From Nocardia sp. SYP-A9097 (GTDB taxonomy: Bacteria > Actinomycetota > Actinomycetes > Mycobacteriales > Mycobacteriaceae): a stretch of 64,000 nt of DNA. Below are positions 1-64,000 of the stretch, in pieces. Below the pieces are notes generated by a model that saw nothing but the letters and a program-made list of their open reading frames with translations, was not told the origin of the DNA and did not search any database. Position numbers and translations under genes: made by a program. The DNA lies in contig NZ_WJIC01000003.1 of assembly GCF_009649815.1 (NCBI RefSeq), positions 310,001 to 374,000 on the forward strand. Reading direction: 5' to 3'. How positions within the stretch are numbered: the stretch's first letter is position 1; every line of letters begins with the position of its first letter.

Positions 1-156
1 CCCATCCACCGTGCACACCCGCTCATACCGGATCCGCCCACCATCCGCGGCATGCACCTGATGGAACTTGATGTCATGGTCCTCCGTGGCGGTATAAACC
101 TTCACGGGAACATTGACCAACCCGAACGCGATGGAGCCCTTCCAAATGGACCGCAT
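1..156 (-). CDS. ku: Ku protein, N-terminal 52 residues (runs off the window)
   Basis: Reading the minus strand from the ATG at 156-154 gives a protein beginning MRSIWKGSIAFGLVNVPV, continuing through KVYTATEDHDIKFHQVH and GGRIRYERVC. This is the hallmark N-terminus of bacterial Ku, the DNA-end-binding homodimer that works with LigD in non-homologous end joining. The frame is open to base 1, so about 50 of the usual 260-330 residues are present. The next gene starts 255 bases away on the other strand; that spacer shows no convincing gene. The family call is firm because several consecutive Ku signature segments are intact. Confidence 0.9.
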   Translation of the reverse strand, partial: MRSIWKGSIAFGLVNVPVKVYTATEDHDIKFHQVHAADGGRIRYERVCTVDG

Positions 157-411
157 GATCCCGATCGTACTTCGGACCAGACTTTCCGGTCGGTAATGAC
201 CACCCAACCTGCGGTGTATTCGTCGAAGTGGCGGCGGGCGCTCTCGATACGGCCGAGATATCGGTGCGCCCAGTCGCACATACCGTCGATGGCCATCCGT
301 AAATGCAGTCGCCGGCCAGCCGCGCCTCGGAACGGTTGAATGCGCTATCACAGCCGCATACCGGACTGATCGAGACGGTCATGTCCACGAGCGAGTTGGC
401 ATCGAGAGTCG

Positions 412-810
412 TTGTCGCGCAGCCTCACCGAAGACTTCTGGTGCGGATCTCCCTACTGTGGAGGTGTGATCGAACCGGATTGGTACTGCACCGAGGTGAT
501 CCCGCGCCTGATCGATGTCGACGTCGTGGTCGAGACCGACCACGTGCTCGCCTTCCGTCCACCGATTCCGGGATTCGGTACCGAGCATGTGATCGTGGTG
601 CCGAAGGAGCACGTCCGCTTCTTGCTGGAGCTGGAACCGGATCTCGGGGCTCAGCTGCTGACAGTCGTACAAGAGGTCGCCGAGCAAGTTGTTGCCGAGT
701 ATGGGGGTTGTCAGGTACTGACGAACCTCGGCGACGAGCAGCACAATCGGCATCTTCACCTACACGTCGCAGCCGGTGCGGGCTTGGCACGGTTCATATC
801 TCCCCGCTGA
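412..810 (+). CDS. HIT family protein
   Basis: A 132-residue histidine-triad protein. The C-terminal half carries the active-site motif HLHLHVAAG, and the centre has the GTEHVIVVPKEHV strand expected for the HIT nucleotide-binding fold. HIT enzymes hydrolyse or transfer nucleoside monophosphates; the substrate cannot be told here. The start is uncertain: the TTG at 412 has a weak purine tract upstream, while a GTG at 466 would still retain the entire HIT domain (beginning VIEPDWYC). It stands alone, divergent from ku, and no operon partner is evident. Confidence 0.8.
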   Translation: MSRSLTEDFWCGSPYCGGVIEPDWYCTEVIPRLIDVDVVVETDHVLAFRPPIPGFGTEHVIVVPKEHVRFLLELEPDLGAQLLTVVQEVAEQVVAEYGGCQVLTNLGDEQHNRHLHLHVAAGAGLARFISPR

Positions 811-996
811 TTCGGCGAGAGCTGCCGCCATCCGCTATGCCACCTATCGCGGTGATCGAACCTCGCGGGGCCTGATCGTGGGTCGGCGGCGAGCCGGACG
901 TGCCACCTGGGAGATCACTGATCGCGGCCGCAGGACACTCGCCACTCGCGGGCGGTATTACCGATAGCCCGAATTACCTTGGACCGAGGTGGTTTC

Positions 997-1335
997 ATGT
1001 CAGCGCTCGCTCATATCATCCTGGTCGTACTGTCTTGGATCGTCGTCGTATCGGTCGCCTGGTGGGGCCTCGCCGACCCCCGGCCGGATCCGTCCCCGAA
1101 CGAGTTGCCACTCATCGCAAATGACCACCCATTCCGCCGCGTCCCGCTTCGCAACCTCCACCGTCTACAACGGCAGGCATCGCGCCTGAGCTCTGGCTCA
1201 GGACGGCCAACCGGTCCCGCTGTTCGGTTCGTTGGGCCGGCCGAGTGGGGTGGCCAGGTCATCCACCGAGCGAATCGAATGCTTCGCGTCTCGGCCGGGT
1301 GCGCCTACGGTCATCTGGCACAGTCATACCCATGA
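997..1335 (+). CDS. small hypothetical membrane protein
   Basis: A 112-residue reading frame starting with ATG at 997, preceded by GAGGTGG at good spacing. The N-terminus (SALAHIILVVLSWIVVVSV) is a clear single membrane-spanning segment followed by an Asp/Pro-rich stretch, so the first 45 residues look genuine. The remainder is Arg-rich and of low character. Its TGA overlaps the ATG of the next gene (ATGA at 1332-1335), which supports translation. I do not recognise a family; the C-terminal part could be non-coding. Confidence 0.4.
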   Translation: MSALAHIILVVLSWIVVVSVAWWGLADPRPDPSPNELPLIANDHPFRRVPLRNLHRLQRQASRLSSGSGRPTGPAVRFVGPAEWGGQVIHRANRMLRVSAGCAYGHLAQSYP

Positions 1336-2129
1336 CTGTGAGTCGAGCCGGTTCATTGGCGGCACTGCGGGCCGAGCGGAGCACTGTGCTCGAGTTCTGC
1401 ACCGGTCTGGAGCCCCGGGAGTGGGCCGCGCCGAGTGCGGCGGCGGGGTGGAGTGTGCAGGACGTTGTGGTGCATATGACCGCGGGGGTGCGGGCGGTGA
1501 TCACTCCGTCGGCGGTGCGGTCGATGGCGTCGCGGCAGATCGAGCGGACCAATGATGCTGTGGTGGCCGAAAGTGGTTCGCTCACACCGGAACAGGCGCT
1601 GGCGGGATTCGAGGTTTGGAGTGCTCGGGGGATTGTGGGGCTGACGGCCGCGACGGTTCCGGGTATCGCGAGCCTGCGACTGCGGGTCGGTGAGCTCGGC
1701 TGGCATCCGCTGCGGATCTTTCCCGCCCTGTACCTGTTCGACTGGCACACGCACCTGCGGCACGACATCGCGCCCGCGCTCGGGCGCCCGGCTCCTGCGA
1801 CCGATGCGGGGCGGATGTCGGCGATTCTGGGGTGGTTGACGGCGTTACTGGAACAGTCGCATCGCACGCAATTGGGATGGCTGGACGCGCCCGTGGCAAT
1901 CACCCTGAGCGGCCCCGGCGGGGGAACTTGGCGGATTGAACCCGCTCCGCGAAATCGATTGCGGGTCAACCCCGGAACCGCGTCAGACTCAGCTGCTCAC
2001 ATCCACGCTCAGGCGCTGGAATTCCCGGTCTGGGCGACCACCCGCCGCGGCTGGCGGGACTGCGATGTGGTCATCGAGGGCGATGCCGAGTTGGGCGCGC
2101 GGTTCCTGGACTCGATCAATCTGGTGTGA
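1332..2129 (+). CDS. DinB-fold maleylpyruvate isomerase family (mycothiol-dependent) protein
   Basis: A protein of 265 residues with the four-helix DinB/MDMPI architecture: an N-terminal LEFCTGLEPREWAAPSA helix region, GWSVQDVVVHMTAG (the metal-binding His region typical of these proteins), and DWHTHLRHDI in the third helix supplying further histidines. The C-terminal part resembles an SCP2-like domain (DCDVVIEGDAEL). Relatives include mycothiol-dependent maleylpyruvate isomerase, but most members have unknown thiol-transferase functions. The ATG at 1332 was chosen because it gives the family-length N-terminus and overlaps the upstream stop; longer upstream extensions are not family-like. Confidence 0.75.
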   Translation: MTVSRAGSLAALRAERSTVLEFCTGLEPREWAAPSAAAGWSVQDVVVHMTAGVRAVITPSAVRSMASRQIERTNDAVVAESGSLTPEQALAGFEVWSARGIVGLTAATVPGIASLRLRVGELGWHPLRIFPALYLFDWHTHLRHDIAPALGRPAPATDAGRMSAILGWLTALLEQSHRTQLGWLDAPVAITLSGPGGGTWRIEPAPRNRLRVNPGTASDSAAHIHAQALEFPVWATTRRGWRDCDVVIEGDAELGARFLDSINLV

Positions 2130-2265
2130 GCCGTGGTCGGTTTGCGCTGGAGTGTGCCCCATCCAACGTGCTTGTGCCGGAACGACTTTGCTCGGATGGG
2201 TTGGGGGTTGTCAACCGGCGGGTAGTTACCGGGTGATAGCAGGGGCGGGGGACGAACTATGTCTA

Positions 2266-2928
2266 TTACGGAGTTTCGGGGGCAGATATCGCCACCCGCT
2301 CTGCCCGGTGCAGCCCACGCGTCGCATACGCGGCCACTCCCACGCAGGCGAGTGCGGCGAGTATCAGTAACTGCAGTGTGCGGGGCACTTTATAGCTGAG
2401 CCGGGTCCAATTGGTGATCTCGGCCGTCGGCGCGGCGACCGTCGGCGCATGGGCTGGGCCATAGGTGGTCTGTGCGATCGCCCGCAATTCGGTGGCGCTG
2501 ACATCCGGCCCGCACCCGTGCGCCTGCCAGGCGGCTCCCTGCGAATACGGTGACGACACAAGCAATAGTGTCGGCCGCCCGATCGTGAACCCGGTACCGC
2601 AACCGCTGCTGGTATTGACGCCCACCGTGGTGGTCGACCCCACCTCCCCATTGAAGACTTCGGTCACCTGGAATTCGTAAAGGTCCGCATCCCGCCCATG
2701 CAGCACCTTGGTCGGCGTCCCGATGAACACCCCGCCCGCCTTCGCGACGGCCACATCCGGGTTCACAACCGCACATGAGCAGGTGATTTGCGGAACCCCC
2801 TGCAGAAAGTATCCGACCACCGCGAGTAGCGCGACAACCAGCCCCGCGAACGCGATCCGGCGAGTCACCCGCCAAACACGCTGAGAACGAACATATTTCG
2901 GCTGTGGCGGACCCTGACTAGTGCTCAC
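2266..2928 (-). CDS. exported, membrane-anchored protein with a TIMP/NTR-like OB domain
   Basis: About 220 residues. There is a positively charged N-terminus, a signal segment (IAFAGLVVALLAVVGYFLQG) and then a mature domain opening with a CSC motif. The domain continues with GGVFIGTPTKV, YEFQVTEVFNGEV and GCGTGFTIGRPTLLLVSS. That layout (Cys at the start of the mature chain, small beta barrel, a later paired Cys) resembles tissue-inhibitor-of-metalloproteinase/NTR-like OB folds found in actinobacteria and bacilli. A second membrane helix near the C-terminus (LLILAALACVGVAAY) would leave the domain outside the cell. The GTG at 2928 is preferred; a TTG at 2958 is possible. Function unknown. Confidence 0.6.
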   Translation of the reverse strand: MSTSQGPPQPKYVRSQRVWRVTRRIAFAGLVVALLAVVGYFLQGVPQITCSCAVVNPDVAVAKAGGVFIGTPTKVLHGRDADLYEFQVTEVFNGEVGSTTTVGVNTSSGCGTGFTIGRPTLLLVSSPYSQGAAWQAHGCGPDVSATELRAIAQTTYGPAHAPTVAAPTAEITNWTRLSYKVPRTLQLLILAALACVGVAAYATRGLHRAERVAISAPETP

Positions 2929-2977
2929 GCCGCAGACGGTAGCAGTGCGCGCGGCCAAGCGCCCAGAGTGGACGTTG

Positions 2978-3601
2978 TCAGAGTACGAGGTTGGTCAGTT
3001 GATCCCAGTCGAGTCGGATTCGGATCGGCAGCTCGACGGCGAAAGTGGTTTCGGGCTTGAGGATTTGGGCCAGCCGGTAGTGGCCGACGCTGTGGTCGAG
3101 GCCGTAGGTCTCGATGGCGGTGACTTCGCTGTCGGAGACGCTGACCAGCCAGTACCAGGGGATTCCGGCGGCGGCGTACTCACTCATCTTTTCCAGGCGA
3201 TCGGTCTTGATATGACTGGGAGAGATGACCTCGACCGCGATCTTCAAATGCCAGGCATGCAGTGGCCGTACATCGGCGGGAACACATTCGAAGAGTGCGA
3301 TGTCAAGGCGGCGGATTGTCGCGCGCGGCGCCTCCCAGAGGACGACATCGAAGTCTTGGTTGGTGTCGAGGCAGACCGATGGGTCCTCAACCATGTGGTC
3401 GCGAGCCGCGGTCTCCAGCATCGTGAGCAGACGATGTACGGCCTTCTGATGCGCACGGGTCGGGGATTCGGCACGCACGGCGTCCCCATTGACCACCTCG
3501 ACCAGTCGGCAGAACTCCTCGGGGAGCTCGCGCCAGATATCAACGGTGATCGGCTCGGGCTGGATATTGTCCGGCCGAGCCCAGTCGAAGATCGCAGACA
3601 T
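2978..3601 (-). CDS. Uma2 family (DUF820) restriction-endonuclease-fold protein
   Basis: A 207-residue protein. It has the family's N-terminal LPEEFCRLVEVVNGDAV segment, the mid-region RRLDIALF strand, the core KIAVEVISPSHIKTDRLEKM, and AAAGIPWYWLV near the C-terminus. The Asp and Glu residues in the PD-(D/E)xK-like core (D of RLDIA, E of VEVIS) are present. Uma2 proteins are abundant in actinobacteria and cyanobacteria; their biological role is not established. The gene is monocistronic, with no toxin/antitoxin or restriction partner beside it. Confidence 0.8.
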   Translation of the reverse strand: MSAIFDWARPDNIQPEPITVDIWRELPEEFCRLVEVVNGDAVRAESPTRAHQKAVHRLLTMLETAARDHMVEDPSVCLDTNQDFDVVLWEAPRATIRRLDIALFECVPADVRPLHAWHLKIAVEVISPSHIKTDRLEKMSEYAAAGIPWYWLVSVSDSEVTAIETYGLDHSVGHYRLAQILKPETTFAVELPIRIRLDWDQLTNLVL

Positions 3602-3675
3602 GAGCTGAATTCTATGTGGTAGGGCCGAGGTCCGGTCGCAGGCCGAGGCAGATTTCGAACACTTGTGGCACGCCG

Positions 3676-4965
3676 TCAGCGCCTGAGTTTGCTGATGAGA
3701 CGGGTCGGTGGGTTCCGGGGTCGGGTTCTGGTGAGCCAGTTCGCGATGTCGGTGATGACGGTGGGGGCGACATGGTTGGGGGATTGGTAGGAGGTGGGGG
3801 TGGACGGGCCGGTGCCGGGGAAGAACATGTGGTCGGCGGTGGGGTAGAGGGTGATTCGGGCTTCAGGGTTGGTGGCGAGGGCTTGTTGCCAGGCGGGGAG
3901 GTCGTCGTGGACGGTGACCTGGTAGTCGCGGGTGCCCTGGAGGAGAAGGGTTGGTTTGTTCAGGGCCGCTGCGGCTTCGGCGGGGTGGTAGGTGCGGAGG
4001 TCCAGCCAGTAGGCGGCGGGCCAGCCGAAGAGGAGTTCGGACGTGGGCGTGGAGAGGGAGAGGTCGGGGTTCTCGACCGCGGCTGCTTGGGCGGTGATCG
4101 ATTCGAGAGTGGCGGTGGTGTGCGGGCCGGGGTCAAGGGCGGCAAGGTAATTGGCCACTCGGACGGCGGCGATGGGCAGAGGGACGGTGTCACCGGCCAT
4201 GATCACGACGCCGGCGATGGATGGTTCGGCGGCGGCCACCCGGGGTGCTGCCTTGCCGCCGCCGCTGTGACCCACCACGTACACCTGAGCGGGGTCGACG
4301 CTCGAATGTTGTTGCAGCGTATGGACTGCCGCGATGGTGGTGGGGAGGTATTCCTCGACCATGGTGAAGTCCGGTGCGGTCGCGAGTTGCCCGTGGACGA
4401 AATTCAGCTTGTCGAACCGCAGTACCGCGATCCCGCGACTCGCCAAACCCCAGGCGAGATCCTTGAAAGGCTTGTTCGGTCCCACTGTTTGATCCCGGTC
4501 GGTGGGGCCGGAGGCGAGTAGGACAGCGCCTGGGAACGGACCGCGGCCACGGGGCAGGGTCAGGGTGCCGGGGACGGATCCGGCGTCGGTTTCGAGCGAA
4601 ACCTCTTGTTCGGTAAAACGTTTCGGTGTGGCGTAGCCCGGCGGTTCCCACGCGCCGGCCGGTGGGGCGAGGCGGATTCCGTGCAGTTGCCCGGCACTGT
4701 CGACGGATACGACCAAGGTGAGTTCGCCGCGTTCACAGTTCACCGGCACGCTCACCCGGACCAGTTCGCCGTCGAGAGGTTCGGTGGCCGCCGCGCCGAT
4801 GGTCTGGACCGTGCCGACCCGAGCGGTCCAGGCCACGCCGACCGTCTCGGCCGACACCACTGCCCGCAGGCGTGGCGCGAAGAGTTCTTCGATTTCGGTG
4901 AAGCGTTCGTCGCGCGCCCACTCCGCCACCGTCGTGGCGATCGCGACGGGGTCTGTCTCTGCCAT
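3676..4965 (-). CDS. alpha/beta hydrolase with N-terminal DUF3887-like domain
   Basis: About 429 residues. Residues 1-110 form a small domain (AEWARDERFTEIEELFAP, then VGVAWTARVGTV) of the DUF3887 type. The rest is a serine hydrolase: the FPGAVLLASGPTDRDQ strand, nucleophile elbow VVGHSGGGKAAP, a late acidic residue region (LLLQGTRDYQV) and the terminal His in TADHMFFPG. The likely activity is esterase or peptidase; substrate unknown. The ATG at 4965 was chosen because longer versions run through the divergent promoter. It faces the HTH gene at 5030 across a 64-base spacer holding an inverted repeat, suggesting control by that regulator. Confidence 0.8.
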   Translation of the reverse strand: MAETDPVAIATTVAEWARDERFTEIEELFAPRLRAVVSAETVGVAWTARVGTVQTIGAAATEPLDGELVRVSVPVNCERGELTLVVSVDSAGQLHGIRLAPPAGAWEPPGYATPKRFTEQEVSLETDAGSVPGTLTLPRGRGPFPGAVLLASGPTDRDQTVGPNKPFKDLAWGLASRGIAVLRFDKLNFVHGQLATAPDFTMVEEYLPTTIAAVHTLQQHSSVDPAQVYVVGHSGGGKAAPRVAAAEPSIAGVVIMAGDTVPLPIAAVRVANYLAALDPGPHTTATLESITAQAAAVENPDLSLSTPTSELLFGWPAAYWLDLRTYHPAEAAAALNKPTLLLQGTRDYQVTVHDDLPAWQQALATNPEARITLYPTADHMFFPGTGPSTPTSYQSPNHVAPTVITDIANWLTRTRPRNPPTRLISKLRR

Positions 4966-4983
4966 TGTTCCCACCTGCCAACC

Positions 4984-5021
4984 ATTCTCATGTTTTGCGA
5001 ACAATAACATGGTGTGAGAAT
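4984..5021. promoter_or_regulatory. nested inverted repeat, probable operator between hydrolase and HTH regulator
   Basis: ATTCTCA at 4984-4990 is mirrored by TGAGAAT at 5015-5021. Inside them CATGTT (4989-4994) is mirrored by AACATG (5006-5011). The element fills the 64-base divergent spacer and is locally AT-rich, as expected for overlapping divergent promoters controlled by the adjacent regulator. This is inference from symmetry and position. Confidence 0.45.
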
Positions 5022-5029
5022 GTTGTGCG

Positions 5030-5581
5030 GTGGATCCGTTCGAGCTGCTGGCCCATCCGGTGCGATTGCGCATAGTGCACGCCATGCGCGGCGGTCGCGT
5101 CCTGACCACCGCCGATCTGTGCGCCCGGCTCCCCGATGTGTCCAAGGCGACCGCATACCGCCACGTCGAACTGCTGGCGAATGCCGGTGTGCTGGAGGTT
5201 GCGGAGGAGCGGCGGGTGCGCGGCGCGGTGGAGCGTCGGTATCGGCTACGCCCGGAACGGGCGATTGTCGAGACCGAGACCGCGGCGGCACTATCCGCCG
5301 ATGAGCAGCGCGGGGTCTTCGCCACCGCCATGGCGGTATTGATCGCCGAGTTCAATGCTTATCTGGATCGCGAGAATGCCGACCCGGCAGCCGATTTGGT
5401 CGGCTACCGGCAACATGCGGTGTGGCTCGACCGCGCCGAGCTGGAGGAGATGATCGTGGAGCTGCGCGGCGTCATCCTGCCGCGCCTGGCCAATCGGCCC
5501 ACGTCGGAACGTGGCCAATACCTGCTCAGCCCAATACTTTTCCCGATCGAAGGGCCTTCGGAGGATGCTGATCCGGCGTAA
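5030..5581 (+). CDS. ArsR-like winged-HTH transcriptional regulator
   Basis: A 183-residue protein. It starts with DPFELLAHPVRLRIVHAM, the ArsR-type first helix, followed by a winged helix (LTTADLCARLPDVSKATAYRHVELLANAGVLEV) and an RYRL wing strand. The C-terminal ~100 residues form an effector or dimer domain with no metal-binding motif that I recognise. The GTG at 5030 is the only start that preserves the first helix. Divergent orientation from the alpha/beta hydrolase and the shared inverted repeat suggest it regulates that gene and itself. Confidence 0.8.
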   Translation: MDPFELLAHPVRLRIVHAMRGGRVLTTADLCARLPDVSKATAYRHVELLANAGVLEVAEERRVRGAVERRYRLRPERAIVETETAAALSADEQRGVFATAMAVLIAEFNAYLDRENADPAADLVGYRQHAVWLDRAELEEMIVELRGVILPRLANRPTSERGQYLLSPILFPIEGPSEDADPA

Positions 5582-5593
5582 GACCGACCCGGC

Positions 5594-7273
5594 TCAGCGC
5601 CGTTCGATCCGGGAGGGCGGGGGAGACACCGCGCCGTGTGCGCGCAGATATGACTCCAGGGCATCGAGGTCCATCGGGCCGACCGCGAGGCCGGTGCTGC
5701 GTGTGAAGACGCTGAAGCCGTCACCGCCGGAGGACAGGAAGTTATTGGTCGAGACCCGATAGGAGGCAACGGGATTCAGTGGCTGTCCGCCAATACGCAC
5801 GGTATCGGCGAGGATCTTGTGCCCCTTCGGCGCGGCCTCGGAGTAGGCGTAGGTGATGCCCGCGATCGAAAGCACCGCCGTTTTGCTGACATTGTCCCAC
5901 TGCTGTTCAAGCAACTCGATAATCTGCTGCCCGGTCAGGCTGACCGTCACCACCTGATTTCCGAAGGGCTGCACCGTATATGCCCGCTCGTAGGTGATCG
6001 GCCCGGCGGGCAGATCCGCGCGCACACCCCCGGGGTTCATGACGGCGGCCACGGCTCCGGCGGCGGTGGTGCCGTCGAGCATGGTGTCGGCCAGCAGATC
6101 ACCCAGTGGTGAGTCGCCCGCGGGTGCCGGGTCGGCGGGCAGTGCCGCGGTGGCCGTGCCGATCACCCGTTGCGCGAGTGGTTTGGATTGGTCCGCATAG
6201 AAATTCACCAGCTTGGTGGCGGCCAGGTCGGGGGTGATATCGCGGGTCACGACCCGATTGACCGCCGTCGCGTCCACCGTGCCGTCATGGAACCGCAGCG
6301 TGATATCGGTGATCAGGCGTCCGAAGGAGGATGCCTGGGTGATGACCTTCCCATTGATGGTGCAGTTGTAGGACTGATGCGTGTGCGCGGTGATCAGCAC
6401 CTTCACCGCGGCATCGGTATGTGTGGCCAAATCGGTTACCGGAGAAGTGATATCGGCGCACCCGTTGTAGTCCACCGGCGCGCCCTTGGTGCGCTGCGCG
6501 CCACCGTCGTGCAGCAGTGCGACGATGGTCTCCGCCCCCGCGACCTTCATCTCGGGCACATACTTGTTGATCGCGTCGGCCTCGTTGCCGAAGCTGTAGC
6601 CCCGAATACCTTCGGGCAGAACAATATTCGCGGTATCCGCAGTGACGGTCCCGACCACGCCGATCTTGTGCCCGCCGACCTCGAGCATGGTCCAGGGCCG
6701 CAACCCCTTCGGGAGATTGCCGGTGCCGTCCGTGACATTCGCGGCCAGGTATGGGAACTCCGCACCGGTGAACGGATCACCGGGCACGCAGCCGTCCGCC
6801 GCGCACCCACCCTGCTGCAGACGCGCCAATTCCACTACGCCATGGTCGAACTCGTGATTCCCGACCGATGACGCGGCCACCCCGATCGAGTTCATGAAGT
6901 CGATGGTCGGCTCATCGTGGAAGAGCGCCGAGATCAACGGACTCGCCCCGACATTGTCCCCGGCGGCCAATATCGCACTGGCCGGATACGCCGCTTTCAA
7001 CTTGGCCAAATGTGCCGCCAGATAGGCCGCACCACCCGCCTGCACGCCGCCCACCTGCCCATTGCTCCCGGTCGGCGGCTGCAGATTCCCGTGCAGATCG
7101 TTCAGCCCGAAAAGATGCACCTCTCCCGGCTGCGCGGCAGGCAGGTCACCGGTCGAAACCACTGCTGCCGCACCGGAAGTGGTGGGTGCGGCGGTGTCGC
7201 CGGAACTACCGCATCCGGCCACCAGCAGCACGCTGAACAGGGCCGCACCTATGCCACGCGCGCGTCGAGTCAT
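5594..7273 (-). CDS. bifunctional metallophosphatase/5'-nucleotidase lipoprotein
   Basis: A 559-residue UshA-type enzyme that would hydrolyse nucleoside 5'-phosphates outside the membrane. The N-terminus is a lipoprotein signal ending in the lipobox LLVAGC. The metallophosphatase domain shows NDLHGNL, ILAAGDNVGASP, VGNHEFDHG and ITAHTHQSY, which carry the dinuclear-metal ligands. The C-terminal 5'-nucleotidase domain follows from about residue 370 (SPLGDLLADTML, VMNPGGVRADL, FLSSGGDGFSVF). It lies just downstream of pucR on the same strand. A role in feeding nucleosides to the purine catabolic operon is an attractive inference. The ATG at 7273 gives a standard signal peptide. Confidence 0.88.
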   Translation of the reverse strand: MTRRARGIGAALFSVLLVAGCGSSGDTAAPTTSGAAAVVSTGDLPAAQPGEVHLFGLNDLHGNLQPPTGSNGQVGGVQAGGAAYLAAHLAKLKAAYPASAILAAGDNVGASPLISALFHDEPTIDFMNSIGVAASSVGNHEFDHGVVELARLQQGGCAADGCVPGDPFTGAEFPYLAANVTDGTGNLPKGLRPWTMLEVGGHKIGVVGTVTADTANIVLPEGIRGYSFGNEADAINKYVPEMKVAGAETIVALLHDGGAQRTKGAPVDYNGCADITSPVTDLATHTDAAVKVLITAHTHQSYNCTINGKVITQASSFGRLITDITLRFHDGTVDATAVNRVVTRDITPDLAATKLVNFYADQSKPLAQRVIGTATAALPADPAPAGDSPLGDLLADTMLDGTTAAGAVAAVMNPGGVRADLPAGPITYERAYTVQPFGNQVVTVSLTGQQIIELLEQQWDNVSKTAVLSIAGITYAYSEAAPKGHKILADTVRIGGQPLNPVASYRVSTNNFLSSGGDGFSVFTRSTGLAVGPMDLDALESYLRAHGAVSPPPSRIERR

Positions 7274-7340
7274 ACGCCCGACTCTGGCAGATGCCGTTGG
7301 CACCCGCACGACGGGCAGGTGAATTCGCCGGAGCGATTCG

Positions 7341-8849
7341 TCAGCGCAGGGCCAGCGCCAGGAAGAAGTCGACCCGGTCTTCCAGGCGTGACAGATCGCG
7401 GTCGGTGAGCTCCTCGATGCGCTGCACCCGATAGCGGAGCGTATTCACGTGCACATGCAGCAGATCGGCGCATTTGGACCAGGACCCGGACACTTGCAGG
7501 AACGTCTCCAGGGTGTGCACCAGATCGGCCCGATTATCGCGATCGTAGATGGCCAGCGGGTCGAGCAATCGCACCCGGAACATCCGGCGCACCTCGTCCG
7601 GAACACTGGCCAGCAGCAGCATGTGCGTGGCCAGTTCGTCATGCCGCACGACGCTGGTGGGCTGATTCCGCTCGGCCGCCATGCGCCGGGCATATCGCGC
7701 CTCTTCGACCGCGCCACGCAGACTTTCACCGTCCACGCCACCGCTGATGCCCACCGCCAGGCGACTGCCCTGCAATCCCGGCTCCAGTGCTTCGACCGCA
7801 CGATGAATGCGATCGTCCAGGCTGCCGTCATCGCCGATCGGCACCAGCGCGATGGCCTCGCCGTCGACCACACCTGCGGCCGGGCTTCTGTCATAAAGGA
7901 TTTCGCGCAACAGTGAGCGTAATTCCCTGGGGCGCACCGCACCCGAATCAGCGGTGGCGGCGACGGCGAGATACCGCTCGGACAACGCCAGCCCCGTAAG
8001 TTCCAGCCGCGAAACGATTTCGGCGGGTTTGGCGTCCGACACAACCAGTTCGATGAGCTCCTGCGCCAGTCGACCCTCGGCATTCTGCCGGTCGTCTTGT
8101 CGGACACGCTCGAGCGCGACGACTGCGGCGAGTTCGCCGATTATCGCCCGGTGCTCCTCGGGCCAGTCCTTGTAGTCGCTCTCGAACACCATGAACCAGT
8201 CCGCGACCCGCGAGGTGCCGTCCGCGTCCACCGCGAAAAGCGAGAACAGGCTACCGTCCAGCGAATAGGTGTCGGGCAGTCGCTGCGCGGACAGGCAGGC
8301 GGCTTGGACCTGCGCCGACAGCGGTTGCTGCGGTCCGGCCACCACCCGCCCGGTGGAGGACACCACCCAGCACGGCGTGCCGAGATTGCGGTGGATGAGT
8401 TCGAGTACCGAATTCAATCCGCCACCGGAGACGAGTTGGCGATGCCGGTCCAGAATCGCGGCCAGATCCGCTGCCCGCCCGGTGGAGAGATTGCGATTGA
8501 CCTGCTCGGTGACGGTGGCGAAGGCAATATCCTCCGGCACCCGGAACAGTGGGATGCGATGTCGCTCGCACGCCTGCACCAGATCCGCGGGTGGCGCACC
8601 ATATTTCGCGTCGCCCGCGGCCACGGCCGCGACCTTGGCCCGGGCCAGCGCGCCGATGAAGGTCTCGCTGTCCTCGGGTGCGCGCCGCCATTGCAGGCCG
8701 GTGAGCACCAGTTCCCCGCCGGAGAGATATCTGGCAGGGTCGAGCATGTCTGTGGTAACCACCCAGCGAACGAACCTTTCGAGTTCGTCTTCGCCGGTGA
8801 CGAGTTCCAGACCGGCTTCGGTGAGGGCGAGCAGAGAACGCAACCGCAT
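7341..8849 (-). CDS. pucR: PucR-family transcriptional regulator of purine catabolism
   Basis: About 502 residues. The N-terminal PucR domain (residues ~1-120) contains MRLRSLLALTEAGLELVTG and YLSGGELVLTGL. A central GGDEF-like degenerate region follows, then the C-terminal HTH_30 (LETFLQVSGSWSKCADLLH with HVNTLRYRVQRIEEL). PucR-type proteins activate purine-utilisation genes in Bacillus and actinobacteria. It is transcribed divergently from the 16-kb urate/xanthine/glyoxylate unit that begins at 9012, which makes it the obvious pathway regulator. The ATG at 8849 was preferred over an in-frame TTG at 8858. Confidence 0.88.
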   Translation of the reverse strand: MRLRSLLALTEAGLELVTGEDELERFVRWVVTTDMLDPARYLSGGELVLTGLQWRRAPEDSETFIGALARAKVAAVAAGDAKYGAPPADLVQACERHRIPLFRVPEDIAFATVTEQVNRNLSTGRAADLAAILDRHRQLVSGGGLNSVLELIHRNLGTPCWVVSSTGRVVAGPQQPLSAQVQAACLSAQRLPDTYSLDGSLFSLFAVDADGTSRVADWFMVFESDYKDWPEEHRAIIGELAAVVALERVRQDDRQNAEGRLAQELIELVVSDAKPAEIVSRLELTGLALSERYLAVAATADSGAVRPRELRSLLREILYDRSPAAGVVDGEAIALVPIGDDGSLDDRIHRAVEALEPGLQGSRLAVGISGGVDGESLRGAVEEARYARRMAAERNQPTSVVRHDELATHMLLLASVPDEVRRMFRVRLLDPLAIYDRDNRADLVHTLETFLQVSGSWSKCADLLHVHVNTLRYRVQRIEELTDRDLSRLEDRVDFFLALALR

Positions 8850-8873
8850 GATTGCCAACGCTAACAGCGAATG

Positions 8874-8883
8874 ACCCGCGGGT
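8874..8883. promoter_or_regulatory. perfect 10-bp palindrome in the pucR/uraD divergent spacer
   Basis: ACCCGCGGGT lies 25 bases outside the pucR start and about 130 bases before uraD. It is the only perfect palindrome I noticed in this divergent region, and a PucR site is expected there. GC-rich palindromes arise easily by chance in this genome, so support is weak. Confidence 0.25.
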
Positions 8884-9011
8884 TACCGGCTTGGATGTAT
8901 CTACAAATCCGGTGTTGTGAACTGGGCCACAGGTTCGGAGGTCTCGTCCCTGCCGTCGACGGCCCCCGGCGGATGTACTTATCGGGCAAGTCGCCAATGG
9001 ATGGAGGTCGG

Positions 9012-9548
9012 ATGTCGGGTCGCCTGGAATGGCTCGGGTCGCTGCCCCTGGAAGAGGCCGAGGCTCAGCTGCTCACCTGCTGCGCTTCGCGGGAATGGGC
9101 CCGCAAGATGGTGGCCGGTCGGCCGTACATCGACGAGTCCAGCCTTATGCAGGCCGCGCTCTGGGGCCTGGACGCCCTCGACTGGACGGATATCGAGGAG
9201 GCCCTCGCGGCCCACCCCCGCATCGGTGAGCGTGCGGAGACCTCACGCGCCGAAGGTGTTTCGGGTGAATTCGCGCGGCGCGAGGCGCAGTGGTCGCGGG
9301 ACGAACAGTCCGGTGCGGACCTCGCCTCCGATCGAGTCAAGATCAGGCTGGCCGATCGGAATGTGGCCTACGAGAACCACTTCGGTCACGTCTTCCTGAT
9401 CCGCGCCACCGGCCGCACCGCCGAGGAGATGCTCGCCGAACTCGAGCGCCGCCTGGGCAATTCGGTCGAGGCCGAACGCGCCGTGATCCACGCTGAGCTG
9501 GCCGCCATCACCCGGCTGCGTATTCGCAAGCTGCTGGGGTTGATATGA
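9012..9548 (+). CDS. uraD: 2-oxo-4-hydroxy-4-carboxy-5-ureidoimidazoline (OHCU) decarboxylase
   Basis: 178 residues. It converts OHCU to S-allantoin, the third step from urate. Family landmarks are CCASREWARKMVAGRP, the HPRIGE motif carrying the catalytic histidine region, EFARREAQWSRDEQSG, and FGHVFLIRATGRTAEEML. ATG 9012 has GGAGG five bases upstream and begins exactly where homology should; upstream ATGs at 9000 and before would add unrelated residues. First gene of the long purine unit; its TGA overlaps the uraH ATG (ATGA). Confidence 0.93.
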   Translation: MSGRLEWLGSLPLEEAEAQLLTCCASREWARKMVAGRPYIDESSLMQAALWGLDALDWTDIEEALAAHPRIGERAETSRAEGVSGEFARREAQWSRDEQSGADLASDRVKIRLADRNVAYENHFGHVFLIRATGRTAEEMLAELERRLGNSVEAERAVIHAELAAITRLRIRKLLGLI

Positions 9549-9844
9549 GCCTCTCCACCCATGTGCTGAATGCGGCCACCGGTCGCCCCGCGGACGGCGT
9601 GTCGGTCAGGCTCGAGGCCGCCGACGGCACGCTGCTCGCGCAGGGCAGAACCGACGCCGACGGCCGCATCAAGGATCTGCCCGCCCCCGAAGCTGGGGTG
9701 CATCGGCTGGTCTTCGACACCGGCGACCTGAGTCCGTTCTATCCCGAGGTGACCATCGCTTTCACCGTCACCGATCCGGCGCAGCACTATCACGTGCCGC
9801 TGCTGCTCAGTCCCTACTCCTTCTCCACGTATCGAGGTAGCTGA
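9545..9844 (+). CDS. uraH: 5-hydroxyisourate hydrolase (transthyretin-like)
   Basis: A 99-residue protein of family-typical length. It begins SLSTHVLNAATGRPA, with the conserved His of the HVLD/N motif, and ends with the diagnostic YSFSTYRGS tail. It hydrolyses 5-hydroxyisourate, the product of uricase, to OHCU. It overlaps uraD by four bases and sits two bases before uricase, so the three enzymes of the urate-to-allantoin segment are translationally linked. Confidence 0.95.
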   Translation: MSLSTHVLNAATGRPADGVSVRLEAADGTLLAQGRTDADGRIKDLPAPEAGVHRLVFDTGDLSPFYPEVTIAFTVTDPAQHYHVPLLLSPYSFSTYRGS

Positions 9845-9846
9845 CA

Positions 9847-10719
9847 ATGTCGATCAAGCTCGGTCCCAACCGCTATGGCAAGGCGGAGACCCGCGTCGTG
9901 CGGGTGAACAAGAACGGGACCAAACACCAGATCCGCGATCTCAATGTCAGCGTCGCGCTCTCCGGTGATATGGAGGAAGTGCACCTGACCGGCGACAATG
10001 CCGCGGTGCTGCCTACCGATACCCAGAAGAACACCGTCTTCGCCTTCGCCAAGCAGCACGGTATCGCCTCCCCGGAGGACTTCGGCCTGAAGCTGGCCCG
10101 CCACTTCGTCGGTTCCCAGCCGACCATCGACCACGCCCGCATCGAACTCGAAGAGTACGAGTGGGAGCGAAATGTGGTGGGGCTCAACGCCCATCCGCAC
10201 TCCTTCGTGCGCTCGGGTCGCGAAACCCGTACCGCCCTGGTGCATTACGACGGCAATCGGGCCTGGGTGGTCTCCGGTTTGAAGGACCTCACCGTCCTCA
10301 ACACCACCAAGTCCGAATTCCACGGCTTCATCAAGGACCGCTACACCACACTGCGCGAGACCCGCGACCGTGTACTGGCCACCGAGGTGAACGCGCAGTG
10401 GCGGCACTCCGGCGAGAACGCGGAGTGGGACAAGTCCTATGAAGTGGTGAAACGCTGTCTGCTGCAAGCTTTCGCGGATACCCACAGCCTCTCGCTACAG
10501 CAGACCCTCTACGAGATGGGGGAGCGGGTGCTCGAGACCTGCCCCGATATCGCCGAGGTCAAACTCGTCCTGCCCAACAAGCACCACTTCGAGGTGGACC
10601 TGTCGCCGTTCGGCCTGGTCAATGACAACGAGGTGTTCTGGGCCGCCGACCGACCGTACGGGCTCATCGAAGGCACGGTGGTGCGCGAGGTTCCCGCCGC
10701 CGGACCGGCGTGGTCCTGA
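9847..10719 (+). CDS. uox: urate oxidase (uricase)
   Basis: A 290-residue cofactor-free uricase. It opens with the substrate-tunnel segment LGPNRYGKAETRVVRV, and has LPTDTQKNTVFAFA (with the catalytic Thr) and the C-terminal LPNKHHFEVDLSPFGL region containing the active-site His and the NxN strand. It oxidises urate to 5-hydroxyisourate with release of hydrogen peroxide. GAGGT precedes the ATG. No peroxisomal-type C-terminal signal is present, as expected for bacteria. Xanthine dehydrogenase genes follow 16 bases later and would supply the urate. Confidence 0.96.
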   Translation: MSIKLGPNRYGKAETRVVRVNKNGTKHQIRDLNVSVALSGDMEEVHLTGDNAAVLPTDTQKNTVFAFAKQHGIASPEDFGLKLARHFVGSQPTIDHARIELEEYEWERNVVGLNAHPHSFVRSGRETRTALVHYDGNRAWVVSGLKDLTVLNTTKSEFHGFIKDRYTTLRETRDRVLATEVNAQWRHSGENAEWDKSYEVVKRCLLQAFADTHSLSLQQTLYEMGERVLETCPDIAEVKLVLPNKHHFEVDLSPFGLVNDNEVFWAADRPYGLIEGTVVREVPAAGPAWS

Positions 10720-10735
10720 ATTCGGAAGGGACACA

Positions 10736-11608
10736 ATGGATTTCCTACGACCTGACAGCTGGGCCGACGCACTCGCGTTGAAGGCGCAGCGACCCGAAGC
10801 CAAGCCCATTCAGGGCGGCACCGATGTGATGGTCGAGCTGAATTTCGACCGGCACCGCCCGGAGGCTCTGCTCGATCTGAACCCCTGCCGTGAACTCTTC
10901 GAATACGAGGAGACCGCCGACGCCCGGCTGCGCATCGGCTCCGGTGTGCCGTTCGAGCGGATCATCCGCCGACTCGGTGACCAATTGCCCGGTCTGGCAC
11001 AGGCTTCGCGCACCGTCGGCTCCCCGCAGATCCGCAATCGCGGCACGGTGGGTGGCAATCTCGGCGGCTGCTCCCCGGCCGGTGACGCGCATCCCGCGCT
11101 GCTCGCGGCCAATGCCACCATCGAGGTGGAGTCCGCGGCGCGTGGCACCCGGATGATTCCGATCGACGATTTCTATGTCTGGGTGAAGAAGAGTTCCCTG
11201 GAGCCGGACGAGCTGATTCGGGCCATCTGGCTGAAGCCCGCGACCGGCCCGCAGTACTTCGCCAAGGTCGGCACCCGCAATGCCATGGTCATCGCGGTCT
11301 GCTCCTTCGGTATCGCACTGCACCCGGATACCCGGACGGTGGGCACCGGTATCGGCTCGGCCGGTCCGACCCCGCTGCGAGCACACGATGCCCAGGAATT
11401 CCTTGCGGCACAACTGCTTTGGGAGAACCCGGGTCCGCTGAGCGATGCCCTGCTGCGCGAGTTCGGCACGCTCGTCGCCTCCGCCGCCAAACCCATCGAC
11501 GATGTGCGCGGCACCGCCGATTACCGCAGGCACGCCCTGTCGGTCATGGCCCGCCGCAGCCTCGGCTGGGCCTGGAACGACTACACAGCAGAGAGGAGGG
11601 CCGCCTGA
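10736..11608 (+). CDS. xanthine dehydrogenase, FAD-binding subunit
   Basis: 290 residues of the CO-dehydrogenase/XDH medium-subunit family. The FAD-binding PCMH domain shows KPIQGGTDVMVELN near residue 25 and IRNRGTVGGNLGGCSPAGD around residue 100, the two loops that bind FAD. The C-terminal CODH-like domain follows. It passes electrons from the Fe-S subunit to NAD+. GAAGGGA precedes the ATG. Its TGA shares one base with the next ATG. Confidence 0.93.
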   Translation: MDFLRPDSWADALALKAQRPEAKPIQGGTDVMVELNFDRHRPEALLDLNPCRELFEYEETADARLRIGSGVPFERIIRRLGDQLPGLAQASRTVGSPQIRNRGTVGGNLGGCSPAGDAHPALLAANATIEVESAARGTRMIPIDDFYVWVKKSSLEPDELIRAIWLKPATGPQYFAKVGTRNAMVIAVCSFGIALHPDTRTVGTGIGSAGPTPLRAHDAQEFLAAQLLWENPGPLSDALLREFGTLVASAAKPIDDVRGTADYRRHALSVMARRSLGWAWNDYTAERRAA

Positions 11609-12081
11609 TGCGGGTGAACTTCACCGTCAATGGCACCCCGGAGACCGTCGACGACGTGTGGGAGGGCGAGAGCCTGCTGTACCTGCTGCGTGAGCGCGCC
11701 GGGCTGCCCGGCTCCAAGAACGCCTGCGAGCAAGGCGAATGCGGCTCCTGCACAGTCTATTTGGACGGCACGCCAGTCTGTTCGTGTCTGGTGGCCGCCG
11801 GTCAGGTGCACGGGCGCTCGGTGCGCACCGTTGAGGGCCTGGCCAGCGGCGACAAACTCGATCCGATGCAGCAGGCCTTCGTCGAGGCCGGTGCGGTCCA
11901 ATGTGGTTTCTGCACACCGGGTCTCATCGTGCAGGCGCATGATCTGATCGAGCGCAATCTGGAGCCCTCCGATGTGGAGATCCGTGAGGCGCTCGCCGGA
12001 AACCTGTGCCGCTGCACCGGATACGAGAAGATTCTGGACGCCGTGCGACTCGCGGCTCAGCGGAAGGCGGTCGCACGGTGA
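11608..12081 (+). CDS. xanthine dehydrogenase, [2Fe-2S] subunit
   Basis: 157 residues. The N-terminal plant-type ferredoxin domain has the motif CEQGECGSCTVYLDG followed by the fourth Cys (VCSC). The C-terminal helical domain binds the second cluster through QCGFCTPG and NLCRCTGY. Length and motif order match small subunits of the XDH family. A strong GAGAGGAGG ribosome site lies inside the end of the preceding gene, and the stop overlaps the GTG of the deaminase gene by GTGA. Confidence 0.95.
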   Translation: MRVNFTVNGTPETVDDVWEGESLLYLLRERAGLPGSKNACEQGECGSCTVYLDGTPVCSCLVAAGQVHGRSVRTVEGLASGDKLDPMQQAFVEAGAVQCGFCTPGLIVQAHDLIERNLEPSDVEIREALAGNLCRCTGYEKILDAVRLAAQRKAVAR

Positions 12082-13457
12082 GCGCTGTGAACTTCTCCCT
12101 ACCCAATACGGGCAAGATCGTTATCGAGAATACCTATATCGCACCGGTAGTCGGCGATGAGATCCCCTCGGGTTACCTCATTATCGACAATGGTCGTATC
12201 GAAGCCCTCGGCGCCGGACCGGCGCCGACGGTGGTGGGCGCCGAACGCATCGTAGGCACCGGCTGCCTGGTAACCCCGGGCCTGGTGAACACCCACCACC
12301 ACCTCTACCAATGGGCCACCCAGGGCATGTTCCAGGATTCGACGCTGTTCGAATGGCTGACCGGCCTGTACCGCACCTGGGCGGGCATGGACGCCGATGT
12401 CGTATATGGCGCTGCCACAGCAGGTTTGGGCTGGCTGGCGCTGACCGGCTGCACCACCTCGAGCGATCACCACTATGTATTCCCCAAGGGGCGTGGCGAT
12501 CTGTTCGAGGCCGAGGTGATGGCCGCCCGCGAGATCGGGCTGCGTTTCCACCCGTGCCGCGGCTCCATGGATCGTGGCCGGTCCCAGGGCGGGCTGCCGC
12601 CGGACGAGGTCGTCGAGAACCGCGAAGAGATCCTGATCAATACACAGGAGATCATCGACCGCTACCACGACGCGTCCTTCGATTCCATGCTGCGCGTCGC
12701 CGTCGCACCCTGCTCACCGTTCTCGGTGAGCGAGGGCCTGATGATCGATGCCGCCGAGCTGGCTCGCGCCAAAGGTGTTCGCCTGCATACGCATTTGGCG
12801 GAGACCCTCGACGAGGAGCAGCACTGCATCGAGCAGGTCGGCTGCACGCCCGTGGAGTATATGGAGAAGCTCGGCTGGCTCGGTGACGATGTGTGGTTCG
12901 CCCACGCCGTACACCTGCACGACGCCGATATCCGCCGCTTCGCCGAGACCGGGACCGGCTCGGCGCACTGCCCGAGCTCCAATGCCCGCCTCGGTGCCGG
13001 CATCGCGCGGGTGTCGGAGCTGCTCGCCGCCGGCGCGCCGGTCGGCCTGGGTGTCGACGGCGCGGCTTCGAGCGAATTGACCTCCATGGCAGGGGAAATG
13101 CGCCAGGCCATGCTGTTCCAGCGCGCGGTGCACGGACCGACCGCGCTCACCGCCCGCCAGGCCCTGGAAATGGGCACCCTCGGTGGAGCTCGAAACCTGG
13201 GCCGCCAGAACGAGGTCGGCAGTCTCGAGCCCGGCAAGCTCGCCGATATCGCCATGTGGCGAGTCGACGGCTTCCGCGCTGCCGTCGAGGATCCGGTGTG
13301 CGCCTTGATCTTCGGACCCACCCCGCCCCTCGCGCGGCTGCTCGTCGGTGGGCGCACCGTCGTGCAGAACGACGAATTGCGCACTCTGCCGCACGATCAG
13401 GTCGGCCGCGCGGGTGTGCTCGCTCGTAAGCGCCTGCTGCGTCAGGAGTCCCGTTGA
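12078..13457 (+). CDS. 8-oxoguanine deaminase-like amidohydrolase
   Basis: 459 residues of the TrzN/8-oxoguanine deaminase branch of metal-dependent amidohydrolases. Metal ligands are seen in NTHHHLYQW (HxH), LHTHLAE, FAHAVHL and GVDGAASSE (the final Asp). The TTSSDHHYVFPKG segment is typical of 8-oxoguanine/guanine-type deaminases. It would convert 8-oxoguanine to urate, or guanine to xanthine, either of which joins this pathway directly. It lies between the XDH small and large subunit genes, with a four-base overlap on the 5' side, suggesting co-production. Exact substrate is inferred. Confidence 0.85.
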   Translation: MSAVNFSLPNTGKIVIENTYIAPVVGDEIPSGYLIIDNGRIEALGAGPAPTVVGAERIVGTGCLVTPGLVNTHHHLYQWATQGMFQDSTLFEWLTGLYRTWAGMDADVVYGAATAGLGWLALTGCTTSSDHHYVFPKGRGDLFEAEVMAAREIGLRFHPCRGSMDRGRSQGGLPPDEVVENREEILINTQEIIDRYHDASFDSMLRVAVAPCSPFSVSEGLMIDAAELARAKGVRLHTHLAETLDEEQHCIEQVGCTPVEYMEKLGWLGDDVWFAHAVHLHDADIRRFAETGTGSAHCPSSNARLGAGIARVSELLAAGAPVGLGVDGAASSELTSMAGEMRQAMLFQRAVHGPTALTARQALEMGTLGGARNLGRQNEVGSLEPGKLADIAMWRVDGFRAAVEDPVCALIFGPTPPLARLLVGGRTVVQNDELRTLPHDQVGRAGVLARKRLLRQESR

Positions 13458-13536
13458 CCATCGCAGCAGTCAGTCGTACGAGGGGCGATAGCGCCGCACC
13501 CGGTGCCGGTGCCCGCCCGAAGTGTCAGGAGGTCTC

Positions 13537-15870
13537 ATGAGTACCGCGCGCACCACCCGTTTTCCGGGGGAGCAGGTCGCGCCCGGCCGCGGCGGCGTCG
13601 GCGAGAGCCCGCTGCGCCCTGACGGCACACTGAAGGTCAAGGGCGAGTTCGCCTATGCCTCCGATCTGTGGATCGACGGCATGCTGTGGGGCGCGACCCT
13701 GCGCAGCCCGCATCCCCGGGCGATCATCCGCACTATCAATATCGCTCCGGCGCTGGCCATGACCGGTGTGCACGCCGTGCTCACCCATGAGGATGTGCCC
13801 GGCCGCAAGATGTACGGCCTGGACCACACCTGGGATCAGCCGGTACTGGCCATCGGTGAGGTGCGCCATCACGGCGAACCCATCGCGCTGGTTGCCGCCG
13901 ACCATCCTGAAATCGCCCGTCGCGCCTTCTGTGCCATCGAAATCGATTGGGAGGTACTGGAACCCATTACCGATCCGATGGCGGTGCTCTCGGCCCCCAA
14001 GAAGCTCGCGGTGCAGGAACGCGGCGGTATCGCCCGCCACCAGCCGGTGCGCGTCGGCGATATCTCGGTCGGGCGCGAGCTGGCCGCCGTGGTGGTCACC
14101 GAGGAGTATGAGGTCGGTATTCAGGACCAGGCGTTCCTGGGTCCGGAATCCGGCATGGTGATTCCGGCCGAGGACGGCGGACTCGACTTCTACGTCGCGA
14201 CACAGTGGATGCACAACGATCTTTCGCAGATCGGGCCGTGTCTGGGCTTGGCCGACGATCAGATCCGCATGACCATGGCCGGCATCGGCGGGGCCTTCGG
14301 CGGCCGTGAGGACCTGTCCATGCAAATCCACGCGGGCATGCTCGCCATGCACACCGGCAAGCCCATCAAGATGATGTACAACCGCGAAGAGTCGTTCTTC
14401 GGGCACGTACACCGCCACCCGGCGAAGATGCTCTACGAATTCGGCGCGACCGCGACCGGAAAGCTCACCTACGCAAAGGTTCTCATCGTCCTGGACGGCG
14501 GCGCCTACACCTCGGCGACGCTGAACGTAACCGGTAATGCCTCCTCACTGGCCGTAGGACCCTACGAAATCCCGCACATCGAGATCGACGCGTACGGGGT
14601 CTACACCAACAACCCGCCCTGTGGCGCCATGCGCGGATTCGGCGCTGTGCAAGCGTGTTTCGCACACGAGTCGATGATGGACAAGCTCGCCGAGGCCCTG
14701 GATATGGATCCGGTGCGGGTGCGTCAGCTCAATGTCGTCTCGCAGGGCTCCAAGCTCGCCACCGGTCAGGTGGTGCACGCCCCGACCCCGCTCGCGGAAA
14801 TGCTCGGCACCCTGAGTGAGATGCCGCTCCCGGAAGCCATGGACGCCAGCGATATTCGCAATCTCCCCGGCGGTGCCTCCCAGACCACCCATGGTGAGGG
14901 TGTGGTGCGCGGTGTCGGCTACGGCGTCGGCATCAAGAACATCTGCTTCTCCGAGGGCTTCGACGATCTCTCGACCGCCCGGGTCCGTCTGGAGGTCATC
15001 GGCGGTGAACCGGTCGCACTGGTACACACCGCCGCCGCGGAGGTCGGCCAGGGCCTGGTCACCGTCGAAGCGCAGATCGCCCGCACCGAACTCGGTATCG
15101 AACGGGTGGTAATTCACCCGGCCGACAACGGAGTTGGAGATTCCGGCTCGTCGTCGGCCTCTCGGCAGACGTACATGACCGGCGGCGCGGTGAAGGCGGC
15201 CTGCGAAGCGGTGCGTCAGCGCGTGCTCGCCCTGGCGCAGGGTAAGCATGGCGCGCATCGCGGCCTGCAGCTCATCGGGGGCAAGGTCGTCTCGGGCACC
15301 GGCGAGGTACTCGACGCCATCGCCGATGTACTCGGTGACGAGGTCGTCGAAGAAACCCGCGAATACCACCACAAGCCCACCACCGGCATGGATCCGGCAA
15401 CCGGCCAGGGCAATAGCCACACCCAACTCGCGGTCTGCGTCCACCGGGCCGTGGTTGATGTCGACACCGACCTCGGATTGGTGAAAGTCGTTGCCCTGGA
15501 CGCGGTCCAGGACGTCGGCAAGATCATGAACCGCCTGTCTCTCGAAGGCCAGATCCACGGCGGATCGATTCAAGGACTGGGTCTGGCAGTGATGGAGGAA
15601 ATCCAGGTAAGCAATGGCAAGGTGCGGAACCCGTCCTTCACGGACTATCTGATTCCCACCATTCTCGACACACCCCCACAGCGGCTGGAGATCCTGGAGA
15701 ACCCGGATCCGCACGCACCCTACGGATTACGCGGGGCGGGCGAACCACCCACCCTCTCCTCGACACCGGCGATTGCCGCAGCCATTCGCGACGCCTGCCG
15801 CAAGCAGGGCGGCACCGGGGATATCACCCGGGTGCCGGTACGACCGGAAGACATCATCCGGGGCAGTTGA
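13537..15870 (+). CDS. xanthine dehydrogenase, molybdopterin-binding subunit
   Basis: 777 residues of the large XDH subunit. Visible landmarks are RPDGTLKVKGEFAYASDL at the N-terminus, GGIGGAFGGRED in the Mo-cofactor region, the RGFGAVQ arginine segment, GVGDSGSSSASRQTYMTGGA, and the terminal YGLRGAGEPPT holding the catalytic Glu. It hydroxylates hypoxanthine and xanthine to urate. The ATG at 13537 has AGGAGG six bases upstream, and 79 bases separate it from the deaminase gene. The xdhC-type maturation factor lies two genes downstream. Confidence 0.94.
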   Translation: MSTARTTRFPGEQVAPGRGGVGESPLRPDGTLKVKGEFAYASDLWIDGMLWGATLRSPHPRAIIRTINIAPALAMTGVHAVLTHEDVPGRKMYGLDHTWDQPVLAIGEVRHHGEPIALVAADHPEIARRAFCAIEIDWEVLEPITDPMAVLSAPKKLAVQERGGIARHQPVRVGDISVGRELAAVVVTEEYEVGIQDQAFLGPESGMVIPAEDGGLDFYVATQWMHNDLSQIGPCLGLADDQIRMTMAGIGGAFGGREDLSMQIHAGMLAMHTGKPIKMMYNREESFFGHVHRHPAKMLYEFGATATGKLTYAKVLIVLDGGAYTSATLNVTGNASSLAVGPYEIPHIEIDAYGVYTNNPPCGAMRGFGAVQACFAHESMMDKLAEALDMDPVRVRQLNVVSQGSKLATGQVVHAPTPLAEMLGTLSEMPLPEAMDASDIRNLPGGASQTTHGEGVVRGVGYGVGIKNICFSEGFDDLSTARVRLEVIGGEPVALVHTAAAEVGQGLVTVEAQIARTELGIERVVIHPADNGVGDSGSSSASRQTYMTGGAVKAACEAVRQRVLALAQGKHGAHRGLQLIGGKVVSGTGEVLDAIADVLGDEVVEETREYHHKPTTGMDPATGQGNSHTQLAVCVHRAVVDVDTDLGLVKVVALDAVQDVGKIMNRLSLEGQIHGGSIQGLGLAVMEEIQVSNGKVRNPSFTDYLIPTILDTPPQRLEILENPDPHAPYGLRGAGEPPTLSSTPAIAAAIRDACRKQGGTGDITRVPVRPEDIIRGS

Positions 15871-15883
15871 TCAACAGGGGCAG

Positions 15884-15958
15884 ACCGGCTTTCACCGGTA
15901 GGGACTCCACAACAGCAGCAACCGAATCCGCGGTCCGGAGCCGATGAATCCCGGACCG
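15884..15958 (+). promoter_or_regulatory. two tandem hairpins in the 120-base spacer before the purine permease
   Basis: ACCGG/CCGGT pair at 15884-15888 and 15895-15899. CGGTCCGG at 15931-15938 pairs with CCGGACCG at 15951-15958 across a 12-base loop. This is the largest internal spacer of the operon, and no U-tract follows, so it is not a classic terminator. It could be an mRNA processing or leader structure that sets permease expression. Pairing is visible; function is inference. Confidence 0.3.
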
Positions 15959-15990
15959 TAGGTCGGCTACGCCCTTAGGAGGGCATGCCA

Positions 15991-17427
15991 ATGACCCAAA
16001 TCCAAGATCCGACCCCCACCACCATTGCCGGGGGTTCGGCACTCGACCGGTTCTTCAAGTTGAGTGCACGTCGCACCACAGTCTCACGTGAAATCCGTGG
16101 CGGAATCACCACATTCGTCGCCATGGCCTACGTTATCCTGCTCGTCCCGCTCATCCTCGGCGGGGTGACCGATATCGACGGTAACCATCTCAGTATCGCT
16201 CAGCTCACCACAGCCACCGCGTTCTCGGCCGGACTCTCCACAGTCCTCATGGGCCTGGTCGGCAACGTACCACTCGCTCTCGCAGCGGGTCTCGGGGTGG
16301 TCCCGGTGGTCGCCTTCCAGGCGGCCCCTCATATGACCTGGCCCCAGACCATGGGCCTGGTGGTCCTGATGGGCGTGATCATTGTGATCATGGCCGCCAC
16401 CGGCCTGCGAACCATGATCATCAATGCCATTCCGACGGCGCTCAAGAACGCCATCGGTGTCGGTATCGGCATGTTCATCGCCATGATCGGCCTGGTCTCC
16501 TCCGGAGTCGTCGGCCACGGATCGCCGGGCGGTCCACCGGTCACACTCGGTGTCGATGGGCACCTACAGGGTTGGCCCGTAGTGGTTTTCGCCTTCGGCC
16601 TGCTGCTCATGATCGGGCTGTATGTCCGCAAGGTGCCCGGCGCGATCCTGATCAGCATCGCCCTGTCGACGCTGCTCGCGATCGTGATCAATGCCATCGC
16701 CGATATCGATCCCAAGGCGTGGGGGACCGTGGTGCCGCAACGGCCCGATTCCCTGTTCGCCACACCGGATTTCGGTCTCATGTTCAATGTCGATCTGGTC
16801 GGCGGCTTCGCTCGCGCCGGCGGACTGGTGGCGAGTGTGGTGCTGTTCACGCTGGTGCTCACGGGGTTCTTCGACGCCATGGGAACGGTTTTCGGCGTCT
16901 GCGACGAAGCTGAGCTGTTGGACGAGCGCGGCACTATGCCGGGCATCGGCAAGATCCTCACCGTCGACGGTGTCGCCCAGATCATGGGCGGCGTCAGCGG
17001 AGGCGCGGGCAGCACCGTCTATGTGGAATCCGCGACGGGCGTCGGTGAGGGCGCACGTACCGGACTCACCAGCGTGGTCACCGGCGGATTGTTCTGTGCC
17101 GCAGTGTTCTTCACCCCACTCGCGGCGGTGGTGCCGATCCAGGCCGCGGCTCCGGCCCTGGTGCTGGTCGGCGCGCTCATGATGACCCAGGCCCGCAAGA
17201 TCGACTGGAATGACCTGGAGATCGCCGTCCCGGCCTTCGTGACCATCGCGCTCATGCCGTTCACCTACTCCATTACCAACGGTGTCGGCGCGGGCCTGAT
17301 CTGCTACGCGGTGATCAAGGCCGCACGCGGCAAATTCCGTGAAATCCATTGGCTGGTAGGCGTGGTCAGCATTGTGTTCGCCGCCTACTTCGGTATCAAC
17401 GCCATCGAATCGGTCCTGGGAGGCTGA
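15991..17427 (+). CDS. NCS2/AzgA-type purine permease
   Basis: 478 residues with about a dozen hydrophobic segments. The N-terminal REIRGGITTFVAMAYVILLVPLIL, ATAFSAGLSTVLMGLVGNVPLALAAGLG and DAMGTVFGVCDEAEL with SGGAGSTVYVESATGVGEGARTG are AzgA-like landmarks (the last two carry substrate-site residues). The role is proton-coupled uptake of hypoxanthine, guanine, adenine or related purines that feed the surrounding enzymes. ATG 15991 is preferred over ATG 15985 because AGGAGG at 15977-15982 is eight bases from 15991 but only two from 15985. Confidence 0.9.
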   Translation: MTQIQDPTPTTIAGGSALDRFFKLSARRTTVSREIRGGITTFVAMAYVILLVPLILGGVTDIDGNHLSIAQLTTATAFSAGLSTVLMGLVGNVPLALAAGLGVVPVVAFQAAPHMTWPQTMGLVVLMGVIIVIMAATGLRTMIINAIPTALKNAIGVGIGMFIAMIGLVSSGVVGHGSPGGPPVTLGVDGHLQGWPVVVFAFGLLLMIGLYVRKVPGAILISIALSTLLAIVINAIADIDPKAWGTVVPQRPDSLFATPDFGLMFNVDLVGGFARAGGLVASVVLFTLVLTGFFDAMGTVFGVCDEAELLDERGTMPGIGKILTVDGVAQIMGGVSGGAGSTVYVESATGVGEGARTGLTSVVTGGLFCAAVFFTPLAAVVPIQAAAPALVLVGALMMTQARKIDWNDLEIAVPAFVTIALMPFTYSITNGVGAGLICYAVIKAARGKFREIHWLVGVVSIVFAAYFGINAIESVLGG

Positions 17428-17428
17428 T

Positions 17429-18535
17429 ATGCGCGACATCGCGGCACAAATCTTGGAATGGCATGCGGCGCAACAGGATTACGCCGTAGCCTCGATCATC
17501 GCGATCGGCGGCAGTGCGCCCCGGCCGGTGGGCGCGGCGCTGGCGGTGAATACCGACGGCGTGGTCGTCGGCAGCATCTCCGGCGGTTGCGTGGAGGGCG
17601 CGGTCTACGAGCTGTGCCGCGAGTCGTTGCGCACCGGGAAGATTCAACGAGAAACGTTCGGCTACAGCGATTCCGATGCCTTCGCGGTCGGATTGACCTG
17701 TGGCGGCACCATAGAGGTTTTCGTCCAGCCGGTCACCGCGGCCAATCGCACCGCCTTCGAAGCACTCCTGCGTTCGGAAGATCCCGTCGCCCTGGTCCGC
17801 GACTTGAACACCGGGGCCGCCATGGCCCTGGGATCGTGGTGGACCGTCGGCGCGACCTTCCACGAAACCGTCGTCGCCGAGGCCCGTGCCATGCTCGACA
17901 CCGGCGCGACCGGAATCCGCACCATCGGCTGCGATGACGCCGAATCCACCGTCTTCGTGCAATCGGAGGTACCGCCGCCGCGGATGATCGTGTTCGGCGC
18001 GATCGATTTCGCCGCCGCTGTCGCCCGTATCGGCAAATTCCTCGGCTACCACGTCACGGTCTGCGACGCCCGCCCCATATTCGCCACTCCCGCAAGGTTT
18101 CCCGACGCCGACGAGGTAGTGGTGGCGTGGCCGAACACCTACCTGGCCGACACCCACATCGACGCACGCACCGTGCTGTGTGTGCTCACCCACGACGCCA
18201 AATTCGATGTTCCACTGCTGGAAGTGGCCTTGCGCCTACCGGTGGCCTTCGTCGGTGCGATGGGATCGCGGCGCACCCACGACGATCGCCTCACCCGGCT
18301 GCGCGCGATCGGTATGACCGAGACCGAACTGGCCCGGCTCCGTTCGCCCATCGGCCTCGATCTGGGCGGCCGCACACCGGAGGAGACCGCCGTCTCCATT
18401 GCCGCCGAAATCGTGGCGGTGCGCCGCGGCGGCTCCGGCATCCCACTGGGTCGCAGCGCCGCACCCATCCACCGCGACACCGTCCCCATGCCAGAACTCC
18501 GGATTCCGGACGGCCTCGAATTCTCCACGCAGTAA
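17429..18535 (+). CDS. xdhC: XdhC family molybdenum-cofactor maturation protein
   Basis: 368 residues. The N-terminal XdhC/CoxI domain has IIAIGGSAPRPVGAALAV, GSISGGCVEGAVYE and LTCGGTIEVFVQP. The C-terminal Rossmann domain ends with AFVGAMGSRRTHDDRL and GLDLGGRTPEETAVSI. XdhC binds Mo-cofactor, promotes its sulfuration and inserts it into XDH. ATG 17429 follows the permease stop by one base, with GGGAGG upstream. Its presence argues that the XDH of this cluster is the mature sulfurated enzyme type. Confidence 0.92.
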   Translation: MRDIAAQILEWHAAQQDYAVASIIAIGGSAPRPVGAALAVNTDGVVVGSISGGCVEGAVYELCRESLRTGKIQRETFGYSDSDAFAVGLTCGGTIEVFVQPVTAANRTAFEALLRSEDPVALVRDLNTGAAMALGSWWTVGATFHETVVAEARAMLDTGATGIRTIGCDDAESTVFVQSEVPPPRMIVFGAIDFAAAVARIGKFLGYHVTVCDARPIFATPARFPDADEVVVAWPNTYLADTHIDARTVLCVLTHDAKFDVPLLEVALRLPVAFVGAMGSRRTHDDRLTRLRAIGMTETELARLRSPIGLDLGGRTPEETAVSIAAEIVAVRRGGSGIPLGRSAAPIHRDTVPMPELRIPDGLEFSTQ

Positions 18536-18555
18536 TCGAAAAAGGATCGACCCCA

Positions 18556-18936
18556 ATGCCTTTGATCTTCTTGAACGGGGGTGCCATGCGCGGCGGACCC
18601 CTCAACCATCTCCTGGCTGGCGCGCCCTTCGCGGGTGAAGTCACCACCGCGCCGCAGTACCGCTTCTACTCCATCGGCGACCGCTTCCCGGGCCTGCACC
18701 CCGTTCCCGACGGCGGCGCGCCCATCGCGGGCGAGCTCTTCGAAGTCTCGATGGACGTACTGCGCAAGAGCCTGCTGCCGGCCGAACCGCCGGAGCTCGA
18801 GCTCGGCGTGATCGAACTCGACGACCACCGCTCGGTGCTGGCCATGCTGCTGCGCCGGCCGCCCGTCTCCTATCCGCAGCTGATCGATATCACCGAATTC
18901 GGCAGCTGGTCGACCTATCGCGAAGGAACTCGATGA
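18556..18936 (+). CDS. AtzF/allophanate-hydrolase C-terminal-domain-like protein
   Basis: A 126-residue stand-alone protein. It begins PLIFLNGGAMRGGPLN and continues YRFYSIGDRFPGLHPVP and GELFEVSMDVLRKSLLPAEPPELELG, the gamma-glutamylcyclotransferase-like fold that forms the C-terminal domain of allophanate hydrolase (AtzF). In AtzF this domain processes the N-carboxycarbamate product. Here it occurs without the amidase domain, between xdhC and hyi. Given the urea-releasing chemistry around it, action on a ureido/carbamoyl intermediate is plausible but unproven. It overlaps hyi by ATGA. Confidence 0.75.
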   Translation: MPLIFLNGGAMRGGPLNHLLAGAPFAGEVTTAPQYRFYSIGDRFPGLHPVPDGGAPIAGELFEVSMDVLRKSLLPAEPPELELGVIELDDHRSVLAMLLRRPPVSYPQLIDITEFGSWSTYREGTR

Positions 18937-19730
18937 AATACACCTCCGGGGGTGCGCTCCGGAAATATGACGTCAATTGTTCGATTCTCTTCACCGATCT
19001 GCCGCTGCTGGAACGGCCGGCCGCCGCCAAGGCCGCCGGATTCGACGCGGTGGAATTCTGGTGGCCCTTCGGGGACGATCCGACGCCCGCCGACGCGGAT
19101 ATCGATGCGTTCGTCTCGGCGATCGAGAATGCGGGCGTGCAGCTGGTCGGGCTGAACTTCATCGACCTGATTCCCGCCGGCCGGGGACTGGTTTCGGTGC
19201 CCGGGCAGGAGACCCGGTTCCGGGACAATATCGAAATCGCGGTCGGGATTGCCGAGCGCACCGGGTGCAAGGCGCTGAATGCGCTGTACGGCAACATGAT
19301 TGCCGGCGAGAACCCGGAGAAACAGGACGAGCTGGCGTTGGAGAACCTGCGCCTGGCCGCCGCCGCCGCCCAGCGCATCGGTGCGACCGTTCTACTCGAG
19401 GCGCTCAATGCCTATGAGTCGCCGGACTATCCGATCGTCTCGGCCGCACACGCGGTGCGGATTATCGAGAAGGTCGGTGAACCCAATCTGCGGTTCCTCT
19501 GCGACCTGTACCACCTCGCCCGCATGGGTGAGAACCTGCCCGGCGTCATAGACACCTACGGCGGCTATATCGGTCACGTCCAGGTCGCCGATTCGCCGGG
19601 GCGCGGGCGTCCCGGGACCGGCGTCCTCGACTTCGCGGAGCTCTTCAAGGTGCTCGACGCGAGCGGATATGACGGCTGGATCGGCCTGGAATACAAAGAC
19701 CCCGAACTGAATTGGGAGTGGATCAAGTGA
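18933..19730 (+). CDS. hyi: hydroxypyruvate isomerase
   Basis: 265 residues of the AP-endonuclease-2/xylose-isomerase TIM-barrel family. It shows YDVNCSILFTDLPLLERP, GFDAVEFWWPFG, LEALNAYESPDYP (metal-ligand Glu), FLCDLYHLARMGENLP, IGHVQVADSPGRGRPGTG and IGLEYKDP (second Glu ligand). It interconverts tartronate semialdehyde and hydroxypyruvate and is a standard partner of gcl and garR in glyoxylate assimilation. Overlaps both neighbours by four bases. Confidence 0.93.
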   Translation: MKYTSGGALRKYDVNCSILFTDLPLLERPAAAKAAGFDAVEFWWPFGDDPTPADADIDAFVSAIENAGVQLVGLNFIDLIPAGRGLVSVPGQETRFRDNIEIAVGIAERTGCKALNALYGNMIAGENPEKQDELALENLRLAAAAAQRIGATVLLEALNAYESPDYPIVSAAHAVRIIEKVGEPNLRFLCDLYHLARMGENLPGVIDTYGGYIGHVQVADSPGRGRPGTGVLDFAELFKVLDASGYDGWIGLEYKDPELNWEWIK

Positions 19731-20602
19731 GCAGCATCGGATTTGTCGGTCTCGGCATTATGGGCGGCCCGATGGCCGGGCATCTGGTCAAAGCGGGGCA
19801 CGATGTTACCGGCTATGACCACAGTGACGCGGCGGTCGAACGGCTGACGGCCGCCGGTGGTATCGCGGGCACGAATGCCGTGGAGACGGTGCGCGGCAAG
19901 GACATTGTCATCACCATGCTGCCGCAGGATGAGCATGTCGAGTCGGTGTTCGCCGATGTGCTCGAGCACGCGGCTCCCGGCACGCTCTACATCGACTTCT
20001 CCACCATTACCCCGCGCACATCGGAGTGGACCGCCACCGAAGGAGCCAAGAAGGGGCTTCGGGTGCTCGACGCCCCCGTCAGCGGAGGTGAGCCGGGGGC
20101 GGTGAACGGCACGCTGTCCATCATGGTCGGTGGTGCGCGTGAGGACTTCGACTCTGCCCGTGAGGTTTTCGAGGCCGTTGGCAAGACCATCGCGCTCGTC
20201 GGTCCGAATGGTGCGGGTCAGGTGGTGAAGGCCGCCAATCAGCTCGTGGTCGGCGGCACCTACGCGCTTGTCGCCGAGGCGATCCTGCTCATGGAGAACC
20301 TGGGCGCGAATGCCGAGGCGGGCCTCGATGTGCTGGCCGGTGGTCTCGCAGGGAGCAAGATTCTCGAGCTCAAGCGAAAGTCCATGCTGGAGCGCAGTTT
20401 CCAGCCCGGCTTCCGAATCGATCTGCACCACAAGGATATGGGCATCATCCTGGCCGCCGCCCGGCAGGCCGAGGTCGCGATCCCCATAGGCGCGCTCACC
20501 GCGCAGCTCATTGCCGCCGCCCGCGCCATGGGGCACGGCTCGCTCGACCATTCCGCGCTGCTGCTGGTCACCGAAGCACTGTCCGGTAAGGGACAGGCGT
20601 GA
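19727..20602 (+). CDS. garR: 2-hydroxy-3-oxopropionate (tartronate semialdehyde) reductase
   Basis: 291 residues of the 3-hydroxyisobutyrate dehydrogenase superfamily. It has the N-terminal Rossmann motif IGFVGLGIMGGPMAGHL, the substrate-binding DAPVSGGEPGAVNGTLS, catalytic Lys in GQVVKAANQLVVGG, and FRIDLHHKDMGIIL. It reduces tartronate semialdehyde to D-glycerate. A GTG start at 19727 overlaps the hyi stop (GTGA). The gene ends by overlapping the GTG of a 55-codon frame. Confidence 0.93.
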   Translation: MSSIGFVGLGIMGGPMAGHLVKAGHDVTGYDHSDAAVERLTAAGGIAGTNAVETVRGKDIVITMLPQDEHVESVFADVLEHAAPGTLYIDFSTITPRTSEWTATEGAKKGLRVLDAPVSGGEPGAVNGTLSIMVGGAREDFDSAREVFEAVGKTIALVGPNGAGQVVKAANQLVVGGTYALVAEAILLMENLGANAEAGLDVLAGGLAGSKILELKRKSMLERSFQPGFRIDLHHKDMGIILAAARQAEVAIPIGALTAQLIAAARAMGHGSLDHSALLLVTEALSGKGQA

Positions 20603-20766
20603 GCGCACCGAGCGTCTCCGCGCTGCAGACGGTTTCGCTCAGCACCTCCGGCTACGGACCGTGTCTGGCGGACGGTCACGGCATCTGCGCCATCGGCGTA
20701 CCAGCGGGCTGGGTGGTGGAGCACTGCACCATCGAACCTCGCACCCCGACCCGAAAGGGGATCTGA
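20599..20766 (+). CDS. 55-residue small ORF in the purine/glyoxylate operon, function unknown
   Basis: A GTG at 20599 overlaps the garR stop as GTGA, has AAGGGA upstream, and stays open to the TGA at 20764-20766, leaving one base before the gcl ATG. It begins [18 protein letters not shown], has a central [17 protein letters not shown], and ends [10 protein letters not shown] with two Cys. The packing is the same coupled style as the flanking enzymes, and the ribosome site of gcl lies in its last codons. I recognise no family; it could be a genuine small protein or only a translational-coupling spacer. Confidence 0.45.
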
Positions 20767-20767
20767 C

Positions 20768-22570
20768 ATGACACGCATGCGGGCTGTGGATGCTGCCGTG
20801 CTCATTCTCGAAAAGGAAGGCGCGACACAGGCATTCGGCCTTCCCGGCGCGGCCATCAACCCCTTCTACAGCGCGATGCGGGCGCACGGCGGGATCAAGC
20901 ATGTTCTCGCCCGGCACGTCGAAGCCGCCTCACATATGGCAGAGGGCTTCACTCGCGCCGCACCCGGCAATATCGGCATCTGCATCGGCACCTCCGGGCC
21001 GGCGGGCACCGACATGATCACCGGGTTGTATTCGGCGAGTGCGGATTCCATTCCGATCCTGTGCATTACCGGACAGGCTCCGGTCGCCAAACTGCACAAG
21101 GAGGATTTCCAGGCAGTCGATATCGCCTCCATTGCCGCGCCGGTGAGTAAGTGGGCGGTGACCGTGCTGGAGGCCGCACAGGTGCCGGGCACCTTCCAGA
21201 AGGCGTTCCAGCTCATGCGATCCGGGCGTCCGGGGCCGGTTCTCATCGATCTGCCGATCGATGTGCAGCTGGCCGAGATCGAATTCGATATCGAGACCTA
21301 CACACCCCTGGACGTGCATCGACCCGCCTTGACTCGCGCGCAGGCGGAGAAGGCCATCGCCATGCTGAACGCGGCCGAGCGGCCGTTGATCGTGGCCGGT
21401 GGTGGCATCGTCAATGCCGATGCCGCGGACCTGCTCGTCGAGTTCGCCGAGCTGACCGGCATTCCCGTGGTGCCGACGCTCATGGGCTGGGGCACCATCG
21501 CCGATGACCATCCGCTGCACGCGGGCATGGTCGGGTTGCAGACCTCGCACCGTTACGGCAATGCGACGCTGCTGGAATCGGATTTCGTGCTGGGCATCGG
21601 CAATCGGTGGGCCAACCGGCATACCGGTGGCGTCGAAACCTACACCGGGGAACGCACTTTCGTGCACGTCGATATCGAGCCGACACAGATCGGGCGAGTG
21701 TTCGCGGCCGACTACGGGATTGTCTCCGATGCCGGGGCGGCGCTGGCCGAATTCCTCGACGTGGTGCACGAATTGCAGCTCACCGGACAGCTGCGTGATC
21801 GCTCGGAGTGGGCGGCGACCTGCCGCGAGCGCAAGCGAACCCTATTGCGCAAGACGCACTTCGACACCGTGCCGATCAAACCGCAGCGGGTGTACGAGGA
21901 GATGAACGCGGCGTTCGGACCCGATACGCGTTACGTCACCACCATCGGACTGTCGCAGATTCAGGCGGCGCAGATGCTGCACGTGTACAAGCCGCGGCAT
22001 TGGATCAATGCCGGACAGGCCGGTCCGCTCGGGTGGACGCTGCCCGCCGCGATCGGCGTCGCCACCGCCGTGCCCGGCGAGACCGTGGTGGCGCTCTCAG
22101 GTGACTACGACTTCCAGTTCCTCATCGAGGAATTGGCCGTCGGCGCACAGTTCAATATCCCGTATGTGCATGTGGTGGTGAACAATTCGTACCTGGGACT
22201 GATTCGCCAGGCACAGCGCACCTTCGATATGGACTACTACGTCCAGCTGTCGTTCGACAATATCAACAGCCCCGAGGTCGGCGGCTACGGCGTGGATCAC
22301 CTCAAAGTCGCGGAAGGGTTGGGCTGCAAGGCGATTCGTGTGACCGAACCCGATCGGATCGGGGCGGCCTTCGTGGAGGCCAAGCGGTTGATGGCCGAGC
22401 ATCGGGTGCCGGTCCTGGTGGAGGTCATTCTCGAACGCGTCACCAACGTGTCCATGGGCCTCGAGATCGACAGCATCACCGAATTCGAGGAGCTCGCCGT
22501 TTCCTTCTCCGATGCCCCGACTGCCATAGCCGCGCGGGTGGAGTACGAATCGGCCGGGAGCCCCTCGTGA
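20768..22570 (+). CDS. gcl: glyoxylate carboligase (tartronate-semialdehyde synthase)
   Basis: 600 residues of the ThDP-dependent decarboxylase family, nearly colinear with E. coli Gcl. It condenses two glyoxylates to tartronate semialdehyde with CO2 loss. At residue 51 it has Val ([13 protein letters not shown]) where almost all ThDP enzymes have the catalytic Glu; this is the diagnostic Gcl substitution. Other landmarks are [27 protein letters not shown], and the ThDP-Mg motif beginning [13 protein letters not shown] and ending [19 protein letters not shown] precedes the ATG. Confidence 0.97.
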
Positions 22571-23742
22571 TTCACGCGCGCGGTGGTTCGGGACGGGGGT
22601 GGCGGGACGGGCAGGTGATCGTCGCCCCCGACAAGTTCAAAGGGTCATTGACAGCCGCGCAGGTGGCCGCGCATATCGCGGCCGGTCTGCGGCAGACCCG
22701 CCCGGAACTGCCCGTGGTTTGCGTCCCCGTCGCCGATGGCGGGGACGGGACCGTGGACGCGATGGTGGCCTCGGGCTTCGCCAGCCTGCAGACCGCCGTC
22801 ACCGGGCCGGTCGGGAATCGAGTGGTCGCCTCGTTTGCGATGAGGGGCGAGACGGCCGTTATCGAACTCGCCGAAGCCTCCGGGCTGCGGCGCTTACCCG
22901 ACCGGCCCACCCCGGCCACCGCGCGCACCGCCACCAGTGCGGGCGCCGGAGAGTTGATGCGCACGGCGGTTACACGCGGTGCGCGGCGAATTGTGCTGGG
23001 GCTCGGTGGAAGTGCCTGCACCGATGGTGGTGCGGGCATGCTGACCGCGCTCGGCGCGCGCCTGCTCGACGCCGAGGGGGTCGAATTGCCCCCGGGCGGT
23101 GCGGCATTGGTGCGGTTGGCGCGAATCGATATCGCCGACCTGGTGCGGGTGCCGGTGACGGTGGCCTCCGATGTGGACAATCCGCTGCTCGGGCCGCGAG
23201 GAGCCGCACATGTGTACGGGCCCCAAAAGGGCGCTGGCGCAGAGGATATCGCGGCCCTCGAACGCGGGCTCGCCCGATTCGCCGAGGTCGCGCGGCGTGA
23301 TCTCGGCGTCGACTCCGCGGATCGGCCCGGAGCCGGTGCGGCGGGCGGCGTCGGATTCGCCGCGATCGCGTTCCTGGGTGCGCGCAGCGAACCCGGCATC
23401 GAATTGATTCTGCGGCACCTGGATTTCGCGGATCGTTTGCAGGGCGCGCGGCTGGTGATCACAGGTGAGGGCTGTCTGGACCGGCAGACCCTGCACGGCA
23501 AGGCTCCGATCGGCGTGGCGCGCGCCGCCGCCGCGGTCGGCATCCCGGTGCTGGCCGTCGCCGGACAGCGGCTGCTCACTCGGGATATGCTGCGCCGCTT
23601 CGGATTCGAGGATGTCTACGCGTTGACCGATATCGAACCGGACCCGCAACGGTGCATCAGCAATGCCGGGCCGCTACTGGAACAACTCGCCGTGCGAATC
23701 GCGCAAACCCGCCTCGGCGATCTGCTGTCCCGAAACGCATAG
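22567..23742 (+). CDS. glxK: glycerate kinase
   Basis: 391 residues of the GarK/GlxK glycerate kinase family. It shows [16 protein letters not shown] near the N-terminus, [41 protein letters not shown] and a late [17 protein letters not shown]. It phosphorylates the D-glycerate made by GarR (this family yields 2-phosphoglycerate), closing the route into glycolysis. The GTG start overlaps the gcl stop by four bases. The first 15 residues are poorly conserved, so a start near the VIVAP strand is possible. Confidence 0.92.
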
Positions 23743-23767
23743 CGCCCGAACAGATTGCGCCCGAACA
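23742..23767 (+). repeat. 11-bp direct repeat before the allantoicase gene
   Basis: GCGCCCGAACA occurs at 23742-23752 and again at 23757-23767, a 15-base period, in the 46-base spacer between glxK and the allantoicase gene. It may be simple slippage duplication or a short binding element; nothing further is visible. Confidence 0.4.
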
Positions 23768-23788
23768 CATCTACTGAAAGAGGAAGCG

Positions 23789-24811
23789 ATGTCGGACTTC
23801 ACCAGCCTGCCGGACCTGGCACTGCGGACCTACCGGGCGAGCGTCATCGCCGCCAGCGACGAATCCTTCGAGGAGCGCGAGAACCTCATCCAACCGTGGG
23901 AGCCGCGATTCTCCGCCGAGACCTTCGGCACCAAAGGTCAGGAGTACGACGGCTGGGAGACGCGACGGCGGCGCGGTGCACCCGGGCACGACTGGGCGAT
24001 CATCCGGCTCGGCATGCCCGGCATCGTGCGGGGCGTGGTGATCGATACGGCGTGGTTCAAGGGCAACTACCCACCGTTCGCATTCGTGGAGGCGTGCCGG
24101 GTGAGCGGGTATCCCGCTGTGGCGCAGCTGGATTCGGCGGACTGGGTGGAGATCGTGCCGCGCATAGCGCTCCAGGGTGATGCCCGGCACGAGCTGCCCG
24201 TCGAGGATGAGCGGATCTTCACCCACGTGCGCCTCAATATCCATCCGGACGGCGGTGTGGCCCGCTTCCGGGTGCACGGTGACGTGGTACCCGATCCGGC
24301 GCTACTGACCGGGCTCACCGTGGATCTGGCGGCACTGGAACACGGTGGGCGCGCGATCGATTGCTCGAATCTGTTCTATTCGGGTGCGGACAATATGCTC
24401 GCGCCCGGCCTCGCCCGCAATCAGGCCGAAGGCTGGGAGACCGCGCGCCGCCGCGATGACGGAAATGACTGGGCGGTAATTCGCCTTGCCGCCCAAGGTG
24501 TTCCGGAGTTGATCGAGATCGACACGACCAATCTGGTCTTCAACTCACCGGCCGAAGTCCGGCTGCTCGGTGTCGACCTGCCCAGTGGCGCGCCGCTTCC
24601 GGCCGCCGACTCCCCGGCCTGGTTCGAACTGCTGCCCACGGTCGCGATCCAACCTGACACCCCACACCGCTTCCGCGTGCAGGGTTCCCGCCCGGTCACC
24701 CACGTGCGCCTCGATATCTACCCGGACGGCGGTATCGCTCGCCTCCGCCTGCTGGGTTCTCTCACCCGGGCCGGACTCGAGGCGCTCGTAACCCGTTGGG
24801 GCGCGGCATAA
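23789..24811 (+). CDS. alc: allantoicase
   Basis: 340 residues made of two tandem jelly-roll repeats, as in all allantoicases. Each repeat has a GWETxRRR segment (YDGWETRRRRGAPGHDWAII and EGWETARRRDDGNDWAVIRL) and an HVRLxIxPDGGxAR segment (FTHVRLNIHPDGGVARFRV and THVRLDIYPDGGIARLRL). It hydrolyses allantoate to ureidoglycolate and urea. ATG 23789 follows GAGGAAG. It is the last gene of the unit; no ureidoglycolate lyase or allantoinase follows. Confidence 0.95.
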   Translation: MSDFTSLPDLALRTYRASVIAASDESFEERENLIQPWEPRFSAETFGTKGQEYDGWETRRRRGAPGHDWAIIRLGMPGIVRGVVIDTAWFKGNYPPFAFVEACRVSGYPAVAQLDSADWVEIVPRIALQGDARHELPVEDERIFTHVRLNIHPDGGVARFRVHGDVVPDPALLTGLTVDLAALEHGGRAIDCSNLFYSGADNMLAPGLARNQAEGWETARRRDDGNDWAVIRLAAQGVPELIEIDTTNLVFNSPAEVRLLGVDLPSGAPLPAADSPAWFELLPTVAIQPDTPHRFRVQGSRPVTHVRLDIYPDGGIARLRLLGSLTRAGLEALVTRWGAA

Positions 24812-24834
24812 CCGGTTCTCGACGGGTAACGCTG

Positions 24835-25683
24835 TCAGTGGCCGATCGACGAAATCCGGGTCTTCGTGGGGCGCAGCGTGAATCGCCGCCGATCGAAGTC
24901 CCAGAACAGGTAGATCGGCCACTGCACGGTGTGCGCCAGCCATGCTCCGACAATCACCCGCCGGTGCATCGGCAGCACCCAAAAGCCCTGTCCGCGAATG
25001 GTATCCAGGCCGGTCAACTGGAATCGCCACCATTCACGCGGGGTCGCGCGCCGACGCCGCGCCGAGGTGTCGGCCCGCAGTTCCTTCAACTGCTGGATCG
25101 GCAATTGCTTCTTGATCAGGCACAATGCCAGATCCAAATCCTCGGCCACCTCGACCTTGGTCATGGTCTGATCGCGCACCTCCAGCCACGCCGACCGTCG
25201 AATCCCCATATTCGGCCCATGTAGATTCCCGACCCGATTCCCGAGTTGCCCGCGTCGATCCTGAATCCAATAGCCAAGGTGCAGTAGGAATCCCACCGGA
25301 GAATCATGGTAGGTGGTGATCCCGGTGACAGCGGCCACCTCCGGATTCTCCGCCAGATACCCCTTGATGGTCTCGCCCCAATCCGGAAGGACCAGGGTAT
25401 CGGCATCGGTCCGCCCGATGAATTCCCCGCGCGCGGCATCGAATCCGGTATTCCGCGCAAACGGCAACCCCCGGCGCGGCTCGATCAACAGCCGCACCTT
25501 CGGATTGTTCACCGTATATTTCTCGACCAAGCCACGCGTCTCATCGGTGGACCCATTGTCCACCACGATAATTTCATCGACCGCCTCCTGCCCGACCAGC
25601 CGGTCGAGGGTCGCGATAATGGACCGTTCCTCGTTCAAGGCAGGAACGACGACGGAGAGCAGGACGGTTCTGTCATCTCGCAT
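24835..25683 (-). CDS. family 2 glycosyltransferase
   Basis: 282 residues. A GT-A fold with LSVVVPALNEERSI, the acidic EIIVVDNGSTDETRG, LPFARNTGFDAARGEFIGRTDADTLV (DxD motif), and HGPNMGIRRSAW with AEDLDLAL (catalytic ED region). The C-terminus is basic, with one amphipathic or membrane-associated stretch (VIVGAWLAHTVQWPIYLFWDF). ATG 25683 was chosen over an in-frame TTG at 25692, with GGAGC upstream. It probably decorates a lipid or carotenoid; proximity to lycopene cyclase is suggestive only. Confidence 0.85.
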   Translation of the reverse strand: MRDDRTVLLSVVVPALNEERSIIATLDRLVGQEAVDEIIVVDNGSTDETRGLVEKYTVNNPKVRLLIEPRRGLPFARNTGFDAARGEFIGRTDADTLVLPDWGETIKGYLAENPEVAAVTGITTYHDSPVGFLLHLGYWIQDRRGQLGNRVGNLHGPNMGIRRSAWLEVRDQTMTKVEVAEDLDLALCLIKKQLPIQQLKELRADTSARRRRATPREWWRFQLTGLDTIRGQGFWVLPMHRRVIVGAWLAHTVQWPIYLFWDFDRRRFTLRPTKTRISSIGH

Positions 25684-25824
25684 GAGGATCAATGCTCCGG
25701 AAGTTCTTGTGCAGCAACACGGCCGACCGGTCTCGTATCGGTTCCCCTCGCGCCACAGCCCGCAATACCAGGGGGCTACGGTAACACCGAATCGTGCGAT
25801 AGGGCGGTCAAAGTTCCCGCATGG

Positions 25825-26937
25825 TCAAACTCCTCTGGGGAGGGTCACGGTGGCGGAGGCGAGGTGGCGGCGTAGTCGCCAGGGGAGAGCGGCGAAGAGG
25901 GAGGCCATGGCGGCGGCGGTGCCGGGGAGGTCGTCGCGGGCCGAGAGGTAGGCGCGCTGTTTCGCGGGAGAGAGGGCGAAGAAGGTGTCGAAGAACAGGG
26001 GGAGGTCCTGGGGAGGGAGGCTGAGCAGGGCTCGTAATCCGCTCTGGCGCAGTCGATTTACGGCGCGGGCGGAGGGCGTCCAGATGGTATCCCCGGCCGC
26101 GACGGTATCGGCGGTGCGCAGGGCGGCGGCGACGCTGTAACCGGTGGCCGGATGCGTCAATGCGCCTGCCGCTCCGAAGGTACCGGGACGCGGTTTGCCA
26201 CCCTCGACGGGGAAGCGGACGCGTTCGATCCGCTCGTCGCCGGTGAGAGTGATTCCGCGAGAACGCAATCGGTGTATCAGGCGTTCTCGAAGCACCTGGG
26301 GGTCGAGGGCTGGTCGACCGGCGAGGCAGGTCTCTTCGAGAAGAATCATGTTGTCGCTCAACGGGACTGCGTAGAGGAAGGACCGCGGTTCATTCGAATC
26401 CGCACCGTTGTCGTCACGCCAGTCCATGAAAAAGGTGTCCGGATCCGGCCATTGGTCGCGGTCGACCATCACGCCGTAGGCGGTCTGTTCGGCCAGCTTG
26501 GGGGAGCGGGGGATGCCTCGGGCGTCGATCACGCGGCCGCCGGGGAGTACCGGGCCGGACGCCAGGCGCACGGACGGCATATCGAGGGCATGCGGTCCGA
26601 ACCTGGTCGGCGGAACAATATCGACCACCCGGTCGGTAATGATCCGCACACCGGCGAGATCGAGTGAATCCTGCAGGGCCGCGGTATCGAATATGACGTA
26701 TCTACGATCCAATTCGATACGCCGCGTGGTCCAGACGGCCGGACGATCCACCGTGGCCGCCAGCGTGCCTGGCGGCACCCAGTCCGGGAGCTCATCGGCC
26801 CAGGCCGCATAGGTGGCAGTCCACCGATGACCCGGTCGCGGGTCGATGACGGTGACCGACTGTCCCTGGGCCAGTGCGCGGTGCGCGAGCGTCCGCCCTG
26901 CCGGACCCGCACCGCAGACAACGAGATCGGAAGTCAC
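25825..26937 (-). CDS. crtY: lycopene beta-cyclase (CrtL/CrtY type)
   Basis: 370 residues. An N-terminal dinucleotide-binding loop (LVVCGAGPAGRTLAHRAL) is followed by the lycopene-cyclase segments TYAAWADELPDWV, FLYAVPLSDNMILLEETCLA and the C-terminal GTFGAAGALTHPATGYSVAAAL. It is a membrane-associated flavoprotein that forms beta rings at the ends of lycopene. GTG start with AAGG upstream. No other carotenoid gene is visible in the window, so lycopene synthesis must be encoded elsewhere. Confidence 0.88.
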   Translation of the reverse strand: MTSDLVVCGAGPAGRTLAHRALAQGQSVTVIDPRPGHRWTATYAAWADELPDWVPPGTLAATVDRPAVWTTRRIELDRRYVIFDTAALQDSLDLAGVRIITDRVVDIVPPTRFGPHALDMPSVRLASGPVLPGGRVIDARGIPRSPKLAEQTAYGVMVDRDQWPDPDTFFMDWRDDNGADSNEPRSFLYAVPLSDNMILLEETCLAGRPALDPQVLRERLIHRLRSRGITLTGDERIERVRFPVEGGKPRPGTFGAAGALTHPATGYSVAAALRTADTVAAGDTIWTPSARAVNRLRQSGLRALLSLPPQDLPLFFDTFFALSPAKQRAYLSARDDLPGTAAAMASLFAALPWRLRRHLASATVTLPRGV

Positions 26938-27028
26938 ACCTTGATTGGATCATGATCGAAGACCGTCATACGCTTCCGTGACTGTCGCCGGGTCGGGAGG
27001 TCCCGGCGCACCGTGAAAGGTTGACTAC

Positions 27029-27970
27029 ATGACTTATCCACCCGGACCGCCGTCCGGACCAGGATTCGGTGGCGATCCGAATGGCCAGGACGGGCAGCAG
27101 CCCGAAAACCCGGCCTGGTGGGACGAGCCGGCCCAGCCCACACAACCGCCGCAGCCCGCCTGGCCGGCCGACCCCGGCTGGCAGCAGCCCGCCGCGCAGC
27201 CGGGTTGGACCGGGCAGCAGAGCGAACCCGCCTGGCAGCAGCCCGTGGCGCAACCGGGATGGCCTGGGCAGCAAGGGTATTCGCAGCCGCAGGGGTACGG
27301 TGCGCCGCCACAACCGCCGCGCTCCGATACCGGCCTGGTGATCGGCATTGCCCTCGCCGTGGTCGCGATGCTGGCAGTCGGGGTCGGCGCGATCGTCGTC
27401 CTCGCCGGTAAGGACAGCTCCGATCAAGCGGCGACGACCACCACGACGACGGAAGAGCCGACCCTCACCGACGCGACCACCACCCGCCCCACCACCACGA
27501 CCAAGGCCGCACCGGCCGGTGCCCGCTTCACCTACACCGAATACGGCCAGCCCTGGAACTTCAGACTCGGCGATGTCGCCTTGCAAGCGGACTGGGTGGA
27601 GGGCCACGACTACAACTCCTGCGCACCGATCGAGGAGAGCGGCAAGCTCACCGGCCTCGGCTGCCAGTACGCCTCGGAACTGATCTGGAAGTCCGAGCAG
27701 GGCGGACTAATGCTCACCCAGTTCATCCTCACCATGCGCGACGCCGCCAAAGCCTCGGCCGCAGAAGGCCAATTCGACGACAACGACATCAAACTGCCCG
27801 CGGGCAGCACGATCTCGCACTTCGAGACCGGCAAATGGCGCGCCGGCAGCCAATCCGAATTCCTGGTGATCACCCTCGCCACTGCGGACACCACCGTCGA
27901 CGAGCCCACCGTCGAGAAATACCTGCGCTACCGCCACACCGACACCCTCGGCGCACTGATCTTCCGCTAG
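27029..27970 (+). CDS. Pro/Gln/Trp-rich single-pass membrane protein with exported C-terminal domain
   Basis: 313 residues. Residues 1-98 are a low-complexity cytoplasmic tail with repeated PAWQQP and AQPGW motifs. A single transmembrane helix follows (LVIGIALAVVAMLAVGVGAIVVL), then a Thr-rich linker (TTTTTTEEPTLTDATTTR) that is a likely O-mannosylation site. The C-terminal 150-residue extracellular domain (FTYTEYGQPWNFRLGDVALQ) has two Cys. This layout is common in mycolata; no function is known to me. A CGCCGGG/CCCGGCG hairpin lies in the 5' leader at 26986-27008. Confidence 0.75.
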   Translation: MTYPPGPPSGPGFGGDPNGQDGQQPENPAWWDEPAQPTQPPQPAWPADPGWQQPAAQPGWTGQQSEPAWQQPVAQPGWPGQQGYSQPQGYGAPPQPPRSDTGLVIGIALAVVAMLAVGVGAIVVLAGKDSSDQAATTTTTTEEPTLTDATTTRPTTTTKAAPAGARFTYTEYGQPWNFRLGDVALQADWVEGHDYNSCAPIEESGKLTGLGCQYASELIWKSEQGGLMLTQFILTMRDAAKASAAEGQFDDNDIKLPAGSTISHFETGKWRAGSQSEFLVITLATADTTVDEPTVEKYLRYRHTDTLGALIFR

Positions 27971-28040
27971 CCCCATCCTTCGGCGGAGGCCGATCGCGAC
28001 CGAGAAAGGCGTGGTCGCGACAGACGTGTAGGCTCACTAA

Positions 28041-29183
28041 GTGAAGCAACTAACCATCGGTGTAGTTGCGACCTCCCGCAAAGAGGACGAGCACCGACTG
28101 GCGATCCACCCCGCACACCTCGACCGGATCGATCCACAGCTTCGCAGCCGCGTCTTCCTTGAACGCGGTTATGGCGAACGATTCGGCTACTCCGACGCAC
28201 ACCTGACGCCACTGGTCGGCGGATTGCGTACGCGCGAACAGCTTTTCGCCGAATGCGATGTGCTGCTGCTGCCCAAGCCGCTGCCCGAAGACCTGGAGAA
28301 CCTGCGCCCGGGACAGGTGGTGTGGGGCTGGCCGCACTGCGTTCAGGACGAGCGCATGACCCAGCTCGCCATCGACCGCGGGCTGACCTTGATCGCGTGG
28401 GAGGCAATGAATCACTGGACCAAGGAAGGCAACTTCAGCGTCCACGTGTTCCACAAGAACAATGAATTGGCCGGGTACTGCTCGGTCCTGCACGCATTGC
28501 AGCTGCGCGGTTCCAGCGGGGACTATGGGCGGCGCCTGCGAGCGGCCGTGATCAGCTTCGGGGCCACCGCGCGCGGGGCCGTGCGGGCGCTGTCGGCGCT
28601 CGGGATCAGCGATGTCACGGTGCTGACCCAGCGCAGCGTCTCGGCGGTGGCCGCGCCGTTCGCGTCGGTGCGCATGCAGCATTTCGCGCGTGACCCGGCG
28701 AATCCCAGCCGCACCCTTGCCTTGAAAGCGCCGGAACCCGGGCCGCTGGCGGAAATGCTGGCCCAGTACGACGTCGTGGTGAACTGCATCCTCCAGGACA
28801 CCGAGGAGCCGCTCATGTTCGTCCTGAACGAGGACTTGAGCCTGTTCGCGCCCGGGACGCTCTTCATCGATGTCTCGTGTGACGAGGGTATGGGCTTCGA
28901 ATGGGCGCGGCCGACGTCGTTCGCGGACCCGATGTTCACCGTGGGGGAGGAGCTGTACTACTACGGCGTCGACCACAGCCCCTCATACCTGTGGAACTCC
29001 GCCACCTGGGAGAACTCCGAGGCGCTGCTGGAATATCTGCCTATCGTGATGGCCGGACCCGACTCGTGGGACGGTAGTGAAACGGTAAGGCGCGCAATCG
29101 AAATCCGCGAGGGTCGAGTACAGAACCTGCGGATTCTCTCGTTCCAGCGGCGAGCCGCGGCGTACCCATACGCGGTCGTCTGA
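28041..29183 (+). CDS. N5-(carboxyethyl)ornithine synthase-like protein (alanine dehydrogenase/PNT family)
   Basis: 380 residues. The N-terminal domain resembles alanine dehydrogenase/PNT and CEOS proteins (IGVVATSRKEDEHRLAIHP, VVWGWPHCVQDERM, NNELAGYCSVLHALQLRG). It is followed by a Rossmann domain (AAVISFGATARGAVRALSALG). The C-terminal part contains FIDVSCDEGMGFEWA and YYYGVDHSPSYLWNSATWENS, typical of the CEOS-like branch. Likely an NAD(P)-dependent imine reductase or opine-type dehydrogenase; substrate uncertain. GTG start at 28041. A perfect bidirectional terminator follows at 29234. Confidence 0.75.
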   Translation: MKQLTIGVVATSRKEDEHRLAIHPAHLDRIDPQLRSRVFLERGYGERFGYSDAHLTPLVGGLRTREQLFAECDVLLLPKPLPEDLENLRPGQVVWGWPHCVQDERMTQLAIDRGLTLIAWEAMNHWTKEGNFSVHVFHKNNELAGYCSVLHALQLRGSSGDYGRRLRAAVISFGATARGAVRALSALGISDVTVLTQRSVSAVAAPFASVRMQHFARDPANPSRTLALKAPEPGPLAEMLAQYDVVVNCILQDTEEPLMFVLNEDLSLFAPGTLFIDVSCDEGMGFEWARPTSFADPMFTVGEELYYYGVDHSPSYLWNSATWENSEALLEYLPIVMAGPDSWDGSETVRRAIEIREGRVQNLRILSFQRRAAAYPYAVV

Positions 29184-29233
29184 CCGGACGGGCAATCCTC
29201 GGCGCACTTGTCTTCCGCTAACCGGACATAGCA

Positions 29234-29264
29234 CTGCCCCGCACCGAATCGCGGTGCGGGGCAG
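29234..29264. terminator. bidirectional hairpin terminator
   Basis: CTGCCCCGCACCG (29234-29246) pairs perfectly with CGGTGCGGGGCAG (29252-29264) around a five-base loop, with T-rich sequence just after it on the plus strand. It sits between two convergent genes. The arms share a CCCCGCACC core with the terminator at 45694-45725. Confidence 0.8.
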
Positions 29265-29278
29265 AAGTTTTCAATCTC

Positions 29279-30043
29279 TCAGATACCGCCGGTGGCGAGC
29301 AGTCCACCATCGACCCGAATCGTGGTCCCGGTAATCCAAGCTGATTCGGCGGACGCCAGGAACCCGATGAGCCCCGCGACATCCTCCGGCGTCCCCAGCC
29401 GCTTCATCGGATAAACGGCCGCCGCAGCCTCCTCATCAGCCGAGTACAGCGCATCCGCGAACTTGGTCTTGATCACGCCCGGCGCGACCGCATTGACCCG
29501 GATCTTCGGCCCGAGCTGCCATGCGAGCTCCTCGGTCAGCCGAATCAAAGCGGCCTTGGACGCGCCATAAGCGGCAATAACCCCGGTAGACCGCAGCCCC
29601 GCCACACTGGCCACATTGACCACGGCCCCACCGTGCTCACCCATCCACGCCTTGTATGCCTGCTGCACATACCCCAGCGCCGCAACAACATTCACATCGA
29701 ATATCTTGCGCACCCCATCCAGATCGGCCTCCATCAGCGACCCATACACCGGATTGATCCCGGTGTTATTGATCAGCACATCCAGCGACCCGAACTGCGC
29801 CACAGCGGCAGCAACCTGCTCCGCCCGAGCCTCGGCTTCCCCCGAATTCCCCGCCACCGCAACAACTTTCCCGGAATACCCCAACGCCCGCAGCTGCTCC
29901 GCCGCCTCCTCCAACGGTCCCTGCTTCCGGGCAGTCACCACAACATTGGCCCCCCGCCGCAAAAGCTCCGAAGCCACCGCGAACCCAATTCCCCGGCTCG
30001 CACCCGTGACCAGCGCACTCTTCCCAACCAGATCATCGCTCAT
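29279..30043 (-). CDS. SDR family oxidoreductase
   Basis: 254 residues of the classical short-chain dehydrogenase family. It shows cofactor motif TGASRGIGFAVA, INNTG strand, catalytic Ser in VVNVASVAGLRSTG, YGASKAAL (YxxxK) and the PGVIKTKF loop. It ends with the common ITGTTIRVDGGLLATGG. Cofactor preference is probably NADP(H), from the Arg in VVVTARKQG. ATG 30043 is immediately preceded by the 3' arm of a long inverted repeat rather than a normal ribosome site, so translation may be structure-controlled. Confidence 0.9.
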   Translation of the reverse strand: MSDDLVGKSALVTGASRGIGFAVASELLRRGANVVVTARKQGPLEEAAEQLRALGYSGKVVAVAGNSGEAEARAEQVAAAVAQFGSLDVLINNTGINPVYGSLMEADLDGVRKIFDVNVVAALGYVQQAYKAWMGEHGGAVVNVASVAGLRSTGVIAAYGASKAALIRLTEELAWQLGPKIRVNAVAPGVIKTKFADALYSADEEAAAAVYPMKRLGTPEDVAGLIGFLASAESAWITGTTIRVDGGLLATGGI

Positions 30044-30111
30044 GTGACGGCACGTTACTTCAGTCCGATCCGCTGTGCGGATCCGCCCCATTCAGGGGTT
30101 CGTGCCGTCAC
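30044..30111 (-). promoter_or_regulatory. predicted three-way-junction leader directly abutting the SDR start codon
   Basis: On the minus-strand RNA an 11-base arm GTGACGGCACG (30111-30101) pairs perfectly with CGTGCCGTCAC (30054-30044), which touches the AUG at 30043. Enclosed are two further perfect hairpins: CCCC/GGGG with a five-base loop (30098-30086) and GATCCGC/GCGGATC with a three-base loop (30083-30067). The layout resembles a cis-acting riboregulator. A DNA operator or a small inverted-repeat insertion could give the same symmetry. Confidence 0.45.
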
Positions 30112-30133
30112 TTCAAGCTGGCGGTGCGGCATT

Positions 30134-30158
30134 TCGGGCGCCCAGCGCGGGCGCCCGA
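30134..30158. terminator. hairpin terminator behind the acyl-CoA oxidase remnant
   Basis: TCGGGCGCCC (30134-30143) pairs perfectly with GGGCGCCCGA (30149-30158) around a five-base loop. It lies 20 bases beyond the stop at 30179 on the minus strand and before the leader of the SDR gene. There is little U-tract, as is usual in actinobacteria. Confidence 0.6.
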
Positions 30159-30178
30159 TTCGTCCTGTTCCGGTGGGA

Positions 30179-30965
30179 TCAGTGACGCTGCGGATCGTTG
30201 CAGCGGGATTCCCATGCGGTGGGCAGATCTTCGGAAAGTACTGGTGCGCCGAGGATTTCATCGTCGAAGCCGAAGGCGTCGAGTAGTTGGGGTAGGCATT
30301 GGGCGAGGTTGTCGATGGCGTGGCGGAGCTGCTGCTTGATCGTTGCGATATCGTCGATCTCGAGCAGGCGATGCGTGAGGTACCAGGTGGCGTGCTGATC
30401 GAGGTAGCTCAGTGCGAAAACGTCACGCACGGCGGCGATCTCGGCGTATTCGGTGCCGTGTTCCTGGAGCAATTGCAGCGCCTCTTCGGCGCAGTATGCC
30501 TCGGCCAGCGCGAGGGCGTCCGGAATGATCGCCAGCCGTGCTTCCAGCCCCGGCGTCTCGAGATATGGCTGTGCCTCCTGCACGATTGTCAGGGTGCGTG
30601 CGTGGAACAGGTTCAAACGGTCACCGGGGTCGGCGGGATCGTGCACACCGGCTTCGGGTGCGGGCTTCCCGGCGAGGTGTTTGGCAAGGACGCGATCGGC
30701 CACCGAACCCAGGACGTGGCAGTCACCCTCACCGGTGATGGCCGCGTGGCACACCCCGAGATAGTCGGCGACCCGGTTGGCGCTGAACATGCCCTGGGCG
30801 GCCATTTTGAGGCGACTGTTCGTCACCGACTGCAGTGCGTGCGGCTGGATGAAGTGCTTGGCGAGCATTACCGACACGACGGTGTCGCGATCGGTGAGAT
30901 CGCTGCCCGCGAGCGATGTCTTGATCGAGTTCCCGTAGATCGTGCGGGCGACGGTGCCCCGGGCC
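30179..30965 (-). pseudogene. acyl-CoA oxidase/dehydrogenase C-terminal fragment
   Basis: About 260 residues without an N-terminal half. The order [30 protein letters not shown], and then RDVFALSYLDQHATWYLTH and LLDAFGFDDEILGAPVLSEDL, matches the flavin-side helical domain and the C-terminal ACOX domain of acyl-CoA oxidases. The acyl-CoA and FAD-binding N-terminal region is absent. The frame upstream belongs to the start of a P450, offset by one base. No start codon serves this fragment, so it is a remnant left by a deletion. The frame itself is otherwise open. Confidence 0.6.
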
Positions 30966-31199
30966 CACCTCACCGGAAATGAAGGCGGGCCAGTGCTGGC
31001 GGGCATCCTTGGACACGCGCGGATCACGCAGCAGGTTGTGCAGTATCGCCTGGTCGGTGACCGCCCAAGCCTGGATTCCGGCAGGCAGCTCGACCAGGGA
31101 GACCGGGCCGCGGGCGCGGATCCGCGCCGACTCACCCTGGATATCTTTGCCGGTCGGGTCCAGGACCAGCGGCGTGGTGTGTTCCATCGTTTTCCTCAT
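30966..31199 (-). pseudogene. cytochrome P450 N-terminal fragment (about 78 residues)
   Basis: From ATG 31199, which overlaps the stop of the upstream P450 as ATGA, the frame reads like an actinobacterial CYP N-terminus: [59 protein letters not shown]. The family then normally continues for 320 more residues. Here the frame stops resembling a P450 at about 30966, and the acyl-CoA oxidase fragment takes over one base out of phase. A deletion has joined two unrelated genes. Confidence 0.65.
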
Positions 31200-32506
31200 T
31201 CGGTGAACACCGGCAATTGCGGAGTCTCGGGGAATATGACCGGCAGCGATTCCAGGGCACGGTGGAACGGGCCCGGCCGCCATACCAAATCCTCAGGGGC
31301 CACGGCCAATTGGAGTTCCGGCAGAGCATCGAGCAGATATTCGATCGCATCCATGGCGATCTGGTAGCCGAGACCACGAGCCGGACATTGGTGTGGTCCC
31401 ACACTCCAAGCCAGATGCGAGCGATTGCCGAACCTGTTGGGACGGTCGGATCGAATGGCCGGGTCGGCGTTGCATCCGGCCATGCTGATCACCACCGGCT
31501 GATGCGCGGGCAGCCACACGCTCTCGACCAGGATCGGCTGCGGGGGATAGGTGATGCAGTAGTTGGCCATCGGCGGATTGGTGAACAGCACCTCATCGAG
31601 TGCGTCGCGGGTGGACAGGCTCCCGCCGATCAGGTCGCCGGCGAACCGGCCGTCGACCATCATGAGCAGCAACGTGTTCGAGATCAGATGCACCTGCGGC
31701 TCACTGCCGGCCCCGTACAGCGTTATCAGTTGATGGATGAGCTCCTCGGTGCTCAAGTCGCTGGACTTGATCAGGTGGGAGGTGAGATCGCCGCCGGGGC
31801 GAGCACGCTTGCGCCGGATGTGCTCGTCCATCGCCGCGGCCAGCATCGCGTTCCCGTCGTCGGTCCCGCCGACGGCATCGAACAGCATCGCCATACTGGC
31901 GCCGACCTGCTCGTTGATATCGTCGTCGAAACCCAGAACGAAGGCCAATACCCTGTAGACCAGCGGATATATGTACTGTCCGAGCAGATCCGCGGAGGCC
32001 ATCGAGCGGTGCGAGTCGCCGTCGTTGCCGAGCCCGCTGCAGAACTCGTTGATCAGCGGCACCGCGATCCGCTCGACGACCGCGCGCATGCGGTGCATAT
32101 CGACGGTCTCGAGCGCGGCGACATTGGCCGCCCGATAGCGCTTGTGCTCATGCCCGCTGCTGCGCAAGGCATTCGGACGCCATTCCATCATCGGCAGGAT
32201 CGGGCATCCCGCGGGCACGGAGGTCTGCCACCTCCGCGGGTCCGCGGGAAAATGCTCGGGATCGTTCAGGATCCGCAATGCGGTCTTGTAACCCAGGACG
32301 AGGGTGGCGGGCACTCCCGGCGCGAGCTCCACCGGCACCAGCGGCCCGTACGAACCGCGCCACCGCGCGTAGGCCGCGTGTGGGTTATTGGCGAACTCGA
32401 TGGTGTACATCGGTTCTCGGGGTTCGTCACCGCCAACCCCCGGTCCGGCGGTATGGGACTGCGCCGATGAGTGATGGGAGGTTCCAGGCAGGTGCGATGT
32501 GGTCAC
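31196..32506 (-). CDS. cytochrome P450
   Basis: 436 residues. It includes the oxygen-binding I-helix region ([18 protein letters not shown], an AGxE-type variant rather than the usual AGxET/D-T), an ExxR-equivalent area around [11 protein letters not shown], and a heme loop [25 protein letters not shown] with the Cys ligand. The [12 protein letters not shown] segment is typical of actinobacterial biosynthetic P450s. GTG start with GGGGGG upstream. The I-helix lacks the canonical Thr and the ExxR motif is degenerate, so its catalysis may be unusual. It was evidently first in a tandem with the P450 fragment that follows. Confidence 0.8.
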
Positions 32507-33020
32507 GATGGTCCCCCTAACTTGTACGTCGATAGGTGATGACAGGTCAAAGTCCGAGATCGGTCCTCAGGCTCGACCGGCTCGACAGTTTCGGGCGCAC
32601 GGAGATCGCGTCAGCCGCAAGGCAATCCGACCCCACCTGCGGCATCCTGACTCCTGGTAAAGCTGTTGTCCCCGGCACCGGAATTTCATATCCGTTGCCC
32701 CAGAGCATTTTTCAGGACATCAACGAGTACCGTACCCACTCAGGCATCTCAGCGCTATCCAACGCGAGGTCACCAGCAGTCGCTCAGCACACCACCGGCT
32801 GCGCTACTGCCGACCGCTCGACGCGACCTCGCGCAGGTCGTCCCCGCCGAGGTCGAGAGTGAGTTGGCCAATCATGTTGTGCACCAGCGCGATCAGAATC
32901 GGATTCGAGATTCTCTCGGTCGCGGCGGTGAGCGGTCCCCGATCATGGCTACCGGGTTGTAGACACCGCCGGACGTACCAGGAAACTTCGCGAAACAGGG
33001 GATGGTGGTTATAGCGATGG
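32507..33020. other. 514-base region without an intact gene
   Basis: No intact gene is visible. On the minus strand, a frame ending at the TAG at 32814 contains a protein-like stretch (ERISNPILIALVHNMIGQL followed by TLDLGGDDLREVASS) whose family I do not recognise. It may be the tail of another lost gene. The region leads into the IS110 and Cas3-like scraps. Confidence 0.4.
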
Positions 33021-33120
33021 TGTGGCTATTGCCGTCCGGATGACGCCGAGGGATAACGCTCGGCGACAGCATGCGGAAACATCCTGCGCCGCTGGGTATC
33101 TCGCGAAAGCGCCGTGCGCA

Positions 33121-33540
33121 GAAGTCGAGGCGATCAAGGTGGTGGCTCGCGCTCACAAGACGTTGATCTGGGAACACAACCGTCACCTGCTGCGGCTGCG
33201 GAACGCGCTGCGCGAATTCTTCCCGGCCGCTCTCGACGCGTTCGATGACCTGGCAGGCCCTGACGACCTTGCAGGGGCAGGTGGAGTTACATTTTGGCCG
33301 GCACCCGGACGTTGAGATCATCACCTCCCAGCCCGGCCTGGCAATGATCCTCGGTGCCCGGGTGCCCGGGTGCTCGCCGAGTTTGGAGACGACCCGGACC
33401 GTTTCAGCAGCGCGAAGGCGCGCAAGAACTTCGCCGGGACAAGCCCGATCACCCGCGCTTCGGGCAAGAAGACCGTCGTCATGGCCAGATTCGTGCATAA
33501 CGACCGGCTTATCGACGCTCTCGGCAGGCAGGCGGCTTTC
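33121..33540 (+). mobile_element. decayed IS110-family transposase
   Basis: Three frames together rebuild part of an IS110 transposase. AHKTLIWEHNRHLLRLRNAL with EFFPAALDAFDDLAGPD (frame of 33121) is followed by HFGRHPDVEIITSQPGLAMI in a second frame (about 33288) and FGDDPDRFSSAKARKNFAGT with SPITRASGKKTVVMARFVHN in a third (about 33382). At least two frameshifts break it. The N-terminal DEDD catalytic start and the last part of the Transposase_20 domain are missing, and no IS ends were identified. Not mobile. Confidence 0.75.
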
Positions 33541-33633
33541 TGTGCGGAACGTGGGAAGGCATGTGCCGAAAACGTCCGGGCAGGGTGGTCCGGTCCTGGC
33601 GAATTCATATGCGCAACACCACCGAACTGGTGA

Positions 33634-33960
33634 AATTGGCCGAATGGATCAACTCCATCGAGTTGGCTGGATCCAGGCAATGAGTTGCTGATGGAGATGG
33701 GCCTGCGGATGGTGTTCTCGGCGTTGGTGGATGCCGATCACCTTGACACAGCGGCACATCGGAGCGGACTGGCCGGTCCGCGAGTCTCCGCGCCCGCCGA
33801 TAACGAACCGGGCCCGGTCTCCGCGTTCTGTCCCGCGTCGATCCTGCAGCTGCACCCGCACGTCACCGTCATCGTCGACCCCGCCGCGGCGGCGAACCTG
33901 CGGGCCCTCGACTACTACCGGTTCGCGATCGCGAACAAGCCCGCCTGGCAGAGCTTCTGA
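33634..33960 (+). pseudogene. fragment resembling the HD domain of CRISPR-associated Cas3
   Basis: From about 33664 the frame reads [20 protein letters not shown], then [20 protein letters not shown] and VSAPAD. The [15 protein letters not shown] block is characteristic of the Cas3'' HD nuclease of type I CRISPR systems. Only about 47 residues match; the following residues ([20 protein letters not shown]) are of unknown origin, and the helicase part is absent. No other cas gene or repeat array is visible nearby. It adjoins the IS110 scrap, which may have carried or destroyed it. Confidence 0.45.
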
Positions 33961-34011
33961 TGAGCCGCCGGTTTGCGTCGGCGCGGGATCGCCGACCGGA
34001 CACGGGTACAT

Positions 34012-34030
34012 CGATGCGTAAACGTTGCAT
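34012..34030. promoter_or_regulatory. CGATGCAT-type 11-bp direct repeat before the TIGR01777 gene
   Basis: CGATGCGT at 34012 and CGTTGCAT at 34023 are exactly 11 bp apart. A TTAGAG that could serve as a -10 element lies at 34051, just before the ATG at 34064. The same arrangement occurs at three other promoters of this cluster (36178, 40512, 41895), suggesting a shared operator for the MerR/B12-type regulator at 40640-41461. Confidence 0.55.
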
Positions 34031-34063
34031 TCAGTCGGGTACTCGGCTGGTTAGAGTCGGCTG

Positions 34064-35428
34064 ATGGGCATCGACTGTTCGAGTGTGGTGCCGGAGTCCC
34101 GCGAGGATGTGTTCGCGTGGTTCTCCCGCCCCGGGGCGCTGGCCAGATTGGCGCCGCCCTGGCAGCCGGTGACGATCGCGGCCGAGGCCGATTCGCTGGA
34201 CACTGGCAGCGCGGTGTTGCGCCTGCCAGGCGGGCTGCGGTGGGTGGCCCGGCACGATCCGGCGGCCTACGATCCGCCGTGGTGTTTCGCCGACGAGACG
34301 GCGATCGACGGCCTCGCGTCCGTGCCGGTGGGGGCGCTGGTGCGCTGGCGGCACACCCATAGGTTCGAGGAAATCGACCAGGGGCGGACCCGGGTCGTGG
34401 ATTCCGTGGCCGCGCCGGTCCCGGCCCGGCTGTTGCGGCCGATGTTCGGCTATCGCTACCGGCAGCTCGCCGACGACCTGGCCGCGCATCACCGCGCTGC
34501 CGCGCACGGTTTCCGGCCGTCGGTCATCGCGATGACCGGCTCGTCCGGCCTGGTGGGATCGGCCCTGTCCGCGTTCCTGACCACCGGAGGACACACGGTG
34601 ATCCGGCTGGTTCGCCACCCGGCCCGGCATGCGGGGGAACGAGAATGGAACCTCGCCGCGCCCGCGCCCGAGCTGCTCGACGGCGTCGACGCCGTAGTGC
34701 ATCTGGCAGGTGCCTCGATCGCGGGCAGGTTCACCGCCGCCCACCGCCGCGCCCTGGTCGACAGCCGGGTCGGCCCCACCCGCGCGCTGGCCGAGCGGGC
34801 CGCGGCGGCGGGGGTGCCGACCTTCGTCACAGCCTCGGCCGTCGGCTACTACGGACCCGATCGCGGTGACGAACGACTCGACGAGAGTTCTACACGCGGA
34901 ACGGGTTTCCTCGCCGATCTGGTGGCGGACTGGGAGCACGCGGCCGAACCCGCGGCGCGGTCGGGATTGCGGGTGGTCCGGGTCCGCACCGGCATCGTGC
35001 AGTCCCCGCGCGGGGGCACGCTGCGGCTGCTGAGGCCACTGTTCGCCGCGGGGCTCGGTGGGCGCATCGGTGACGGCCGGCAGTGGCTGTCGTGGATCGG
35101 CATCGACGACCTGGTCGAAATCTACCACCGGGCACTGTGGGACGGGGAGCTGTCCGGCGCGGTGAACGCTGTAGCCCCGAACCCGGTGCGCAACCTCGAC
35201 TACACAGCGACGCTGGCACGGGTGTCGCGGCGGCCCGCCGTGATTCCGGTGCCGCGGTGGGGTCCCGCGCTGTTGCTGGGCGCGCAGGGCGCCGAGGAGC
35301 TGGCCGCCGCGAGTCAGCGGGTGCTACCGGACCGGCTGACCGCCGCGGGGTACAGCTTCCGTCATCCCGACCTGGACGCGTGCCTTCGTCATCTGCTCGG
35401 GCGGGAGAGCATCGATCCGGGGCGCTGA
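34064..35428 (+). CDS. TIGR01777 family epimerase-like protein with N-terminal SRPBCC domain
   Basis: 454 residues. Residues 1-150 form a START/SRPBCC-like domain (VPESREDVFAWFSRPGALAR, RWRHTHRFEEIDQGRTRVVD). Residues ~155-450 form an extended SDR domain with IAMTGSSGLVGSALSAFL, VDAVVHLAGASI, FVTASAVGYYGPD and the TIGR01777 landmarks RTGIVQSPRGGTL, GDGRQWLSWIGIDDLV and NAVAPNPVRN. This fusion is common near photolyase/Cfa clusters. Biochemical role unknown; a lipid-related reductase is plausible. The operator-like repeat 34 bases upstream ties it to the cluster. Confidence 0.88.
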   Translation: MGIDCSSVVPESREDVFAWFSRPGALARLAPPWQPVTIAAEADSLDTGSAVLRLPGGLRWVARHDPAAYDPPWCFADETAIDGLASVPVGALVRWRHTHRFEEIDQGRTRVVDSVAAPVPARLLRPMFGYRYRQLADDLAAHHRAAAHGFRPSVIAMTGSSGLVGSALSAFLTTGGHTVIRLVRHPARHAGEREWNLAAPAPELLDGVDAVVHLAGASIAGRFTAAHRRALVDSRVGPTRALAERAAAAGVPTFVTASAVGYYGPDRGDERLDESSTRGTGFLADLVADWEHAAEPAARSGLRVVRVRTGIVQSPRGGTLRLLRPLFAAGLGGRIGDGRQWLSWIGIDDLVEIYHRALWDGELSGAVNAVAPNPVRNLDYTATLARVSRRPAVIPVPRWGPALLLGAQGAEELAAASQRVLPDRLTAAGYSFRHPDLDACLRHLLGRESIDPGR

Positions 35429-35468
35429 GCCGGCCCGGCGGCGGGTATGTGGTGGACCCGCAAGCGGA

Positions 35469-36098
35469 TCATCCGGCGGGGCGCAGTGTGCACAGCGGTT
35501 CGATCGTGTCGATTCCCCCGGTGGTGGGCGATGTCAGGTACACACACGGATCCATGCCGGCGGCGGACGTGATGGCGGAGCGGATTTGATCCCATTGCGC
35601 GGCAGTCAGTTCCGCGGTGCGAGACAGGACGAATCCGGACAGGCGAGCGGGGTCGGTGACCAGCGACCAGGAGTAGTCGGTGTCGAGCGCGGTGACGATG
35701 TAGTTCGGCGGGCCGTCGAGCTGGTCCTGGGTCGGCACGCCGGGAAAGCTCACGTGCAGCTGTGCGTCGGTACTCGGGTCGGTGACCTTGGCGGTACCGA
35801 GGATGCGGTTCGGTGCTCCGGACCAGGTCGTGCAGATGTTGTCCACGGTCACGTTCCCGGCCGGGTCGAGGGTGTAGCGGGCCTGGGTATCGTGGGCGCA
35901 GGCCAGCGAGAAGGGCTCTGGAACGGCGGCCAGTTGATTCCAGGTCCCCAGATATCGCTCGAGATCCAGCGACGCGACCGGCGCCGGTGGTGTACCCGCA
36001 AGTGGGTCGGCCTGCGCCACCGAACCGGAGACGGTGACGGCGAGGGCTGCGGCGACGGCGACCTTTTCGATCGCGCGTTGTGTTTGCCGAACGTTCAT
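35469..36098 (-). CDS. exported lipocalin (Blc-like)
   Basis: 209 residues with an N-terminal Sec signal (KVAVAAALAVTVSGSVAQADP). The lipocalin signature is YLGTWNQLAAVPEPF (GxW motif), followed by beta strands with ARYTLDPAGNVTVDNICTTW, YIVTALDTDYSWSLVTDP and GFVLSRTAELTAAQWDQI. Bacterial lipocalins bind fatty acids or lysophospholipids at the envelope, which fits the lipid-modifying genes nearby. ATG 36098 follows AGGAG. Its promoter region carries the CGATGCA repeat at 36178. Confidence 0.85.
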   Translation of the reverse strand: MNVRQTQRAIEKVAVAAALAVTVSGSVAQADPLAGTPPAPVASLDLERYLGTWNQLAAVPEPFSLACAHDTQARYTLDPAGNVTVDNICTTWSGAPNRILGTAKVTDPSTDAQLHVSFPGVPTQDQLDGPPNYIVTALDTDYSWSLVTDPARLSGFVLSRTAELTAAQWDQIRSAITSAAGMDPCVYLTSPTTGGIDTIEPLCTLRPAG

Positions 36099-36177
36099 GT
36101 CTACTCCTGTCTCGAACGACTTGTCGGCGGGGTTGGTGGTTCTGGGCTGCGTTCCTTCTCTTACCTTAACGTAAAAA

Positions 36178-36196
36178 CGATGCAATAGCGATGCAC
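36178..36196. promoter_or_regulatory. CGATGCA 11-bp direct repeat upstream of the lipocalin gene
   Basis: CGATGCAA at 36178 and CGATGCAC at 36189 form a direct repeat with an 11-bp period, 80 bases before the lipocalin start and just past the end of the SDR gene. It shows that the lipocalin has its own promoter with the same candidate operator as the rest of the cluster. Confidence 0.6.
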
Positions 36197-36218
36197 TGTC
36201 GCAAGGGTCCGGGCCCGG

Positions 36219-37172
36219 CTATCCGATGTCGGCTGCCGCCCGGCAGTAGTCCCACAGCTCGCCCACCTGGTCCCCGGTGTAGGTGGTGGTGGGCAGGCGA
36301 TGCTGCGGCCGGATGCGGCGGTCGTGCCAGAACTGACCGTTCGGTAGTTGCATTCCGGTGGCGGCGAGCCAGACCGCAGTATCGGCGCCGGCGCCCGGAT
36401 CCCGCAGGATCGGGGCGGTGACGCGGCGGAACGCCGGCAGGGCGGCACGGAGTCCGGGGGTATCCACCCAACCGGGGTGCATCGCGTGGACGCCGATCTG
36501 CCAGTGCTCCGCGGCGAGGGGCGCGAATGCCACCTGGATCCGTTTCGTGCGGGCGTACGCTGTTGCACCGCGGTAGGTTCCGTCCCGGTATTCGGGATCG
36601 GACCACGGGAGCGGCTGTGTGTACATCCCGGCCGACGCGACGAACACCACACGGGGATCGGGTGCGCGCCGCAGCGCGGGCAGCAGCAGGTCGGTCAAGG
36701 CCAGCGGGCCCAGGACGTGGGTGGCCAGGGTGAGTTCGTGTCCGGTGTGGGTCTCGGTGCGGCGATCGGGCAGCACGCCGGCGTTGTGGACGACGACATC
36801 GACCACCTCGGGCGCGGTGCGTGCGCAGGCGGCCAGGGTGGCTGGATCGGTGAGATCACAGTGCCGGACGGCGATATCGGCGCCGGGCACGTCGGCCAGG
36901 ATCCGGTCCCGGGTTCCAGCGCCTGCGTCCGTATTACGCACCGCCAGAATCACACCCGCCCCGAGAGCAGTCAGCTGTGCGGCGATCGCGAACCCGATTC
37001 CGGAGGCCGCGCCGGTCACCAGCGCGGTGCGCCCGCGCATCGCGCCGGCGGCTGGATCGCCGGGCGGCCAGCGGCGGCTCCGCAGGCGGAACCCGATCGT
37101 GCTGTAACCGGCGATGATCGAGCGGTCCAGCAACTGGTCCGCCCAGTCGGGCTGCGGCGGTGGGGGACTCAT
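36219..37172 (-). CDS. SDR family oxidoreductase in the photolyase/Cfa cluster
   Basis: 317 residues. After a 45-residue N-terminal extension (LLDRSIIAGYSTIGFRLRSR) comes an SDR domain: TALVTGAASGIGFAIAAQL, HNAGVLPDRR, FVASAGMYTQ and AYARTKRIQVAF (YxxxK), then HAMHPGWVDTPGL. Relatives occur beside Cfa-like genes in light- or singlet-oxygen-responsive clusters. ATG 37172 overlaps the stop of the cfa-like gene (ATGA), making it the last of a four-gene operon. Confidence 0.88.
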   Translation of the reverse strand: MSPPPPQPDWADQLLDRSIIAGYSTIGFRLRSRRWPPGDPAAGAMRGRTALVTGAASGIGFAIAAQLTALGAGVILAVRNTDAGAGTRDRILADVPGADIAVRHCDLTDPATLAACARTAPEVVDVVVHNAGVLPDRRTETHTGHELTLATHVLGPLALTDLLLPALRRAPDPRVVFVASAGMYTQPLPWSDPEYRDGTYRGATAYARTKRIQVAFAPLAAEHWQIGVHAMHPGWVDTPGLRAALPAFRRVTAPILRDPGAGADTAVWLAATGMQLPNGQFWHDRRIRPQHRLPTTTYTGDQVGELWDYCRAAADIG

Positions 37173-38452
37173 TGCGCGGCCTCGGCCGGGAGGTGCCCGT
37201 TCCCGCGGGTGAGCAGGAACTGTCCCACGTCCAGGTACCCGCTGCGGAATCCCGCCTCGGAGTGAGCGAGGTACAGCTGCCACATTCGGCGGAAGGTCTC
37301 GTCGAAACCCAGTGCCGTGACGGCCGTTTCGGCGTCCAGGAATTGTCGTTGCCACAGCCGCAACGTGTGCGCGTAATGCGGACCTATCGAGAAGTTCTCG
37401 CGCACAACGAGTCCGGCGGTCGCGGCGGTATCGGTGAGCAGGCGGGCCGACGGCAGGAATCCGCCGGGGAAGATGTACTCCTGGATCCAGGTGTGGGTGT
37501 GGCGGGTCGCGAGCATGCGGTCGTGCGGCATGGTGATGGCTTGGATCACCGCCCGCCCGCCGGGCAGCAGCGCCCGCTCGACGGTACGGAAGTAACCGGG
37601 CAGGAAGTCGTAGCCGACGGCCTCGACCATCTCGACCGACACGACCGCGTCGTAGTGTCCGTCCACCGCACGGTAGTCGAGCAGGTCGATCTCGACGCGG
37701 TCGGTGAGCCCGGCCGCCGCGACCCGATCCCGGGCGTGCCGGCACTGCTCGGCGGACAGGGTGACCGACCGCACCCGGGTGCCGCGTGCCGCGGCCCGCA
37801 CCGCGAGTTCGCCCCAGCCGGTACCGATTTCCAGTACCCGGGTGCCAGGACCGACGTGCGCGGTATCGAGTATCCGATCGATCTTGGCGCCCTGCGCCGG
37901 TGCGAGCTCCGCCCACGACGGCGCCGGATCGAGGCTGCCGAACAGCGCGCTCGAGTACGTCATCGTGTCGTCGAGGAACAGTCCGAAGAACTCGTTGGAC
38001 AGGTCGTAGTGGCGGGCGATGTTGCCGCGGGCCTGCTCGCGTGTGTTGCGGTCCGAGCTCGGGTGCGCGGCGACGACGCACCGCCGCAGCGCGCGCAGTG
38101 GCGCCGGTACCAGGCGGTCGATACCGGCGGCGAAGACGGCCAGGACCGTCGCCGGGTCGGCCGCCGACCAGTCGCCGGCCATGTACGCCTCGCCGAATCC
38201 GATCAGCCCCCGTGTGCCCAGCCGAGTCGCGAAACGATCGGGCCGGTGCACGGTCATGACCGGTCCGTCCGCGACGGACGGCAGCACGAGGCCGGTGCCG
38301 TACTCGACCTGCAGCGGCAGGCGGCGGACCGCGCGCCGGAACAGCCGGTCGGCGGTCGCGGCGGCGATCGCGGCGCGCGGGCCGCGCGGCAGCCGGTCGA
38401 GTTCGTAGCGGGGACCTGCGACGGGCGCACCAGATTCGCAGCGGACGGTCAT
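37169..38452 (-). CDS. cyclopropane-fatty-acyl-phospholipid synthase family methyltransferase
   Basis: 427 residues. The N-terminal domain contains GLIGFGEAYMAGDWSAADP, ARGNIARHYDLSNEFFGLFL and DTMTYSSALFG. The SAM-binding site is VLEIGTGWGELAVRAA, and the later signature is VEMVEAVGYDFLPGYF with TWIQEYIFPGGFLPS. It would methylate or cyclopropanate double bonds of phospholipid acyl chains using SAM. Members of this branch in stress clusters are linked to cyclopropane, methyl-branched or furan fatty acids; which product applies here is unknown. Four-base overlaps with both neighbours. Confidence 0.9.
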   Translation of the reverse strand: MTVRCESGAPVAGPRYELDRLPRGPRAAIAAATADRLFRRAVRRLPLQVEYGTGLVLPSVADGPVMTVHRPDRFATRLGTRGLIGFGEAYMAGDWSAADPATVLAVFAAGIDRLVPAPLRALRRCVVAAHPSSDRNTREQARGNIARHYDLSNEFFGLFLDDTMTYSSALFGSLDPAPSWAELAPAQGAKIDRILDTAHVGPGTRVLEIGTGWGELAVRAAARGTRVRSVTLSAEQCRHARDRVAAAGLTDRVEIDLLDYRAVDGHYDAVVSVEMVEAVGYDFLPGYFRTVERALLPGGRAVIQAITMPHDRMLATRHTHTWIQEYIFPGGFLPSARLLTDTAATAGLVVRENFSIGPHYAHTLRLWQRQFLDAETAVTALGFDETFRRMWQLYLAHSEAGFRSGYLDVGQFLLTRGNGHLPAEAAQ

Positions 38453-39165
38453 CGTTCGGTCTCCTGACCTCTGGGGTGGGGCACCACGGGCAGGCCGTGC
38501 GCCCACAACCGGATGCCCTGCCAGCGGATCAGTGCCGAAACCCGCAGTGGCGCAATGGGCATGGTGAGGGCGGCCCGCAACACCGATCGGGTATCGGCCG
38601 GGCGGCAGCGGCCGGTGACGGTCGCCGCGAAACGTGGGCCGCCGTCGTCGAGAAGGACCGACAGGAACAGGTTTTCGCCGGGTTCCGGCACCCGGATCCG
38701 GTAGGTACCGCGGACCTGGTTGAAGGGCGAGACGTAGAACTGCTTGGGGGTCTCGGCGCGGCCGCTCGCGTCGGGGCGCAGCAGATACCGGTGCCGCTCA
38801 CCGTAGGTGTTGTGTACCTCGGCGATCACGCAGACGGGCCGCCCGGCGGCGTCCCGGCACCAGTACACCGTGAGCGGGTTGAACACCCAGCCCAGCACCC
38901 GCGCATTGGCGAACATGCGGATTCGCCCGCCGTGCAGGTGGATTCCCTGCTCTGCCAGATAGCTGTCGATATTGTCGCGCAGCGATGCGTGGGGGTCACC
39001 GAGGTGGTCGGCGGGATCGAACCGCGCCAGCGGTGCGAGCCAGCGCGGCAACCGGGGAAGTTCGTCCAGGTCGACCAGCCAGCTGTAGCCGCGATACCGG
39101 AAGTTGTGCGGCCGCGGCACCCGCCGCGCGTGGGCCGTGCGGGTGTACACCAGTTGCGCCTTCAT
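38449..39165 (-). CDS. DUF1365 domain-containing protein
   Basis: 238 residues. It shows the family pattern VYTRTAHARRVPRPHNFRYR, YSWLVDLDELP, LGDPHASLRDNIDSYL, RMFANARVLGWVFNPLTVYW, ETPKQFYVSPFNQVRGTY and the C-terminal LIRWQGIRLWAHGLPV. Function is not established; the gene nearly always accompanies an FAD-dependent oxidase and a Cfa-like methyltransferase, suggesting a shared lipid pathway. ATG 39165 overlaps the FAD gene stop and its own TGA overlaps the cfa start. Confidence 0.9.
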   Translation of the reverse strand: MKAQLVYTRTAHARRVPRPHNFRYRGYSWLVDLDELPRLPRWLAPLARFDPADHLGDPHASLRDNIDSYLAEQGIHLHGGRIRMFANARVLGWVFNPLTVYWCRDAAGRPVCVIAEVHNTYGERHRYLLRPDASGRAETPKQFYVSPFNQVRGTYRIRVPEPGENLFLSVLLDDGGPRFAATVTGRCRPADTRSVLRAALTMPIAPLRVSALIRWQGIRLWAHGLPVVPHPRGQETER

Positions 39166-40478
39166 GCCGTCGCGACCGTGGTGACGGCTCGCCCGGCCCA
39201 GCGGGCACCGAGCTGTTCGGCGGCGCGCAGTCCGGACAACGCCCCGTCCTCGTGGAAGCCCCAGCCGTGATAGGCGCCCGCGAACGCCACGCGGGCGTCG
39301 CCGATTCGGTGCAGGTGCTGCTGTGCCACAACGGATTCCGGTGTGTAGCGGGGATGGCCGTAGATCATCCGGTCCAGCACCGCCGCTGCGGGTATCCCGG
39401 TGTCGTCGTTGAGGGTGAGCAGCAGCCGCCGGCCCGGAAGTCCTTGCAGCCGGGTGAGATCGTAGGTGACCAGCACCTGCGCGGGCGCGGCCGTGCAGGC
39501 CGGCAGCCGATAGTTCCACGACGCCCGGGCCCGAGCGGCCCGGGGGAGCGCCGATTCGTCGGTGTGCAGGATTGCCCGGTTCACCGAGTACGGCATCGCC
39601 GAGAGCACCTGTCGCTCGATCCCGGTCGGTGCGGTGAGCAGGGTCAGCGCCTGATCGGGATGAGTGGCGACGACCGCGGCGTCGAATTCGTGTGCGGTGC
39701 CGCGGTCGTCGCGCAGCACGACGCCGTCGAAGTGGCGTTCGAGGGCCCGCACCGGCGTCCCCGCGTGGACGGTGTCGACCGCGGCGGCGATCGCTGCGAC
39801 ATAGGTGTGCGAGCCGCCCACCACCGTCCGCCAGGTCGGTGAGCCGGATACGGTGAGCATGCCGTGGTGGTCGAGGAAGGTGAACAGGTAGCGCGCGGGG
39901 TACCGCAGCGCCGTTTCGGGATCGCAGGACCACACCGCCGCGACGAGCGGGGCCAGGAAATGGGTCGTGAAGTAGCCGGAAAAGCTTGCGCGCCGGACGA
40001 ATTCACCCAGGGTCTCGGTGTCGTCGGCCGCCTCGCGCAGGGCCGCGCGGGCCAGCCGGTGGAAGCGCGGAACCTCGGTCAGCAACCGCAGGTAACGGCC
40101 TCGCGTCGCATGCGCCGGGCGGGCGAACAGACCGCTCGGGCCTCGGGCGCCCGCGTACTCCAGACCGCAGCCGTCACAGCGGACCGACATGCTCATGTCC
40201 GAGGCCCGGGTCTCGATGCCCAGTTCAGCGAACAGCCGCAGCAGCGTCGGGTAGGTGCGGTCATTGTGCACGATGAATCCAGTGTCCACCGCGACCTCGG
40301 TGCCCGGCTCGAGGCGGAGGCGATGGGTGTGCGCATGCCCGCCCAGCCGCGGGTCGGCTTCGAACACCGTGACTCGCGCCCCCGCACGAGTGAGAACCCA
40401 GGCCGCGGTGAGGCCCGCGACTCCGCTACCGACGACGGCCACCCGGCTGCCGGTGCGCATATTCGAGACGTCGACCAC
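39162..40478 (-). CDS. FAD-dependent amine-oxidase-like oxidoreductase
   Basis: 438 residues. It has the Rossmann FAD motif VAVVGSGVAGLTAAWVLTRA, FEADPRLGGHAHTHRL, DTGFIVHNDRTYP, GCGLEYAG and a C-terminal FAD loop AFAGAYHGWGFHEDGALSGL. It belongs to the NAD(P)-binding/amine oxidase branch regularly linked to DUF1365 and Cfa. A GTG at 40478 has GAGGAG at good spacing; ATG 40460 is also possible. First gene of a four-gene operon (39162 to 36219) driven from the repeat-bearing region at 40512. Confidence 0.88.
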   Translation of the reverse strand: MVDVSNMRTGSRVAVVGSGVAGLTAAWVLTRAGARVTVFEADPRLGGHAHTHRLRLEPGTEVAVDTGFIVHNDRTYPTLLRLFAELGIETRASDMSMSVRCDGCGLEYAGARGPSGLFARPAHATRGRYLRLLTEVPRFHRLARAALREAADDTETLGEFVRRASFSGYFTTHFLAPLVAAVWSCDPETALRYPARYLFTFLDHHGMLTVSGSPTWRTVVGGSHTYVAAIAAAVDTVHAGTPVRALERHFDGVVLRDDRGTAHEFDAAVVATHPDQALTLLTAPTGIERQVLSAMPYSVNRAILHTDESALPRAARARASWNYRLPACTAAPAQVLVTYDLTRLQGLPGRRLLLTLNDDTGIPAAAVLDRMIYGHPRYTPESVVAQQHLHRIGDARVAFAGAYHGWGFHEDGALSGLRAAEQLGARWAGRAVTTVATA

Positions 40479-40511
40479 TGTTCTCCTCGACTCGGTAGTC
40501 ACGATGTGGTG

Positions 40512-40530
40512 ATGCATCGAGTATGCATCG
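40512..40530. promoter_or_regulatory. perfect ATGCATCG 11-bp direct repeat before the FAD/DUF1365/Cfa/SDR operon
   Basis: ATGCATCG occurs at 40512-40519 and 40523-40530, an exact direct repeat with an 11-bp period, 34 bases upstream of the operon's first start codon. This is the best-conserved copy of the cluster's candidate operator. CarH/LitR-type regulators are known to bind 11-bp direct repeats overlapping the -35 region. Confidence 0.65.
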
Positions 40531-40639
40531 TTTTTTCGCTCGTGTCAGCCGATGCGGTGGACCGCACGTGTTCACGTGGGCTCTTATGTGGTTCGAGGCG
40601 GGTGGTGCCCCGGATCCGGCCGGGGTGACGCCGCGGCGA

Positions 40640-41461
40640 TCAGTCGAGCGCGTCCAGTGCCTCGGTGAGCCTGGCGAGAGTCGCGACATCGGCGGGCAGC
40701 CGCACGGACGCCCAGCCGGGGCCTGCGACGTACGTCCGCGCGCCGGCCGCAACGCAGGCGGTCACGGCCGAGGCCAGTGCGGTGGATTCCTGCTGGGACC
40801 AGAGCACGACCGTCGGTGCCGGAATCCGGTCTATAGCGTCGACCAGTGCGTCGGTGGGCGTGTTCGCCCCCAGCATCGTGGCGGGCCGGCCGCGCTCGGC
40901 GAGCGCGGCGTGCAGCGTGGTCAGGGGCAGCGCATGGGTTTCGCCGCCGGTGCAGGCCAGCAGGATCGCCGACTCCCCGCGTGGGGCGGGGATCGCCTGC
41001 AGAGCGGAGGTCACGCACCAGGACAGCAGGTGCTCGACGTCGATGGAGCCGCCCTGCTGCTGAGCCTGGACTATGTCGGCGAATGCGGGCCGGCACAGGT
41101 CTTCCCAGAAACCGACCACACCGTGGCGGTTCAGATAACTGCTCAGCAATTCGCCGGCTCGGCCGCTGTCGAGGGCGAACGCGGCGTTCAGCAGCGCCGA
41201 GCGGTCGCCCGGTTCCGGAATCGGGACCCGGACCTCGGCTACCGCGCTGGACGGGCTTGCGCCGGCTCGCACCAGCGCGACCACCCGTTCCAGCACTGCG
41301 ATGTCGGCGGCGGTGTACAGCCGGTGCCGCCCGGGCTCGTGATGACCCGGGCCCAGCTGGTACCGCTGGTTCCAGCTGCGCAGGGTGGCCACCGGTACGC
41401 CGAGGCGGTCGGCTACGGCGCGTATGGGGTAGCCGACGGCGGCATCGGGTCCGGTGGACAT
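40640..41461 (-). CDS. MerR-type regulator with B12-binding-like (CarH/LitR-like) domain
   Basis: 273 residues. An N-terminal MerR helix-turn-helix (YPIRAVADRLGVPVATLRSW, GRHRLYTAADIAVLERV) precedes a helical cap (~90-155) and a Rossmann-like domain (AILLACTGGETHALPLTTLH, then VVLWSQQESTALASAV). This is the CarH/LitR layout that senses light through adenosylcobalamin. The key motifs are altered: DxHxxG reads E174-T-H176-A-L-P, and in Wx9EH the E143-H144 pair is kept but Trp is Ala133. It may therefore bind B12 weakly or respond differently. It neighbours photolyase and the repeated 11-bp operator. Confidence 0.82.
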   Translation of the reverse strand: MSTGPDAAVGYPIRAVADRLGVPVATLRSWNQRYQLGPGHHEPGRHRLYTAADIAVLERVVALVRAGASPSSAVAEVRVPIPEPGDRSALLNAAFALDSGRAGELLSSYLNRHGVVGFWEDLCRPAFADIVQAQQQGGSIDVEHLLSWCVTSALQAIPAPRGESAILLACTGGETHALPLTTLHAALAERGRPATMLGANTPTDALVDAIDRIPAPTVVLWSQQESTALASAVTACVAAGARTYVAGPGWASVRLPADVATLARLTEALDALD

Positions 41462-41465
41462 GGGC

Positions 41466-41876
41466 TCATTGTGCCGATCGTTCGGCCGGCAGGTCCGCGG
41501 CGGCCGGGGATGCCGGCCCGGACCCGACGGTGAACCAGGTGGCGGCACACAGTACCGCCCAGCTCGCCGCGACCACTACGGCCCGGTTGCGCTGCGGAGT
41601 GCCACGCAGCGCGACGGCGAACAAGAGGGTGTCGCACAGATCCGCTCCCACGCGAACCAGGATCGCGGCCCGGAGCGGGCCCGGGCGGGGTGCCGATATC
41701 AATGCGGCCCCGGACAGCAGGTCCCGCCAGCCCAGTGTGCGTGCGAGCATTCGCCGGCGGCCGTCCTCGGCCGACCATCCGCAGGGGCCGAGCAGGACGG
41801 CGGGCCGGGCGGCGACGGCCGCGCCGTAGGCCGCTGTCACCAATCCGGCGATTCGTGGTGCCGCTGTCGATCGCAT
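41466..41876 (-). CDS. small four-helix membrane protein (DUF4267-like)
   Basis: 136 residues with about four hydrophobic segments (RIAGLVTAAYGAAVAARPAV, DLLSGAALISAP, VRVGADLCDTLLFAVAL, AVVVAASWAVLCAATWFTV). The GWRDLLSGAALI and ADLCDTLLF features are like DUF4267-type proteins. It ends four bases before the MerR gene, so the two form an operon transcribed from the divergent region shared with photolyase. Function unknown. Confidence 0.7.
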   Translation of the reverse strand: MRSTAAPRIAGLVTAAYGAAVAARPAVLLGPCGWSAEDGRRRMLARTLGWRDLLSGAALISAPRPGPLRAAILVRVGADLCDTLLFAVALRGTPQRNRAVVVAASWAVLCAATWFTVGSGPASPAAADLPAERSAQ

Positions 41877-41894
41877 TCCGGTCCTCCTGTTCGT

Positions 41895-41913
41895 TTGAAT
41901 CGATTATGCATCG
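41895..41913. promoter_or_regulatory. ATGCATCG-type 11-bp direct repeat between photolyase and the MerR operon
   Basis: TTGAATCG at 41895 and ATGCATCG at 41906 keep the 11-bp period seen at the other three promoters. A TAGACT (41923-41928) lies in -10-like position for the photolyase gene. The divergent placement would let one operator control both photolyase and the regulator's own operon. Confidence 0.55.
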
Positions 41914-41990
41914 AAGTTTGGCTAGACTGGGGACCTATCTCTCGGTGGCTGTGGTTCCGGCGCCGGGTCCGTCGTCGCGGAAGGAGCTCG

Positions 41991-43343
41991 ATGATCCACA
42001 CCGCCGCTCTCGTGGGTTCGGGCCGCGTCACGGTCGCGGTATTCACCCGGGACCTGCGGGTGCACGACAATCCGGTGCTGTGCGCCGCCGCCCGCGCGAG
42101 CGCCCAGGTAGTGCCGCTGTTCGTGCTGGACGACGCGATCCTCGGCCGGGAACCGGTGTTGCCCAACCGAATCGGATTTCTCCTGGCGGCGCTGTCCGAG
42201 CTGGACGCCGAATTGCGCGCTCGCGGTGCGCGGCTGATCATGCGGCGCGGTGAGGTGGTGACCGAGGTGGAGCGGGTGGCCACCGAGGTGGGGGCCGGCG
42301 GCGTGCACATCGCCGCGGATGTCAGCCGGTACAGCGCTCAGCGAGCGAGGTGCCTGCGCGAACGGCTTGCCGCGCAAGGCATTCCGCTGTACGAACACGC
42401 CTCGGTGACCGCGGTGCCGCCGGGCGAACTCCGGCCGTCTTCCGGCGGAGCGCATTTCGCGGTGTTCACGCCGTACTTCCGGCGCTGGCTCGAGACCCCG
42501 ATCCGGACCGTGCACCCGGCCCCGGACTCGCTGTCGGTGCCCGACTTGGATCCCGGCCGGCTACCGACGGTAGCCGAGCTGTCCGTGGCGCCGGGTTCGC
42601 CCCAGCTGTCCGTCGGTGGTGAGACCAGCGCGCGAGAGTTGTTGCGTGCCTGGCTGTCCGGGCCCGTAGAGCAGTACGCCGAGCGCGCCGACGACCTGGC
42701 CGCCGATGCGACCTCCGGGTTGTCGCCCTATCTGCATTTCGGTTGCCTGTCGGCCGCCGAGCTCGTGCACCGCACCGACCTGTCCGAACCCGGCGGTTAT
42801 GCCTTCGCCCGGCAGCTGGCCTGGCGCGACTTCCAGCACCAAATGTTGGCGGCCCGAACCGAACTCGCGTGGACCGATTACCGGCCGCCACCGGCTCCGC
42901 CCCGCGACGACCCGCACGCGGCCGATGCCTGGCGGGCGGGCCGCACCGGATTCCCCGTGATCGACGCCGCGATGCGCCAACTGCTCGCCCAGGGGTGGAT
43001 GCCGGGCCGGGCCCGGCTGATCGCCGCGAGCTTCCTCACCAAGACCCTGCGCGTCGACTGGCGGATCGGTGCGGCCCACTTCCTGCGCTGGCTGGTCGAC
43101 GCCGACCTCGCCAACAACCAGCTGAACTGGCAGTGGGCGGCGGGTACCGGCACCGACACCCGCCCCAACCGCACCCTCAACCCGATCCTGCAGGCCGAAC
43201 GGCACGACCCCGACGGCAGTTACGTCCACCGCTGGCTCCCCGAACTGGCCGACCTCCCCGGCGGCGCCGTGCACCGGCCGTGGCGTGCACCGACCCTGGC
43301 CCGCGACTACCCGCCCCCGATCGTCGAGGTCAACGGCATGTGA
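41991..43343 (+). CDS. phrB: deoxyribodipyrimidine photolyase
   Basis: 450 residues. The N-terminal antenna (alpha/beta) domain has VAVFTRDLRVHDNPVLCAAA and VVPLFVLDD. The FAD domain shows TSGLSPYLHFGCLSAAELVH, ARQLAWRDFQHQMLAARTEL, GRTGFPVIDAAMRQLLAQGW and MPGRARLIAASFLTKTL with LRVDWRIGAAHFLRWLVDAD and NNQLNWQWAAGTGTD. It uses blue light to split cyclobutane pyrimidine dimers. AAGGAG lies six bases before ATG 41991; upstream extensions are unlike photolyase. Class I by motif pattern. Confidence 0.93.
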   Translation: MIHTAALVGSGRVTVAVFTRDLRVHDNPVLCAAARASAQVVPLFVLDDAILGREPVLPNRIGFLLAALSELDAELRARGARLIMRRGEVVTEVERVATEVGAGGVHIAADVSRYSAQRARCLRERLAAQGIPLYEHASVTAVPPGELRPSSGGAHFAVFTPYFRRWLETPIRTVHPAPDSLSVPDLDPGRLPTVAELSVAPGSPQLSVGGETSARELLRAWLSGPVEQYAERADDLAADATSGLSPYLHFGCLSAAELVHRTDLSEPGGYAFARQLAWRDFQHQMLAARTELAWTDYRPPPAPPRDDPHAADAWRAGRTGFPVIDAAMRQLLAQGWMPGRARLIAASFLTKTLRVDWRIGAAHFLRWLVDADLANNQLNWQWAAGTGTDTRPNRTLNPILQAERHDPDGSYVHRWLPELADLPGGAVHRPWRAPTLARDYPPPIVEVNGM

Positions 43344-44416
43344 GTGCCGGGATCGAGTCCGATACCATCGGGTCCAGGACGAGATCGCCAGGGCGGGTGT
43401 AGGTCTGCACGGCGTGGCGGACGATGTCGGGCAGCATCTTCGCGGGGTGCCTCACGCTGTCGGGGTGATACCGGCCGCGCCGCTGCTTGGCGGGTGCGGT
43501 CTGCGCAGTTGCCCATACCGACGGCGTCCGGTGCGTGGTACGGCCGGTGTCGGACGCAGTACCCGGCCCTCACCGAGCAAGCTGGCCACAACCAGATCGG
43601 CCTGCTCGCCGTCGGGGCGCGGTCGATGAGTTTGAGTGCGTGGGAAGGACTTCCAGCTCCAACGCGGCTGAGGGCGATGGACTGGTTGGCGGCATACAGG
43701 CAGGTGTGCGCGATCAGGTTGGAATCGTCCGCCTCGGTGCCAAGCGCCATGGCATCGGCGTAACAGCGGCGCGCCAGCGGATGCCGGTCCACGTCGTATG
43801 CGAGCCAGCCGGTCAGTACGGCGAGTTGCCCTGTCGCGCTGGCGTACGCGTTTCCTGTGGCATTGTCGTAGGCGCCCGTATCGAGTTTGTTCTTGTGCCG
43901 GGCCAGCTGCCCGACAGCGAAGTCGACCAGGGCCGCACCGCCGGATGTCTGATCTTCCCGTTCGAGGGCGTCGATACCGGTGAGTAGTCGGCGCACATCA
44001 CTCATGCCGATGTGGTCCTGCCCGCCCAGGAGCATGACCGCCGCACCGGCGGCAGCCGTCTTCCCGAATTCGCGTCGTCTCACGTCATCGTCGACTTCCC
44101 ATGCATACAAACCACATTCGCCAGTGGGCGCGGCGCCGGTCCAGTTGCCGTGCGATTGTTCGTCCTGTCCAGGATGCCCGGTAGGTGCCACCGTGAGCAC
44201 GTCCGAGAACCAACGGGATTGCTCGGGCGTGATGCCTGCCAGGACCTCGTCGAGCAGACGCCGACTGGCCGCCTGCAACTGCCCCGTTTCGCCGGACTCC
44301 CATAACGACAGGGTTCGTTTGGCCACGCCGACGCGGCGGGCGAACTCGGGCCTGCTCATTTTCAGAACCGCTCGCAGCGCGCGAATCTCGCGCGCCGTCC
44401 ACTCGACCTCCACCAT
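43307..44416 (-). CDS. XRE-type regulator, C-terminally truncated and fused out of frame to a methylase scar
   Basis: From ATG 44416 (GGGAG upstream) the first ~265 residues look like a Streptomyces/Nocardia XRE regulator. They include REIRALRAVLKMSRPEFARR and VGVAKRTLSLWESGETG as the HTH, REFGKTAAAGAAVMLLGG, and helical TPR-like repeats (TGQLAVLTGWLAYDVDRHPL, LIAHTCLYAANQSIALSRVG). After about residue 266 (43619) the sequence turns Arg/Pro-rich and overlaps the DNA-methylase fragment in another frame, so the natural C-terminus is missing. Whether a working protein is made is uncertain. Confidence 0.5.
   Translation of the reverse strand: MVEVEWTAREIRALRAVLKMSRPEFARRVGVAKRTLSLWESGETGQLQAASRRLLDEVLAGITPEQSRWFSDVLTVAPTGHPGQDEQSHGNWTGAAPTGECGLYAWEVDDDVRRREFGKTAAAGAAVMLLGGQDHIGMSDVRRLLTGIDALEREDQTSGGAALVDFAVGQLARHKNKLDTGAYDNATGNAYASATGQLAVLTGWLAYDVDRHPLARRCYADAMALGTEADDSNLIAHTCLYAANQSIALSRVGAGSPSHALKLIDRAPTASRPIWLWPACSVRAGYCVRHRPYHAPDAVGMGNCADRTRQAAARPVSPRQREAPREDAARHRPPRRADLHPPWRSRPGPDGIGLDPGTHMPLTSTIGGG
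43330..43518 (-). pseudogene. DNA methyltransferase N-terminal fragment
   Basis: On the minus strand a frame ending in TGA at 43332-43330 reads VWATAQTAPAKQRRGRYHPD, SVRHPAKMLPDIVRHAVQTY and TRPGDLVLDPM. This is the start of actinobacterial site-specific DNA methylases up to SAM motif I (normally DPMCGIGTT). It breaks right after DPM, so the catalytic domain is gone. It overlaps, out of frame, the tail of the XRE-type gene and the last 14 bases of photolyase. A deletion ending at photolyase is the simplest explanation. Confidence 0.6.
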
Positions 44417-45030
44417 AGGTCGCTCCCAAGTCCGTAGTCGGCGTGAGCCGGAAGCTATTCGCATTTAGACGCTTATGTACTCGAATTACCCGCATCGAAA
44501 CCCGCACTCTCGAATGCAGCACCGGTGTTAAGTGGCGTCGAACCACCCTCCGTTTTCGGCGATCCGCAGTGGTCGCACCGGTGCCGCCGCCTATCGGACT
44601 ACCGGGAGGACTCGCCGTGGACTTCATCCTCGCCGTCGCAATCAGCGTCTCCGCTGTGGTTGGTGCAGTTCTGATATCAAGTCGGCCAACGCATCTCGCC
44701 AAACATCGGGTTGGGGGGAAGGTGCGCTTCGCCGATATTCGGCCCGTGGCTGCCCACAGTCCGGCTGCGGTGCCTTGGCTGGGGTTTCCGGCCTCGTCAA
44801 TCCATCCGAGTTCGACCATCTCCCGCTGTTCCAGGTGCCGTTGCAAAAGTGTCAAGAAGATCCGCACGGTGGATCATGTTGCGCCGGAACGGATCAGCCG
44901 GTCGTTCGACAGACGAGTGCGTGAGCGTCCCGGGGAACCGGTGGTACAGCCGCGCTCGATGACCTTGGTCCCTTCGCCATGGGCATCCAGTCCCTGGAAT
45001 GGGCGGCCTGCTGCCAGCAAGCTGGCGGGC
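44417..45030. other. 614-base region without a confident gene
   Basis: No recognised gene. A plus-strand frame from a GTG at 44617 encodes one hydrophobic segment (DFILAVAISVSAVVGAVLIS) and could be a small membrane peptide, but no ribosome site or family supports it. The rest shows no family similarity in any frame. The flavodoxin gene starts at 45031. Confidence 0.4.
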
Positions 45031-45582
45031 ATGGGTACGAGAGTGCGGCATATCGCCGTGGTGTACGCGACGGGTCGAGGGACGACCGGAGAAGTCGCCG
45101 AATTCATCGGTGCGGCATTGGAATCGCCGGATGTGGTGGTGCGGGTGGTCCCGATCGGTCATCAGGTGCCTGACCTGTCCGAGTTCGACACGGTGGTACT
45201 CGGCAGTCCGGTGTATCACGAGGCACTGATGAAGCCCTTCGTCATTTTCGTGTACCAGCGGCTCGAACAGCTCACGTCGCCGGATGTGTGGCTGTTCAGC
45301 ATGGGCATCGCTCCGGCGCTGTCCGCCGGACGGATCGGCCGGCGGTGGGCGCGTGCGGTACCGAAGCAGATCGCGACCGTGCGCGACGCGCTGGCGGTGC
45401 GCGGGTACAGGGCTTTCGCCGGGCGGTGCGAGCGCGGCAAAATGCCTGTGCGAGCGCAATTGCGCTATTTCCTGCTCGGCGGACGCCGCTTCGGTGACCT
45501 CAGGGATTGGGACGCCATCCGCGACTGGGCCGCGGAGATCGCCGTGGACTCGGCACGCCGGGCGGAAGTCGCGAGCGTCTAG
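45031..45582 (+). CDS. flavodoxin domain protein
   Basis: 183 residues. The FMN-phosphate loop is AVVYATGRGTTGEVAEFI, followed by VVVRVVPIGHQVPDLSEFDT and VVLGSPVYHEALMKPFVIFV, the flavodoxin 50s-loop region. The C-terminal part (RDALAVRGYRAFAGRCERGK, FGDLRDWDAIRDWAAEIA) resembles the HemG/menaquinone-dependent protoporphyrinogen-oxidase-like flavodoxins of mycolata. Likely an FMN redox protein; partner unknown. ATG 45031 begins two residues before the first strand. A hairpin terminator lies at 45694. Confidence 0.82.
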   Translation: MGTRVRHIAVVYATGRGTTGEVAEFIGAALESPDVVVRVVPIGHQVPDLSEFDTVVLGSPVYHEALMKPFVIFVYQRLEQLTSPDVWLFSMGIAPALSAGRIGRRWARAVPKQIATVRDALAVRGYRAFAGRCERGKMPVRAQLRYFLLGGRRFGDLRDWDAIRDWAAEIAVDSARRAEVASV

Positions 45583-45693
45583 CGGCAATCAAACACGTGA
45601 CAACGGAACCGCACTCGGTTGGGAGCGGAGGAGTTGGACTACCGGTGACCGGGTAACGGGGACAAGGACACTGCGGTCAAGGCCGCGCCACGA

Positions 45694-45725
45694 ATGTTGC
45701 CCCGCACCGAGGTGCGGGGCAACAT
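45694..45725. terminator. bidirectional hairpin terminator
   Basis: ATGTTGCCCCGCACC (45694-45708) is followed after only GA by its perfect complement GGTGCGGGGCAACAT (45711-45725), a 15-bp stem. It separates the convergent flavodoxin and kshA genes. The CCCCGCACC core is the same as in the terminator at 29234. Confidence 0.8.
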
Positions 45726-45777
45726 GTCGCTCGCCATCCGGGGCGGGAAGCCTTACCTCTTGGCGGCCTCCCTCCGA

Positions 45778-46980
45778 TCAGATGTGTTCATATCGAGTGC
45801 CCGCCTCGGCCTCGTGTTTGCGGCGCATGTTTTGGGCTACCTCGGCCTCCCATGCTTCGTTGGCTTTGCTGGTGTCGACCTCGAATTCGAAGCGCCGCTG
45901 CGCTTTCGGGTCGATATCGGCGACGTCCACATAGAACTGTTCGTACCAGCGGCGCAGCTGGTATACCGGACCGTCTTCCTCGCACAGCAATGGATTCTCG
46001 ATCTTGGACTTGTGCTTCCAGATCTCGACGTCCTGGAGGAAGCCGACGCCGATCCCCTCGACCATGGCGGCCGCCAACTGGTTTGCCGCCTCATCCGGTA
46101 AGCCCTGGGGTTTCTCCAGCGTGATTCCGTATTGCAGCACGAACGAGTCCTGAGTGACCGGGTAGTGGCAGTTGATCAGCACACTCTTGGTCTCGAAGCC
46201 GCTGTAGGCATTGGTCAGCGGATTGATCATGTAGGACGGTCCGTAGTACGAGGCTTCCGACTTCAGCAGTGTGTCACCCGCGTACTTGGTGGCCATTCCG
46301 ATGTCGGGACGGCCCTTGGTCTCCAGGAACTGGGTGGCGATATGGCCTTCGAAGACGTTCTTGAAATATGTGGGGAAGGCGTAGTGGATATAGAAGAAAT
46401 GCGCCATATCGACGATGTTGTCGATGATCTCCCGGCAGTTGGAGCCCTCGATCAGGATCGAGTTCCAGGTCCAGGGGGTCCAGTCGGAACTGTGGGTTTC
46501 GGTGCTGTCGCCGGTGGCGTCGGTGTACGGCCCGTCGATGTAGGGGATTGTCACCGCGTCGGTGGGTTTACTGCCCTCGTGGTCATGCCAAGCGAACAGC
46601 TGCCCATTGCGTTCGAGCGTGGGCCAGGTGCGCGTGCGGGCCAGCGGTGGTACGCGCCGCGCGTAGGGAATGTCCTTGCACTTTCCGTCGCCGCCCCAGC
46701 GCCAGTCGTGGAATGGACAGGCGACAGCGCCATCCTTGATCTCACCCATGGCCAGGTCGCCGCCGAGGTGCCGGCAGTAGGCGTCGAGTATCTTCAAATC
46801 ACCGGCGTTGTCGGCCCAGACGACCAGTTTGGTGCCGAAAGCCTTGACCGCGTGCGGTTTACCGTCGCGGAAGGCGCTGGCCAGGCCCAGGCAGTGCCAG
46901 CCGCGGGCATAGCGGGTGGGCATGGAGCCCACGTCGATTTCGCGGATCTTTCCGCGGGGCCCTTGCGGGGGCGTCGCCAT
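45778..46980 (-). CDS. kshA: 3-ketosteroid 9-alpha-hydroxylase, oxygenase component
   Basis: 400 residues. The Rieske domain has C69-x-H71 (AYCRHLGGDLAMGE) and C88-x2-H91 (ACPFHDWRWGGDGKC). The mononuclear iron site is in DNIVDMAHFFYIHYAFPTYF (H194, H199). PYARRVPPLARTRTWPTLER is typical of KshA. With its reductase KshB it 9-alpha-hydroxylates 3-ketosteroids, triggering ring-B opening. ATG 46980 has GGGAG upstream; longer starts run into the operator. A KstR-like site at 47001 and divergent hsaA support the steroid assignment. Confidence 0.93.
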   Translation of the reverse strand: MATPPQGPRGKIREIDVGSMPTRYARGWHCLGLASAFRDGKPHAVKAFGTKLVVWADNAGDLKILDAYCRHLGGDLAMGEIKDGAVACPFHDWRWGGDGKCKDIPYARRVPPLARTRTWPTLERNGQLFAWHDHEGSKPTDAVTIPYIDGPYTDATGDSTETHSSDWTPWTWNSILIEGSNCREIIDNIVDMAHFFYIHYAFPTYFKNVFEGHIATQFLETKGRPDIGMATKYAGDTLLKSEASYYGPSYMINPLTNAYSGFETKSVLINCHYPVTQDSFVLQYGITLEKPQGLPDEAANQLAAAMVEGIGVGFLQDVEIWKHKSKIENPLLCEEDGPVYQLRRWYEQFYVDVADIDPKAQRRFEFEVDTSKANEAWEAEVAQNMRRKHEAEAGTRYEHI

Positions 46981-47000
46981 CAGCATCTCCCAGATACAAC

Positions 47001-47014
47001 TAGAACAGGTTGCA
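47001..47014. promoter_or_regulatory. KstR-like operator before kshA
   Basis: TAGAACAGGTTGCA fits the mycobacterial KstR consensus TnnAACnnGTTnnA at every defined position. It lies 21 bases upstream of the kshA start. KstR represses cholesterol catabolic genes until a sterol-derived CoA ester is present. Confidence 0.75.
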
Positions 47015-47123
47015 GAACTGTGCAATTTTGGGCCATCCGTATTGGTCTCGACAATGGCCAAAAGTCCCTAGAGTTCAGTAACTTCCTCCGCTGATCTCAG
47101 GTCTCGTCATGCCTGATAGTGAT

Positions 47124-47137
47124 GAGAACGTGTTCTA
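47124..47137. promoter_or_regulatory. KstR-like operator before hsaA
   Basis: GAGAACGTGTTCTA contains the palindrome AGAACGTGTTCT and matches TnnAACnnGTTnnA except for the first base. It lies 57 bases before hsaA, so each divergent gene has its own KstR-type site. Confidence 0.7.
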
Positions 47138-47193
47138 GTTCCGTGGCGCTCGGGGTACCGGCCGCCACCTACCGTTCAGGAGCATCCGGCGAG

Positions 47194-48357
47194 ATGACCC
47201 AGCAGATAATCCATCGTGTCGAGGCAGTGCTTCCCATGTTGCGAGAACGCGCACAGGAAACCGAGGACCTGCGGCGCATACCAGACGAATCGATCAAAGA
47301 CTTACAGGAGACGGGCTTCTTCCGGCTTCTGCAACCCCGCCAGTGGGGCGGCCACGCCGCCGATCCGGTCGTCTTCTACGACACGGTCCGCAAGATCGCG
47401 AGCGCGTGCGGCTCCACCGGTTGGGTGGCGGGCATCCTCGGCATCCACAACTGGCACCTGGCGCTGTTCGATCAGCAAGCGCAGCACGATGTCTGGGGCG
47501 CGGACTCGGATACGCGCATCGCGTCCTCCTACTCGCCCATGGGCGCGGGCAGCGTGGTCGACGGGGGCTACCGGGTGACCGGTTCGTGGGGGTATTCCTC
47601 GGGTTCCTCGCACGCCGAGTGGGTGGTCGTCGGCGGTCCGGTCATCAAGGACGGCAAGCCGGTCGACTTCGGCTCATTCCTCATTCCTCGCAGCGAATAC
47701 CGAATCGACGACGTCTGGAACGTGGTCGGTCTGCGCGGTACCGGCTCCAACACCATCGTGGTGGAGAACGTGTTCGTACCCAAGCACCGTTTCCTCAGCT
47801 TCCGTGCCATGGGCGAGCTGAAATCGCCTGGCCTGGAGCAGAATACCGATCCGGTGTACAAGATGCCGTGGGGCACCATCCATCCCACCACCATCTCCAC
47901 CCCCATCGTCGGAATGGCCTACGGCGCTTACGACGCGCATGTGGAGCACCAGGGCAAGCGCGTACGCGCCGCCTACGCCGGTGAGAACGCCAAGGACGAT
48001 CCGTTCGGCAAGGTGCGTATCGCCGAGGCCGCCAGTGACATCGACGCCGCCTGGCGTCAGCTCTCGGGCAATGTCGCCGACGAGTACGCCTACCTGCTGC
48101 GCGGCGAGGATGTTCCGTTCGACGTGCGCGCTCGCGCCCGGCGCGACCAGGTCCGCGCCACCGGCCGCGTCATCTCCTCGGTTGACAAGCTGTTCGAGGC
48201 CTCGGGCGCGACCGCGCTCGCCAATGGCACTCCGCTGCAGCGCTTCTGGCGTGACGCACACGCCGGCCGAGTACACGCGGCGAACGATGCCGAGCGCGCC
48301 TACCTCATGTATGGCACCCACGCGTTCGGTCTCCCGATCACCGACACGATGGTCTGA
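47194..48357 (+). CDS. hsaA: HsaA-type 3-HSA hydroxylase, oxygenase subunit
   Basis: 387 residues of the group D flavin monooxygenase (acyl-CoA dehydrogenase fold) family. It shows LQETGFFRLLQPRQWGGHAA, IASACGSTGWVAGILGIHNW, RIASSYSPMGAGSVVDGGYR, GSWGYSSGSSHAEWVVVGG and GLRGTGSNTIVVENVFVP. HsaA with reductase HsaB hydroxylates 3-HSA in the cholesterol ring-degradation path downstream of KshA. ATG 47194 has CAGGAG upstream. hsaB, hsaC and hsaD do not follow here, so the usual hsa operon is broken up or lies elsewhere. Confidence 0.92.
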   Translation: MTQQIIHRVEAVLPMLRERAQETEDLRRIPDESIKDLQETGFFRLLQPRQWGGHAADPVVFYDTVRKIASACGSTGWVAGILGIHNWHLALFDQQAQHDVWGADSDTRIASSYSPMGAGSVVDGGYRVTGSWGYSSGSSHAEWVVVGGPVIKDGKPVDFGSFLIPRSEYRIDDVWNVVGLRGTGSNTIVVENVFVPKHRFLSFRAMGELKSPGLEQNTDPVYKMPWGTIHPTTISTPIVGMAYGAYDAHVEHQGKRVRAAYAGENAKDDPFGKVRIAEAASDIDAAWRQLSGNVADEYAYLLRGEDVPFDVRARARRDQVRATGRVISSVDKLFEASGATALANGTPLQRFWRDAHAGRVHAANDAERAYLMYGTHAFGLPITDTMV

Positions 48358-48542
48358 CCCGTGACCGCGAAAGGCGATGATCTCGTTCGAGGACCCGTCC
48401 GGCAATGTGTGCTGGAAGCCGTCCACGACTCGCAGTACCTGGCACGGCGCCACCCTGCCCACCATGGTGACGGCAGCTTTCTATGGGCCGCACGGTATTC
48501 GGCATGGTCGACCGGCAGGCCAAGCGCTACGCTGCCGATATC

Positions 48543-48944
48543 ATGACGATCCCAGCGAATCTCGACGGCGGCTTCGGCGCGCTCATCGGCCTGGACATGG
48601 TCGAGTTCGATCGCGCCGGCGCCCGCAGCGTCGGCCGACTCACCGTGGCCCCGGAACACCTCAATCCGCACCACGTGCTGCACGGCGGGGTGATGTATTC
48701 GATGGCCGACCAGGGGATGGGCGCGGCCGTTTACTGTGTGCTCGGCGAAGGCGAGTCCTGCGCCACCATCGAGGTGAAGATCGTCTACCTCGCCGTGGTC
48801 CGCGAGGGCGTGGTGGAGTGCGAATCGAGGGTGATCAACAGAGGAAAGCGGGTGATCGCCCTCGAATCGGACATTCGTAACGGGGATCGTCTGGTCGCCA
48901 AGGCGCTGGGAACCTTCGCGGTCTTTCCGATTCCAGCTCGTTGA
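48543..48944 (+). CDS. PaaI-type hotdog-fold thioesterase
   Basis: 133 residues. It contains GALIGLDMVEFDRAGARSVG, then the hotdog helix and active site LNPHHVLHGGVMYSMADQGM, and strands ATIEVKIVYLAVVREG and CESRVINRGKRVIALESDI. Such enzymes hydrolyse aromatic or medium-chain acyl-CoAs, which would fit the sterol-ring degradation context. The 185 bases between hsaA and this gene hold no convincing gene. A longer start (ATG 48504) is possible but adds unlike residues. Confidence 0.85.
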   Translation: MTIPANLDGGFGALIGLDMVEFDRAGARSVGRLTVAPEHLNPHHVLHGGVMYSMADQGMGAAVYCVLGEGESCATIEVKIVYLAVVREGVVECESRVINRGKRVIALESDIRNGDRLVAKALGTFAVFPIPAR

Positions 48945-48970
48945 CGCGGATCGGTCGCTACAGGGTGTGA

Positions 48971-49060
48971 CTACACCTCCCAGGTCGGCGATTTGGCGCA
49001 GGCCGGCATCACCTCGGCGATGGCGTTGAACATGAGATCGATTTCCAGGCGTGCCGAATT
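48971..49060 (-). pseudogene. C-terminal scrap of a CYP125/CYP142-like P450
   Basis: A minus-strand frame ending at the TAG at 48973-48971 reads NSARLEIDLMFNAIAEVMPA and then CAKSPTWEV. The ARLEIDLMFNAIAExMP stretch matches the helix following the heme Cys in steroid-side-chain P450s of mycolata. The heme loop itself is not preserved upstream. About 28 residues remain. It suggests that a P450 gene of the sterol cluster was lost here. Confidence 0.45.
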
Positions 49061-49245
49061 CGCCGATGTAGTGGTGCGTGCCGGTGCCGCCGGAGCCTGG
49101 GTCACGAAACGCGTTGCAGGCGAACGGATTCGCGGCCTATCCGATGATGGGCGGCGTATCGTGGAGAGGCGGAACCGGAGTCGGCGTAGCCCGGGCACGG
49201 GTGACACTCCGATGACGCCGCATCCCTGGACCCGGGAGGTGGTTG

Positions 49246-49470
49246 ATGATGGACGATTTGGAAAACCGTATCCGCCAAGCACTCCTCGACGCACGCCAGG
49301 CATTGGCTCTCGGGGAAGTCGGCACTCTCGAGAACCGGCTCGCACGATTGCGCTCCGAAGTGGAAACCGCCCAATTCGCGGACGAGGAACGGCGCCGGCT
49401 GATCGAACTGTGCGACGCGGGACTGAAAAGGGTTGCGCGGGCGATGAAACGGCGCTCGCCTACTACCTGA
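49246..49470 (+). CDS. small coiled-coil hypothetical protein
   Basis: 74 residues starting at ATG 49246 (or 49249), with GGGAGG upstream. The sequence (DDLENRIRQALLDARQALAL, TLENRLARLRSEVETAQFAD, EERRRLIELCDAGLKRVARA) is almost wholly helical with a heptad-like pattern of Leu/Ala and charged residues. No family recognised. It is surrounded by gene scraps but has good codon-like composition and a ribosome site. Confidence 0.5.
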   Translation: MMDDLENRIRQALLDARQALALGEVGTLENRLARLRSEVETAQFADEERRRLIELCDAGLKRVARAMKRRSPTT

Positions 49471-49580
49471 CTCATCGGCATTGCCGGTCGGTGTTGCTAC
49501 CGCCCGAAGGCAAGGACTGCTTAAAACGTTGTCGAACCCTGGTTATCGACACCGTTCGATTCGGTGTTGGCAGCCTTGCC

Positions 49581-49835
49581 AGGCCCCCACTCTCGCTGGC
49601 CTACCGCCCCACGAACCCCGCCGAACTCCGCGCCACCCTCTCGGCAATCTTCCTCATCATCTCCGTCGTCAGTGCCGCGACCCTGGCCGTGCACGGGCAA
49701 TTCAGCGGAACCGACCTGCGGAACGCGGCGATCATGAGCCCGATGCTGTTGTGCGGCGGCCTGATCGGCAGCCGACTGGCACGGCGGCTCGCCATGACCC
49801 AGATCAGCCGCGTCACCGCCTGGGTGATCCGGCAA
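49581..49835 (+). pseudogene. fragment of a TauE/SafE (TSUP) membrane transporter
   Basis: The frame reads LSLAYRPTNPAELRATLSAI, FLIISVVSAATLAVHGQFSG, TDLRNAAIMSPMLLCGGLIG and SRLARRL, the pattern of the C-terminal half of TauE/SafE permeases (helix, short loop with G-x-x-L, helix ending GSRLxRRL). The N-terminal half and a start are absent, and the frame runs on through the following gene. Decayed remnant. Confidence 0.45.
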
Positions 49836-49911
49836 TGCTGTTCACCGCCAGATTCAGCGGTTAGCGGCCCGGTGCCGACCCGGAGGCCATTGCGCGAACT
49901 ACCCTCGGGGG

Positions 49912-50913
49912 ATGCGAGCGTGGCGTGTCGAGCGGCCCGGGGCGATCGAGGACGGGCCCATACGGTTCGAGGATGTGCAGGACCCGGAGCCGGATGCCGG
50001 GGAACTGCTGGTGCGGGTGCTGGCCTGCGGGGTGTGCAGGACGGATCTGCATGTGGCGGAGGGAGATCTGGCGCCGCACAAGGTCGGGGTGGTGCCGGGG
50101 CACGAGGTGGTGGGGGAGGTGGTGGCGCTCGGAGCGGGGGATACCCGGGGATTCCGGGTGGGGGATCGGGTGGGGATCGCCTGGTTGCGGTATACCTGCG
50201 GGCGGTGCCGCTACTGTCTGCGTGGCGCGGAGAACCTGTGTCCGGAGTCGCGGTATACCGGCTGGGATGCCGATGGCGGATATGCGGAACGCACAACGGT
50301 CCCCGCGGCTTTCGCGCACCGATTGCCGAGTGGCTACAGCGATGCCGAGCTCGCTCCGCTGCTGTGTGCCGGGATCATCGGCTACCGGGCGCTGGAGCGC
50401 GCGTCGCTCCGTCCGGGCGGGCGATTGGGGATCTACGGTTTCGGCGGCAGCGCCCATCTCGCCGCACAGGTCGCTCTCGCGCGGGGCGCGGAAGTCCATG
50501 TGATGACCCGAGATTCGGCCGCGCAGTCGCTCGCGCTGGAATTGGGCGCGAGCTCTGCTCAGGGGGCCGCGGACCCGCCGCCCGTGGCGCTCGATGCCGC
50601 CATCCTGTTCGCCCCGGTGGGCGAGCTCGTCCTGCCCGCACTGGAGGCTCTCGACCGAGGTGGAGTGCTGTCCATCGCGGGCATCCATCTCAGTGATATC
50701 CCGATCCTGAACTATCAGCGACACCTATTCCAGGAGAAGGAGATTCGGTCGGTCACCGCCAACACCCGGGACGATGCCCGTGAATTCCTGGCATTCGCCG
50801 CGGAACATCATCTCGAAGTGACGGTGCACCGGTATCACCTCCGGGAGGCCGACCGGGCGCTCTCCGATCTGGCACATGGACGTTTCGCGGGTGCGGCAGT
50901 CCTGGTGCCGTAG
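49912..50913 (+). CDS. zinc-dependent alcohol dehydrogenase (AdhA-like)
   Basis: 333 residues of the MDR family. The catalytic zinc site is [18 protein letters not shown] and [12 protein letters not shown]; the four structural-zinc Cys lie in [20 protein letters not shown]. The cofactor loop is [19 protein letters not shown]. Homologues of this type are part of the DosR-linked set in some mycobacteria. No clear ribosome site: the ATG at 49912 follows CCTCGGGGG. The gene is followed by convergent lsr2. Confidence 0.9.
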
Positions 50914-50953
50914 CCGCTGCCGTGCGGGAGTTCGAGGAGCGCCACACAGGTCT

Positions 50954-51289
50954 TTAAGCGGCGGACTTGTTGTACGCCGCCAAGATCTCGGACGGCACCC
51001 GTCCGCGGCTGGAGACGTCGAATCCGTTCTGGCGGGCCCAATCTCGAATGGCCTGGGTCTGCTCGCGGTCGGCGGCCGGGCGGGGCTTGGCCACATTGGT
51101 GCGGGACGTGCGGGACGTCTTGCGGGCGTTGGAGGTCCACTGCTCGAACACTCCGCGCAGGGCGGCGGCGTTGAGGTCGGACAGGTCGATCTCATAGTCG
51201 ATGCCGTCGACAGCGAACTGCACTGTTTCGACCGCGGTGGACTTGCCGTCATAATCGTCCACCATCTCGACGATGACCTTGCGCGCCAT
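50954..51289 (-). CDS. lsr2: Lsr2 nucleoid-associated protein
   Basis: 111 residues. The N-terminal dimerisation domain is KVIVEMVDDYDGKSTAVETV with VDGIDYEIDLSDLNAAALRG. The C-terminal DNA-binding domain is QTQAIRDWARQNGFDVSSRG followed by RVPSEILAAY, with the RGR hook that enters AT-rich minor grooves. It is the H-NS-like xenogeneic silencer of actinobacteria. A strong AGGAGGG site lies before the ATG. Possibly one of several paralogues. Confidence 0.95.
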   Translation of the reverse strand: MARKVIVEMVDDYDGKSTAVETVQFAVDGIDYEIDLSDLNAAALRGVFEQWTSNARKTSRTSRTNVAKPRPAADREQTQAIRDWARQNGFDVSSRGRVPSEILAAYNKSAA

Positions 51290-51365
51290 GAAAGAACCCT
51301 CCTGATTGAAATCCAGCTGACGACGCGAATCGTAGTGCCCGGCGGCGCAGGCTCCACATCGGCGG

Positions 51366-52352
51366 TCAGCCGACGGCGTGGGCGCGTACCGCGTCGAGCT
51401 GGGTGGGGGTACCCAGGACGATCAGAATGGAATCGGCGTGGAGTTGGGTTTCGCCGGTGGGATTGGCGATGAATCGGCCGTCGGGGGCACGCAGGGCCAT
51501 TACCAAAGCGCCTGTGGTGCGGCGCAGAGCGGTGTTCGTCAGGGAGTGGCCGATCAGCTGTGACTGCGCGCCGACGGTGATCTCCTCGATCCGGTATTCC
51601 AGGCTGTCGTCGTGCATGACGACGTCCAGGAATTCGGCCACATTGGGTTGCAGCGCGAACGCCGCCATTCGACGACCGCCGATCAATTGGGGATTGACCG
51701 CTCGATTCGCCCCGGCGCGAAGAAGTTTGGACTTCGAGCCTTCGGTTCGCGCCCGCGCGATGATCACCAGATCGTCGCGCATCGCGCGGCTGGACAAGGT
51801 CACATAGACATTGTCGGCATCGCTGTCCAGGGCGGCGATCAAGGCGTGCGCGTGCGCGATACCCGCGGCTTCGAGCACACTGTCATCGGTGACATCGCCG
51901 AGAATGTTCGGATATTCGATGTCCTGCAACCGTTCCGGATCGCGATCCACCACCACGATGGTCTTGCCCAGGCTCTGCAGATACTGCGCGGTCGAACAGC
52001 CCACCCTGCCCCACCCACACACGATGATGTGCCCGCGCATCCGGTCTATCCGGCGGTCCATTCGTCTCCGTTCCAGATGCTGGCGCAGATGTCCTTCGAT
52101 GAGGGCCTCCAGCAGGACCCCGAACATATAGAACACGGTGCCCGCACCGACCAGGATGAGCACCATGGTGAACACCTGGCCGGTCGGGGACAACGGGTGG
52201 ACCTCACGGAATCCGACCGTGGCAATGGTCGTCACGGTCTGATACAGCGCGTCGAGGAATCCGAACCCCAACATCAGATAGCCGACCGTGCCCGCCAGCA
52301 GCACCAGCAGGAACGCGGCCACCACACGACTGATACGTACCAACGGATTCAC
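51366..52352 (-). CDS. potassium channel with RCK (TrkA-N) domain
   Basis: 328 residues. Two transmembrane helices (VVAAFLLVLLAGTVGYLMLG and VFTMVLILVGAGTVFYMFGV) flank a pore loop TTIATVGFREV with the TVGF selectivity filter (a TVGY variant). A cytoplasmic RCK domain follows with HIIVCGWGRVGCSTAQYL and VVDRDPERL, then a TrkA-C domain. It forms gated tetrameric K+ channels of the MthK type. Monocistronic; the ATG at 52352 immediately precedes the first helix. Confidence 0.9.
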   Translation of the reverse strand: MNPLVRISRVVAAFLLVLLAGTVGYLMLGFGFLDALYQTVTTIATVGFREVHPLSPTGQVFTMVLILVGAGTVFYMFGVLLEALIEGHLRQHLERRRMDRRIDRMRGHIIVCGWGRVGCSTAQYLQSLGKTIVVVDRDPERLQDIEYPNILGDVTDDSVLEAAGIAHAHALIAALDSDADNVYVTLSSRAMRDDLVIIARARTEGSKSKLLRAGANRAVNPQLIGGRRMAAFALQPNVAEFLDVVMHDDSLEYRIEEITVGAQSQLIGHSLTNTALRRTTGALVMALRAPDGRFIANPTGETQLHADSILIVLGTPTQLDAVRAHAVG

Positions 52353-52378
52353 GCGAGGATTGTGGCATTCACAGCGGG

Positions 52379-53425
52379 TCAGTGCTCGGCCGTGACGACC
52401 ACTTTGAGCGCGCCGGTTTCGGCGGCGTGCGCGAATGTCTCATAGGCGGTCTCGAATTCGTTCATCGTGTAATGGTGGGTGATCAGGGCGGACGGATCGA
52501 GACGGCCGGTCGCGATGAGCTGGATGAGCCTCGGGGTGGAGTAGGTGTCGACCAGGCCGGTGGTGATGGTCAGATCGCTGATCCAGACCTTCTCCAGGTG
52601 CAGGGTCGCCGGCTTGCCGTGGACGCCGATATTGGCCACGTGCCCGCCCGCGCGCACGAGTTCCACCGCGGTCTCGAAGGTTTCGGGAATACCGACCGCC
52701 TCGATGGTGACATCCGCGCCCAGTCCGCCGGTGAGTTCACGGACGATATCGAGCGGATTCTCCCGGCTGCTGTTGACGATGACATCGGCACCGATCTTTT
52801 GAGCGGCCTCGAGTCGGCTGTCGGCGAGGTCGATCGCGATGATGTGGCCCGGACTGTACAGCCGCGCGGTGGCGATGGCGGCCAAGCCGATCGGGCCCGC
52901 GCCGATAATGGCGACCGTGTCACCCGGTGTGACAGCGCCGTTGAGGACGCCGACTTCGTAACTGGTGGGCAGAATATCGGCGAGCATGAGCATCTGCTCG
53001 TCGGTAATCGATTCGGGGATCGGATGACTGGAGGTGTCGACGAAGGGGACCCGGACCAGTTCGGCCTGGGTGCCGTCGATGAGGTGGCCGAAAATCCACC
53101 CGCCGCCGCCCAGACACTGGCCGTAGCGGCCCTCCCGGCAGAAGCGGCACGCGCCGCAGGAACTGATGCAGGACAACAGGACTCGCTCGCCCACCCGGCG
53201 GGTGTGCACGCCCGAGCCGACCTCGACGATGGTGCCGACGGCTTCGTGGCCGAGGATCCGCCCCGGCGTGAACTCGGGTACGTCACCCTTGAGAATGTGC
53301 AGATCGGTGCCGCAGATGGTCACCGCGTCGACCCGCACGATCGCGTCGGTGGGAGCTTGGATGGTGGGGTCGGGGACTTCGTCCCAGGACTTCTGTCCGG
53401 CACCGTGAAAGACCATGGCGCGCAT
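52379..53425 (-). CDS. zinc-dependent alcohol dehydrogenase
   Basis: 348 residues of the MDR family. The catalytic zinc ligands are in AVTICGTDLHILKGDV and LGHEAVGTIVEVGSG, the structural zinc in SCGACRFCREGRYGQC, and the Rossmann loop is AIIGAGPIGLAAIATARL. Close to the formaldehyde- or nitrosomycothiol-type and threonine-dehydrogenase-like MDRs; substrate not assignable. It lies ahead of the ppsA remnant's end on the same strand, with AAAGGAGC before the ATG. Confidence 0.9.
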   Translation of the reverse strand: MRAMVFHGAGQKSWDEVPDPTIQAPTDAIVRVDAVTICGTDLHILKGDVPEFTPGRILGHEAVGTIVEVGSGVHTRRVGERVLLSCISSCGACRFCREGRYGQCLGGGGWIFGHLIDGTQAELVRVPFVDTSSHPIPESITDEQMLMLADILPTSYEVGVLNGAVTPGDTVAIIGAGPIGLAAIATARLYSPGHIIAIDLADSRLEAAQKIGADVIVNSSRENPLDIVRELTGGLGADVTIEAVGIPETFETAVELVRAGGHVANIGVHGKPATLHLEKVWISDLTITTGLVDTYSTPRLIQLIATGRLDPSALITHHYTMNEFETAYETFAHAAETGALKVVVTAEH

Positions 53426-53462
53426 ATCGAATGCTCCTTTATTCAGAACTGCGGGGGTGGTG

Positions 53463-54577
53463 TCACCGGTGGTGCAGGGCGTTCTCCAGCAGGAGTCGGC
53501 GTTCCGCCGCGGCGACCATTCGTCGGGTCCGGGCTATGGCGTCGGGGGTCACCGAGACCGAGGTGATGCCCATGCGCACCAGGTGCTCGGCGAATTCCGG
53601 GCGTGTGGACGGGGCCTGCCCGCACAGCGATGAGGTGATGCCGAGGCGGTTGGCGGTGGAGATGATGCTCCCGATGGCATCGAGCACCGCGGCATCGGAT
53701 TCGTCGAACAATTCGGCGCAGTTCTCCGAATCCCGGTCCACGCCCAGCATCAGCTGGGTCAGGTCATTGCTGCCGATGGAGACACCGTCGATACCCATGC
53801 CCACGTATTCGGGCAGGCGGTACACCACCGAGGGCATTGTGGCGGTGCGTGTTCCGACCACACAGGGCACGCCGAGCTCACGCGCCACGATGGCCGCGTG
53901 ACAGGTCAGGCCGCCGCTGTCGGTGACCAGCGCGGCGGCGCGGGAGATGGTGGGCAGCCAATCGGGATTGGTCATCGGGGCGACGAGCACTTCGCCGTCG
54001 CGCAGCGTCGAACCCTCGGCCGGTGAACGCAGCACGCGTACCAGCCCGCTGGCCGCACCCGGGGCGGCGCCCAGTCCGCGCAACAGGACATCGCCTTGAA
54101 TCGTCTGCGCGATAGCGCCCGCATCAGCTGGTCCTCGCCGTGAATATTGGTGCGCGAGAGATTCATTCCCGCGAAGGAATTGGTCGCGCTGTCCTCGCCG
54201 ACGGCGGAGGAGCGCACCGCGACCACGACCTCGTCGCCGAGCCGGTGATACGCGCCGAGCAGGGCGGCGCGGACCTCGGGCGCCATGGGAGTCGCGTGCA
54301 CGAGTTCGCGCATGCGAATGCAGAGTTCGTCGAGCTGCCGCCCCTCGGCCGCGGTCGCGTCCCGCGCGACCTCCAGGGCCTGGGTGTGCAGCTTGTCGAG
54401 TTCGACTCCGTGTGGCCCGGAGGTGATCACCTCCTCGTAGCAGGATTTCAATGCCACGAATCCGGGTGGCACCGGCAATTGCGCCGATACCAGTTCGCCC
54501 AGATTCGCGCCCTTGCCGCCGGCGCGATCGGCATCGGCCAATCGCAGTTCGTTCAGGCCGGCCACGTAGTCGCCCAT
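53463..54577 (-). pseudogene. phosphoenolpyruvate synthase remnant with two large deletions and a frameshift
   Basis: From ATG 54577 the ATP-grasp start is intact (ADRAGGKGANLGELVSAQLP, VAVRSSAVGEDSATNSFAGM) for about 155 residues. At about 54110 the frame changes and several hundred residues are missing. The phosphohistidine domain follows (LGAAPGAASGLVRVLRSPAE, TDSGGLTCHAAIVARELGVP with the catalytic His). After VVGTRTATM a second deletion removes most of the C-terminal barrel, leaving YVGMGIDGVSIGSNDLTQLM to the end. About 370 of roughly 780-870 residues remain, so it cannot be an active PEP synthase. Confidence 0.85.
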
Positions 54578-54783
54578 TATGGCTCCGATCGTCGGTGTGT
54601 CCACTCCTCTCAGCGTCGCGTGTGCGGCCCGGGGGCCGGGAGGGGCGAAGGTCCCGGCGTCGGCGGCGTTGGGCCTGCGGCGTATTCGCTGCCCGGTGAG
54701 ATCGGTTGGTGACCTTGTCCCGTGGTTCGGGGGGTGCCGTTGCGCCGAGAATGGGTGGGGTCCCCACCGGTCGGAGGTGAGTC

Positions 54784-55704
54784 ATGGGTGTCATCGAGGC
54801 GCACGGCCTGACGAAACGATACGAGAGCACGCTCGCATTGGACGGGCTCGAATTGGATATCCCCCGCGGCGAGATCTATGGATTCCTGGGTCCGAACGGG
54901 GCGGGCAAGACCACCACGATCCGCCTGCTACTCGGGCTGCATCGGCCGAGCAGCGGCAGCGTGCGACTCGCCGGATGCGATGCGTGGGCCGATCCTGTTG
55001 CCGCGCACCGGCATTGCGCCTACGTGGCATCGGAGGCGACACTGTGGCCCGGGTTGACCGGCGCGGAGACCTTCGAGTATCTGGAGAATCTGCGCGGAGG
55101 GTGCGACCGCGGCTATCGCGACACGCTGATCGAGCGCTTCGATTTCGATCCGGACAAGAAGATTCGCGCACTGTCCAAAGGCAATCGGCAGAAGGTGCAA
55201 TTGGTCGCCGCCTTCGCCACCCGGGCCGATATTCTCGTGCTCGACGAACCGACCTCGGGTCTGGATCCGTTGATGGAAGCCGCTTTTCGCGAAACCGTCA
55301 CCGAGGCGCGGAACCGCGGCCAGACGATTTTCCTGTGCTCGCATGTGCTCAGCGAAGTCGAGGCGGTCTGCGACCGGGTCGGCATTCTGCGGGCCGGTCG
55401 CCTCGTGGACGAGGGCACGCTGGCACAACTGCGGCATCTGTCGGCCCGCACGGTCGAGGTGAATTTCGCCGAGTCCGGCGTCGACCTCGATCCGCTGCGC
55501 CGACTGTCCGGGGTGGAGGTCGCCGTAGCCGCCGATCATCATGTGGCGCTGGAGGTTCGCGGTGAAATGGGTCCGCTGCTGGCCGCGCTGACCCGGATGC
55601 CGGTAACGACCATCGACAGCCGCGAGCCCAGCCTCGAGGAGCTCTTCGTGATTCACTACCACGACGGCACGGGGCGCTCGAGCACGCCGGAGCAGGTCCG
55701 ATGA
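54784..55704 (+). CDS. ABC transporter, ATP-binding protein
   Basis: 306 residues. It has Walker A GPNGAGKTTTIRLLLGL, a variant signature LSKGNRQKVQLVAAFA (LSGGQ equivalent), Walker B ILVLDEPTSGLDPL and the switch His in FLCSHVLSEVEAV. The C-terminal extension is typical of drug/peptide exporters of the CcmA type. GGAGGT precedes the ATG, and the stop overlaps the permease ATG. Together they make an ABC-2-type exporter; substrate unknown. Confidence 0.92.
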   Translation: MGVIEAHGLTKRYESTLALDGLELDIPRGEIYGFLGPNGAGKTTTIRLLLGLHRPSSGSVRLAGCDAWADPVAAHRHCAYVASEATLWPGLTGAETFEYLENLRGGCDRGYRDTLIERFDFDPDKKIRALSKGNRQKVQLVAAFATRADILVLDEPTSGLDPLMEAAFRETVTEARNRGQTIFLCSHVLSEVEAVCDRVGILRAGRLVDEGTLAQLRHLSARTVEVNFAESGVDLDPLRRLSGVEVAVAADHHVALEVRGEMGPLLAALTRMPVTTIDSREPSLEELFVIHYHDGTGRSSTPEQVR

Positions 55705-57305
55705 ACGGCGCGGCACTTCCCGGCCTGGTTGTACTGGTGCGGGCTCGGCTGCGCGTCAACCGAATCTCCTTGGCGGCCATGGCCATTCTGATGGCGATAT
55801 TCTGCGTCGCCGCCCTGCAGACCTATGTCGCCGCCTTCCCGGACCGGTCCACCCGCACCACCATGCTCGCGCCGCTGGTGAACAATGGCGCGCTGCGAGT
55901 GCTGTACGGCTATCCGTTCGATATCGCCGATCCGGCGGGCTGGGTGGCGTGGCGGACCATGACCAGCGCCGGCATCATCATGGCGATGTGGGCGGTTGTC
56001 ATCACCTCCGGCGCACTGCGCGGTGAAGAGGACGCCGGGCGTGGTGAATTGGTGCTCAGCGGTGTGCAGCCGCGGCGGCGCTGGTTCGCCGCCGCGCTGA
56101 CGGCGACGGCCGTGCAAACGGTCATCATCGGTGCGGTGATGGTGATCGCGCTCGCGGCGGTCGGGTTGCCACAGCATCTGCTCACCTTCGCCAATTGCGC
56201 AGAGCTCGGCCTGCAACTGATGCTGCCCGCTCTGTTCTTCGCCGCGGTCGCGGCACTGACCAGTCAGCTGGCCCCCACCGCGCGCGCCGCGCGGCTGCTC
56301 GCGGCGGGAATCCTGGTGGCCGCCTTCCTGGTTCGCGCGCCCGCCGATGTGAGGGAGGGGATGAGTTGGCTGCGCCGGCTGACCCCGCTGGGCTGGTTCG
56401 AGGAGTTGCGCCCGCCTGCCGCGCCGTCGCCGATCGTGCTGACGGTGATCGTGCTGGCGACGGCCCTGCCGATTCTGATCGCGCTGTGCCTGCTCGGCAC
56501 CCGAGATATCGGGCGCGGGTTGCTGGGCGCACACGACAGCAGGCCACCGCGCCGGCTACTACTGGGTTCGCCATGGCAGGCGGCATTGCGCGATGAGACG
56601 CCGCAGCTGAGTTTCTGGTTCGCCGGCACCACGCTGTACGCGCTGCTGATGGGCGGGCTGATCAAGACGGTGCTGGAATTCCTGCGACACACCCCGATGT
56701 ATGCCCAATTCTTCGGCGAGCAGCTCGCCGTCGACGGGTTCGTCTCGGCGCTCTATTCGCTGATCCAGCTGCTGGCAGCGCTATTGGCGGTGACGCTGAT
56801 TGTGGCGGCCAGGGGTGAGGAGGCCACGGGCAGGCTGGAACTACTGCTGGCCATGCCACGCTCACGCGTCGGGTGGCAGTGCGGGCGAGCCGTGCTGGCG
56901 ATCGCACTGGCGGCCACGCTGACCGCGATCGCGGCGGGATCGATGTGGGTCGGCGCCGCGCTCACCGGACAGCGGATCCGGGCGAGCTCACTCCTGCTGG
57001 CCTCGGTCAACAGCCTGCCGCTGGTCGTGGTGACGGTGGGGTGCGCGACGGCGGTGCTGGCGCTCGCGCCCCGGGCGGTCAGCAGCATGTACGCGCTGGT
57101 GGCGGCGGCGTTCCTGTGGGACAACGTGGGGACCGCGTTGCAGGCTCCCGGTTGGACGCTGTCACTGTCGCCCTTCCACGCATTGGCTCGGGTTCCCATG
57201 CAGGACTTGGCTTTTACCCCGGTTGCGGTACTGACGGTGATCGGCGCGGGATTGTTCGCGCCGGCGCTGTACCGATTCCGTCATCGCGATCTGATATCGG
57301 CGTGA
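55701..57305 (+). CDS. ABC-2 type exporter, membrane subunit
   Basis: 534 residues with about twelve hydrophobic segments in two similar halves (e.g. ISLAAMAILMAIFCVAALQT; VFLWDNVGTALQAPGWTLSL in the C-terminal half). Each half carries an EDAGRGELVLSG or EEATGRLELLLAMPR segment, the coupling-helix motif of the large actinobacterial antibiotic-exporter permeases. Overlaps the ATPase gene by ATGA. Confidence 0.88.
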   Translation: MNGAALPGLVVLVRARLRVNRISLAAMAILMAIFCVAALQTYVAAFPDRSTRTTMLAPLVNNGALRVLYGYPFDIADPAGWVAWRTMTSAGIIMAMWAVVITSGALRGEEDAGRGELVLSGVQPRRRWFAAALTATAVQTVIIGAVMVIALAAVGLPQHLLTFANCAELGLQLMLPALFFAAVAALTSQLAPTARAARLLAAGILVAAFLVRAPADVREGMSWLRRLTPLGWFEELRPPAAPSPIVLTVIVLATALPILIALCLLGTRDIGRGLLGAHDSRPPRRLLLGSPWQAALRDETPQLSFWFAGTTLYALLMGGLIKTVLEFLRHTPMYAQFFGEQLAVDGFVSALYSLIQLLAALLAVTLIVAARGEEATGRLELLLAMPRSRVGWQCGRAVLAIALAATLTAIAAGSMWVGAALTGQRIRASSLLLASVNSLPLVVVTVGCATAVLALAPRAVSSMYALVAAAFLWDNVGTALQAPGWTLSLSPFHALARVPMQDLAFTPVAVLTVIGAGLFAPALYRFRHRDLISA

Positions 57306-57405
57306 CGTCGGTCACTCGGAGTGGTTACTTTCGCTTCTGCCGCCGGGTCGGTGGGTGGCGCCACGATTGAGGTGTCTTTATACAATTCGATCTCAGGTGT
57401 CGATC

Positions 57406-58749
57406 ATGACCGAATTACATCCGCTGGACGCGGGGTTCATCGAACTCGAGGACTCCGACCGGCACATCAGTCTCGGAATCGGTGCTGTCGCAATCATTTC
57501 CGGCACACCGCCGACGCGTGCGGAGTTCGCCGAAGTACTCGGCGAGCGCATCGCCGCCAATGCGAGGCTGCGTCAGAAGATGCGCCGCGCGCCGTTCGAT
57601 CTGACCGCTCCCGTCTGGGAGGAGGACCCGAATTTCGATCTGGCGCATCACATCCACTGGACCGCGCTGCCCGAGCCCGCCGACGACAGCGCGCTGTTCG
57701 ACTTCGTCGCGGCCGAGTTGGAGAAGCGCCTGGATCGAGACCATCCGTTGTGGCAGTGCATTGTCGTGGAGAGGCTCACCGGCGACCGCTGGGCGCTGTT
57801 CGTCAAGGCGCATCACAGTATGGTCGACGGTGTCTCCGGCGTCACACTGCTCTCGACCTTCTGCGACGGTATGGAAGCCGTTGAGTCCGGCGGCGCGAAT
57901 GGCGCACAGCCGGCGGTGAATTGGCTCGCCTGGGCGGTGAAGGGAATCCGGCTACCGTTCGATTTGCCGCGGCACGCGGTGAGCGTGATACGCGGCCTGA
58001 TCCCGTTGGCTGCGGCGACCCTGGCCTCGGCCACCGACTCCTCGCTGAACGGTTCCATCGGACAGCAGCGCCGCTATATCGCCGCCCGCACCTCACTGAC
58101 CGAGGTGCGGGAGATAGGAAAAGCCTTCGGCGCGACCGTCAACGATGTGGTTCTCGCCGCCCTGGCCTCGGCCTACCGGGATCTGCTGCTGCAGCGTGGT
58201 GAACAACCCGCCGAAGATACCGTGCGCATCCTGGTCCCGGTCTCCATGCGCGCCGCCGACGCGAAATACGTTCTGGACAACCGGGTTTCGGTCATGATCC
58301 CCGCGCTGCCGGTCCACCTCGAGGATCCGGTGCAACGACTGTCGCTGATCCACGACCTCATGACCGCGCACAAATCGCGCGGCGAAGCGCAGGCGGAGAA
58401 GTCGGTGATGGGCCTAGCCGATTGGCTCCCCTTCGCCCCGATCGCCTGGACCGTGCGACTGCTCTCCCTCATCCCGCAACACGGCATCACCGCCCTGGCC
58501 ACCAATATCCCCGGCCCGCCGCACGCTTTGACCGTGCACGGCCGTGAGGTGCTGTCCCTGCTCCCCGCGGTCCCCATCGCCATGCGCCTGCGCACCGGAA
58601 TAGCCATCCTGAGCTACCACGATCAACTCAATTTCGGCATCACCGGTGACTACGACACCAACCCGGACCTGCGCACGCTCGCCGATGGAATCCACGGTGC
58701 CATCGCCGAACTCTTGACCGCCGCCCGCAACCTCCCCGATGCCCTGTGA
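57406..58749 (+). CDS. WS/DGAT wax ester synthase/diacylglycerol acyltransferase
   Basis: 447 residues. The N-terminal LHPLDAGFIELEDSDRHISL, the catalytic motif HHSMVDGVSGVTLLSTFCDG (HHxxxDG) and NDVVLAALASAYRDLL are hallmarks. The ending region has TNIPGPPHALTVHGREVLSL and LNFGITGDYDTNPDLRTLAD. It makes triacylglycerol or wax esters from acyl-CoA, the storage lipid that mycolata build under hypoxia or starvation. ATG 57406 follows CAGGTG. It lies directly before the stress-protein genes. Confidence 0.93.
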   Translation: MTELHPLDAGFIELEDSDRHISLGIGAVAIISGTPPTRAEFAEVLGERIAANARLRQKMRRAPFDLTAPVWEEDPNFDLAHHIHWTALPEPADDSALFDFVAAELEKRLDRDHPLWQCIVVERLTGDRWALFVKAHHSMVDGVSGVTLLSTFCDGMEAVESGGANGAQPAVNWLAWAVKGIRLPFDLPRHAVSVIRGLIPLAAATLASATDSSLNGSIGQQRRYIAARTSLTEVREIGKAFGATVNDVVLAALASAYRDLLLQRGEQPAEDTVRILVPVSMRAADAKYVLDNRVSVMIPALPVHLEDPVQRLSLIHDLMTAHKSRGEAQAEKSVMGLADWLPFAPIAWTVRLLSLIPQHGITALATNIPGPPHALTVHGREVLSLLPAVPIAMRLRTGIAILSYHDQLNFGITGDYDTNPDLRTLADGIHGAIAELLTAARNLPDAL

Positions 58750-58807
58750 TGACGCTGTCGAGCCGGTTCCTCGGGCAGGTGATCTGGAGCCCGACGGCCC
58801 GGACGGG

Positions 58808-58821
58808 TGGTGACATTGTTC
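58808..58821. promoter_or_regulatory. DosR-box-like sequence before the first universal stress gene
   Basis: GTGACATTGTTCCC has the 5-4-5 layout of the DosR palindrome (GGGAC-N4-GTCCC) with one mismatch in each arm, 58 bases before the start codon. The downstream gene families are classical DosR targets. Single-site visual match only. Confidence 0.35.
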
Positions 58822-58879
58822 CCTGGGTTGCCGCGGGGCCGCGCGGGATGCTCTAGGTATCACCGCGTCAGGAGGCATC

Positions 58880-59782
58880 ATGACCGAGAACGCCGTTCCC
58901 GCAACGGATTCTGTCAATCAACCCATTGTGGCCGCAGCCGACGGCTCGGAGATCTCGTACCAGGCGGTGGCCTGGGCGGCAGTCGAGGCCGAGTTGCTGC
59001 GCTGTCCGCTGCACATCATCACCTCGTTCGGCATTGTGCACGAGCTGGAGTCGAGGTCGGCGCTGAGTGCGGCCGAGAAATCGGCCCTGCGCAGCGAGGG
59101 CGAGCGGGTGCTGGCCGAGGCGCTGGAGGTCGCCCGGCATGCCGCGCCCAGCGGAACCCTCGCTGTGACAACGGAACTCACCTTCGAGCTGATCACACCG
59201 ACATTGCTGGACCGCTCGCGTCAGGCCCGCATGCTGGTCGTGGGCAACCGCGGTCGCGGCGCCATCCGCCGGGCCCTGCTCGGATCGGTGAGCACCGCGC
59301 TCTCGCGGCACGCGCACTGCCCGGTCGCCGTGGTGCACGGTGTGGCGAAGACCGGTGCGGACACCGACGGCAAGCCCATCGTGGTCGGAGTGGACGGCAC
59401 CGCCAACAGCCTGCCCGCCATCGAGCTGGCATTCCAGGAGGCGTCGCGGCGCAAGGCTCCGCTGATCGCGGTCCGGGCCTGGAGCGACTCCAGCGGCTTC
59501 GACCTGCCGGTGGTCGGCTGGGACGTGATTCGCGAGACCGAGGAGGTGCTGTTGAGCAGGAGCCTCGAGAGTTTCGCCGAACGCTACCCGGATGTGCGGT
59601 TCGAACGGTACATCGCCTGCGATACCCCGGTGCGGGCGCTGCTCGAGCATGCCGAGGGCGCGCAATTGCTGGTTGTGGGCAGCCACGGCCGCAGCGGTTT
59701 CTCCGGCATGGTCATCGGTTCGGTCAGTACCGCCCTGCTGCACACCGCCTCCTGCCCGGTCCTGGTCGTACGCCAACCCTGA
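58880..59782 (+). CDS. universal stress protein, tandem UspA domains
   Basis: 300 residues with two UspA domains (about 10-150 and 160-300). Each ends in the ATP-binding loop: LVVGNRGRGAIRRALLGSVS and LVVGSHGRSGFSGMVIGSVS. The layout is that of mycobacterial Rv2623-type proteins, ATP-binding growth regulators induced in hypoxia. TCAGGAGG precedes the ATG. It and the 60940 gene are paralogues. Confidence 0.93.
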   Translation: MTENAVPATDSVNQPIVAAADGSEISYQAVAWAAVEAELLRCPLHIITSFGIVHELESRSALSAAEKSALRSEGERVLAEALEVARHAAPSGTLAVTTELTFELITPTLLDRSRQARMLVVGNRGRGAIRRALLGSVSTALSRHAHCPVAVVHGVAKTGADTDGKPIVVGVDGTANSLPAIELAFQEASRRKAPLIAVRAWSDSSGFDLPVVGWDVIRETEEVLLSRSLESFAERYPDVRFERYIACDTPVRALLEHAEGAQLLVVGSHGRSGFSGMVIGSVSTALLHTASCPVLVVRQP

Positions 59783-59807
59783 GCATGGCCCCACGTCCCG
59801 GCATCCG

Positions 59808-59821
59808 GTGACTTTCGGCCA
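59808..59821. promoter_or_regulatory. DosR-box-like sequence before the Acg nitroreductase gene
   Basis: GTGACTTTCGGCCA resembles the GGGACTTTnGGCCC form of the DosR box, with mismatches at the second base and the last base. It lies 70 bases upstream of the nitroreductase start. Supported mainly by the identity of the downstream gene. Confidence 0.35.
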
Positions 59822-59890
59822 TCCTTCCCGGCCGCCGACTGCGCCATGCTGAACCCGAATGGCCACCCGAATCCTTCCGAAGGACAAACG

Positions 59891-60880
59891 ATGTCGAGAA
59901 CGCATCCCGATCCCGAAACCGTGCGGGCGGCGCTGACCCTGGCGGTGCGCGCACCGTCGGTCCACAACAGCCAGCCGTGGTCGTGGCGGGTCGGCGATTC
60001 CACCGTGCAGCTGTACGCCGATTGCGGTCGGCGGCTGCCGCACACCGATCCCGACAGCCGCGAACTCGTACTGAGTTGCGGTGCGGCACTGCATCATCTG
60101 CGCGTGGCGCTGCGGGCGTTCGGCTGGGAGACGGTCGTGCACCGATTCCCGAATCCGGCCGATCCGCGTCACCTGGCGGCAGTGGAACTGCGGCACGCGG
60201 TGCCCGACCCGGAGTCGGTGCGACTGGCGCGGGCTATCTCCACCCGGCGCAGCGACCGCCGCCGATTCACCTCCTGGGAGGTGCCCTCGGCGCAGGTCGC
60301 CAAGGTGATGGCCGCGGGCAAAGCACCGGGCGTCGCGGTGCACGAGGTCGAGGCCACCGGCGAGCGGACCCGGCTGTCCCGCATATTCGCGCAAGCCGCG
60401 GACGAACATGCCCACGATCCCGGTTACTTGGCGGAACTGAGCGAATGGAGTGGGCATCACGCCCAGTCGTATGGTGTGCCGGCCCGTAACGCGGTGGCAT
60501 CGACGGATCCGAGGGTCCGGCCGTTCGGAGATCCGCGACTGCCCGAAGCGATCGTGCACGATACCGATGAAGCATCGCGAATGTTGGTGCTGGCCACCAG
60601 TTCCAACGATCTGATGGGTTGGCTGCGGGCGGGTGAGGCCGCGAGTGCGGTACTGCTGTCCGCCACCGCGTTCGGGCTGGCCACCTGCCCGCTCACCGAA
60701 CCTTTGGAGCTGCCGCGATTGCGCGAGAAGATCCGCGCGGACATTCTGGGCGGCTTCGGCCATCCACAGCTGATGATCCGGATGGGCTGGGCGGTCAGCA
60801 GCGCGGCCGCGATCTCGCCGTCACCGCGACTGCCCCTGCAAGAGGTCGTGCGCCCGCTCGAATCGGCGGCCACGGCATGA
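59891..60880 (+). CDS. Acg-type nitroreductase family protein
   Basis: 329 residues. It shows RAPSVHNSQPWSWRV, the FMN-binding signature of the Acg group, then LRVALRAFGWETVVHRFPNP, RRSDRRRFTSWEVPS and LRAGEAASAVLLSATAFGLA with the second flavin-site arginine region. Acg proteins are DosR-induced flavoproteins of mycolata, thought to sequester or use FMN in dormancy. ATG 59891 has a weak AAGGAC upstream. Confidence 0.9.
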   Translation: MSRTHPDPETVRAALTLAVRAPSVHNSQPWSWRVGDSTVQLYADCGRRLPHTDPDSRELVLSCGAALHHLRVALRAFGWETVVHRFPNPADPRHLAAVELRHAVPDPESVRLARAISTRRSDRRRFTSWEVPSAQVAKVMAAGKAPGVAVHEVEATGERTRLSRIFAQAADEHAHDPGYLAELSEWSGHHAQSYGVPARNAVASTDPRVRPFGDPRLPEAIVHDTDEASRMLVLATSSNDLMGWLRAGEAASAVLLSATAFGLATCPLTEPLELPRLREKIRADILGGFGHPQLMIRMGWAVSSAAAISPSPRLPLQEVVRPLESAATA

Positions 60881-60939
60881 ACGGCGAACCCGTGCACGGC
60901 GCCGATACCCAGCGACATCTCGGATGAGGAGAGAACATC

Positions 60940-61836
60940 ATGACCGAACACAGCGATTCGACAACGCGGCAACTCAATCCGCCGATTGTGGTCGCGGTCG
61001 ACGGCTCCGCCATCTCGTATCAGGCCGCGGCCTGGGCGGCGGTGGACGCGAGCCTGCACGGTAGCCCGCTGCGGATAGTCACCTCGGTGGCGGTGCCCTC
61101 AGGATTCGGACCGGGGGCGGTACTGACGGATTCGGATCTGCAGTGGCTGTTCACCGATGGTGAGCGGGTCGTCGCCGAGGCGAGCCGGGTCGCACGCGCC
61201 GGCGGAGCGGTGGAGGGCGTGGTCATCACGACGGAAGTGACCCTGGAACCGATCGTTTCGTACCTGCTGGCGCAGTCCCGCGATGCCCGGATGATGGTGC
61301 TGGGCAGTCGCGGTCTGGGCGCGCTGCGTCAGGGACTGCTCGGTTCGGTGAGTACCGCGGTGACGCGGCACGCGCACTGCCCGGTCGCGGTGATCCAGGC
61401 GAACGCCGCCGCCGATCCGGTCTCGGTCGTCAAACCCGTGCTGGTCGGTGTGGACGGCTCGCCGAACAGCGTGCCCGCCCTCGAGCTCGCTTTCGAGGAG
61501 GCCTCGTTCCGCAAGGTCGGGTTGACCGCACTGCATGCCTGGAGCGATGTCGGCGGGATTCCACTGCCCGGCTGGGATGTGGTACGCGAGCAGGAGGACG
61601 AGGAGTTCGCGCAGCGGCTCGCGGGCTTCGGCGAGCGCTACCCGGATGTGCCGGTGCGCCGAATCCTGGTGATGGACAGGCCAGTTCGCGCACTGCTCGA
61701 CGAATCGGAGAACGCGCAACTACTGGTCGTGGGTAGCCACGGTCGCGGCGGTTTCACCGGTATGCTGCTCGGCTCCACCAGCGCGGCGGTACTGCACAGC
61801 GTCGACTGCCCGACGATCGTGGTGCGCGAGGGTTGA
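60940..61836 (+). CDS. universal stress protein, tandem UspA domains
   Basis: 298 residues, with the same two-domain build as its paralogue at 58880: LNPPIVVAVDGSAISYQAAA, ATP loops MVLGSRGLGALRQGLLGSVS and LVVGSHGRGGFTGMLLGSTS. GAGGAGAG lies before the ATG. It may share a transcript with the nitroreductase gene 59 bases upstream. Confidence 0.93.
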   Translation: MTEHSDSTTRQLNPPIVVAVDGSAISYQAAAWAAVDASLHGSPLRIVTSVAVPSGFGPGAVLTDSDLQWLFTDGERVVAEASRVARAGGAVEGVVITTEVTLEPIVSYLLAQSRDARMMVLGSRGLGALRQGLLGSVSTAVTRHAHCPVAVIQANAAADPVSVVKPVLVGVDGSPNSVPALELAFEEASFRKVGLTALHAWSDVGGIPLPGWDVVREQEDEEFAQRLAGFGERYPDVPVRRILVMDRPVRALLDESENAQLLVVGSHGRGGFTGMLLGSTSAAVLHSVDCPTIVVREG

Positions 61837-61837
61837 G

Positions 61838-63574
<1,737 letters not shown>

Positions 63575-63691
63575 TCATGTCGGCGCGGTTGGCCGTGCTG
63601 CAATCACAGTCTATTCGGACATCGGGAGCGCTCCCCGCCGTCACGGTGTGGGCGCGGGCCGCAGGACTCTCATCGCCGGCCCTCAGCGTCG

Positions 63692-63708
63692 TCACAGCAA
63701 TGCTGTGA
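63692..63708. promoter_or_regulatory. TCACAGC/GCTGTGA inverted repeat between devS and the DUF2231 gene
   Basis: TCACAGC (63692-63698) and GCTGTGA (63702-63708) form a perfect 7-bp inverted repeat with a three-base centre, 39 bases before the DUF2231 start. A possible operator; not a recognised consensus. Confidence 0.3.
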
Positions 63709-63747
63709 AAGCTTTGATCGTCCACTCCGTACGCGAGAGAGTTCTCC

Positions 63748-64000
63748 ATGGCGACGTTCAATGGTCTACCGGCTCATATCCTGCTCGTTCACTTCATCGT
63801 GGTGCTGGTGCCGTTGACCGCACTACTGGCGACGCTGTGTGCGGTGTGGCCCGCGGCGCGCCGCCGCCTGGTCTGGCTCAGCCTGGTGCTGGCCGCGGGT
63901 GTCGTGGTCATGACTCCGATCACCACCGACGCCGGTGAATGGCTGGAGCAGCGGGTCGGGCGTAATCCGAACCTGCAGAACCACACTCATCTCGGCGACA
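63748..64000 (+). CDS. DUF2231-like membrane protein, N-terminal part (runs off the window)
   Basis: 84 complete codons from ATG 63748 to the window end. It begins ATFNGLPAHILLVHFIVVLV, the usual DUF2231 N-terminus with its conserved HxLxxH pattern, followed by transmembrane segments (PLTALLATLCAVWPA, LVWLSLVLAAGVVVMTPITT) and GEWLEQRVGRNPNLQNHTHL. DUF2231 proteins are small four-helix membrane proteins, sometimes with heme-like His placement. Divergent from devS, and so possibly in the same regulon. Confidence 0.75.
   Translation, partial: MATFNGLPAHILLVHFIVVLVPLTALLATLCAVWPAARRRLVWLSLVLAAGVVVMTPITTDAGEWLEQRVGRNPNLQNHTHLGD

Follow-up and report, generated by a model that had tools for sequence, protein, structure and literature searches.

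The litR locus

The window analysed here (64,000 nucleotides of contig NZ_WJIC01000003.1 from Nocardia sp. SYP-A9097) carries litR, which encodes a regulator of the CarH/LitR family, together with a divergent photolyase gene and a series of genes annotated mainly by family searches:

34064..35428, plus strand: YfcH-type (TIGR01777) oxidoreductase (family searches)
35469..36185, minus strand: lipocalin, true start probably near 36098 (family searches)
36219..37100, minus strand: short-chain dehydrogenase, SDR (family searches)
37169..38506, minus strand: cyclopropane-fatty-acid-synthase-like methyltransferase, CFA synthase (family searches)
38449..39228, minus strand: DUF1365 protein (family search)
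39162..40517, minus strand: FAD-dependent amine-oxidase-like protein, true start probably internal (family search)
40640..41461, minus strand: litR, Gln-type CarH/LitR regulator, 273 aa (ORF list, Pfam, PDB matches, AlphaFold2, Foldseek, VIA)
41466..41876, minus strand: 136-aa protein without a Pfam or NCBIfam match, directly upstream of litR (family searches)
41991..43343, plus strand: phr, DNA photolyase, divergent from the litR operon (family searches)

A search with LitR returned 80 named loci, all from Nocardia and with up to 84% identity; these are the best 80 of 117 matches and, with LitR itself, make up 81 rows. At least one of the seven cluster genes lies near litR in 78 of the 80 loci: phr in at least 56, the lipocalin gene in at least 64, yfcH in at least 49, CFA synthase in at least 20, DUF1365 and SDR in at least 16 each, and the amine oxidase in at least 14, all of these being lower bounds because the flanks measured 6 kb or less, and the SDR and CFA-synthase matches possibly including paralogues. 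Genes for DUF1365 proteins, amine oxidases and CFA synthases also occur in singlet-oxygen and furan-fatty-acid operons elsewhere.

The 136-aa gene is probably in the same operon as litR; its product is hydrophobic-looking and was matched by BLAST in 11 of the 80 Nocardia loci. Beyond the cluster, positions 45778-48357 hold frames that we take, from their translations, to be Rieske-oxygenase-like (KshA-like) and acyl-CoA-dehydrogenase-like (HsaA-like), and these may mark the start of a steroid catabolism region.

Domain architecture and predicted fold

The litR frame (41461-40640, minus strand) encodes 273 residues beginning MSTGPDAAVG, arranged as a MerR DNA-binding domain (residues ~11-77), a helical bundle (~88-155) and a Rossmann domain (~166-273). 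The N-terminal winged helix is recognized directly, with a MerR_1 match of 49.8 bits (Pfam cut-off 21.6) and a recognition-helix segment reading TLRSWNQRY. The helical bundle and the Rossmann cobalamin domain are predicted from the AlphaFold2 model and from structural matches, the Pfam B12-binding match being sub-threshold (23.6 bits, cut-off 32.1) and the score against the NCBIfam CarH equivalog NF052513 reaching 75.9 bits against a cut-off of 400. The top PDB sequence matches are nevertheless two Thermus thermophilus LitR/CarH chains (E 2.4e-15 and 2.7e-15).

The AlphaFold2 model (mean pLDDT 92.4) places the cap residues on a long helix spanning residues 99-135. Foldseek ranked CarH at the top, with 25-28% identity across the twelve best rows, and VIA-align found the cobalamin domains of photocobilin, CarH and CtMerR nearest: domain-only chains gave Z 17.6-20.4 over 185-199 residues (rmsd 2.5-3.2), chain 3whp Z 15.4 (rmsd 3.9), and full-length CarH chains Z 15.9-18.8, with rmsd rising to 6.3-12.8 because the domains are placed differently. 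Further matches were MetH (1bmt; Z 16.6), the AppA SCHIC domain (16.2) and AerR (13.0). LitR is thus predicted to possess a full B12-binding domain, as opposed to the absent or incomplete one of Class II-V LitR proteins. The frame, strand and three-domain architecture given in a preliminary description of this DNA, drawn from the sequence, are all borne out, as is the retention of Glu143-His144 and His176, and structure prediction, which that description had suggested as a check, yielded a CarH-like model.

Both adenosyltransferase families, CobA/BtuR-type and PduO-type, are encoded in the host genome; the cell can therefore adenosylate cobalamin, a capacity distinct from any use of the product by LitR.

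The lower-axial motif

Residue frequencies were counted over 181 aligned actinobacterial rows, comprising the named Nocardia loci (80) and other actinobacterial loci. A class-level search matched 136 of 296 genomes and an order-level search 129 of 298, each contributing at most its best 30 loci, to which 40 chosen places were added; the sample is non-random, and its many Gln rows (below) reflect heavy sampling of Nocardia.

40925..40942, minus strand: lower-axial motif ExHxxP of litR (E174, H176, P179; alignment, range by codon counting)

The preliminary description had read ExHxxP as an altered form of the motif that carries the lower-axial histidine. The sequence is as described, but it is ordinary: the acidic residue is Glu in 174 of 181 rows (Asp in 7), the third residue after the histidine is Pro in 162 (Gly in one), and the histidine itself is kept in 179. 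Among Trp-bearing rows the third residue is likewise mostly Pro (31 of 43; Ala 11, Ser 1), T. thermophilus CarH also aligns a Glu at the acidic position, and the classic B12 motif has been printed as D/ExHx2G/P (PMC9304148). On these alignments ExHxxP is the usual actinobacterial LitR form, Trp-bearing rows included, and the claim of an altered lower-axial motif is not supported.

The remainder of the motif fits less well. The full CarH version is given as D/ExHx2G/P-x41-SxT/V-x22-27-GG (PMC9304148); in LitR, ExHx2P fits, and is followed by x42, SxQ, x21 and AG, the last aligning with GG in 64 of the 81 Nocardia rows. GxxH (G173 to H176) and GxxxP (G198 to P202) are present, in addition to E143-H144.

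A coupled replacement in the cap helix

41030..41083, minus strand: cap segment, codons 127-144 (F127, V131, Q134, E143, H144; alignments, codon counting from 41461)

The Leu/Gly/Trp stripe of CarH corresponds in LitR to Phe127/Val131/Gln134, with the Glu-His pair kept, so that the motifs of CarH read Qx8EH in place of Wx9EH and VxxQ in place of GxxW. The preliminary description had the tryptophan missing, correctly, and had assigned its place to Ala133; the alignment rules this assignment out, the aligned residue being Gln134 (Gln in 81 of 81 Nocardia rows), and position 133 is Arg in 72 of the 81. The discrepancy arose from counting nine residues in a protein with a one-residue deletion: the spacing is Qx9EH in 109 of 113 Gln rows, Qx8EH, as in LitR, in three and x15 in one. 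Compared with actinobacterial LitR rows, the lower-axial residues of LitR are ordinary and its cap is not.

Across the 181 rows the Trp column holds Gln in 113, Trp in 43 and other states in 25 (His, Phe, Cys, Val, Ala, Ser or a gap). The glutamine is accompanied by two further changes. At position -7 from this column Trp rows have Leu (41) or Met (2), whereas 110 of the 113 Gln rows have Phe, the exceptions being two with Leu and one with Tyr. The GxxW glycine is missing from all 113 Gln rows, which have Val (103), Ile (6), Glu (2), Asp (1) or Thr (1); it is kept by 41 of the 43 Trp rows, the other two having Ala, and by 22 of the 25 remaining rows. A partial stripe occurs in three rows of the main Gln clade, L123 and L127 (Leu with Asp or Glu) and L147 (Phe with Glu). 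Judging from their spacing, residues 127, 131 and 134 should share one face of helix 99-135.

The Gln rows, which include paralogues and other genera and extend down to 38% identity with LitR, are invariant (113 of 113) at Glu143, His144, His176, Pro202, Gly247, Gly249 and Trp250. Glu143 and His144 are both kept in only 39 of 43 Trp rows and in 23 of 25 others; the ligand residues are thus more constant in Gln rows than in Trp rows, which rules out a decayed gene. The AlphaFold input alignment (93 of 122 non-redundant rows) would give a biased list of invariants, since it omits all six rows lacking E143, H144 or H176; the 181-row counts cover every one.

Those six (L130, L133, L149, L157, L158, L159; four are Trp rows and the other two are gapped at that column) have lost the E or H of EH (reading VH, EY or EW), L149 and L157 having lost the lower-axial histidine as well, so several separate B12-loss lineages may exist. 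Eight other homologues (L098, L131, L150-L154, L174) have His at the Trp position (GxxH) and keep both EH and the lower-axial histidine, a possible natural bis-His arrangement.

The three cap changes nearly cancel in residue volume, which suggests that the pocket of Gln-type LitR has been repacked and not just vacated. The adenosyl group of CarH is held by a stacking contact with Trp131 and a hydrogen bond from Glu141 (PMC10442372); in CtMerR a corrin amide is bound by the carbonyl of the Gly, and the Trp contributes hydrophobic contacts (PMC11796333). Stacking of the Trp131 type cannot occur in a protein whose sequence lacks the Trp.

LitR could still be an ordinary AdoCbl photoreceptor, in which Phe, Val and Gln pack on the adenosyl group, light breaks the Co-C bond, and only the rule that Wx9EH defines CarH is wrong. 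The equivalent of the adenosyl-bonding Glu141 and the histidine are invariant in Gln rows, the host has adenosyltransferases, the operator type described below is common to some Trp-type relatives, and the 23 of 25 rows that combine another substitute with EH and the lower-axial histidine make the Trp look replaceable. This is a plausible reading that we do not favour: the Gly is lost whenever Gln is present and mostly kept with other substitutes, which indicates a pocket reshaped and not merely trimmed, and AdoCbl binding and assembly are reported to depend critically on the Trp motif (PMC8156234, PMC10442372).

A second reading starts from the coupled, conserved change of the upper face and has the domain bind a different cobalamin form or a tetrapyrrole, hydroxocobalamin and haem being examples, and respond to redox state or to the products of singlet oxygen. 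AerR and AppA-SCHIC, both among the fold matches, use such other cobalamin forms or tetrapyrroles as ligands, and Gln could form a hydrogen bond with water or a hydroxo group as upper ligand. With AdoCbl photoreceptors as the nearest folds, we consider this reading unlikely.

Distribution and origin of the glutamine

The regulator was found at E 1e-40 or better in 102 of 118 genomes of the genus, its own included. Its own genome contains one full-length homologue, the seven other matches being weak (E 2e-4 or worse) and mostly confined to the HTH. Many Nocardia genomes have two Gln-type litR genes; in five loci (L041, L054, L076, L081, L087) two such genes are adjacent on opposite strands, and the second copy in these pairs has Tyr where the first has Cys, ahead of the D/EVEH segment.

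These copies bear on a third reading, that LitR is a B12-independent repressor resembling CarA, with EH and His176 kept for folding and induction by another input. LitR shares the pattern of Myxococcus xanthus CarA, a B12-independent protein that has lost the Trp and kept EH and the B12 motif (PMC9304148), and by analogy CarA warns that such a domain can turn B12-independent. CarA is, however, described as confined to Cystobacterineae and always accompanied by CarH (PMC9304148), and no CarH paralogue was seen beside Gln-type litR in the LitR genome or among 13 of the second or third Nocardia copies, all 13 of which are Gln-type, so that these gave no CarA/CarH pair. The metal-ligand histidine is moreover invariant across the wide span of the Gln rows. 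We regard this reading as rather doubtful.

A tree was built from 56 rows (Gln 16, Trp 30, others 10) thinned at 62% identity, with the cap columns left out and nine odd or long-branch loci excluded. It places the Gln rows in one clade of 14 (support 97/97) and a pair, L097/L177 (100/100), which sits among Trp and Phe rows and likewise carries Phe at -7, with Val or Thr at -3. Of 200 bootstrap trees, 0% showed Gln arising once; the AU test does not reject such an origin (p 0.066), so two origins are likely but short of proof. A first quick tree (92 rows) had needed three changes for Gln, two of them forced by starred branches. The Gln replacement thus probably arose twice, as far as these alignments indicate.

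A candidate operator at the cluster promoters

A candidate operator, CGATGCA-N4-CGATGCA (two direct repeats 11 bases apart), recurs at the promoters of the cluster; pattern searches located these copies:

34012..34029, plus strand: weak operator copy with 2 mismatches; its end lies 35 bases ahead of the listed start of yfcH
36178..36195, plus strand: exact operator copy, upstream of the lipocalin gene
40513..40530, minus strand: exact operator copy, upstream of the amine oxidase, DUF1365, CFA-synthase and SDR genes
41896..41913, minus strand: operator copy with 1 mismatch, CGATGCA-N4-CGATTCA, in the intergenic region separating phr from the litR operon

The only two exact copies in the 9.05-Mb genome are those of the litR cluster (reversed control, 0). 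With one mismatch or none, the genome has five sites, of which the cluster accounts for three; the other two (L183, L185), considered as operators of a wider regulon, lie inside open frames, judged from their mid-locus position, and the regulon therefore appears local. At two mismatches the genome has 92 sites versus 13 for the reversed control, so that sites of this grade, the yfcH copy included, are weak on their own.

The 80 Nocardia loci (995,024 bases) contain 106 sites with at most one mismatch versus 0 in one two-base-block shuffled copy, and 171 versus 6 when two mismatches are allowed; 70 of the 80 loci have a one-mismatch site. The consensus is AACGATGCATAATCGATGCAT, and no third repeat is visible in 92 non-redundant sites. 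The element thus has the architecture of CarH operators (11-bp direct repeats), on comparative sequence evidence. The placement of the one-mismatch copy between the litR operon and phr supports control of the photolyase, as the preliminary description had proposed.

A TA[GC] triplet, resembling part of a -10 element, precedes 48 of 95 sites by 4-18 bases (mostly -12 to -9); three control stretches gave 10, 11 and 4 of 95. Read in reverse, as [GC]TA, the triplet is likewise enriched (52 of 95), so that the promoter at these sites could run either way; an element touching the promoter in either direction would suit a repressor.

In other groups the operator was counted at up to two mismatches, as raw numbers taken without a chance control. 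Six of seven loci from a second genus of the family have it, as do four of the seven Streptomyces-like Trp-type loci, 5 of 18 other Trp-type, 4 of 9 Cys/Val/Ala-type and one of the three partial-stripe loci L123/L127/L147; the eight His-type loci, the ten small-genome Trp-type loci and the two of the second Gln lineage gave no match. The presence of the operator in Trp-type relatives means that it may predate the cap change on this branch. L097 and L177 share another 11-bp-spaced repeat, TGAATA, possibly the operator of their lineage.

The genes nearby also differ outside the main set. None of the cluster's light-defence genes was matched in three 14-kb loci of the second genus, where a NUDIX gene adjoins litR in all three, scoring above the NCBIfam cut-off for IPP isomerase in both of the two tested (L201, 5475-6956; L203, 6680-8128); a two-mismatch operator lies upstream in L201, and none was found in L203. 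This arrangement is suggestive of control of isoprenoid supply by the Gln-type litR of that genus. Around a second Nocardia copy (L204), no light-defence gene of the cluster was matched in a 15-kb region.

A proposed cobalamin-binding repressor with a rebuilt upper face

LitR falls within a Gln-type branch of actinobacterial CarH/LitR proteins. We favour, with a probability of roughly 0.55, the reading that Gln-type LitR binds cobalamin, with the upper B12 face rebuilt, and represses a cluster of photolyase and membrane-lipid genes. LitR would bind cobalamin base-off through His176 and, as a dimer or higher oligomer, would sit on the two 11-bp direct repeats, occupying the promoters of its own operon, the photolyase and the membrane-protection genes and repressing all of them in the dark, until light, or photo-oxidative chemistry on the cobalamin, releases it. 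Since the adenosyl-facing helix appears rebuilt from Leu/Gly/Trp to Phe/Val/Gln while Glu-His stayed fixed, the upper ligand would be held or chosen otherwise than in CarH. In short, the invariant His176, Glu143 and His144 argue that cobalamin is still bound, and the rebuilt side argues that its upper face is handled in another way.

In favour of this repressor model are the invariant ligand residues, the fold, the adenosyltransferases, the operator counts, the TA[GC] triplet and the gene linkage; against it are the precedent of CarA, the loss of Trp stacking, the deviant B12 motif, the sub-threshold Pfam and NCBIfam scores, the ambiguous promoter direction and the missing operator at L097/L177. 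The earlier suggestion that an altered cap motif possibly entails a different use of cobalamin is strengthened by the conserved, coupled Phe-Val-Gln replacement; LitR probably still controls DNA-repair and membrane-protection genes, and may sense light, or something else, differently.

A bolder form of this model, which we offer only tentatively, would make Gln-type LitR a separate cobalamin sensor, in which the coupled rebuild, perhaps acquired twice, allows another upper ligand (hydroxo, methyl or a Gln-held water) and light or photo-oxidative products are sensed by non-CarH chemistry, with CarH-style operators and defence genes of the same kind.

Wx9EH has been called absolutely conserved in CarH and, with the B12 motif, defining (review, PMC8156234), and GxxW is part of the SignatureFinder signature for mining green-light receptors, alongside EH, GxxH and GxxxP (PMC11796333); the Gln-type branch would be missed by these criteria. 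The family offers natural experiments on the role of the Trp, with Gln, His, Phe, Cys, Val, Ala and Ser at one site, and could lead to B12-based optogenetic switches that prefer other ligands, and a candidate operator and target set are now defined for light and photo-oxidative defence in Nocardia.

Comparison with known systems

Searches of one open-access library yielded no description, binding data or light data for the Gln-type branch, and its nearest characterized relative is CarH (class I LitR). By the published rule (Wx9EH, GxxW) LitR is, on its sequence, not a CarH; it is most likely CarH-like in architecture, operator type and kind of targets. The two share the MerR, helical-bundle and Rossmann arrangement, EH, the lower-axial histidine, GxxH and GxxxP, and differ in that LitR has Gln/Val for the Trp/Gly of GxxW, Phe for Leu at -7, and no equivalent of CarH His132 (Gln135 by alignment). 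The CarH operator has three repeats, against the two seen here. Its repeats are also direct and 11 bp apart, with another sequence (PMC8156234), and T. thermophilus CarH is reported to tetramerize only with AdoCbl, aided by Trp131 stacking (PMC10442372). CarA, which resembles LitR in its lost Trp and retained EH and B12-binding motif, also lacks four flanking residues (PMC9304148), whereas most Gln-type rows keep the x9 spacing.

The Streptomyces-like Trp-type LitR proteins (L164-L169, L182) share with the Gln-type ExHxLP (in most), W[SA]Q, GPGW and, in four of seven, a similar operator; unlike the Gln-type, they keep the Trp (Wx10EH) and the Gly. The Class II-V LitR proteins of the Takano group have the MerR domain in common with the Gln-type and are described as lacking all or part of the B12 domain, which in Gln-type LitR is predicted to be whole; in Pseudomonas putida, phrB and ufaM are among the light-induced genes under class II LitR control (PMC9758184). 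Photocobilins (PDB 8j2w, 8j2x, 8j2y) have the same cobalamin domain fold (Z 19.5-20.4) and bear in addition a biliverdin-binding domain (PMC11796333), whereas the 273-aa LitR ends with its cobalamin domain.
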